Positions 1 to 37,692 of a stretch of DNA of 37,692 nucleotides are shown here, piece after piece. This DNA is from Motilimonas sp. E26 (GTDB lineage: Bacteria; Pseudomonadota; Gammaproteobacteria; Enterobacterales; CBDFNC01). Location of the stretch: contig NZ_JAIBHJ010000036.1 of the NCBI RefSeq assembly GCF_021278025.1, positions 1 to 37,692 on the forward strand, written 5' to 3'. The notes below the pieces were generated by a model that worked only from the letters and a program-made list of their open reading frames with translations, did no database searches and was not told the DNA's origin. The stretch's first letter is position 1, and each line of letters opens with the position of its first letter. Made by a program: the position numbers and the translations under genes.

Positions 1-1
1 C

Positions 2-43
2 ACTGCTACCGTGGAATATCCGCAAGAACAAGTGATCGCCTAA
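2..43 (+). CDS. C-terminal tail of a possible upstream gene (partial)
   Basis: An open frame enters from the left edge and ends in TAA at 41-43, with the last residues reading TATVEYPQEQVIA when the edge codon is included. Thirteen codons are too few to identify a family. A second frame stays open to a TGA at 64-66, so the reading frame is itself uncertain. It is reported because the window clearly starts inside or just after another gene. Confidence 0.25.
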   Translation, partial: TATVEYPQEQVIA

Positions 44-64
44 CAATCAAGCCTGCGGAGTATT

Positions 65-141
65 GAGCGCTTACGCTCAGTTGGTAGAGCCCCGGATTGT
101 GATTCCGGTTGTCGCGGGTTCAATCCCCGTCATTCGCCCCA
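65..141 (+). tRNA. tRNA-His-like (anticodon GTG) with a non-pairing acceptor stem; probable pseudo-tRNA or tRNA 3' remnant
   Basis: From base 75 to 141 the sequence matches a bacterial tRNA-His very well: D-arm GCTCAGTTGGTAGAGC, anticodon stem CCGGA/TCCGG around GTG, a T-arm with GCGGG/CCCGT, the 3' strand CATTCGC, discriminator C and an encoded CCA at 139-141. Counted back to the usual 77 nt, the 5' strand would be 65-72, but GAGCGCTT does not pair with CATTCGC, and position 8 is A instead of the near-invariant T. Bases 65-78 instead form a perfect hairpin, GAGCG-CTTA-CGCTC, which uses the 5' half of the D-stem. The 3' part is therefore intact and the 5' part replaced or decayed, as expected for a pseudo-tRNA or for a tRNA end duplicated by integration at an att site. 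A real tRNA with unusual processing is less likely. Confidence 0.6.
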
Positions 142-265
142 TCTTCTTCCTTACTTCTCTTTTTTGACTCCTATCTCTATTTCCAAGTAAAGAATTGTAA
201 AACCCTGAACCAATTTTGCGCAAAGCCAGTATCATTAAGTATGCGCTTATTGTTGTGATGTCAGG

Positions 266-1672
266 ATGACCCGAAACACTGCCTATATATATACGTTCAT
301 GCTTTCTATTGGTCTGTTTGGTTGTAGCCTACCTGAGCCGCAGCAAGCTGAGTTGCCGCCACCTATTGCGGCTAACTGGTCTGCTGAGCATCAAAGCGCA
401 CCTGTGGCTGCTAAGTTTATGCCGCAGTTAACGGCGTTGCCGGATCTTCATAAGCTAGTACTGCAAGGATTAACAAAAAATCCCGCGCTGTTACAAAGCC
501 AAGCTAAAGTCGATGCCAGCATGGCGCTGTTAAAACAGCAACAAGCGCAGCGTTGGCCGCAAATAAGCGCCTATTTGTCAGGTCGTCGCCAAGATAATGG
601 CCAATCTATTACTGATAATACGCAATTGGGGATAGACCTAAGTTGGGAGTTGGATATATGGGGCAAGCTTGACGATGCTAGCCGCGCAGCTTTACTTGAT
701 GCCAGTGCCAATCTGAACTTACTTAAGCAGCAACAGCTTGAGCTAACGGCGACGATTGCGCAGCAGTGGTTTAATTTACTCGCTGCTCAGCATCAGTATG
801 AACTTATTCATCAGCGCCGTCTTAATCTTGTAAATAATTTACTGATTATCGAAGAGGGTTATCAAGCGGGGCTTAATGGCTCGTTAGATGTGTTTTTAGC
901 GCGTGCAGATGTTGCTGGAGCGCAAAGTTCTGAGGCGGCAAAGGCGGACGAAATTAAACAAGCCAGTCGCGCTTTGCAGCTAAGCCTAGGCGAATACCCA
1001 ACGGGCAATTTAAGGGCTAATGGTACATTTAGTTTGAATTTAGATAAGCTGCCGGCAGGATTGCCATCACAGCTGTTACAGCGCCGACCTGACATTCAAG
1101 GGGCGCAAGATGCACTAAGTGCCGCTAACGCCCGCATTTCCGTGGCTTACAAAGAGAAGTTTCCCAGCATAAAGCTGACATCTGGGTTGGGCAGTAGTTC
1201 ACCTGAACTAAATGAGTTGCTCAGCGCCGACAGTATGTTGTGGAATTTATTTGCTAATTTGAGTACGCCTTTATTTAACGCGGGTTTACTCGAGGCGAGG
1301 CAACAGCAGCAAGAGGCGCTGGCTTTAGCGGCCGCAGCTAATTTACAAGCCAGCGTGCTGAACGCTTTCCAGCAGGTTGAAGCGGCTTTATCTAAAGAAA
1401 TGACCTTGGTTGAACAACTCGATAAAGTGAGTGTGGCGGCGCAAAATTCACTGCTCGCCGAAGAGCTGGCCTTTGAGCAATACCAAGGCGGTCTTGTTGA
1501 CTATGTTACGGTATTGGAAGCGCAGCGACGTTCCTTTGATAGCCAAAGTGCGCGGATCAATATTCGCAATCAAAGGCTACAAAATCGCATTGAACTATTA
1601 CTTGCCCTTGGCGGCGATCCTCATACCCTTCCTCGTCCTACTGTAGCCACCAACCAAGAGAGCGCCAACTGA
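266..1672 (+). CDS. Outer-membrane efflux lipoprotein (OprM/CusC/NodT type, TolC superfamily)
   Basis: Outer-membrane channel component of a tripartite RND efflux system, 468 aa, in the usual range for the OprM/NodT family. The N-terminus is a lipoprotein signal: Arg3, a hydrophobic stretch, then a lipobox LFGC with Cys20 as the acylated residue. Two repeated OEP domains follow (about residues 60-240 and 265-460), rich in Gln/Ala helices, with the family-typical LPAGLPSQLLQRRPDI near residue 265 and a second-repeat LFNAGLLEARQQQ. The start at 266 is kept because a later Met (residue 12) would leave too short a signal; the Shine-Dalgarno is weak (AGG directly before ATG). Its stop overlaps the next gene by one base (TGATG), so the three efflux genes are almost certainly one operon. 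No dedicated regulator is adjacent. The substrate cannot be read from sequence. Confidence 0.92.
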   Translation: MTRNTAYIYTFMLSIGLFGCSLPEPQQAELPPPIAANWSAEHQSAPVAAKFMPQLTALPDLHKLVLQGLTKNPALLQSQAKVDASMALLKQQQAQRWPQISAYLSGRRQDNGQSITDNTQLGIDLSWELDIWGKLDDASRAALLDASANLNLLKQQQLELTATIAQQWFNLLAAQHQYELIHQRRLNLVNNLLIIEEGYQAGLNGSLDVFLARADVAGAQSSEAAKADEIKQASRALQLSLGEYPTGNLRANGTFSLNLDKLPAGLPSQLLQRRPDIQGAQDALSAANARISVAYKEKFPSIKLTSGLGSSSPELNELLSADSMLWNLFANLSTPLFNAGLLEARQQQQEALALAAAANLQASVLNAFQQVEAALSKEMTLVEQLDKVSVAAQNSLLAEELAFEQYQGGLVDYVTVLEAQRRSFDSQSARINIRNQRLQNRIELLLALGGDPHTLPRPTVATNQESAN

Positions 1673-2871
1673 TGCCTAACGCCTTTTCATCTTCGCGTCC
1701 AATGTGGGCAAAAGTATTAAGATTTATTTTACCTGTATTCGTGCTATTGGTTGCGGGCTATGGGGCTTGGTATCTTGCGACTCATCGGCCACAGGCGAAA
1801 ACCCGTCCGCCTGCCAAACCTCCGATCGTGAATGTGCAAGTGTTACCCCTTACGTGGCAAGGCTATCAAGTGAGTATTAATAGTTTTGGTACCATCCAAC
1901 CACGCAGCCAAGGTGCTTTAGTTAGTCAAGTGGCAGGGAGTATCACTAAGGTGAGCCCTAATTTTGTTGTGGGTGGTTTTTTTGAGCAAGGTGAAGTGCT
2001 GGTTGAGGTAGATAATCGAGATTACTTGGCTGCGTTACAAATAGCCGAAGCTGCATTAATTCAAGCTAGGTTAGCCCTTACTCAAGAGCAAGCCAAAGCT
2101 GAACAAGCAAAACGTGATTGGCAACGTTTAGGTAAAGGCAAACCGACTGAGCTGGTGTTGCGTAAGCCTCAGTTGGCTGCGGCGCAGGCTAATGTGGCGT
2201 CTGCCAAAGCAAAGCTATCCCAAACTAAGCTTGATTTAGAGCGAACTCAAATTAAAGCGCCTTATGCCGGACGTTTGTTAACCAAGCAGGTGGATCTTGG
2301 TCAGTTTGTTGGCGCAGGTGCTAGCTTGGCCGACATTTACGCCGTGGATTATGTTGAAGTTCGCCTGCCCTTGAGCGAGCAACAGCAAGCACTGGTGAGT
2401 TTACCTGAGTTGTTTCGTCAGCAAAAAAGCTCACCTGAGCGGCCTCAGGTTACGATCAGTGCACAGTTTGGCCGTCATAGTTATAACTGGCAAGGTGAGA
2501 TAGAGCGTACTGAAGGGGCATTGGATGCCAACAGTCGGCAGCTTTATGCCATCGCGCGTATTGACGATCCTTATGGCCGACAAAACCAAGACAAGCCACC
2601 CTTGAAGATTGGTCAATTTGTTGATGCCCAAATCCAAGGTAAATCGTTAGAGCGGGTTATGGTGTTACCGCGCAATGCGGTGTATCAGGGTAACCAAGTG
2701 ATTATGTTCCAAGATGGGGTGTTACTGCGTAAAACCGTTGCGGTGATTTGGGCTGATAATGACTCGTTTATTGTTGACGGCGGGCTCAGTGAAGGTGATT
2801 TGTTAGTGACAACACCGCTGGGCAATATCGTGTCGGGCACCCGCGCTAAATTGGCCAAGGAGCAGCCATAA
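1672..2871 (+). CDS. RND efflux periplasmic adaptor (membrane fusion protein, HlyD/AcrA family)
   Basis: Periplasmic adaptor that bridges the inner-membrane pump and the outer-membrane channel; 399 aa. A single N-terminal membrane segment (about residues 11-32, ILPVFVLLVAGYGAWYLA) anchors it and there is no lipobox. Then come a beta-barrel/lipoyl segment with the typical GTIQPRSQGALVSQVAGSI (residues ~80-98), an alpha-hairpin rich in Ala, Gln and Lys (~120-185), the second lipoyl half with IKAPYAGRLLTKQVDLGQFV (~197), a beta-barrel and a membrane-proximal domain ending with LSEGDLLVTTPL. The ATG overlaps the stop of the channel gene by one base, and its own stop overlaps the pump ATG by one base (TAATG), pointing to translational coupling. 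Confidence 0.93.
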   Translation: MPNAFSSSRPMWAKVLRFILPVFVLLVAGYGAWYLATHRPQAKTRPPAKPPIVNVQVLPLTWQGYQVSINSFGTIQPRSQGALVSQVAGSITKVSPNFVVGGFFEQGEVLVEVDNRDYLAALQIAEAALIQARLALTQEQAKAEQAKRDWQRLGKGKPTELVLRKPQLAAAQANVASAKAKLSQTKLDLERTQIKAPYAGRLLTKQVDLGQFVGAGASLADIYAVDYVEVRLPLSEQQQALVSLPELFRQQKSSPERPQVTISAQFGRHSYNWQGEIERTEGALDANSRQLYAIARIDDPYGRQNQDKPPLKIGQFVDAQIQGKSLERVMVLPRNAVYQGNQVIMFQDGVLLRKTVAVIWADNDSFIVDGGLSEGDLLVTTPLGNIVSGTRAKLAKEQP

Positions 2872-5800
2872 TGCACGGATTAATCCGTTGGTTTACCCAC
2901 AACCACGTTGCCGCCAATTTATTAATGGCGCTTATTTTACTGCTGGGGTTACATGCTTTAACCCAGCGGATCCCACTGGAAGTTTTCCCTGAGTTTGAAC
3001 TGGACTTGGTCAGTGTAAATGTTGCGCTACCCGGTGCAACGCCTGCTGAAGCGGAAGAGAGCTTAGCGATTCCAATAGAAGAAGCTATTTTAGACATTGA
3101 AGGCATCAAGCAAATTACTTCCATGTCTGCGGAAGGGGCATCGCGCGTGTCGATTGAAGTGGCCTCCGGTTATGATACCTATCGCATTAAAGATGAAATA
3201 AAAAACCGCATTGATGCGTTGAACACCCTACCAGATAGCGCCGAGCGGCCGGTTATTAGCCAAACCTTACACCAACGTGAAGTGATCAGTGTCACCCTGT
3301 CAGCTCAGCTTAGTGAGCGTGAACTAAAGATTTTAGGTGAGCGAGTAAGGGATGATATTCAAAGTATCGAAGGGATTTCCCATGTCACTTTAGAGTCGGT
3401 GCGCCCTTATGAAATATCCATTGAGGTGTCTGAGCAAACCCTACGCCAATATAATTTAACCATGGCACAAGTTAGCAGTGCGGTGCAGCAAAGCTCGCTA
3501 GATCTGTCTGGTGGCAGTATTAAAACCTTGGGCGGTGAGATCTTACTACGCACTAAGGGTCAAGCTTATCAAGGCCGTGAGTTTGGCAATATTGTGGTGC
3601 GCACTGGCGCAGACGGTAGTCGGCTGTTGCTGTCAGATATTGCGGTAATTAAAGATGGTTTTGATGAAACGCCAATCCAGGCAAGGTTTAACGGTGAGCC
3701 GGCCGTGATAGTTGAGGTTTATCGTGTTGGTCAGCAAAGTGCTATTGAGGTGGCTAACAAGGTTAAAGATTATATCGAGCAAGTAAGGCCTACCTTACCT
3801 GTTGGCGTAAGTATTGATTACTGGCGTGACAGTTCAAAGGTGGTGAAAGCGCGCCTGAAAACCCTAACCGACAGCGCGTTACAAGGCTGTATCTTAGTGA
3901 TTATTTTACTCGCCTTGTTCTTGCGCCCCTCTATTGCCTTTTGGGTCACTATGGGTATACCGGTTAGTTTTATGGGCGGTTTGTTAGTGATGCCGATGCT
4001 AGGCATTACCTTAAACGTTATTTCATTGTTTGCCTTTATTATGGTGCTAGGGATCTTGGTGGATGACGCCATCGTGACCGGTGAAAACGTATATGCTCAT
4101 CAACAACGCGGTGCTACGCCGTTACAAGCAGCGATCGTAGGGACTCAAGAGGTGTCGGTGCCGGTGACTTTTGGCATTTTAACCACCATCGCCGCGTTTG
4201 CGCCGCTAGCGATGATTGAAGGCGTTCGCGGGCAAATATTTGCGCAAATTCCTTTGGTGGTGGTGCCAGTGTTATTGTTTTCTCTGGTTGAATCTAAGCT
4301 GATATTACCGGCTCATTTAAAGCATGTCCGTCTATATCAGACCAAGCCTAATCGCTTTAGTGTCTGGCAGAGTAACTTTGCCAATGGTTTTGAGCGCTTC
4401 ATTTTACGCTTTTATCGCCCTGTCTTAGCGGCTGTGGTGCATCGCCGTTATCTATCTATTGCAACGGCTTTAGGCATTGCCTTGGTGGTTTTTACTATGG
4501 TGGCCAGTGGTTGGACCCGCTTTGTGTTCTTTCCTCGCGTGCCTTCTGAAACAGTGCGAGCCACGTTAGTGATGCCGGCTGGAACGGCGTTTGCGACCAC
4601 TGACTTTTATATCCAAAAAATGCTCGATGGCGTGGCGCAATTACAAGACAAATATCGCGATCCAGTAACAGGCGAGAGTGTGATATTAGATGTTTTTGCA
4701 ACTACGGGTTCCGATGGCGGCGGAAGCAGCGGCGATACCGCGAAAGGGCGAGTGATGTTTGAATTAGAGCCGCCAGAAACGCGCACCATGGACATTTCTA
4801 CAAATGAGTTAGTAAAAGAGTGGCGCGCATTAATTGGCCCAGTTCCTGGTGTTGAAAGTTTATCATTTCGGGCGGAAATTGGTCGCGGCGGCGCGCCATT
4901 AGATGTGCAATTGAGCGCCCGAGATTTTAGTACCTTAAAGCCTGCCAGTGACGATCTTAAGCGCAAGTTAGCTGAGTATCCTGGGGTGTTTGATATTGAG
5001 GACAGCTTAGCCAAAGGTAAAACCGAGCTGCAGTTAAGCATTAAACCACAGGCGCAGGCACTGGGTTTAACGCTGAGGGATTTAGCCACGCAAGTTAGGC
5101 AGGGATTTTTTGGCGATCAAGTGCAGCGAATTCAGCGTGGTCGTGATGATGTAAAAGTGTATGTGCGTTATCCCAAAGCTGAACGAGAGTCGTTATTTCA
5201 CCTGCAGAATATGTTGATCCGGACTCAATCGGGCACGGCGGTGCCCTTTACTGAGGTGGCGACAGTGACGGTGCTGCAAAGCCCTGCCAGTATTACCCGC
5301 AAAGATCGTAAGCGGGTGATTAATATTACTGCCGACGTGAATAAAGAAACCGCTGATATTGAAGCGATCAAGCGAGATATATCGGCATTTTTAGTGCTCT
5401 TAAAGCAACAATACCCTGACTTAAGCTACAGCTTAGAAGGGGAGGCGAAGGAACAGAGCGAATCCTTTACGAGTTTAGCCATAGGTTTAGTGTTTGTACT
5501 ATTTGCGATTTATGCGCTGCTGGCGATCCCGTTTAAATCTTACACTCAACCTTTTGTGGTTATGTCGGTGATCCCATTCGGTGCCATTGGTGCCATTATG
5601 GGGCATTGGATCATGGGGATGCCCCTCACTATTATGTCAATGATGGGCATGCTTGCCTTAACCGGAGTGGTGGTCAATGATTCCTTAGTGCTGGTGGATT
5701 ATATTAACCGTCAACGCAGTAAAGGTATGGCGGTTAAAACCGCGGTGCGCCGCGCGGGTGTGGCACGGTTTAGGGCTGTAATATTAACCTCTATTACCAC

Positions 5801-6011
5801 TTTTGCTGGCTTAATGCCGCTGATATTTGATCAATCCACTCAGGCGCAGTTTTTAATTCCAATGGCTGTTTCATTGGGTTTTGGTATTATTTTTGCCACC
5901 GTCATAACCTTGTTGTTAGTGCCGGTTAATTATTTACTACTGGAAGACCTTAAAATAGCTGTGCATCGCTTACAACGAAATGTATTCGCTGGTTCAACTG
6001 AGCTTAGTTAA
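2871..6011 (+). CDS. RND efflux permease (AcrB/MdtB-like, HAE family)
   Basis: Inner-membrane proton-driven pump of the tripartite system; 1046 aa, the normal size for the AcrB family. The first helix (residues ~9-30) follows the start directly, a large periplasmic loop (~35-335) carries GATPAEAEESLAIPIEEA, helices 2-6 lie at about 335-480, a second loop follows, and helices 8-12 fill residues ~870-1025. The proton-relay aspartate pair of helix 4 is present in GILVDDAIVTGENV (about residues 398-399). The C-terminal half has the matching MMGMLALTGVVVNDSLVLVDYIN. An Asp-Asp relay and a multidrug-type sequence argue for organic substrates rather than heavy metals, but this is inference. It is the last gene of the operon; its stop lies two bases from the stop of the convergent histidine kinase, leaving no space for a separate terminator. 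Confidence 0.94.
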   Translation: MHGLIRWFTHNHVAANLLMALILLLGLHALTQRIPLEVFPEFELDLVSVNVALPGATPAEAEESLAIPIEEAILDIEGIKQITSMSAEGASRVSIEVASGYDTYRIKDEIKNRIDALNTLPDSAERPVISQTLHQREVISVTLSAQLSERELKILGERVRDDIQSIEGISHVTLESVRPYEISIEVSEQTLRQYNLTMAQVSSAVQQSSLDLSGGSIKTLGGEILLRTKGQAYQGREFGNIVVRTGADGSRLLLSDIAVIKDGFDETPIQARFNGEPAVIVEVYRVGQQSAIEVANKVKDYIEQVRPTLPVGVSIDYWRDSSKVVKARLKTLTDSALQGCILVIILLALFLRPSIAFWVTMGIPVSFMGGLLVMPMLGITLNVISLFAFIMVLGILVDDAIVTGENVYAHQQRGATPLQAAIVGTQEVSVPVTFGILTTIAAFAPLAMIEGVRGQIFAQIPLVVVPVLLFSLVESKLILPAHLKHVRLYQTKPNRFSVWQSNFANGFERFILRFYRPVLAAVVHRRYLSIATALGIALVVFTMVASGWTRFVFFPRVPSETVRATLVMPAGTAFATTDFYIQKMLDGVAQLQDKYRDPVTGESVILDVFATTGSDGGGSSGDTAKGRVMFELEPPETRTMDISTNELVKEWRALIGPVPGVESLSFRAEIGRGGAPLDVQLSARDFSTLKPASDDLKRKLAEYPGVFDIEDSLAKGKTELQLSIKPQAQALGLTLRDLATQVRQGFFGDQVQRIQRGRDDVKVYVRYPKAERESLFHLQNMLIRTQSGTAVPFTEVATVTVLQSPASITRKDRKRVINITADVNKETADIEAIKRDISAFLVLLKQQYPDLSYSLEGEAKEQSESFTSLAIGLVFVLFAIYALLAIPFKSYTQPFVVMSVIPFGAIGAIMGHWIMGMPLTIMSMMGMLALTGVVVNDSLVLVDYINRQRSKGMAVKTAVRRAGVARFRAVILTSITTFAGLMPLIFDQSTQAQFLIPMAVSLGFGIIFATVITLLLVPVNYLLLEDLKIAVHRLQRNVFAGSTELS

Positions 6012-6013
6012 CT

Positions 6014-7540
6014 TCAGTGGCAAGGAATGACTATGCGAAAGCCACAACCGCCTGCTGTTGGCCGATAGTGGCTTATTTCACCTTTCATCCCTTGTGTAAT
6101 CAAGTTATATACCAGATTAAGGCCTAGGCCTTTACTCCCTTCTCCTCTTGCGCAAGTAAAGAAGGGATCGTAAATACTGCTAACTATAGCGGGGTCAATG
6201 CCACGGCCGTTATCCTCAAACTCAATTTCACAGTTGTTACCGACTAACACCGCCGATACTTCAATTTTGTCCTGCTCTTGGCTATCAAAGCCGTGCTCGA
6301 GAGAGTTTAATACTAAATCCTCAAGTATTTGTGCCAGCATCCAAGAGTCTGCTTTTATCACTGCTTTATCGGGGGTAACATGAATAACTAAGTTAACGCG
6401 CTGCGGCTTGTTGTAATGAGAAATTGCAAGTTTGAGCGCTTGTTTTAACCAATTTTTTAGCGCTATTGATTCAATATTACTGGCACTGTTACTGACCACG
6501 GAAAGCCGTTTAAATTGCGTAACGAGATCCGCCATTTTAGAAATATTTGTATTAATGATGTCGTAGCCTTCTAAGCCATTTTCAATCACTTGGCTGAGGC
6601 GGGATTTAGACACTTTACCTGCAGCGAGATCATCACCTAATTCATTGAGTAACTCAGGTTGCAAACTGGCCGCTGTTTTTATAATACCTAGTGGTGTATT
6701 GAGTTCGTGCGCCATACCTATTACTAAGTGATTAAGGGCGCGGTGCTTTTCCGCTTCCATCAGATCTTGCTGTGTTTCGGTTAGATCTTGCAATGCTTTT
6801 TCTAGGCGCAAGGTTTTTTCGTTGAGGGATGCGGTGCGGTTGAGAACTTGTTGTTCCAACTCGCTGTTTATTTTTTCTAAATCAAGCTGTGCTTGAGTTA
6901 ACTCAGCGGTACGGGCAAGAATACGGTTTTCGAGTTCTTCATTAAGCTGATATAGCGACTGTTCGGCGTGTTTGAGTTTGATAAACTCACCCAGTAGCGA
7001 ACCAAACAACCGTAATATATGGCTTTGGTAGGTTTGAAATGGTTTATGGTTTAGTAAGTTATCACAGGCTATCCAACCAATAACGTCGTCCTTATCCCAA
7101 ATTGCGATGGCAGCATTCCAGCCTTTGCCTACTGTGGCCACTTCTCCGGGCGTGTCGGTAAATTCATATAAATCTTGGTCATGCCAAACGCAGACTTTGC
7201 CGCGCGTTGACATTTCTCGGATGACTTTCTTTACATCATCTCGCATGGGAGAGGCGTAATCGGCTTCGCTGCGAATGTTACCTAAGTCGTCGGTCCCCCA
7301 TGTTCCATACATCCAATCGCGTTCTTTATCGATCATTAGGATGCCCATCCGGTCTATTTCTAGCTGTTCGATGCACGCGGTAACAGAGAGACGATAGAGG
7401 TCATCGAGATTTTTTGCTTGAGAAAGGCTAATGGATATTTCATGTAATAAAAACAACTGATGGTAAAACGCCTTAGACTGCCCAGTATTGTCTAATAGCT
7501 CGCTAGAGGCATCATCTGAGTAGGTGATCAGTCTTGCCAT
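6014..7540 (-). CDS. Cytosolic GAF-domain sensor histidine kinase (orphan)
   Basis: Two-component histidine kinase with no membrane segment, so it senses a cytosolic signal; 508 aa. Order: GAF-like domain (about residues 35-190), a coiled coil with two near-repeats, NEELENRILARTAEL (200-214) and NSELEQQVLNRTASL (225-239), an H-box HLVIGMAHELNTPLG with His278, and an ATPase with N-box LVLNSLEHGF (Asn412), G1 DNGRGID and G2 GEGSKGLGLNLV. All catalytic motifs look intact. No response regulator is adjacent. ATG at 7540 was chosen because GGGA lies 8 nt upstream; a start 12 bp further up (7552) lacks a ribosome site. It is a paralogue of the kinase at 28790-30487, sharing GAF and catalytic regions (both have KGW, a WDK motif and DNL.H in the GAF). 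It converges on the efflux pump gene. Confidence 0.88.
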   Translation of the reverse strand: MARLITYSDDASSELLDNTGQSKAFYHQLFLLHEISISLSQAKNLDDLYRLSVTACIEQLEIDRMGILMIDKERDWMYGTWGTDDLGNIRSEADYASPMRDDVKKVIREMSTRGKVCVWHDQDLYEFTDTPGEVATVGKGWNAAIAIWDKDDVIGWIACDNLLNHKPFQTYQSHILRLFGSLLGEFIKLKHAEQSLYQLNEELENRILARTAELTQAQLDLEKINSELEQQVLNRTASLNEKTLRLEKALQDLTETQQDLMEAEKHRALNHLVIGMAHELNTPLGIIKTAASLQPELLNELGDDLAAGKVSKSRLSQVIENGLEGYDIINTNISKMADLVTQFKRLSVVSNSASNIESIALKNWLKQALKLAISHYNKPQRVNLVIHVTPDKAVIKADSWMLAQILEDLVLNSLEHGFDSQEQDKIEVSAVLVGNNCEIEFEDNGRGIDPAIVSSIYDPFFTCARGEGSKGLGLNLVYNLITQGMKGEISHYRPTAGGCGFRIVIPCH

Positions 7541-7619
7541 TTTGTTTCCCATATATGTAGCTATGGAATAAGTTTAGGTTAAAAAGAATAGCTTGGCTGA
7601 GCACTAGCCGTTGGTTGAC

Positions 7620-9836
7620 TTATTTTTTTATCAACATACGTTCTGTATATACTAAAGCTTGATCTAATGGGACTGGTTTACTGAAATAATAGCCCTGCCC
7701 AAAATTACATTGATTAGCCAATAAGAAGTCGCGCTGTTCGGCGGTTTCTACCCCTTCCGCTACCACCTTTAATTGAAGCTTTTGCGCCATCACCAGAATG
7801 GCTTCGGTGAGCTCTTTATCTTCTTTGTTATCGGGCAAATCCATAATAAAAGCGCGGTCGACTTTGATAGTACTAATTGGCATCAGCTTAAGTTTGCTAA
7901 GTGAAGAGTGGCCAGTGCCAAAGTCATCAACAGAGATACCCAAGCCAAAATCACGTAGGTTTTTCAATGAGCTAACAACCTGCTCAATATTTTCAATGAG
8001 TAGGGTTTCAGTTATCTCAAGGGTAATGCGGTTAGGGGTGGCATGGTATTGATAAATGATTTGCTTCATTCTTGTGGCCAGTTGCGGATCCATAAATTGA
8101 CGAGCTGACACATTAATTGATATTTGGATATGCGGCGGAAAGTTAGGCAGTGCTTTACAGGCAGCTTCTAATACCCAGTAGCCGATTTCGGTAATCAGAT
8201 TGCTTTGCTCCGCGACAGGAATAAAAGCATCGGGGAAGATAAGGCCTTTTTCAGGATGTTGCCAACGGATCAAGGCTTCAAACCCGATCGGTTTGCTGGT
8301 GGTTAAATCCACGATAGGCTGATAAAAAAGCACTAGCTCATCATGCTTGAGCGCCTTATTCAGTTCCAGCTCCACTGATAAGTTTGATTTTACTCGCGCC
8401 TCCATACTGTTGTTGTAAAACATAAAGCGGCGCTTACCCTTTTGTTTTGCATGGGTCATGGCTAAATTAGCATGTTGAATTAATACTTCAGCGCTGTCTC
8501 CGTCTTGTGGCAGTAGGGCAATGCCTGCAGAAATACTAAATTGCATTTGATGGCCATCAATTGAGATAGGTTGGCCTAGTGTCTTTAAGAGTATTTGTAG
8601 CCATATTTCGATGCTTTTTAGACTTGACTGGGGAGGCAAGATAATCGCAAATTCGTCACCACCGGCGCGGGTAATAATGTCTTTTTTACTGCATATGTTA
8701 TGTAACCGATGAGTGACCTCAAGTAACAGCTCATCACCAATTTTATTGCCAAAGGCATCGTTGAGACGCTTGAAATCATCTACCCCTAAGTATACTAGTG
8801 CTGCAATTTGGTGAGATTGCTCAATTTCGTTTTGTTGAGTTAATCGTTGCAGTGTTTTAGCTAGCTCAAGTTGTAACAAAGTACGGTTTTTTAATCCGGT
8901 AAGGTTGTCAAAATAGGCTAACCGAGAGAGCTCCTTGGTCTGCTTCGCAACTTTTTGTGCGAGTCGTAATGGGTAGCTTGCAAGGTTGTAAATAAGAAAA
9001 CTCAGTAGGCTGCTGAGAATAGCTGCGGTAGCCCAAAGTTTAGTTAATATTAAGTGTTGATTGGGATCTTGTTGAGCAAGTTCAAGCCGCCATTGATTAT
9101 CGGCGATGGATAGTTGGGCGCTGGCAAAGATGTCGCCTTGTAAGTCAACATTACCCAAAATTTGTGTGACTGGTTCACCTAAATGTCGCAGAGTGGTTAG
9201 TCTAAATTGAATATGGTGGCTTTCTAGTTGCCGCAGGTTATTGCCATTTAACAGCTGTTTGATGGGGATCACGACGGAGGCGAACCCCCAAAATAAAGAG
9301 CGTCCTTGTGCTTCGATAAAAATAGGGTTGCGACCAATGACAGCATTATAACCTTGCACTAAACGAAATGGGCCCGCTAGGGTTAGCTGTTGTTGTTGAA
9401 TGGCATGTTGGGCTTCTTCTTTTCGCTTATCTTGCTGCAGAATATTATGACCGATGGCTTTCTCATTTCCTTCTAGTGGGTAGATGTACTCGACGGTGCC
9501 ATTAGGGGCGAGCTGTAGGCTGTCGATGCCTTTTATGTGGTTAAATAGATAAGAGGCTTGTTGCTCAAAGTCGATGACCTGGCCTTGATCGTGTTTAATC
9601 TGTTTACTCAGCAAATAAGTGGCACTGAGCGCATGGGTGACCTTTTGGGAAATGATTTCGGCTTGCTGTTTGGCGATAAGGGTTAATGTTATGCGCTGTT
9701 CTTTGCGCCAATCTTGCTGTATTTTTTTAATGCTAATAGCACTAAGTGTAATCAGCATGATAAAACTAAACAGTGCAATAAGTAATGCTGGTCGATTTAA
9801 TGAGAATGCTCGCGGCTTTAGTCGCGGAGAAGACAT
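7620..9836 (-). CDS. Membrane CHASE-GGDEF-EAL protein, probable c-di-GMP phosphodiesterase
   Basis: c-di-GMP turnover protein, 738 aa. The membrane helix at ~16-37 is followed by a periplasmic CHASE-like sensor (about 50-260; motif LQLAPNGTVEYIYPLEGNEKAIGH), a second helix at ~268-288, a GGDEF domain (305-475) and an EAL domain (490-735). GGDEF itself is intact (392-396), but the first metal-binding Asp of the usual D-x-D-x-F-K motif is Gly351 (GVDDFK), and the inhibitory-site Arg of RxxD is missing (SKKD). The EAL side keeps its expected catalytic residues: E520 (EAL), N575, E607, D637-D638, K658, E694 and Q714. I infer phosphodiesterase activity with a weak or regulatory GGDEF. The start at 9836 has AAAGGA seven bases upstream; an in-frame ATG 39 bp further up has none. 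It is divergent from the gene at 10207. Confidence 0.9.
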   Translation of the reverse strand: MSSPRLKPRAFSLNRPALLIALFSFIMLITLSAISIKKIQQDWRKEQRITLTLIAKQQAEIISQKVTHALSATYLLSKQIKHDQGQVIDFEQQASYLFNHIKGIDSLQLAPNGTVEYIYPLEGNEKAIGHNILQQDKRKEEAQHAIQQQQLTLAGPFRLVQGYNAVIGRNPIFIEAQGRSLFWGFASVVIPIKQLLNGNNLRQLESHHIQFRLTTLRHLGEPVTQILGNVDLQGDIFASAQLSIADNQWRLELAQQDPNQHLILTKLWATAAILSSLLSFLIYNLASYPLRLAQKVAKQTKELSRLAYFDNLTGLKNRTLLQLELAKTLQRLTQQNEIEQSHQIAALVYLGVDDFKRLNDAFGNKIGDELLLEVTHRLHNICSKKDIITRAGGDEFAIILPPQSSLKSIEIWLQILLKTLGQPISIDGHQMQFSISAGIALLPQDGDSAEVLIQHANLAMTHAKQKGKRRFMFYNNSMEARVKSNLSVELELNKALKHDELVLFYQPIVDLTTSKPIGFEALIRWQHPEKGLIFPDAFIPVAEQSNLITEIGYWVLEAACKALPNFPPHIQISINVSARQFMDPQLATRMKQIIYQYHATPNRITLEITETLLIENIEQVVSSLKNLRDFGLGISVDDFGTGHSSLSKLKLMPISTIKVDRAFIMDLPDNKEDKELTEAILVMAQKLQLKVVAEGVETAEQRDFLLANQCNFGQGYYFSKPVPLDQALVYTERMLIKK

Positions 9837-10206
9837 TGGTAATCCTTTAAATGTACTCTGGAGAGTATAGAGCATGAATTTGAAAGCAGAGTACTTGTTA
9901 ACATTAAGTTACATCTTTGGTAAAGGGCCCAAATAGTAATTTGTGCTAAAACCAATAAAAAAACTCTATTTTTTAAGTGTTTTACTCATTGTTTACCAAA
10001 GCATAATTGTATTTCCACATTAGTGGTGATGCGTTATAGAGGGTACTTTTAGTGCTTTTTTAGTTTAATGATGAGACTGACTTTTGTTGGCTGTTGTTTT
10101 TGTGATCTCTCCAGTTATTTAGTGTTGCCTAACAGGTATTTTTTTGACTTTTTGTTAAAGTGTACCTTCTGTGATTCAATCGCCCTGCTGTTAGGAATAT
10201 AGCTAC
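9837..10206. other. Divergent intergenic region between two GGDEF-EAL genes, with a 10-bp inverted repeat pair
   Basis: This AT-rich 370-bp gap must hold both promoters. It contains a perfect 10-bp inverted repeat, CTTTGGTAAA at 9915-9924 and TTTACCAAAG at 9992-10001, with 67 bp between the arms. Spaced so far apart, the arms look more like paired binding sites than a hairpin. A TTGACT at about 10145 could be a -35 for the rightward gene, but no convincing -10 follows at the right distance. No small ORF with a ribosome site was seen. Confidence 0.5.
9854..9867. promoter_or_regulatory. 14-bp inverted repeat in the leader of the CHASE-GGDEF-EAL gene
   Basis: TACTCTGGAGAGTA is a perfect 6-bp inverted repeat around GG, lying 18 bp upstream of the chosen start of the minus-strand gene. 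A related half, CAGAGTACTT, occurs about 20 bp further upstream. It could be an operator or a small hairpin in the 5' leader. The binding protein is not known. Confidence 0.35.
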
Positions 10207-12591
10207 ATGACGGATGTTGTAAATACAAGTACTCAACCTGAGCTCATGGCTCAGCTTCAACATGATTTCGGTCAGAATATCGTGTTTTATTTGGATCAAA
10301 AGGGCGGGGTGATTTATTTAAATGCAACAGCGAAGCAGCAGTTGAGTGAGGCAACGTCGGTTGTAGAATTTTTACCGCATTTTAAAACTAGTATTGAATG
10401 GGTCAGTTTTTGGAATCAGGTGCGCTCTAAGGGGTCACTTGATATTTGTTATGAAATGCAGTTACGCGATGGCTTGAGTAACTTGCAGATTCACTGCCGC
10501 TTTGTTGATGAAACGAATGGCATTTTTTGTGAAGCGAACACCTTACCCATCGCCTCTCAAGAATTAGCTCAATTAAGTTTATATAAGCGTATTGTGGCTT
10601 CTTCTACTGATTTAGTGGCTTACGTTAATCAAAGTTTAAGTCTTGAGTTAGTTAACCCAAGCTTTGCCCGTTTTTTTGGCTTGGCTGATTTCGATGAAGG
10701 GCAACCTGTTGCAGAAGTATTTGATTTTCAAGTGTTTGACGATCATATTCTGCCGCGCTTACAGTTATGCCTGAAAGGCTCTATTTGCACTCACCAATTT
10801 TGGGTGTCTAGTTTAAAGGGTCGACGTTGTTTAGAGATTAATTATACCCCATTTACTTTATCGTCTGGTCAAATCTGTGGTGTGGTGCTGGATGCGCGAG
10901 ACATTACCGAGCGTGTATTGGCCGAGCAAGCGCGTGCGTTAGCAAGTAAAGTGTTCGAGAACGCCGCAGAAGCGATTTTGATTGAAGATAGTAAGCAACG
11001 GATCGTCTCGGTTAATCAAGCTTTTTGCCAAATTACTGGGTATCAACGTAATGAAGTGGTGGGGCGCACAGGTTTGCTGTTGAGCTCACCGAAAAACGAC
11101 CCTGTGGTGCTGCGGAAAATGTGGCGAGAATTGAACCGAGATGGCGTATGGCGCGGTGAAATATGGGGCCAACGTAAGGATGGCAGTGAGTTTCCCGGTT
11201 GGTTGTCTATTGCGGCGATCCGTGATGGTGACCGTGACAGGGTGACCAAATACGTGTCGTTGTTTTCTGATTTAACCCATAAAAAGCGCAGTGAAGAGCG
11301 CATTTGGCGTCAAGCTAACTTTGATTCTTTAACGGGGATTGCTAACCGCCAACGGTTTGAAGTAAGCCTTGAAAAGGCGATGTCCAGCCAGCAAGCAGGC
11401 GTGCTACTGTTTTTAGAGTTTGACACATTTAAGGCAACTAACGACCGCTATGGCCACTCAGTGGGTGACCAATTACTGCAAGACATAGCATTGCGTTTAT
11501 TGGCTTGCGTGCAACCTAACGACATGTGTGCACGTTTTGGTGGGGCGGAGTTTGCAATCTTATTGTCAGAGCCTGAAAGTATTTCTCAGCAAACCAAAAT
11601 TTGTATTGAGCTACTTGAGCGCTTGTCTGAAGAGTTTGTGGTTGATAATAAAAATTTATTTTTAAGCTGCCATATCGGTATCGCCCAAGCTTATTCTGAT
11701 GCACTTACAGCCAGTGAGCTGATCGATAAGGCTTATATGGCAATGAATCAAGCCAAAGTACAGAAACACTCGCGTTTTCTTCGTTACAGTGCCGAGCTGG
11801 AGTGTAATAGCCAGCTTAAATTGAGTTTTGAAAATGAATTACGCCGCGGCTTAAAACAGCAAGAATTTGAACTTGCGTTTCAGCCGATCTTATCGATGCA
11901 ATCACAACATATCATTGCTACCGAAGTGCTGATGCGCTGGCGTCACCCTGAAAAAGGCATTATTAATGCCAATGATTTTCTTGCTGCGGTGGAGGATGCT
12001 GATATGTTGAATCCTCTAAATGAATGGATGTGTCAACAAGCTATTGCGCAATATCATCAATGGCAGCTAGAAGGACGACAGCTCGGTCGCCTAGCTTTGA
12101 ATATTGCTCATCTACAGCTGCAAGACTTAGGCTTTTTCCACTTTTTGCGATCATTAATGGTTGAGTACCAAATTGCACCAGAACAGCTCATTCTTGAAGT
12201 AACTGAGCAGTTTATTGTCAACTCGAGTCATGAGGTGATCGCTCAGTTTAAGCGCTTGCAGGAGCAAGGGCTGCTGCTGGCTCTTGATGACTTTGGTCGG
12301 GGTTATGCGTCTTTGCATTATTTAAAACAATTCCCGCTGAATATTCTTAAATTAGAGCGGGTGTTTATTAAAGATATAGAAACTTCAGAAGTCGACTTGT
12401 TGCTGGCTGAAAGTAGCATTCAGTTAGCTAGCAAGTTGGGGTTAACCGTGGTGGCGGAAGGGGTTGAAACCCAGTCACATTATGACCTATTAACTAAATT
12501 GGGCTGTGATTGGATGCAAGGCTATTTTATTAGTCCGCCCTTACCGTTAACAGAGTTTAACTCGTGGCATACGGGCTATGTGAACGATTAA
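10207..12591 (+). CDS. Cytosolic PAS-GGDEF-EAL protein with degenerate GGAEF; probable c-di-GMP phosphodiesterase
   Basis: c-di-GMP protein without membrane segments, 794 aa. It has a weak PAS-like region (about 10-115), a second PAS (~120-235, ending in the typical DARDITERV), a third clear PAS (~245-360; FENAAEAILIEDSKQRIVSVNQAF, then LFSDLTHKKRSEE), GGDEF (~365-530) and EAL (~540-785). The GGDEF signature is GGAEF (445-449) and the first metal Asp is Glu404 (LEFDTFK), so cyclase activity is unlikely. The EAL domain has EVL (573-575), N632, E664, D694-D695, K715, E751 and Q771, all needed for hydrolysis. I infer a PAS-controlled phosphodiesterase. AGGA lies ten bases before the ATG. It is divergent from the membrane GGDEF-EAL gene and ends in the terminator region of the convergent HDOD gene. 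Confidence 0.9.
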   Translation: MTDVVNTSTQPELMAQLQHDFGQNIVFYLDQKGGVIYLNATAKQQLSEATSVVEFLPHFKTSIEWVSFWNQVRSKGSLDICYEMQLRDGLSNLQIHCRFVDETNGIFCEANTLPIASQELAQLSLYKRIVASSTDLVAYVNQSLSLELVNPSFARFFGLADFDEGQPVAEVFDFQVFDDHILPRLQLCLKGSICTHQFWVSSLKGRRCLEINYTPFTLSSGQICGVVLDARDITERVLAEQARALASKVFENAAEAILIEDSKQRIVSVNQAFCQITGYQRNEVVGRTGLLLSSPKNDPVVLRKMWRELNRDGVWRGEIWGQRKDGSEFPGWLSIAAIRDGDRDRVTKYVSLFSDLTHKKRSEERIWRQANFDSLTGIANRQRFEVSLEKAMSSQQAGVLLFLEFDTFKATNDRYGHSVGDQLLQDIALRLLACVQPNDMCARFGGAEFAILLSEPESISQQTKICIELLERLSEEFVVDNKNLFLSCHIGIAQAYSDALTASELIDKAYMAMNQAKVQKHSRFLRYSAELECNSQLKLSFENELRRGLKQQEFELAFQPILSMQSQHIIATEVLMRWRHPEKGIINANDFLAAVEDADMLNPLNEWMCQQAIAQYHQWQLEGRQLGRLALNIAHLQLQDLGFFHFLRSLMVEYQIAPEQLILEVTEQFIVNSSHEVIAQFKRLQEQGLLLALDDFGRGYASLHYLKQFPLNILKLERVFIKDIETSEVDLLLAESSIQLASKLGLTVVAEGVETQSHYDLLTKLGCDWMQGYFISPPLPLTEFNSWHTGYVND

Positions 12592-12615
12592 AAAAGCGGA
12601 GGTGGTGGCCTCCGC
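12590..12615 (-). terminator. Rho-independent terminator of the first HDOD gene (minus strand)
   Basis: GCGGAGG (12596-12602) pairs with CCTCCGC (12609-12615) around a 6-base loop, and a run of A at 12590-12595 becomes a U-tract on the minus strand. On the plus strand there is no U-tract. The element overlaps the last base pairs and stop codon of the convergent PAS-GGDEF-EAL gene. Confidence 0.8.
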
Positions 12616-12695
12616 AAAAGAATTTTGATAGTGGTAACTAATGTGAACCGAGCCGCGGTTAAACGTTAACTGAGTTGAGCGTCGTCGAGAGTAAC

Positions 12696-13523
12696 TTAGT
12701 TGAGTAAATCGCTCAGCGCTTTACTCTCTTCTAGCATGGCTTCTTTGGCATTTAAGATATTGCTTAAAGATAGCTCTAGGCGGATCGCTAACGCTTTGTT
12801 GTAGTGTTTTTCAATTTCTTCTTCACTCCAATCTTGTTGCCAAGCATGGTTGAAGAAACTGGCCATGCAAATAAACCCAGCATCTTCATTAAATGTTTCT
12901 GCGCTTAAAGGGGTCAATTGATCTTCGATGGCATGAACAAAGCTATCGGAAAACTTCCAGCGTTTAGCAAGCTCGGCACCGACCTCTGCATAGTTAAAAC
13001 CAAGTACTTGTGCTTCTGCTTCTTCGCGGCTTAAACCTTGCTCTATTTTAGCGGACATACGCTGTTCGTCTTCTTCGGTGTCGGCAATTAAAATAATCAG
13101 CTCGCCTAAATTATGTAACATGGCGCAAGTGAAGGCAGTATCCGGTGCGTGGCTGGTTTGCTTTGCAAGAGATTTACTGATGCTGGCAACGCGAAAGGTG
13201 TTACCCCAAAATGCCTTTTGATCGAAGTTATCAAAATGTTTAAATGAGGATGAGATACCTGAGGCCATGACCAAAGTACGCACAGTGTTAAAGCCAAGGC
13301 GGATCACGGCATCTTCAATACTGGTGACATCTTTACCACGACTAAAATGAGCTGAGTTGACTAAGCGTAATACTTTGGCACTTATTACTGGGTCTAAGGC
13401 TATTTTATTTGCGATTCCGACAATATCGGCATCGTCATTGTTAAATGTTTGTATTAATTCCTGTACGACTTTGGGAATGGTGGGCAATTTATCTAGCTTG
13501 CTAAACAGTATTTGAATATCCAT
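12696..13523 (-). CDS. HDOD-domain protein (first of two paralogues)
   Basis: Single-domain HDOD protein of 275 aa. HDOD proteins are HD-GYP relatives that usually lack phosphodiesterase residues and act in signalling, often next to c-di-GMP or two-component genes. Seen here: LPTIPKVVQELIQTF (start of the domain), DPVISAKVLRLVNSAHFSRGK, VTSIEDAVIRLGFNTVRTLV, and FTCAMLHNLGELI near residue 130. The HD pair is replaced (HN), as in the family, so it is probably not an enzyme. GAGG lies five bases before the ATG. It shares domain, length and most motifs with the gene at 16404-17231. A perfect CRP-like site lies 118 bp upstream, with a plausible promoter (TTCAAC, 16 bp, TATATT). Confidence 0.88.
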   Translation of the reverse strand: MDIQILFSKLDKLPTIPKVVQELIQTFNNDDADIVGIANKIALDPVISAKVLRLVNSAHFSRGKDVTSIEDAVIRLGFNTVRTLVMASGISSSFKHFDNFDQKAFWGNTFRVASISKSLAKQTSHAPDTAFTCAMLHNLGELIILIADTEEDEQRMSAKIEQGLSREEAEAQVLGFNYAEVGAELAKRWKFSDSFVHAIEDQLTPLSAETFNEDAGFICMASFFNHAWQQDWSEEEIEKHYNKALAIRLELSLSNILNAKEAMLEESKALSDLLN

Positions 13524-13640
13524 ATAAGCCTCTGATAGACAATGAAGAAAACTGAATATAGTACATATTTAGCAGTGTTGAACTATTTGCGCAAAATTGG
13601 CGCTTTAATTAATGTGTTAAGTTGTTTTATTCTTGGCTTT

Positions 13641-13656
13641 TGTGAGAACGTTCACA
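13641..13656 (-). promoter_or_regulatory. CRP-type binding site upstream of the first HDOD gene
   Basis: TGTGA-GAACGT-TCACA is a perfect match to the CRP consensus TGTGA-N6-TCACA. It sits between the end of the GNAT/peptidase gene and the start of the HDOD gene on the minus strand. Using the TATATT at 13555-13560 as the -10, the site is centred near -100, further than the commonest activating positions but within the range reported for CRP. Confidence 0.65.
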
Positions 13657-13676
13657 ACTGATAATACCTAGTCAGC

Positions 13677-14768
13677 TCAATGTTTTGGCTTAATGACAAC
13701 ATAAGAAATTTGCTTTTGCTTGCCGTATTTCACCATATTCGTGAGCTCGGATTGGCTAATGGGAACATAGGCAGAGTTGATGATGTCGCGTTGTTGCTCG
13801 ACATTCGGATCATGGAAAAAAAAGTATTGCTCATTCATACCGCTGAGCACGATCCAATGGGGACCTTTTTCGCCATTAAAACGATAAGTGCTAATTAGCA
13901 TTAACACGCAGTAACCAGATTGAATCCAATGGCGCAATTGCTCAAGTGTGGGCGATTGAGTTTGCGTTGCAATATTGAGTGCGGTTAGTTGCTGGCTAAA
14001 GTCTTGATGTACTAATTCAATCACGGCTTTTTTATTTACATCGCGCACCCCATCGATAAAGGGGATTGAGGCCGATTGACTAAATAGTTCCACCCCAAAA
14101 CCTCGTCGATTAGCTGCAAGGGCTAAGCCTTGCGCGCTGCATCCGCCATGGCCACTGGTCATGAAAACGGTTGTCGCCTCACGCCAGATTTTAACTTCGT
14201 CTAAGCGGTTAGGTTGATAACTGCTATCTAAATAGGCAAAACTCATTAATAAACAGGAAGGGCCGCAAGTGAATGGTAGTGTTTGCACATACAAAGGCAT
14301 GGTTAATACGCTACTCGGCCCAGGCGGATCGAGTCGTTTATGCATACGTAGACCATCAGCTAAATCATCATAATAATGCACTAAGGTTTTAAGTACCTTG
14401 TAGCCCATTTTTTGGTAAAGATTTTTTGCCGCTATATTGTCATTACGCACCTCTAGGCGTAATGTGATGAAACCTCGTTCAATGGCTTCTTGCTCGCATT
14501 GCTGAACCATTTTGTAGGCTAAGTTTTGCCCTCTAAAAGTACTGGCGACCGCGACAGAATAGAGTCGCGCGAGCTGAGTGCCACGGTTAAATAACACTAG
14601 CCCGTAGCCTGCAATTTGCTGTTCGATTTCGACCACTAGAAAGTAAGCCAATGGCGAGGTAATAAAGCGTTTCATTTGACGAGCACTAATGCGATCGCCG
14701 GGAAATGCCGCTAGCTCTAGTTGGTTAAGTGATGCTAAATCATTAGGAGTAGCTGCGCGCAGTAGCAT
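13677..14768 (-). CDS. GNAT acetyltransferase fused to a C39-like cysteine peptidase
   Basis: Two-domain cytosolic enzyme of 363 aa. Residues ~1-145 are a RimI-type GNAT N-acetyltransferase (LYSVAVASTFRGQNLAYKMV, an acetyl-CoA-binding motif, then LEVRNDNIAAKNLYQKMGY). Residues ~155-363 are a C39-like/DUF3335-type papain-fold peptidase with Cys168 in LPFTCGPSCLLM, His304 in GPHWIVLSG and Asp320 in FHDPN, so the catalytic triad appears complete. There is no membrane segment or ABC exporter, unlike bacteriocin C39 peptidases. The start at 14768 is the first ATG; the longer frame needs a TTG. The neighbouring RimK-like ligase is divergent with a 73-bp gap. The same pairing is known from other proteobacteria. 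I infer that it acts on peptides or protein ends made by the ligase; the substrate is unknown. Confidence 0.87.
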   Translation of the reverse strand: MLLRAATPNDLASLNQLELAAFPGDRISARQMKRFITSPLAYFLVVEIEQQIAGYGLVLFNRGTQLARLYSVAVASTFRGQNLAYKMVQQCEQEAIERGFITLRLEVRNDNIAAKNLYQKMGYKVLKTLVHYYDDLADGLRMHKRLDPPGPSSVLTMPLYVQTLPFTCGPSCLLMSFAYLDSSYQPNRLDEVKIWREATTVFMTSGHGGCSAQGLALAANRRGFGVELFSQSASIPFIDGVRDVNKKAVIELVHQDFSQQLTALNIATQTQSPTLEQLRHWIQSGYCVLMLISTYRFNGEKGPHWIVLSGMNEQYFFFHDPNVEQQRDIINSAYVPISQSELTNMVKYGKQKQISYVVIKPKH

Positions 14769-14841
14769 GGTGAGTCTCGAGGATGAGCAACAATATAGTA
14801 GCAATTTAATCCTTTACCCTGATAAGAGGCAATCACTTTTT

Positions 14842-16293
14842 ATGGCGCGTTTTTTAATTGTAACTGATGAAGCTGGCGATTGGCGTCCTTACTTACCCAG
14901 TGAAAATATGGTGTCGGTAAACGACTATTTGGATATGGGCGCGTATGCTGATAGCAGTGCTACCCAAGTTATTAACTTATGTCGCAGTTATGACTATTTG
15001 AGCAGTGGTTATTATTGTTCGCTGATGGCAGAGGCGCGTGGCCACCGAGTGCTGCCTAGGGTAATGACAATTAATGATCTCTCGCAAGATCGATTTTTCA
15101 GTTTGCCGCAAACGGGCTTGGATAAACTACCTGCTGATGTGGCAGTGTTAAGTTTCAAAATCTATTTCGGCCACACTGATATCCCCGCACTGGAAAAAAT
15201 GTGTCGTAAGATTTTTGAGCGCTTTACCGTGCCGGTTTTGGATATGAAGCTCCAGAAAGTGGCGGGTAAATGGCAAATTGAAAAAGTAGAGCCTTTTGCT
15301 TATCAAGATCTCAACGATAATGAGCAGGATTCTTTTGCTAAGTATTTAGAAGTTTTTTCGCAAAAAGTTTGGCGTATGCCTAAGCCTTCTAAGCGCTATC
15401 GCTACGAAATGGCGATGCTGGTGGATGAGCAAGAAAAGATGCCGCCATCGGATAAAGGCGCGCTAAAACGTTTTGTCAAAGCGGCAAATAGAATTGGCAT
15501 GGATCTAAAGCTTATCGGCCCTAATGATATGGCAACGTTGGGTGAGTATGATGGCTTATTCATTCGCTCGACCACCAATATCAGCAATTTCACTTATCGT
15601 TTTGCTAAAGCAGCGGAAAAAATGGGCTTAGTCGTGATGGATGATACTGAATCTATTATGAAATGCACCAATAAAGTGTTTCTTACCGAGTTACTCAACC
15701 ATAATAAAGTGCCGATGCCCAAAAGCATGATAGTTAAAGCGTCTGACCCTGACTGGGCCGATAACCTGATTGCAACGATTGGACTGCCGGTGGTGCTTAA
15801 AGTACCAGATGGTGCGTTTTCATTGGGGGTGGTGAAGGTAAAAAGTCGCGAGTCGCTACTCGAGCAAGCCGAGATTATTTTTAGCCATAGTGCACTAATT
15901 TTGGCGCAAGAGTTTTTGCCGACCGATTTTGATTGGCGTATCGGTATTTTAAATCGTCAGCCGATTTTTGCTTGTCGTTATTATATGAGTCGTGGTCATT
16001 GGCAAATTTACCAACACCACCAAAGTGGACGAGTTAGCAGTGGTAGCTTTGATACCTTAGATTTAAAAATGGTGCCTAAATCGGTCGTTGATGCCGCGCT
16101 TAAGGCGGCGAACTTGATTGGTGATGGTTTTTATGGCGTTGACCTAAAAGAGGTTGATGGTAAAGCTTGTATTATTGAAGTGAATGATAACCCGAGTGTT
16201 GATCATGGCGTGGAAGACTTATTCTTAGGTGATTTACTGTACGATCGGATCATGACTGAGTTTTTAAGACGGATTCAATTACGCGGTTTCTAA
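14842..16293 (+). CDS. RimK-family ATP-grasp ligase with an N-terminal RimK-like extension
   Basis: ATP-grasp amide-bond ligase of 483 aa, longer than E. coli RimK (about 300 aa) because of a roughly 190-residue N-terminal domain of the type found in RimK-like ATP-grasp proteins (MARFLIVTDE, RSYDYLSSGYYCSLMAEARGH). The ATP-grasp core runs from about 195: MKCTNKVFLTELL (267 on), LPVVLKVPDGAFSLGVVKV (315-333), LAQEFLPTDFDWRIGIL, and the Mg-ATP residues D434 (GVDLKE), E446 and N448 (IIEVNDNPS). It probably joins amino acids, such as glutamate, to a peptide or protein; the acceptor is unknown. ATG 14842 is used because AGAGG lies 12 bases upstream and the frame further up is antisense to the GNAT gene. 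It ends at a strong terminator. Confidence 0.88.
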   Translation: MARFLIVTDEAGDWRPYLPSENMVSVNDYLDMGAYADSSATQVINLCRSYDYLSSGYYCSLMAEARGHRVLPRVMTINDLSQDRFFSLPQTGLDKLPADVAVLSFKIYFGHTDIPALEKMCRKIFERFTVPVLDMKLQKVAGKWQIEKVEPFAYQDLNDNEQDSFAKYLEVFSQKVWRMPKPSKRYRYEMAMLVDEQEKMPPSDKGALKRFVKAANRIGMDLKLIGPNDMATLGEYDGLFIRSTTNISNFTYRFAKAAEKMGLVVMDDTESIMKCTNKVFLTELLNHNKVPMPKSMIVKASDPDWADNLIATIGLPVVLKVPDGAFSLGVVKVKSRESLLEQAEIIFSHSALILAQEFLPTDFDWRIGILNRQPIFACRYYMSRGHWQIYQHHQSGRVSSGSFDTLDLKMVPKSVVDAALKAANLIGDGFYGVDLKEVDGKACIIEVNDNPSVDHGVEDLFLGDLLYDRIMTEFLRRIQLRGF

Positions 16294-16313
16294 CCGTCGT
16301 TTTTAACTCCCTG

Positions 16314-16338
16314 CGCCAGTGCTTCACTGGCGTTTTCT
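16314..16338 (+). terminator. Rho-independent terminator of the RimK-like gene
   Basis: CGCCAGTG (16314-16321) and CACTGGCG (16325-16332) form a perfect 8-bp stem with a CTT loop, followed by TTTTCTTCCTT. It lies 20 bp after the stop codon on the plus strand. Confidence 0.9.
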
Positions 16339-16403
16339 TCCTTGAAAACGAAATGTTACTGTCATCAGTTGTGCGTTGAATGAGGGCGGTCGGGTTAATC
16401 AGT

Positions 16404-17231
16404 TTAGTGACCGAGTGACATGGCCAATTCATTACCTTGATGCTGCAATTCATCAAGTTGTGACGCCAGTGATTCAGGGTTGATACTCAAATGCTCCGCT
16501 AACGCTTTTGGGAAACGTCCAACAATTGCTGCAGCTGGCACGCCTGCATTCCAAGCAAAGTTTACAAATACCGATAACCGGATCAAAATTGCTTCGGCCG
16601 ACACCTCTTCAAATGATAATGGATCAAGCTGTTGTTCAATGGCATTAATGAAGGTTGCTGAAAAATTCCAGCGTCGAGCTAGCTCTACACCTACCTGGCT
16701 GTAGTCAAATCCTAAGATTTCACGCTCAGCCTCAATACGGCTTGCACCTTGGTTCATTGACATGTTTACGAGTGCCATTTCTTCTGGCAAGCTGGATTGC
16801 AGTAAGATTTCGCCGATATTGTGCATCATGGCACAGGTAAAGGCGGTTTCAGGCTCTACAGTGGTGTGCTTGGCGAGGGCTTTCGCTATGGTTGCTACGC
16901 GAAACGTGTCGGACCAAAATTTATTTTTGTCAAAACCAGGCGTGGCAGGAAAAGCACTACTTATTCCGGATGCAATAACAATACTACGCATGGTGTTAAA
17001 GCCTAAGCGAATAACTGCTTGCTCTATTGATGTCACTTCTTTGCCGCGGCGATAGGCAGCCGAGTTAGCCATCTTTATTACTTTTGCACTTAAAGATTGG
17101 TCCATCGCTATTTTTTTAGCGAGTACATCGATACGCGCATTATCGTCACCAAAGCTTTCCATTAGCTCGGCCAGTAGAGCGGGCACGACTGGGAGTTGTT
17201 TTAGTTTGGAAAATACTTCGTTTAATTGCAT
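16404..17231 (-). CDS. HDOD-domain protein (second of two paralogues)
   Basis: HDOD signalling protein of 275 aa, the same length as its paralogue at 12696-13523. Shared motifs: LPVVPALLAELMESF, MDQSLSAKVIKMANSAAYRRGK, VTSIEQAVIRLGFNTMRSIVIASGISSAF, and FTCAMMHNIGEIL (HN in place of the HD pair). The start at 17231 has AGGA nine bases upstream; an in-frame start 45 bp further up gives an unusual hydrophobic leader and no ribosome site. It converges with the RimK-like gene. Together the two HDOD genes bracket the GNAT-peptidase/RimK pair, either from duplication around it or by chance. Its target is unknown. Confidence 0.88.
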   Translation of the reverse strand: MQLNEVFSKLKQLPVVPALLAELMESFGDDNARIDVLAKKIAMDQSLSAKVIKMANSAAYRRGKEVTSIEQAVIRLGFNTMRSIVIASGISSAFPATPGFDKNKFWSDTFRVATIAKALAKHTTVEPETAFTCAMMHNIGEILLQSSLPEEMALVNMSMNQGASRIEAEREILGFDYSQVGVELARRWNFSATFINAIEQQLDPLSFEEVSAEAILIRLSVFVNFAWNAGVPAAAIVGRFPKALAEHLSINPESLASQLDELQHQGNELAMSLGH

Positions 17232-17562
17232 TGCGCGGATTCCTGCTTGGAGAAAAATAATATCAACTAGAATCATAGCAGGATGCTATTGCCTGCGACT
17301 ATGTTTGCAAGCTTGATCTGTTTCACTAATTCCGCATAATGTGCGTTTAACGGCACAAATAAATCGCTATTATCGATTCATTTATCACTAAGGCTGGAAA
17401 TTTATTCATTAATTAGACTATTCTTAGTGCGTTTGTCGACAGGAGTCTTTATCTAGGCATGGTTGCCGTTCTCTATATCTGGAGTGACCATGGTGCTATT
17501 TACTCTCTACTTCCGGCGCTTGCCATTAGGTAAGCTTGCTTCTATACAGCTTGGAGCTGGAT
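17232..17562. other. Gap upstream of the second HDOD gene
   Basis: This gap must contain the leftward promoter of the HDOD gene and the rightward promoter of the small helical protein. I see an imperfect GCAGG...CCTGC repeat near 17280-17300 but no convincing promoter pair. The right part holds a short ORF, listed separately. Confidence 0.35.
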
Positions 17563-17573
17563 ATGAAGCCTGA
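17490..17573 (+). CDS. Possible 27-residue upstream peptide
   Basis: A short ORF starts at ATG 17490 with GGAG five bases upstream and ends in TGA 17571-17573, overlapping the start of the next gene (ATG 17563) by 11 bases. The peptide begins MVLFTLYFRRLPLGKLASIQ. The good ribosome site and overlap suggest translational coupling, but nothing proves it is made. It could be chance. Confidence 0.28.
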   Translation: MVLFTLYFRRLPLGKLASIQLGAGYEA

Positions 17574-17838
17574 TCAAGCTCGCGCCATCATAGCTATTGC
17601 AGATAAAATTCGACACCAATCAAGTGCTGATTTCGATCCTCAGTCTGCGCAGTTAATTCAACACCTTTTTTCTCATAAATCTGACGTCATATATCAATTA
17701 GTACAGCTCTCTTTACAGCAACAGCAAGACTTACTGGATATAAAAAGTGTTAATAATGAACTGCAGCGACAATTACAGCAGTTTGAAGATGTTAAACAAG
17801 AGCGGGTTTGGTTTCGCTGGTTAGAAAAAAGTAGCTAA
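17563..17838 (+). CDS. Small coiled-coil protein of unknown function
   Basis: A 91-residue protein. The ATG has GGAG six bases upstream, a better choice than the longer frame from 17536. It is almost all helix: KPDQARAIIAIADKIRHQ, a middle segment SHKSDVIYQLVQLSLQQQQDL, then a Gln/Leu heptad region ending in VWFRWLEKSS. The pattern (short N-terminal helix, D...QSAQLIQHLF, IYQLVQLSLQQQ) resembles the N-terminal part of DUF2076-type proteins, but the usual C-terminal glycine-rich part is missing. There is no signal peptide or membrane helix. It is 120 bp upstream of a phosphatase on the same strand. I do not assign a function. Confidence 0.6.
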   Translation: MKPDQARAIIAIADKIRHQSSADFDPQSAQLIQHLFSHKSDVIYQLVQLSLQQQQDLLDIKSVNNELQRQLQQFEDVKQERVWFRWLEKSS

Positions 17839-17958
17839 GTCGGAGCGAGCGTTTCAATCGGGAAAAAGACCAAGCAAGATGAAAGAAAAAATATAAATAT
17901 TTACGCTATATTGGCAGAGTCGTTGGCTTAGCGATAAATAATACAGCAAGGAGTTAGG

Positions 17959-18894
17959 GTGCAAGGATATGATGTCATTGGCGATGTCCACGGCCGTGCT
18001 AAACAGTTAGTCACTTTACTGCAACGTCTTGGTTATGAAATCCAAGGCGAGGCTTATTGTCATGCTTCACGCCAAGCTATTTTTATTGGTGATATTATTG
18101 ATTATGGTCCCGAGCAGCGAGCGACCTTAGCTATTGTTCGGAATATGGTTGCGGCGGGTAGCGCTCAAGTTATTTTAGGTAATCACGAGTTTAATGCCGT
18201 AGCCTTTGCTACCCCGGATCCCAAAGACGCTAAGCGGTTTTTACGTCCCCATACCAGTAAAAATCGAGTGCAACATAAGGCTTTTTTAGCTGAATATGCA
18301 GATGATCCTATTGCTTATAAAGAAACGATTAGTTGGTTAAAAACCTTGCCTTTATTTCTTGAACTTGATGGCGCCGCTTTTATTCATGCGGCATGGTCTA
18401 ATGACTTAATAGAGCAAATAAGGCCCGAGCTCAATGCTGATAACAGCCTGCCTGATAAATTGTACGTCAGCGCAACGAAACGTGGTAGTTGGCAATTTCA
18501 GGTAGTTGAGCAGTTATTGAAAGGACCCGAAATAACCTTACCTCAGGGCTATGTTTTCAATGATAAACATGGTCATCAACGCAACGATATTCGTGCTCGC
18601 TGGTGGCTACAAAATCCGCTTAGTTATCGAGAGCTTGCGATCGTACCTGAGGGAGAAGAAGGCAAAATACCCGCACAGCCTATTATCCAGCCACTGCAAA
18701 GTTTTGCTGTTTCACGTCTTGTGTTTATCGGCCACTATTGGTTAAGAGGGACCCCTCGGCCGCAATGTCGTCAGGTGGTTTGTACTGATTACAGTGGTGA
18801 TGCTAAGTTAACAGCCTATCGCTGGTCATTTGAAGCTGAAGCGGATGCAATGAATTTTGTACAGGTTGGTGAGTCAGAAGTTGGTATGCCTTAA
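17959..18894 (+). CDS. Calcineurin-like metallophosphatase (PrpE/ApaH-like)
   Basis: Metallophosphoesterase of 311 aa starting at GTG 17959, chosen because AAGGAG lies five bases upstream. Metal-site motifs are in order: GDVHG (8-12), GDIIDYGP (44-51) and GNHE (74-77), then His in FIHAAWSND (~140) and His in FIGHYWLRG (~265). This is the bis-metal arrangement of ApaH/PrpE-type serine/threonine or dinucleotide phosphatases. Whether it acts on Ap4A, phosphoproteins or another substrate cannot be told. It stands alone, with the CsrB RNA on the opposite strand beyond its end. No clear terminator of its own was found; the CsrB hairpin lies 75 bp downstream but has only a weak U-tract in this direction. 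Confidence 0.85.
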   Translation: MQGYDVIGDVHGRAKQLVTLLQRLGYEIQGEAYCHASRQAIFIGDIIDYGPEQRATLAIVRNMVAAGSAQVILGNHEFNAVAFATPDPKDAKRFLRPHTSKNRVQHKAFLAEYADDPIAYKETISWLKTLPLFLELDGAAFIHAAWSNDLIEQIRPELNADNSLPDKLYVSATKRGSWQFQVVEQLLKGPEITLPQGYVFNDKHGHQRNDIRARWWLQNPLSYRELAIVPEGEEGKIPAQPIIQPLQSFAVSRLVFIGHYWLRGTPRPQCRQVVCTDYSGDAKLTAYRWSFEAEADAMNFVQVGESEVGMP

Positions 18895-18960
18895 GTGACG
18901 TGATGGAGTTTAAAAAGGGGGCTTATCCAAGACTCTGGCTAATGAGCGTAAATTGCAGCT

Positions 18961-18994
18961 AAAAAAACGGGACGACACTCGAAAGTGTCGTCCC
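18961..18994 (-). terminator. Terminator of the CsrB-family RNA
   Basis: A perfect 11-bp stem, GGGACGACACT (18969-18979) with AGTGTCGTCCC (18984-18994), has a CGAA/TTCG loop. On the minus strand it is followed by a run of seven U (A-run 18961-18967 on the plus strand). The orientation fits a leftward transcript. Confidence 0.93.
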
Positions 18995-19272
18995 TTATAG
19001 TCAAAACATCATATTCCGTGATGTAAGGTGCTCCCTGCGCTCCCTGACTTATTACCTGATCCCTAGGTTTATCCGTTTCTCACGTCCTGTGAGTTGTCCT
19101 TTATTTGGCCATCCTAGCCTAACAAATCATCCTGATTCGTTTTCTGTCTCCATCCTGGAGGTGTCCTTTATGCTACTTCCTGTAGCGTGTCCATTCATCT
19201 TCCTGATTGCCAGATATCCTATCTGACATTGAGACCAAACATCCTGTCCGTGTCTCGTTGCTTCCTTGCGGG
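18961..19272 (-). ncRNA. csrB: CsrB-family regulatory RNA (CsrA antagonist)
   Basis: A non-coding RNA on the minus strand, about 312 nt. It carries 18 GGA motifs in roughly 240 nt, many in hairpin loops: CTCAC-AGGAC-GTGAG, CTCC-AGGAT-GGAG, CTAC-AGGAA-GTAG, AGATA-GGA-TATCT. The segment AAAGGACACCTCCAGGATGG matches E. coli CsrB as I recall it, and another shared motif is TCAGGATGATT. It ends in a strong terminator (GGGACGACACT stem, then seven U). The promoter fits at 19278-19307. Such RNAs bind and titrate the translational regulator CsrA and are usually activated by a GacA/UvrY/BarA-type system; no clear TGTAAG-N6-CTTACA box was found. The 5' end is predicted, not measured. No protein gene overlaps it. 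Confidence 0.9.
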
Positions 19273-19277
19273 ACTAA

Positions 19278-19307
19278 ATATAAGTGATTTTGCATGAGGC
19301 TGAGCAA
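19278..19307 (-). promoter_or_regulatory. Predicted promoter of the CsrB-family RNA
   Basis: On the minus strand TTGCTC (19307-19302) and TTATAT (19283-19278) are separated by 18 bp and would start transcription near 19272, just before the first GGA. The hexamers are read by eye. Confidence 0.55.
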
Positions 19308-19700
19308 GCTAAAAATAAAAAAAATAAGGGAAAACCTATATGTTGTTTATGTTGATGTTGTTAAGGTGTTGTTATTAATGGTTTATTTTGTTTTGGCTTC
19401 TGTTTTTTCGGTGGTAGATAGTAGGGTTATCTGATAAATAAAAAGAGAATAACTTACGCTTGCTATGGCTAATGTCTCACAAATATTTTTTATTTTTGAA
19501 ATAGGGTTACCATTTATCGCTATTATCCCCAGTTCGTCTGCTGATTTTGACAATTCATCATGACAATGTGATGACTTTATCGCCACTTGTTGTGTGATCA
19601 TCAGCACATTTGTTTTTCTAAGTTACCTTTGATACGAAACATTCCGTTCGTCTCTGACCCCTACCTAATAAGTAGTTGTGAGGTTTACTTATGGATAGCC
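19308..19700. other. Upstream region of the CsrB RNA, no supported gene
   Basis: About 390 AT-rich bases between the CsrB promoter and the terminator of the 119-residue gene. A 74-codon frame exists on the minus strand but has no ribosome site. I looked for the GacA/UvrY-type box and found only a TGTGAGA half-site (minus strand, about 19475-19481), roughly 205 bp from the predicted start of the RNA. Confidence 0.4.
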
Positions 19701-19726
19701 AAAAAAAAGGCCGATAAAAATCGGCC
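19701..19726 (-). terminator. Terminator of the 119-residue gene (minus strand)
   Basis: GGCCGAT (19709-19715) and ATCGGCC (19720-19726) form a perfect 7-bp stem with a 4-base loop, followed on the minus strand by eight U (A-run 19701-19708). It lies 25 bp beyond the stop codon of the gene at 19751. Confidence 0.92.
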
Positions 19727-19750
19727 AAAGAATGGGTGTAGATATATATT

Positions 19751-20110
19751 TTAGTGTAATTTGAAGCTGTTTAAGCGAGCCAGCAGTGTGTTTAGGGTTG
19801 CTGGTTCGATAGTTTTACAAATGTCATCAATGCTTTTAGTCTTGAATAGTTCGCTTAGTAGCGTGCATACGTAAGTTAAAGGTGCATTTTCAAAAAGTTT
19901 TGGATTGTGTAAATAATCACGTCCGCGTTCACGAACCCATTCAGCTGCGTCAACAGGGACGCTGAAACCACTGCTTTTCATGGTGTTATGAAGGGCAATT
20001 AATTGTGTACGATAATGTGTTAAATCAGAGCTTAGAGTGTTTTGGAAAGCGGCTACAGAGGCGAGAGCTTGAGCACCAGGTAAAATCTCTAACTTATGAA
20101 TGTCGTTCAT
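19751..20110 (-). CDS. Hypothetical protein, 119 residues
   Basis: A free-standing gene with ATG at 20110 (GGAG five bases upstream, a better start than the frame from 20155) and its own terminator. The protein begins MNDIHKLEILPGAQALASVA and is mostly helix, with no membrane segment, signal or cysteine cluster. The part RGRDYLHNPKLFENAPLTY followed by a Leu-rich helix faintly recalls the Y-x-x-(D/N)P pattern seen in DUF6508-type proteins, but I do not claim membership. The good ribosome site, own terminator and position beside the CsrB RNA argue that it is real. The function is unknown. Confidence 0.7.
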   Translation of the reverse strand: MNDIHKLEILPGAQALASVAAFQNTLSSDLTHYRTQLIALHNTMKSSGFSVPVDAAEWVRERGRDYLHNPKLFENAPLTYVCTLLSELFKTKSIDDICKTIEPATLNTLLARLNSFKLH

Positions 20111-20543
20111 TGTATCTCCAAAATTTTGCTTTAATAAGTTAATAACTAGCCGCATCTAATGGCATCTAGCTTGAAATATGATTTGAGATTTGACCCATCT
20201 AATAGCTCAGTAGGCTACAGAATATTTATGTCAATATGACGACATCCAGCTCTTTTTTGCTTATTTGAGTAAGCTATTTTTGATAGTTAAACGAGCTACG
20301 TTCTAAGTTGACTGGTATAGTTTTAGCTGAGAAAGAGAAAAGCGCAATTTAAGAGTGACAATTTGTTGATAGGTAAGATGAGCGGCAGGAAAAACGTGAT
20401 AGCCCGCAAAGAAATTCCTGTTTCCTGCCAGTGCCGGAAAGCTATGGCGCTATTGCTATACCTGTAGCGTTTTTATCCCTGAAAGCGAAAGTTTGCCGTA
20501 AACATGCTTTATCTGGCTGCGATAGTTCTAAGTATTACACTGG
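20111..20543. repeat. Gap between the unknown gene and menE, with a 9-bp inverted repeat
   Basis: No gene is supported here. GGCAGGAAA (20384-20392) and TTTCCTGCC (20421-20429) are perfect inverted arms 28 bp apart, about 115 bp past the end of menE on the minus strand; they may mark the end of the men transcript, but lack a U-tract. The right edge, near 20150, repeats GCATCTA twice (around the start of the unknown gene's leader). An open frame at 20504-20791 runs antisense to menE and is not counted. Confidence 0.4.
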
Positions 20544-21935
20544 TTAATTATGCTTGCCAGCATCCTCAACTGCGAGTTGTGTGGCCTGTTGTTGTAGTTT
20601 TTTTCTATTTGGTTTTAACCCCTGCCATTGTGACCAAGGCAAAATATGCTTTGGTCTTTGCCAAGGAGCGAGCAGTTGTTTACTGTCCAGCTGTAGTTGT
20701 CTTGGCTGCGGTGCTCCTATCCAATCAACAAAAGCGGCGGCAATTTGACCAAACTCTGTGTTGCGAACGGGCACTATTATTAGGTTCTTGATATATGGCA
20801 GGCTCAGTAAGACTTGTTCTATTTGTTCTGGCTGTACGTTTTCACCACCCGAAATAAACATATTATCTTTGCGGCCATGGATAGAGAGGTGCCCAGCTGT
20901 TCTCGCACCTAGGTCTTTACTAGCAAAACCAAGACCTTGGTCAACGGCAATTAAGCGACCTAATTGTCGATAGCCCATAAACAAACAGGCTCCCTTTAAT
21001 ATGATTTCACCTTTACTTATTTCTACTTCGCGATCGGGTAATAATTGATATTGCAGCGGCTGTTGGCTGGACGGTGTTAATTCAATACTGGCCACTTGCG
21101 AGCTCATCTCGGTTAGGCCGTAACTGGCAAAACATCTAAACGGGCTATTAGCTAGTTGTTTTATAAGGTAGTTATCTAATGCTGCTCCGCCAACTAAGAC
21201 ATAACGCAGTTGATTATTCGTGAATATAGCCGGTTGCTGCAGTAAACGGTAAGCCTGAGTGGGCACAAGGGAAGCGTGAGTAATGGGATAGTGTGTTAGG
21301 TCTTTAGCTATCACTTTGCTACCCAAAGCAATGCTACCGCCGACGAAAAATGCGCGAAAGACTAATGCGATGCCGCCAATATGAAACAGCGGTAGGCTGA
21401 GTAGCCAGCAGTCTTTGGCGTGAAACGGAATTAAGGTTTGTGAACCCAACGCGCTGTAATAATGGTTACTTAAGCTATGTTGTGCGGCTTTAGCCTCGCC
21501 ACTGCTACCCGAAGTAAACACTAGAGTACTTGCTTGCGCTAAGCTGATTAAGGCTTGCTTATTATTTGGATTTGACTGGTGAATATCAATGCGTGTTATA
21601 CCCGCTAGCGCAACCGGAGTTGGCGCAAAGTAATATTTTATTCCAGCTTGTCTGCAGCGCTGTTGTAGCTCTTTTTGGCTAAAGATTGGATTAAGCGGAC
21701 AAAAAATAATACGTTGGCGCAAGCAAGCAAACATCATGATTAGTAAGATCAGCGCATCGTCATGGATCACTGCAAGTACCTCCCCTTGCGGAACTTGGCT
21801 TAACGATATGGCTGATATTTTATTATCAAGCTCCTCGTAGCTGAGCTTGGTACCATCATGTGAAAGGTAAATGGCAATCGCATCCCCTTGATTGCTTGCG
21901 TGTTGCTGTATCGGACAAGGCATCACTTCGGCCAT
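20544..21935 (-). CDS. menE: o-Succinylbenzoate-CoA ligase
   Basis: Activates o-succinylbenzoate with ATP and CoA in menaquinone synthesis; 463 aa, normal for MenE. ANL-family motifs are visible: phosphate loop TLVFTSGSSGEAKAAQHSL (~residue 140), LPLFHIGGIALVFRAF, the SYGLTEMSSQVAS region, and the hinge with GRKDNMFISGGENVQPEQIE. ATG 21935 has GGAG five bases upstream. Its start overlaps menC by 13 bp. It is last in the menFDHBCE operon. The sequence is full-length with no sign of damage. Confidence 0.94.
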   Translation of the reverse strand: MAEVMPCPIQQHASNQGDAIAIYLSHDGTKLSYEELDNKISAISLSQVPQGEVLAVIHDDALILLIMMFACLRQRIIFCPLNPIFSQKELQQRCRQAGIKYYFAPTPVALAGITRIDIHQSNPNNKQALISLAQASTLVFTSGSSGEAKAAQHSLSNHYYSALGSQTLIPFHAKDCWLLSLPLFHIGGIALVFRAFFVGGSIALGSKVIAKDLTHYPITHASLVPTQAYRLLQQPAIFTNNQLRYVLVGGAALDNYLIKQLANSPFRCFASYGLTEMSSQVASIELTPSSQQPLQYQLLPDREVEISKGEIILKGACLFMGYRQLGRLIAVDQGLGFASKDLGARTAGHLSIHGRKDNMFISGGENVQPEQIEQVLLSLPYIKNLIIVPVRNTEFGQIAAAFVDWIGAPQPRQLQLDSKQLLAPWQRPKHILPWSQWQGLKPNRKKLQQQATQLAVEDAGKHN

Positions 21936-22861
21936 ACTTGCTCCATTTCTGAAGTGTTCAATGTATGGTTTTGCTTATCGCAAAAATATTTTTCGGTATC
22001 TAACCCAGGAGCTTCGTTGGGGGTCCATTTGCCTGCCAGAGTCGCCAGCACACTAAGTCCATATTGGCTTTCAAATGCGCAGCTAAGGATCGCACGCTTT
22101 TGCTGTTGTTTAGCTAACGCTAATAGTTGTTCAATACGTTTAAAACTGCCTACTAGCATAGGTTTAATGATAAAAGCGGTAATCGCTTGATGACTAAAAG
22201 CTGCTAACGGCCACATTGGCTGTTGCAGCTGTTCATCAAGTGCGATTGGCAATTGATATCGCTCTGCAAGGTACAAGCTGTCGCTTAACATTGCGCAGGG
22301 CTCTTCGATAAATACAATATTATTTTTTGGCAGCTGGCTGACAAATGCAGCCCCTTGTCCGCGATCCCAGCCTTGATTAGCATCGAGGCGAATTTGCAGT
22401 TGCGGGTTAAGTTTGACCAGTGTGTGAATAATATCCAGCTCTATGTTTGGGGCAAGACGAGCCACTTTAAGTTTGATTTGTGTTGGGTGCTTGAGGCTGA
22501 GGTATTGTGTGTGTATCTGTTCAATGCTGCCTTGTAATAAAGGAACATCGGCCGAAACCTGACTAGGCGTGATACCTTGATGTAAGCAATCCCAAGCAAA
22601 AGCGCTACTGGCGCAGTGAAATTGATGTTTAAGCTGCCCCGTTTTTACTGCTGTTATTATTTCAGCGATGGCTTGCTCTAAGCTTTCAGGGCTAAAGCCG
22701 GGAAGCGGTGCTATTTCGGCCCTCACTTCGCGGTTTAACTCAATGTTAAAGGCCTTAACAAGTGCGATATCTCGGTCGTTAAGAGTATGCTGCGCAAATG
22801 TCATTGGTCGTTTAAAGGCCAATGAGGTACGGTAAATTGCAATATCGCGTAGCATACTCAT
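21923..22861 (-). CDS. menC: o-Succinylbenzoate synthase (enolase superfamily)
   Basis: Dehydrates SHCHC to o-succinylbenzoate, the step before MenE; 312 aa. Enolase-superfamily residues are all recognisable: the lysine motif IKLKVARL, metal ligands Asp in RLDANQGWD, Glu in FIEEPC and Asp in ALDEQLQ, and Lys in FIIKPMLVGS. The start is at the first ATG, six bases after the menB stop; a second ATG two codons in is an alternative, and no strong ribosome site supports either, so coupling to menB is likely. It overlaps menE by 13 bp. Confidence 0.94.
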   Translation of the reverse strand: MSMLRDIAIYRTSLAFKRPMTFAQHTLNDRDIALVKAFNIELNREVRAEIAPLPGFSPESLEQAIAEIITAVKTGQLKHQFHCASSAFAWDCLHQGITPSQVSADVPLLQGSIEQIHTQYLSLKHPTQIKLKVARLAPNIELDIIHTLVKLNPQLQIRLDANQGWDRGQGAAFVSQLPKNNIVFIEEPCAMLSDSLYLAERYQLPIALDEQLQQPMWPLAAFSHQAITAFIIKPMLVGSFKRIEQLLALAKQQQKRAILSCAFESQYGLSVLATLAGKWTPNEAPGLDTEKYFCDKQNHTLNTSEMEQVWPK

Positions 22862-22867
22862 GTGCAG

Positions 22868-23710
22868 TTACGGATTGCGGCCAAATTTTTCAAAGTTTGG
22901 CGGACGCTTTTCGTTAAACGCATTGCGACCTTCTTGCCCTTCTTCGGTCATATAGAACAACATGGTGGCATTACCAGCTAGCTCTTGTAAGCCTGCTTGA
23001 CCGTCACAGTCTGCGTTTAGGGCCGCTTTTAGGCAACGCAACGCCATTGGGCTGTTTTGCAGCATTTCTTTACACCATTGCACGGTTTCAAGTTCTAGTT
23101 GCTCAAGTGGCACCACGGTATTCACTAAGCCCATTTCAACCGCCTCTTGGGCGTTATACATGCGGCATAAAAACCAAATTTCACGAGCTTTTTTCTGGCC
23201 GACAATGCGCGCCATATAGCTTGCTCCCCAGCCGCCGTCAAATGAGCCCACTTTGGGGCCAGTTTGGCCAAATTGAGCATTTTCGGCGGCGATGGTTAAG
23301 TCAGCCATCATATGTAATACGTGTCCACCACCTACTGCATAGCCCGCCACCATCGCCACTACAGGTTTTGGACAAGTGCGAATTTGACGTTGAAAATCCA
23401 GTACGTTTAAGTGATGTACGCCGGATTCGTCTTGGTAACCTGAATCACCGCGTACTTTTTGGTCGCCGCCTGAGCAAAAGGCCAAGTCGCCCTGACCGGT
23501 AAGAATAATCACGCCAATTTGATCGTCGTAACGGGCTTCGTTTAACGCATGAATCATTTCTTTTACCGTAAGTGGACGAAATGCATTGCGCACTTGTGGG
23601 CGGTTTATGGTGATTTTGGCGATGCCATCGGCTTTATGGAAAAGAATGTCTTGGTAATCTTGAGAAAAATCTTGCCACGCTAATGCGGGCTTTATTTGCG
23701 AAGTTGTCAT
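22868..23710 (-). CDS. menB: 1,4-Dihydroxy-2-naphthoyl-CoA synthase
   Basis: Closes the second ring to give DHNA-CoA; crotonase family, 280 aa (E. coli 285). Seen: the N-terminal [13 protein letters not shown], the oxyanion-hole segment [49 protein letters not shown] in pieces, and [12 protein letters not shown] with the C-terminal [15 protein letters not shown] typical of MenB. ATG 23710 has AAGG upstream; the longer frame needs a TTG. It follows menH by 38 bp and precedes menC by 6 bp. Confidence 0.95.
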
Positions 23711-23748
23711 AACCAGCCTTGAATGGGTCAAAAATAAAAAAGTATCGC

Positions 23749-24552
23749 TTATGGGAGTTTACCGAGTATAAGGCGACTTATCTGATTAGCGTATTCTATT
23801 GGCTTGGCAAAGTGAATATTATGACCCGCCTCAGTAAAAAAGACTTTATTTAGCTGTGGGGTTGTTTTTTTTAAGATGTTGGCCAGCTGCGTAAATTTTA
23901 GATCCTGCTCGGCAACAAAATAACTAACAGGGCAAATTGCCTCAGAAATGACATGGCACAGGTTTTCTTGTTTGCCGAGTGACGTTGCTAACAACATTTT
24001 TCCTAAGGCTTTACCGTCGTTATGGCTACGCAGCTGACAAAGTTTTTGTCTTTGTTGTTCAGATAAATCTGCAAACACAGCTTGCAGATACCAATCGAGC
24101 AATACTTGATTAAGAGGTTCGGTGGTAAAGCGCTGCGCCCAGTTTTTATCATGGCTAATACGGGCCGCTTTTTCATTTTCTTGAATCAACCCAGTGTGAG
24201 CCGATTCTACAATTAACTGGCAAACTTGGCTTGGGTACATTTGTAAATAGTGCAACGCAATGCGGCCGCCGAGTGAGTAACCAACTAGATGGCAACGGGT
24301 GACCGTTAATGCTTGTAAGCATTGCTGGATAAGCTGGCAGCATTGCTGAAATGCTTGCGGTGCCGATAAGGTGACATTTTGGCTGTCACCGTGGCCTGGG
24401 AGATCAATGGTTATCCAGTTTTGCTCTGGGGCGAGATGGGCAATAACTTGTTGCCAGTCTTGACCGCTGCCTAAAAAGCCATGAATAAATAGTACTGGCG
24501 TGTTTTCGTGTTGCAGTTGATATTGGCAAGCCAGGGGTAAATTTGTCTTCAT
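23749..24552 (-). CDS. menH: SHCHC synthase (alpha/beta hydrolase)
   Basis: Eliminates pyruvate from SEPHCHC to form SHCHC; 267 aa. The alpha/beta-hydrolase features are present: the oxyanion [10 protein letters not shown], nucleophile Ser in [14 protein letters not shown] (about residue 93), Asp in FVAEQDLKF and His in [11 protein letters not shown]. Its ATG overlaps the stop of menD by one base (TAATG), so the two are translationally coupled, as expected for consecutive steps. Confidence 0.92.
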
Positions 24553-26300
24553 TAGGCGCTTAAGTCGGGCTGGAGCAAGTAAGCGAAATCAAGTTGTTTT
24601 ATTTGCGCGGCAATAGTGGTGATCATTTCACTACTGGCTTTGGCAGGAACAGTTATTTCAATCAAGGTCGCACCTGGCTCAATTAAGGCAGAGGCGTAAT
24701 CTAGTTCAAACTCTTGTTGCTCTTTTGGTTGCATGTAATTAACGCCAAACATAGCCGCAGCATTGGCAAAGTTTAAGCCGTGTGGCAGTTGGTAGCATTC
24801 ACGGGCAGTTTGTTGATCATCGGGTAATGGTAAAAGGTTGAAAATACTGCCGCCATCATTATTGAGCACTATTACAACAAATGGGTTTTTAAGCTGTTTT
24901 AACAGGGCCATAGAGTTGAGGTCATGAAGCAAGGACGTGTCGCCAAGCAGTAAAGTGACGGGGCGATGATCTAATATTTTGCTAACCCCTATGGCACAGG
25001 CAAGTAAGCCATCAATGCCACTGGCTCCGCGATTAGTGAATATTTGTTGCTGTTTTGAATTTGCCTCGGCAAACATATCCATTAGCCGTACTGGTAAACT
25101 ATTACCAATAAATAAAGCACTGTTGTCTGGAACTAAACGTGATAAGCCGTGCGCGACCGAAAACTCTGATAATTCATGTGACTGAGCAGCGATAAGCTGA
25201 CTGATTTCAGCATCCGCTTGGTAAAGGTGCTCCGCCCAAGGGTGATGTTGTGCAACGGGATGGGCTGTGAGCCAAGTAACGGGGTCGATGTGAAAGTAGC
25301 TACCCATGCCATGGCTTGGGTCCATCAAGTCTGCCTGGCTTTGCACGCCAATAAATTGAGCCGAACTAGCTTGTAAAAACTGCTGTAAGCGTTTTGATAC
25401 CAATCGGCAGCCAAATTGAATGATAAGTTCAACTTGGTTGAGGGCGGCGTAAAAATCAGGGTGATGCAGTAGCTGATCATAGTAATGTAACGACCAAGGG
25501 TGCCCTTTGCCACTGGATTGAATGTCCATTAACAATGGCCAACCTAAGGCCTGAGCAAAGCTGGCTATTTCATAAGCTTGTTCAGTATTGGCTAATTGAC
25601 CCGCAATAATTAGCCCTTTTTTAGTCTGTAATTCAGGCCAATTATCAATTGGTAGTAACTTGCTTGGCGGAACGGATTTATTAATGTACGGCGATTCACT
25701 GCGTAACCAAGGGTTAATAGACGCTAAGTAATGACGTAGGTCTTGGCTTTTTTCTTTCGGGTAAAACGGCTCACGGAAAGGGCAGTTAATGTGAATGGGT
25801 CCTGCTTGTTGCTGTTGCAAATATAAGGCTTGGCCAATTTGTGCTAGTAAATAGTTAGCGTTAATTTCAGTGCCAGCTGGTGCTAAATTAACCGATGTCA
25901 CCACATGAGAAGCAAATATGCCCACTTGATCGATAGCTTGGTTAGCACTGCATTGCAATAGTTCGGTGGGGCGATCTGCGGATAAAATTATTAATGGCAC
26001 GCCAGTGAGCTTGGCCTCAATGACGGCCGGATATAAGTTAGCCACCGCTGTGCCTGATGTGGTGATGATCGCCACTGGCGCCTGCTGCGCCTTGGCTGCA
26101 CCGAGCGCGCAATAACCTAAACCGCGCTCATCAAAGTGGCTGTGTAAGGTAATGCCGTGATGTTCATGGGCGGCTAAAGTCAGTGGCGTTGAACGAGACC
26201 CCGGCGCCATGAAAATCTGATTGATGCCACCGCGGTACAAACTTTCAATAATTAACTGTGCCCATAAAAGACTAATGTTGCTAGCGGTAGTATGTTTCAT
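24552..26300 (-). CDS. menD: SEPHCHC synthase (thiamin-diphosphate enzyme)
   Basis: Joins isochorismate and 2-oxoglutarate to SEPHCHC using thiamin diphosphate; 582 aa. Motifs: PGSRSTPLTLAA and HFDERGLGYCALGAAKA (N-terminal domain), TTSGTAVANLYPAVIEA, SADRPTELLQCSANQAIDQ, the TPP-binding GASGIDGLLACAIGVS and GDTSLLHDLNSMALLKQL followed by IVLNNDGGSIFNLLP. GAGG lies six bases before the ATG. It follows menF by 28 bp. The ThDP cofactor links it to the thiamin operon elsewhere in the window. Confidence 0.95.
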   Translation of the reverse strand: MKHTTASNISLLWAQLIIESLYRGGINQIFMAPGSRSTPLTLAAHEHHGITLHSHFDERGLGYCALGAAKAQQAPVAIITTSGTAVANLYPAVIEAKLTGVPLIILSADRPTELLQCSANQAIDQVGIFASHVVTSVNLAPAGTEINANYLLAQIGQALYLQQQQAGPIHINCPFREPFYPKEKSQDLRHYLASINPWLRSESPYINKSVPPSKLLPIDNWPELQTKKGLIIAGQLANTEQAYEIASFAQALGWPLLMDIQSSGKGHPWSLHYYDQLLHHPDFYAALNQVELIIQFGCRLVSKRLQQFLQASSAQFIGVQSQADLMDPSHGMGSYFHIDPVTWLTAHPVAQHHPWAEHLYQADAEISQLIAAQSHELSEFSVAHGLSRLVPDNSALFIGNSLPVRLMDMFAEANSKQQQIFTNRGASGIDGLLACAIGVSKILDHRPVTLLLGDTSLLHDLNSMALLKQLKNPFVVIVLNNDGGSIFNLLPLPDDQQTARECYQLPHGLNFANAAAMFGVNYMQPKEQQEFELDYASALIEPGATLIEITVPAKASSEMITTIAAQIKQLDFAYLLQPDLSA

Positions 26301-26328
26301 AGGAGCCTCTTATGGTTAAACAACTGAG

Positions 26329-27609
26329 TTAGTTTAGTTTGAATAGTGACAATGGCGTCGCTATTTTATGCTCTAACTCTTGCCATTCTAGCGCGGGATC
26401 TGAGCCTTTAACTATTCCTGCACCGGCAAATAATGTAATTTGATTATGTTGGATCAAGGCGCTGCGAATAGCTACCGCAAATTGGCTTTGTTGTTGACTT
26501 AAAACACCAATGGCGCCTGCGTACCAGCCTCTAGAATAGGGCTCATTTTGTTTGATAAATGCGAGCGCTGACTTTCTTGGAGTGCCACCCACAGCGGGGG
26601 TTGGGTGCAGCGCATTAAGTAAATCGTGGTCGCTGGCGTCTGGTTTTAAATAGGCGTGAATACGTTGCTTGAGGTGTTGTAGTTGGTTGAGTTTTAATAT
26701 GCTTACTTTATCAAGTCCAATATCTAAACTGACCTTGCTGAGCTGCGCTAAAATATCATCAAGCACTAATTGATTTTCATGCTTTATTTTGTGGTCATGG
26801 AGTAGGGTGTGGCTCAGTTTTTCATCTTCTTCAGAGGAGATGCCTCGTGGCATGGTGCCAGCGAGTGATTCTGTGGTTAGACGTGCCCCGCTACGTAGAT
26901 ACAAACGCTCAGGCGTACAGCCGATAAAGTGTGAATCGGGCGTAAACGAAAACATAAATTGAAAACAGTTAGGATTAACCATTTGCCATTGGTGCAATAG
27001 TGCGTAGTGATCCACGCTGTTTGAGCTGGTTAATTGAGTTCGACGGGACAGCACCACCTTAGCAGTGTGTTGCTGAAATTGCTCATCGGTTACTTGTTCT
27101 ACTAAGTTACGCCAATCCTGCTTATTTGGCGTGTCTTGCCGCTGCAAGATATGGATAGACTGTCTCGTTAATGTTTCAGCTGGGTTAAGTGAGTCCAGTA
27201 ATGCTAGGGTTATGTTTACTTGGCTAGCAAAATCAGATGTGGCCCAATATAGGTTACAAACTAGCTTAGTGACTCTGCCTTGGCGACGAATTTCCAAACG
27301 CGGCAATACAAATCGGCAGTGTGGAAAATCGGGCCAAGTTGCATGGTTTGAAAAGCCCATGCCACCGTAAAGTCTTGCTTTATTGATGTTTTCTGGCAGC
27401 TCGGCTTGATCTGTGTACCAAGCTTTGCCAATCGCCGCGACTTCACCTTGATCGTCTTTATCACTTAAATAAATTTGTGGATAGTGGGTTTGGGCTTTGA
27501 GCCAGCCAAGTAAAGAAACACTAGGTAATGAAAAACTCAAACTAAGGAAAACGCCTTCGGGCTGTTTGAGTTTAAGTAAGGCGTGTTTTAAGGCATTAAA
27601 AGCTGACAT
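26329..27609 (-). CDS. menF: Menaquinone-specific isochorismate synthase
   Basis: Converts chorismate to isochorismate, the first committed step. From ATG 27609 it has 426 aa (E. coli 431) and begins MSAFNALKHALLKLKQ, like other MenF proteins; a start at 27684 would add 25 residues unlike the family. Neither start has a clear ribosome site. Anthranilate synthase-type core motifs: AKVVLSRRTQL, FIGCTPERLYLRSG, TESLAGTMPRG, EDEKLSHTLLHDHKIKHENQLV, HPTPAVGGTPRK and YSRGWYAGAIGV. It is the first gene of menFDHBCE and faces menA across a 195-bp divergent gap. Confidence 0.93.
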   Translation of the reverse strand: MSAFNALKHALLKLKQPEGVFLSLSFSLPSVSLLGWLKAQTHYPQIYLSDKDDQGEVAAIGKAWYTDQAELPENINKARLYGGMGFSNHATWPDFPHCRFVLPRLEIRRQGRVTKLVCNLYWATSDFASQVNITLALLDSLNPAETLTRQSIHILQRQDTPNKQDWRNLVEQVTDEQFQQHTAKVVLSRRTQLTSSNSVDHYALLHQWQMVNPNCFQFMFSFTPDSHFIGCTPERLYLRSGARLTTESLAGTMPRGISSEEDEKLSHTLLHDHKIKHENQLVLDDILAQLSKVSLDIGLDKVSILKLNQLQHLKQRIHAYLKPDASDHDLLNALHPTPAVGGTPRKSALAFIKQNEPYSRGWYAGAIGVLSQQQSQFAVAIRSALIQHNQITLFAGAGIVKGSDPALEWQELEHKIATPLSLFKLN

Positions 27610-27804
27610 CAATATTTCGCAAAGGCTGGTAAAGCAACTTAAGGGGTAAGTCCAAACTACGTCTGTAGCGCCTGAAATCATCATTTCAACGGTGTTTGAA
27701 CATAAAGGCTTGCTAATTTAACTGAAACTTAGAGAAAATGCAGCCTTATCGGTGCTTGGATATAGATGCAAACGCATTCTGAGATTTAATTAGGTATTAG
27801 TATT

Positions 27805-28725
27805 TTGACTCAAAAAAAATCATGGTTTTCTATTTGGTTGCCTGCTATTCGCCCTCGCACGTTGCCTCTCGCCTGCGCTTCGATTGTTCTGGCTGCTGGG
27901 TTAGCATGGCAGCATCAGGTATTTAACCCTTGGATTCTGATTTTGTGTTTGAGCACGGCAATTTTATTGCAAATCATTTCTAATTTGGCGAATGACTACG
28001 GCGATGCCGTTACAGGTGCCGACAACGAGCAGCGTATTGGCCCACAACGCACGATGCAAACCGGTCTTGTAACGCAGCAGCAAATGAAAACCGCGATCGG
28101 TTTAACGACGATACTGGCGGTCGCATCTGGGCTTATTTTATTAAATTATGTGTTTGCGGATCATTGGCAGCAGATGCTGGTTTTTGTTGGGTTGGGCTTA
28201 TTGTCTATTTTGGCCGCGGTGACTTACACCATGGGTAAGCACCCATATGGCTATATGGGGTTAGGCGATCTGTCGGTGTTTATATTTTTTGGTTTATTGG
28301 GGGTGTTAGGTAGCTTTTACTTATATGGCTTAGCCTTGCATGCAGTTTTGATTTTACCTGCGGTAAGTTGTGGTTTGTTAGCGACGGCGGTACTTAATAT
28401 CAACAATACCCGAGATATCGACACCGACAAGCAAGCCGGTAAACACACTTTAGCGCTACGTTTAGGGCGCACACAGGCCTGTCGTTATCAGTGGTGGCTG
28501 TTAGCTGGGGCGGTGAGCAGTACCTTACTTTATCAATGGCAATTACCTTTTAGCAGTTTTAATTATTTATTTTTGTTAGCGCTTTGGCCATTGATGCAAG
28601 CCGCTCGTACTTTGCAACTTTGTCAAGATGGTGAACGTTTAAACGGCGCTTTGAAACAAACCGCACTCGCTAGCTTTGGTTACTGTTGTTTATTAGCTTT
28701 AGGTTGGGTTATGACATCGCCATAG
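27805..28725 (+). CDS. menA: 1,4-Dihydroxy-2-naphthoate polyprenyltransferase
   Basis: Inner-membrane enzyme attaching the polyprenyl tail to DHNA; 306 aa, UbiA family. The first Asp-rich motif is NLANDYGDAVTGADNE (about residues 61-76) and the second NINNTRDIDTDKQAG (about 193-207); eight or nine membrane helices fill the rest. The start is a TTG at 27805: there is an in-frame stop at 27787-27789, no ATG between, and the reading (MTQKKSWFSIWLPAIRPRTLPLA) fits the family N-terminus. It is divergent from the men operon, so production of the DHNA precursor and its prenylation may share control. Confidence 0.95.
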   Translation: MTQKKSWFSIWLPAIRPRTLPLACASIVLAAGLAWQHQVFNPWILILCLSTAILLQIISNLANDYGDAVTGADNEQRIGPQRTMQTGLVTQQQMKTAIGLTTILAVASGLILLNYVFADHWQQMLVFVGLGLLSILAAVTYTMGKHPYGYMGLGDLSVFIFFGLLGVLGSFYLYGLALHAVLILPAVSCGLLATAVLNINNTRDIDTDKQAGKHTLALRLGRTQACRYQWWLLAGAVSSTLLYQWQLPFSSFNYLFLLALWPLMQAARTLQLCQDGERLNGALKQTALASFGYCCLLALGWVMTSP

Positions 28726-28789
28726 GTTTAACCAGATCCGGCACTATGAAGAAAAATAGTCTAATCTTCATTTAGTTAATAGGAACTAG

Positions 28790-30487
28790 ATGGTTGTTAC
28801 TATGTTGGAAAATACGTCGCTACATAATCTTTTAATTGAGCATTACCAAAAAAGTACCGATGGTATTTTACTGTGCGATCATGGCAGTAAAGTGATAGAA
28901 GCCAATCAAGCCTTATGCAATATGTTTGGTTACAGTGCTGAAGAGATCACTGAGTTAACTTTTACCGACTTAATCGATGTTGATGTATCGAATATTCCAG
29001 CTTGCTTTTGCCAAGCTAAAAATCGTGATGCGGCGAACTTTCTTGTGGTACTTGAGCGCTACGTTCATCCTGACTCTGAAAATGTCTTATATATTATTCG
29101 CGATGAGTCTCACTCGGTCGAGGCAACTAAATCTGTTTTTGGTACCGAACAATCAACCAACCGCTTTAAAGAGCTACTTAAGAATTTACACAAGATCTCT
29201 GTTGAACTAAGTAATAGCAATGATATGGATGAACTTTACCGTCGTACCATTGAGCTTTCTCTAGCCAAGCTTGAAATTGAACGTATCGCTTTATTCCTAC
29301 TTGATGAAAAGAAAAATATGGTGGGTACTTTTGGTACTGATGAGTTCGGTCATGTTGTTGATGAACGCGATTATAAAAAGCCTTTAAGCCATTTCTCTAT
29401 TGTGCTTGAAGCCATCACCCGACGTGATTACGTCACTGTGTACCAAGACCAAGATCTTGTTCATTTTGGTAAGAAAGTAGGTAAAGGCTGGCAAGCCATG
29501 GTGACCTTGTGGGATAAAGAAAAACCCATTGGCTTCTTAGCTGCAGATAACCTCATTCACCACCGTGCATTAACGCCTCATATAAGAGAAATATTTGGTT
29601 TGTTAGGTTCGGTGTTAAGCCATGTGATCATTAAAAAACGTGCTGAGTTCAGGCTGAAAAAAATGAATGAAGAGCTTGAATTAATTATAGCTAAACGCAC
29701 TTTAGAATTAGAGCAGAAAATAAAGCAATTAATGGACACGCAAGAGAAGCTAGTGGAAGCTGAAAAAATTGCGTCTTTAGGTAACCTTGTTTCAGGGGTG
29801 GCTCATGAAATTAACACCCCCCTTGGTGTGTCGATTACGGCAGCATCTCTGCTGCGGGAAACAACCCAGCAGCTTTGTGACATGATGGCAACAGGTAGCA
29901 TTAAGAAGTCAGCCTTACAATATGTGGCTGATACTTCTAAAGAAAGCATTGATCTTATTGAGCATAATTTAGACCGAGCAGCCAATTTAGTGAAGAGCTT
30001 TAAGGCGCTAGCTGTGGATCAAACGTCCGACAACTTAGTCATTTTGCATCCCCATAATGTGGTAAAAAATATTTTACTGAGCTATCACCACGAGCTAAAA
30101 AATAAACCTATTACCGTAAAAAATGAGATTTCGTTTGATCTTGCTGTACGTAACTATTCGGGCGCTTTAGTGCAAGTGGTGCTTAATTTATTACTTAACT
30201 CGGTGCAGCATGGCTTTAACGAAGGGCAGGGCGGTGAGATTAACATCACTGCTGAAGCTGCTGAGCAGGGGATTGTTATTCATTATTCTGATACCGGTAA
30301 AGGTGTCGCTGAAAGTGATTTAAAGTTAATCTTTGAGCCCTTTTATACCACGGCAAGGCAAGTTGGAGCTGGGCTCGGTTTAAATCAGGTTTATAATTTG
30401 ATCTCCCAGAAAATGTCTGGGGAGATTAGGGCCAGTTTGCCTGAGCGAGGTGGTTTAAAGTTTGATATCTATTTGCCCAACTTGTAA
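28790..30487 (+). CDS. PAS-GAF sensor histidine kinase (orphan)
   Basis: Cytosolic histidine kinase of 565 aa. Order: PAS (residues ~10-105; KSTDGILLCDHGSKVIEANQ), GAF-like domain (~130-280; LEIERIALFLLDEKK, VGKGWQAMVTLWDKEKPIGF), coiled coil (~285-325), H-box with His339 (LVSGVAHEINTPLG), ATPase with Asn470 (VVLNLLLNSVQHGF), DTGKGV and GAGLGLNQVYNLISQ. All motifs are intact. AGGA lies five bases before the ATG. It is a paralogue of the kinase at 6014-7540, which lacks the PAS. No response regulator is near, so its partner is unknown. Position after menA suggests, without proving, a link to redox or respiration. Confidence 0.88.
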   Translation: MVVTMLENTSLHNLLIEHYQKSTDGILLCDHGSKVIEANQALCNMFGYSAEEITELTFTDLIDVDVSNIPACFCQAKNRDAANFLVVLERYVHPDSENVLYIIRDESHSVEATKSVFGTEQSTNRFKELLKNLHKISVELSNSNDMDELYRRTIELSLAKLEIERIALFLLDEKKNMVGTFGTDEFGHVVDERDYKKPLSHFSIVLEAITRRDYVTVYQDQDLVHFGKKVGKGWQAMVTLWDKEKPIGFLAADNLIHHRALTPHIREIFGLLGSVLSHVIIKKRAEFRLKKMNEELELIIAKRTLELEQKIKQLMDTQEKLVEAEKIASLGNLVSGVAHEINTPLGVSITAASLLRETTQQLCDMMATGSIKKSALQYVADTSKESIDLIEHNLDRAANLVKSFKALAVDQTSDNLVILHPHNVVKNILLSYHHELKNKPITVKNEISFDLAVRNYSGALVQVVLNLLLNSVQHGFNEGQGGEINITAEAAEQGIVIHYSDTGKGVAESDLKLIFEPFYTTARQVGAGLGLNQVYNLISQKMSGEIRASLPERGGLKFDIYLPNL

Positions 30488-30648
30488 CGGCGTTGTTTAG
30501 CCTGCTTTAAAATTTTTTCCTTTTCCTTGTTATCACTATCATGCCAAGCAATTATTTCATCGAGGCTGCGATGGCAACCTAAGCAGATATCTTGCTCATT
30601 AAGACAACAATTACGTACACAGGGGGATTTTATTTCAAAACTATTCAT
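30469..30648 (-). CDS. DUF1289 small cysteine protein
   Basis: A 59-residue protein beginning MNSFEIKSPCVRNCCLNEQD. The spacing CVRNC...CLGCHR is the DUF1289 pattern (cysteines that probably bind metal or an iron-sulfur cluster), followed by a basic helix ending in KQAKQRRYKLGK. The start at 30648 has GAGGA about nine bases upstream, and the longer frame needs a TTG. Its end overlaps the end of the convergent histidine kinase by 19 bp. The role of DUF1289 is not established. Confidence 0.8.
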   Translation of the reverse strand: MNSFEIKSPCVRNCCLNEQDICLGCHRSLDEIIAWHDSDNKEKEKILKQAKQRRYKLGK

Positions 30649-30871
30649 CTGTGACGTCCTCGAAAACTGCTCCAATAAGGTAACTTTAGCTTATTTTATG
30701 TACTCGCTCACCATTGGCGTGTATAGGGCGAGATCCCGAACATCTTTTAATCAATCCGAAAATGCTCTGAACAGAGATATTTGTTCAGTGGATCAGCGCA
30801 TAAAGTCATCCATTATAAACTCAGTATTCTGATCCCCTAATTTAAGGAATAGTTATTTATCTACTTCGCCC

Positions 30872-30900
30872 TTTAGTTTCGTTGATGGGTTGATTATACT
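30872..30900 (+). promoter_or_regulatory. Predicted promoter of the thiamin operon
   Basis: TATACT (30895-30900) is a good -10 with TTTAGT (30872-30877) 17 bp upstream as a weak -35. Transcription would start near 30907, immediately ahead of the riboswitch. Confidence 0.55.
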
Positions 30901-30907
30901 GCGGGTT

Positions 30908-31004
30908 CTTGTCGGAGTGCCAAAGGGAGTTTTTCCTTACGGCTGAGACTGCAATTGCAGGATCCGTGGAACCTGATTGGGTTAAGACCTACGAAGGGAA
31001 CAAG
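30908..31004 (+). promoter_or_regulatory. TPP riboswitch (thi-box)
   Basis: The conserved thi-box is present: GGAGTGCC, GGCTGAGA, CCGTGGAACCTGAT and the closing ACGAAGGGAA. The end helix P1 is CTTGT (30908-30912) with ACAAG (31000-31004). Thiamin diphosphate binding should lower expression of thiC and the genes behind it. The variable arm is short (CTGCAATTGCAG, itself self-complementary). Confidence 0.97.
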
Positions 31005-31046
31005 GCTAAACCTTTAAAAAACAGATCTAATATAGGTTTATACTTC

Positions 31047-31091
31047 CACCTCTCGGCAAGCAATTCATCACACTTAACTGGAATCAAGGTG
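31047..31091 (+). promoter_or_regulatory. Possible Shine-Dalgarno sequestering pair before thiC
   Basis: CACCT (31047-31051) is complementary to AGGTG (31087-31091), the ribosome site of thiC. No intrinsic terminator was found between the riboswitch and the gene. Together this suggests that the riboswitch acts on translation initiation rather than by early termination, but five base pairs are few and folding was not computed. Confidence 0.4.
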
Positions 31092-31092
31092 A

Positions 31093-33030
<1,938 letters not shown>

Positions 33031-33046
33031 TTCTTTGAGTTAAATG

Positions 33047-33086
33047 AAAACCATCTATCGCCGCTTATGCTGTGATGGATGGTTTT
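33047..33086 (+). terminator. Hairpin between thiC and thiDE
   Basis: AAAACCATC (33047-33055) pairs perfectly with GATGGTTTT (33078-33086), followed by AATG. The long loop and missing U-run make it a weak terminator at most; it may lower expression of the downstream genes relative to thiC. Confidence 0.35.
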
Positions 33087-33116
33087 AATGCAGGCTTTTG
33101 CTAGTGGAGATATAGA

Positions 33117-34634
33117 ATGGACAAAATCTCAGATTTTACGCCCATTGTTTGGACAATAGCGGGGAGTGATTCGGGTGGTGGTGCTGGGATCCAAGCGGAT
33201 CTGCATACTATTAATGCCTTAGGTGGTTATGGATGTAGCGTTATCAGCGCTGTTACCGCACAAAACTCTGTAGCGGTACGCTTAGTTGAATCGGTTTCTG
33301 ATGGGATGTTTTTAAGCCAACTTGATTCATTAGCTGAAGATATGCCCGCGGATGTAATAAAAGTAGGGTTGTTGACAACGGTTAGCCAAGTAGAGATTTT
33401 AGCGAAATTTTTAGCTGAGCTAGACGTTAAGCCTTATGTTATTTACGACCCGATCGCTGTTGCTTCCAGTGGTGCGAACATGGCACAGGTAGGCTTACAG
33501 CAAGCTGTGTTGGATACCCTACTGCCTTTCATTGATTTACTGACTCCTAATGCTGATGAACTTGAAATCCTGACTAAAGTGATTATTACTTCTAGTCATG
33601 ATATTCGCCGCAGTGCCCAAGTATTATTGGACAAAGGTTGCGGCAGTATCTTAATTAAGGGCGGCCATCTTGAGTTAGTTGATGACGTGTGCATGGATTT
33701 TTGGACCAATGGCGAGCGTGAAATTGTGCTTGGCACGACACGTATCGATAGTCCTCATAGTCATGGCACGGGCTGCAGTTTATCGTCAGCCATTGCTACT
33801 GTGCTGGCATTAGATTACCCAATTGAAGACGCTTTGGTGTTAGCGAAAGCGTATCTAAACCAAGGTTTAAAAGCCGCTTCGAGTAAAGGCAAAGGACCTG
33901 GTCCGGTGGCACACTTAGGCTGGCCTACCGATCCTAAGCATTTTCCTGATGTGATTTTACCCGGCTCTGAGTTAGGCCGCTTGCTTAATTTACAAGGTGA
34001 GTTAGCGGAAGGCCAAGGGTTTGCCAGTTGTGATACTGACAAGTTAGGTTTGTATCCGGTGGTAGACTCGGTTGAGTGGTGTCAAAAGCTACTTGATATG
34101 GGTATAAAAACACTGCAACTGCGCATTAAAGACAAAACTGATGACGAAGTGGAAGCAGATGTGATCGCGGCCATTGCGTTGGGGAAACAGTACCAAGCGC
34201 GTATGTTCATTAATGATTATTGGCAACTGGCCATCAAGCATGGCGCATACGGCGTACATTTAGGTCAAGAAGACTTAAATGATGCGGTGTTGCCACAAAT
34301 TAGCCGGGCTGGTTTACGCTTGGGTTTAAGTACCCATGGTTATTATGAAATGCTGCGCGCAAAAAAACTCAAGCCAAGTTATATCGCGTTAGGCCATATT
34401 TTTCCGACTCAAACCAAAGACATGCCATCACGGCCGCAAGGTTTAATTCGGTTAGAAAAGTACGCTGCATTAATGAATGATATTCCCACTGTGGCTATTG
34501 GTGGGATTAATCTTGAGCGCGCGCCACTCGTTTGGCAAACCGGTGTTGGTAGTATCGCAGTTGTTACGGCGATTACGCTGGCCGATGATCCCCAAGCGGT
34601 TGTCGATGAGTTTAATGCGGTGATGGAGTCCTAA
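33117..34634 (+). CDS. thiDE: Fused HMP/HMP-P kinase and thiamin-phosphate synthase
   Basis: Bifunctional protein of 505 aa. The N-terminal ThiD domain (residues ~10-270) has [37 protein letters not shown] and [19 protein letters not shown]. After a linker (~270-300), the ThiE domain (~305-505) has [59 protein letters not shown] and AIGGI, covering the pyrophosphate-binding and catalytic parts. GGAG lies seven bases before the ATG. Such fusions occur in several gammaproteobacteria. It makes HMP-PP and then joins it to the thiazole. Confidence 0.95.
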
Positions 34635-34638
34635 ATTG

Positions 34639-35391
34639 ATGCTCTCGGATGCGGAAACCTTAAGATACAGTCGCCATTTACTGCTCAGTAACGTTGGTGA
34701 AGCGGGTCAGCTGAAATTAAAGCAAGCTAAAGTGTTGATTATGGGGATGGGCGGTTTAGGCGCGCCAGCTTCAATGTATTTAGCTGCAGCTGGCGTGGGT
34801 AACTTAGTGTTGGCAGACTTTGATGAATTGGATGTATCTAATTTACAACGCCAAATTAGTTACGATGCCAGCCAAGTGGGACTGCATAAGGTGGATGCCG
34901 CTAAAGCACGTTTAGCTGGACTGAATTGTGAAGTCCGTATTCGTGGCATTAAAAAGAAAATGGATGCGAAGCAATTAGCGATGGAAGTGGCGATGGCTGA
35001 TTTAGTGCTCGATTGCACCGATAATCTCTCCAGTCGCCATTTAATTAGTCAAGTGTGTTGCCAAGCTAAAAAGCCGCTTATCGTTGGCGCTGGCATTCGC
35101 TTGGAGGGCCAGTTAATGATGTTTGACTTTAGTCAGCCTGATAGCGCGTGTTACCACTGTTTGTTTCCTTCAACGCAAGAGCAGACGCTCAACTGTTCCA
35201 ATTCGGGAGTGCTAGGCCCGATAGTCGGTACCATTGGCTCATTACAAGCCTTGGAAGCCATCAAATACCTAGTGGGATTGCCGAGCGGGATCAACAATCA
35301 GCTAAAGCTGTTCGATGGTCTCACCCTTAACTGGCAAAGTTTTGCTATTTCTCGAGATCCGGCTTGTCCGGTATGCAGTGCCCATGAATGA
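34639..35391 (+). CDS. thiF: ThiS adenylyltransferase
   Basis: Adenylates the C-terminus of ThiS so that sulfur can be added; E1-like, 250 aa. Nucleotide-binding VLIMGMGGLGAPASMYLAAAGVG (~33-55), DFDELDVSNLQRQ, and adenylation residues CTDN. Two zinc-binding pairs are present: CYHC (~173) and CPVC near the end. ATG 34639 follows a TTG three bases earlier that could also be used; GGAG lies 11 bases upstream. It starts 4 bp after thiDE and overlaps thiS by 8 bp. Confidence 0.94.
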   Translation: MLSDAETLRYSRHLLLSNVGEAGQLKLKQAKVLIMGMGGLGAPASMYLAAAGVGNLVLADFDELDVSNLQRQISYDASQVGLHKVDAAKARLAGLNCEVRIRGIKKKMDAKQLAMEVAMADLVLDCTDNLSSRHLISQVCCQAKKPLIVGAGIRLEGQLMMFDFSQPDSACYHCLFPSTQEQTLNCSNSGVLGPIVGTIGSLQALEAIKYLVGLPSGINNQLKLFDGLTLNWQSFAISRDPACPVCSAHE

Positions 35392-35593
35392 AATCACAAT
35401 AACAATTAACGGTCAGCCGCATCAGGTTGCGCCGCAAACCAGTGTTTTGGATCTATTGACGACTTTAGGCCATGCCGAGCAGGGCATGGCGCTGGCCATT
35501 AATCAGGCGATTATTAGTCGTAGCGAGTGGTCTGAACATTTACTACAGCAAGATGACGATATTTCCTTGTTTCAAGCCATCGCAGGAGGCTAA
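35384..35593 (+). CDS. thiS: ThiS sulfur-carrier protein
   Basis: Ubiquitin-like carrier of 69 aa that ends in the Gly-Gly needed for thiocarboxylate formation (AIAGG). Its real start is ATG 35384 ([15 protein letters not shown]), inside the end of thiF; the longer frame in front is antisense-free but not family-like. It is followed by thiG after 2 bp. Confidence 0.93.
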
Positions 35594-35595
35594 TA

Positions 35596-36363
35596 ATGTT
35601 AACAATTGCCGATAAAACTTTTAGCTCCCGCCTATTTACAGGAACGGGGAAGTTTTCTGATAAGCAAAGTATGGTTGATGCATTGGCTGCATCTGGCTCG
35701 CAGTTGGTCACGATGGCGCTTAAGCGCGTGGATATGAAAAATCGTGACGACGATATTTTAGCGCCATTGATTGCTAATGGCATGAACTTATTACCCAATA
35801 CATCTGGTGCTCGCACCGCTAAAGAAGCGGTATTTGCTGCTAAGCTAGCCCGAGAAGCATTGCAAACCAATTGGGTGAAATTAGAAATTCATCCTGATCC
35901 TAAGTATTTGCTACCTGATCCGATTGAAACCTTGAAAGCCGCAGAAGCGTTAGCGCTTGAAGGGTTTGTGGTTTTGCCTTATGTGCATGCGGATCCTGTT
36001 TTATGTAAGCGACTTGAAGAAGTTGGCTGCGCCGCTGTGATGCCATTAGGCGCGCCGATTGGATCCAATAAAGGTATTCGCACCCAAGATTTCTTAGAGA
36101 TCATTATTGAACAAGCTAATGTGCCAGTGATTGTCGATGCGGGGATCGGCAGTCCAAGTCATGCCGCTCTCGCGATGGAGCTTGGCGCAGATGCTGTGCT
36201 AGTTAATACCGCGATAGCAGTGGCGCGCAACCCTGTTGCTATGAGCCGAGCTTTTGCCTTGGCAGTACAGTCGGGCCGCATGGCATATGAAGCGGGATTG
36301 GCAGGTCAAGTACAACAAGCTGTGGCATCAAGCCCGTTAACAGCTTTTTTGGAGGAAGCATGA
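35596..36363 (+). CDS. thiG: Thiazole synthase
   Basis: Combines DXP, dehydroglycine and ThiS thiocarboxylate into the thiazole phosphate; 255 aa, a TIM barrel. The Schiff-base Lys lies in [15 protein letters not shown] (~residue 95), with [11 protein letters not shown] near the start and [29 protein letters not shown] and VLVNTAIA later, all typical. A strong GGAGG lies eight bases before the ATG. The last four bases overlap thiH. Confidence 0.96.
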
Positions 36364-37475
36364 GCTTCGCCGAGCAGTTAAAAGCCCTTAATTGGGATGA
36401 TGTACGCCTTTCTATATATAGTAAGACTGCTAAAGATGTTGAGCGCGCATTGTCTAAACCACGTTTGAACACGGAAGATTTTAAAGCGCTGATATCGCCT
36501 GCCGCCGAACCGTATCTTGAGCAGATGGCGCAAAAGTCGATGGCATTGACGCAGCAGCGCTTTGGTAAGACGGTGCAGTTTTATATTCCTTTATACCTCT
36601 CGAATATGTGCAGCAACATTTGTACTTATTGTGGTTTTTCGATGGGCAATAAAATTCGCCGCACTACATTAGACATGGTGCAGTTAGAAGCGGAGCTGAA
36701 AGCCATTAAGAAAATGGGCTTTGATCATATCTTGCTGGTGACAGGCGAATCGGAAAAGAAAGTGGGCATGGATTATTTTCGTCAGGCATTCCCGTTGATC
36801 AGACAATATTTTTCACATATTACGATTGAAGTGCAGCCACTCGATCAAGATGAATACGAAGAGTTGATCGAGCTAGGATTGGATGCGGTACTGGTCTATC
36901 AAGAAACCTATAACCCTGTGACCTATGCCGAACATCATCTCAAAGGTAAAAAGTCTGATTTTTGGTACCGTTTGGACACCGCTGATCGCTTAGGCCGCGC
37001 TGGCGTGCATAAAATAGGTGTTGGCAGTTTGATTGGCTTAGAAGAATGGCGCACCGATTGTTTTTATGTCGCGTCTCATTTAGCTTATCTAGAAAAACAT
37101 TATTGGCAAACGCGTTATACCCTTTCGTTTCCTCGATTACGTCCTTGTGAAGGGGGCTTTCAACCTAAATCGATCATGACAGATAAACAGTTGGTCCAGT
37201 TAATCTGCGCTTATCGTTTATTTAGCCCCGAAGTTGAATTGTCGTTGTCGACTCGAGAATCGGAACATTTTCGCAATCATGTCATTCCGCTAGGCATTAC
37301 GACTATGAGTGCGGGCTCAAGCACACAACCGGGAGGTTATGCTGAAACGGCTGAAAAAGCTTTGGAGCAATTTGAAATATCCGATGATCGCACACCTGCG
37401 GTGGTAGCGGATATGGTGAAAGCCAAAGGTTATGAGGTGGTATGGAAAGATTGGGATCCCAGTCTCAGTCAATAA
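36360..37475 (+). CDS. thiH: Tyrosine lyase (2-iminoacetate synthase)
   Basis: Radical SAM enzyme that cleaves tyrosine to dehydroglycine for ThiG, with p-cresol released; 371 aa. The cluster motif is [10 protein letters not shown] (~residues 81-90; Cys-x3-Cys-x2-Cys). [12 protein letters not shown] and [10 protein letters not shown] are family motifs. ATG overlaps the thiG stop by four bases (ATGA). The use of ThiH, not the oxidase ThiO, fits life with low-oxygen phases (inference). It is the last gene of the operon. Confidence 0.96.
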
Positions 37476-37509
37476 TTACGATTTGTGCCCATCCGTCACT
37501 ACCGATAGC

Positions 37510-37543
37510 AGACCTTGTGCAATACGTTGCCAAGGTCTTTTTT
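37510..37543 (+). terminator. Rho-independent terminator of the thiamin operon
   Basis: AGACCTTG (37510-37517) pairs with CAAGGTCT (37531-37538), with inner pairing GCAA/TTGC, followed by six T. It lies 34 bp after the thiH stop on the plus strand. Confidence 0.93.
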
Positions 37544-37605
37544 ATTGCACTCGTGTCAGGAGCGGTTGATATTTAATCAAATCAAGGTGGTTTTTCTGTG
37601 TAAGT

Positions 37606-37614
37606 TGTGGATAA
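37606..37614 (-). promoter_or_regulatory. Single perfect DnaA-box sequence
   Basis: TGTGGATAA is the complement of TTATCCACA, the perfect DnaA box. It is alone in view. A cluster just outside the window would be needed to call an origin. Confidence 0.35.
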
Positions 37615-37633
37615 CTTGAGTGAAACTTGTGAG

Positions 37634-37648
37634 TGTAATTTAATTACA
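37634..37648. promoter_or_regulatory. 15-bp perfect palindrome near the right edge
   Basis: TGTAATT-T-AATTACA is a perfect 7-bp inverted repeat around one base, about 20 bp from the DnaA box. It resembles a repressor operator, and its regulated gene would lie beyond the window. The binding protein is not identified. Confidence 0.4.
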
Positions 37649-37692
37649 ATTTTTCGTTAAAAAAGCCTTGCGCCAGAATCGAATCTCCCTAT

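Follow-up and report, generated by a model that had tools for sequence, protein, structure and literature searches.

A csrB gene in Motilimonas sp. E26 and its relatives within the genus and the order

We analysed 37,692 nucleotides of Motilimonas sp. E26 (contig NZ_JAIBHJ010000036.1, positions 1 to 37,692; the window hereafter), for which a preliminary description, made from the letters alone, had placed a CsrB-family RNA with 18 GGA motifs on the minus strand between 19272 and 18961. An Rfam scan of the whole window returned three matches, the highest-scoring of which is to RF00018 (CsrB/RsmB) on the minus strand at 19269–18959, with 107.2 bits (E 4.1e-28) against a curated cut-off of 71 bits and with the full model covered (positions 1–356 of 356). 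The covariance-model search that had been proposed thus gives a full-length CsrB match, and the region is the one described, with ends that lie three and two bases away from those given. The GGA richness also stands, with a different count: we find 20 motifs rather than 18 on the minus strand of 19272–18961. Dinucleotide shuffles of the locus (2000 in all) averaged 11.8 motifs (sd 2.2); their maximum of 18 was reached three times and 20 never. Elsewhere in the window, the GGA-richest 312-nt stretches contain 9 motifs on the minus strand, away from the locus, and 10 on the plus strand. We assign 18959–19269 to a CsrB-family RNA of about 311 nt with 20 GGA motifs on the basis of the Rfam score together with the folding and covariation described below. 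No tandem repeat was found inside this RNA.

The segment said to match E. coli CsrB was located by blastn at 19170–19106 of the minus strand, where 65 nt are 81.5% identical to the annotated csrB of strain K-12, and this core is the part of the gene closest to E. coli CsrB. At an E limit of 10, 5375 of 5426 E. coli genomes have a blastn match to window csrB, and among the matches listed (five) all span the 65-nt core, which is 21% of the query. E. coli CsrB is 369 nt long with 22 GGA motifs, compared with 311 nt and 20 for the window gene. The two share GGA hairpins, the core, a terminator, a UvrY-type upstream site and a nearly identical CsrA, but outside the core little of window csrB can be aligned.

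The gap was described as free of protein genes, and no open reading frame of at least 60 aa overlaps the RNA. The sole ORF of that size in the gap (19383–19607, 74 aa) was rejected as coding, having no Pfam match and internal stops in its closest ortholog. Upstream, on the same strand as csrB, is a gene for a 134-aa protein (minus strand, 19751–20155) with no NCBIfam or Pfam match; in each of the three other Motilimonas genomes the orthologous csrB has a relative next to it, and this upstream neighbour, common to all four, marks a conserved locus. Downstream is a convergent metallophosphatase gene (plus strand, 17959–18894; Pfam Metallophos), with a relative at the corresponding place in G001 and G002; in G003 that place is taken by a 309-aa ORF which does not cluster with the metallophosphatase at 55% identity.

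Several other features of the window were observed in passing. A TPP riboswitch (plus strand, 30903–31016; 69.5 bits against an Rfam cut-off of 54.3) is followed directly by a 644-aa ORF that by eye resembles thiC. Near the contig end, a tRNA-like stretch (plus strand, 75–130) covers positions 10–63 of 71 in the Rfam model and has a GTG anticodon by eye; it is not called by ARAGORN, and its acceptor stem looks degenerate by eye. The ORFs of 20544–28725 resemble by eye a run of menaquinone synthesis genes, and the best family score of the MenE-like ORF, the only one of them scanned, is below the curated cut-off. Two similar proteins of one cluster, the first with an HDOD domain (Pfam), are encoded on the minus strand at 16404–17276 and 12696–13523, near two long ORFs that appear GGDEF/EAL-like by eye.

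A strong terminator had been proposed for the RNA, and at 18994–18969 of the minus strand there is indeed an 11-pair stem followed by a T run, in which relatives show double-sided changes at 9 of the 11 pairs (helix 11), as for a Rho-independent terminator. The upstream 134-aa gene has a terminator of its own on the minus strand at 19726–19709, a 7-pair stem followed by eight T, that is conserved in the closest relative. Because csrB and the upstream gene have separate terminators, csrB appears by its sequence to be a separate unit. The promoter proposed earlier survives in part: a -10 element, TATATT, is present at 19282–19277 of the minus strand, and TATATT or TATAGT occurs near the start in 18 of 19 Motilimonas copies, but a sigma-70 consensus scan gave no -35 match on the csrB strand and hence no -35/-10 pair. 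From the spacing to the -10 element, transcription is predicted to start at about 19269. A missing -35 box would fit an activator-dependent promoter.

Hairpins with GGA in their loops had been described for the RNA; in the predicted fold, 11 of 12 hairpin loops hold a whole GGA, the twelfth hairpin being the terminator, and 15 of the 20 GGA motifs are unpaired. The folding energy is well below that of shuffled sequences (z = -5.9 against 100 shuffles). Covariation was examined in an alignment of 15 CsrB sequences out of the 19 in the genus, leaving out the four longer, divergent sequences of locus C (see below), and a questionable pairing between the 5' end and the T run was omitted when the consensus structure was scored. 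Standard pairs fill 98.1% of cells and double-sided changes occur at 21 of 59 pairs, values reached in none of 500 shuffles, the structure having been taken from the same alignment, which favours it. The covariation score over the 15 relatives is 0.302 compared with 0.172 for shuffled alignments, and displacing the partner columns by 1 to 3 positions lowers pairing to 32.5–46.9%. One of the five covariation measures, further pair types, was not above shuffles, 496 of 500 being as high. The pattern of substitutions indicates that the csrB hairpins are kept through compensatory change.

Published UvrY binding repeats include TGTGAGAGATCTCTTACA for csrB, TGTGAGACATTGCCGATA for E. coli csrC and TGTGAGACATTGACCATT for Salmonella csrC, as given in the available part of PMC4682653. 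Upstream of window csrB, on the minus strand at 19481–19464, we identified a putative activator site that the preliminary description did not contain, TGTGAGACATTAGCCATA, which is centred at about -203 and agrees at 15 of 18 letters with the best of these three. The agreement is 15 of 18 with each of the two csrC sequences, and the window site is closer to the enterobacterial csrC site than to the csrB site; unlike csrC, however, the window RNA fits the CsrB model. The same portion of PMC4682653 places the upstream crosslinking regions of the E. coli and Salmonella csrC promoters between -223 and -101, compared with a centre at about -203 for the window site. When 418 stretches of 1190 nt were letter-shuffled, none gave a score of 15.

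Similar UvrY-type sites occur throughout the genus, being the best or equal-best upstream match in all 19 Motilimonas copies, with scores of 12 to 18. Ties occur in L004 and L017, and also in L008, where the tied site is that of the tandem neighbour. Six copies (L003, L004, L011, L016, L017 and L018) score 12 or 13, in the range of shuffled stretches (12 is reached by 283 of 418 and 13 by 65 of 418), so that for these the evidence is the constant position of the site. All 13 copies in groups A and B have the site centred between -201 and -203; in group C three copies of four have it at -191 (the other lacks a clear -10), and in group D it is at -178 or -179. We considered helical phasing of these positions (about -202, -191 and -179 by group), but the intervals do not fit whole helical turns cleanly and we claim nothing from them. 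A weak IHF-like sequence, TAACAACACCTTA, is found on the minus strand at 19374–19362 (about -105) and agrees with 8 of 9 positions of the IHF consensus. Singly it is no better than chance, as 99 of 200 shuffles score as well; an IHF-like sequence is present at an equal offset in six of nine group A copies, and exceeds chance singly only in L009 (3 of 200 shuffles).

The protein partners expected of a CsrB RNA are encoded in the same genome, in which the searches for csrA and UvrY suggested earlier were both productive. A single CsrA was found (89.6 bits), and 51 of its first 52 residues are identical to the solved chain 1y00_A, a carbon storage regulator. UvrY scores 425 bits against a family cut-off of 280, and BarA is present with 48% identity over query residues 1–915 of 918. 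There is also a CsrD-like protein, a moderate match with 31% identity over residues 1–630 of 646; a search of the 1.5-kb flanks did not find mreB, which adjoins csrD in E. coli. The UvrY-type site, together with the presence of the UvrY and BarA genes, suggests that csrB may be activated by UvrY. In the mechanism we propose, the BarA kinase would drive phosphorylation of UvrY, which would bind about 200 bp upstream and switch on csrB transcription; the GGA loops of the RNA of about 311 nt would then each offer a place for CsrA, so that one RNA holds several dimers and frees the mRNA targets of CsrA, and the CsrD-like protein may aid decay of the csrB RNA. Titration of CsrA is the most likely role of the window RNA, and membership of the CsrB family suggests that the RNA would control the CsrA regulon.

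Window csrB is not the only gene of its kind in the genome, which contains four CsrB genes above the cut-off. Since there are three more, the window RNA is one of a set and not a sole controller, and the overall capacity to titrate CsrA would be that of all its members added together. The four Motilimonas genomes, which also make up the whole family, have 4, 4, 4 and 7 CsrB genes, all 19 matches being over the cut-off, and the GGA count of the matched stretch ranges from 13 to 25 across these copies, compared with 20 in the window copy. Flanking genes and a tree sort the 19 copies into four loci, A to D. Locus A, that of the window, has the 134-aa gene as its neighbour in all four genomes and is tandemly doubled in G002 and G003, the latter having three further dispersed A-type copies. 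Loci B and C, of which C is the long type, are each present in four of four genomes, and locus D occurs in two of the genomes, which have no more than its right flank in common. Tree support is 94/97 for A and 89/81 for B, but only 77/50 for C, which has a long branch.

The presence of more than one csrB with upstream UvrY/GacA boxes recalls CsrB1 and CsrB2 of Shewanella oneidensis, where control is by BarA/UvrY, although the available text of PMC3171408 describes two CsrB genes in that species against the four to seven of the four Motilimonas genomes. Vibrio tasmaniensis is closer in number, with four CsrB genes (csrB1–4) that arose via duplication and fall into synteny groups; it is of a different genus, and the part of PMC6262261 available to us mentions no tandem repeat within an RNA. 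With four genes by duplication already described there, seven looks high for the CsrB type without being new in kind. We also compared 36 genomes from elsewhere in the order, hand-picked, mostly for several matches in an earlier survey, and not a census. In these the most copies over the cut-off were five (G012 and G378), a figure that may be an undercount because 31 candidate stretches were scored per genome, compared with all or all but one in Motilimonas, and in which long repeat-built RNAs show as several overlapping matches. The preliminary survey of the order scored three stretches per genome and undercounts more. A separate observation concerns G012 (L084, G012:C1:4531800-4539000), where five CsrB-type genes stand in tandem about 700 nt apart, each with a UvrY-type sequence upstream; of 18 letters, between 12 and 17 match, and 12 is no more than background.

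Such multiplicity raises the question of whether the window copy is decayed or silent, redundant given the other three genes; the four paralogs of the genome and the gain and loss of copies across the genus leave room for redundancy. The sequence argues otherwise, as the RNA is 95% identical to its G001 ortholog, compared with 82% in an alignment of 339 nt made up almost wholly of upstream sequence, the -10 element, terminator and UvrY-type site are intact, and the GGA count is undiminished at 20. We regard decay as very unlikely. That the stretch instead belongs to a protein gene, or to an extended UTR of the 134-aa gene, with an incidental likeness to CsrB, might be suggested by the 74-aa ORF between the RNA and the upstream gene and by the fact that this gene is on the csrB strand. 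It is, however, hardly credible given the stops in the ortholog of that ORF and its lack of a Pfam match, the terminator at 19726–19709 that closes the upstream gene, and an Rfam score far above the cut-off. The locus is thus almost certainly a csrB gene, whose RNA would be activated by BarA/UvrY and would titrate CsrA beside the products of three other CsrB genes. The original finding is correct in substance and ordinary: a known RNA family gains one member, with its expected partners present. The window copy is what a specialist would expect, and the Rfam scan picks it up.

The surrounding set of CsrB genes is more interesting than the window copy. At locus C the RNAs reach upstream of the Rfam match and, if counted from their predicted start to where the match ends, are 407, 372, 474 and about 642 nt long in L003, L013, L015 and L019, with 26, 27, 26 and 38 GGA motifs respectively. 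The longest of these (L019/L085, minus strand of contig C117 in G003), for which the start was placed from the spacing in relatives together with a weak -10 picked out visually, contains 3.3 copies of a 54-nt GGA unit and is the ortholog of L054 in the genome of the window. More extensive arrays are found in two genera from other families of the order. In L077 of genus g2 (2228–3070) a 51-nt unit is repeated 12.6 times, and 62 GGA motifs fall within 798 nt; in L081 of genus g12 (1883–2640) the unit is 81 nt, repeated 6.7 times, and 61 GGA motifs fall within 712 nt. Tandem repeats of 50–81 nt are present in L077, L078, L079 and L080 (g2) and in L081 (g12), and L083 (g12) has two copies of a 133-nt unit; the uncut cases among these six hold 44–62 GGA motifs. 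UvrY-type sites lie upstream of the uncut arrays examined, in a scoring set that included the L077 site itself, such that the full score of L077 is circular and its close relatives also score higher than they otherwise would.

In genus g2 the promoter region of the gene is present in all 11 genomes searched, at 18 places. Setting aside five places cut by a contig end, the number of repeats varies from 2.8 to 12.6 over 13 uncut places in eight genomes, counts that come partly from draft assemblies, where repeats can collapse. Long CsrB transcripts as such have precedent in the S. oneidensis csrB2 transcript of about 700, one of three (about 700, 600 and 450) seen by Northern in the accessible portion of PMC3171408. 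Among the titles and abstract openings listed in searches of open-licence PMC papers, none reported a tandem-repeat CsrB, which is not proof of absence, and in the available part of PMC11882849 the words "tandem repeat" occur within the title of a reference.

The genus presents four to seven CsrB genes per genome against a single CsrA in the one genome tested. We suggest tentatively, as a proposal that falls a little short of an even chance, that in these gammaproteobacteria the capacity of the CsrA sponge may evolve as a quantity, both by csrB gene duplication (four to seven genes in Motilimonas) and by expansion of tandem repeats within the RNA (an estimated 640–840 nt with 38–62 GGA motifs), with repeat number slipping up and down like a dial. 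The repeat-built RNAs, which vary in length between close relatives, constitute a testable natural series for asking why bacteria keep many CsrA sponges.
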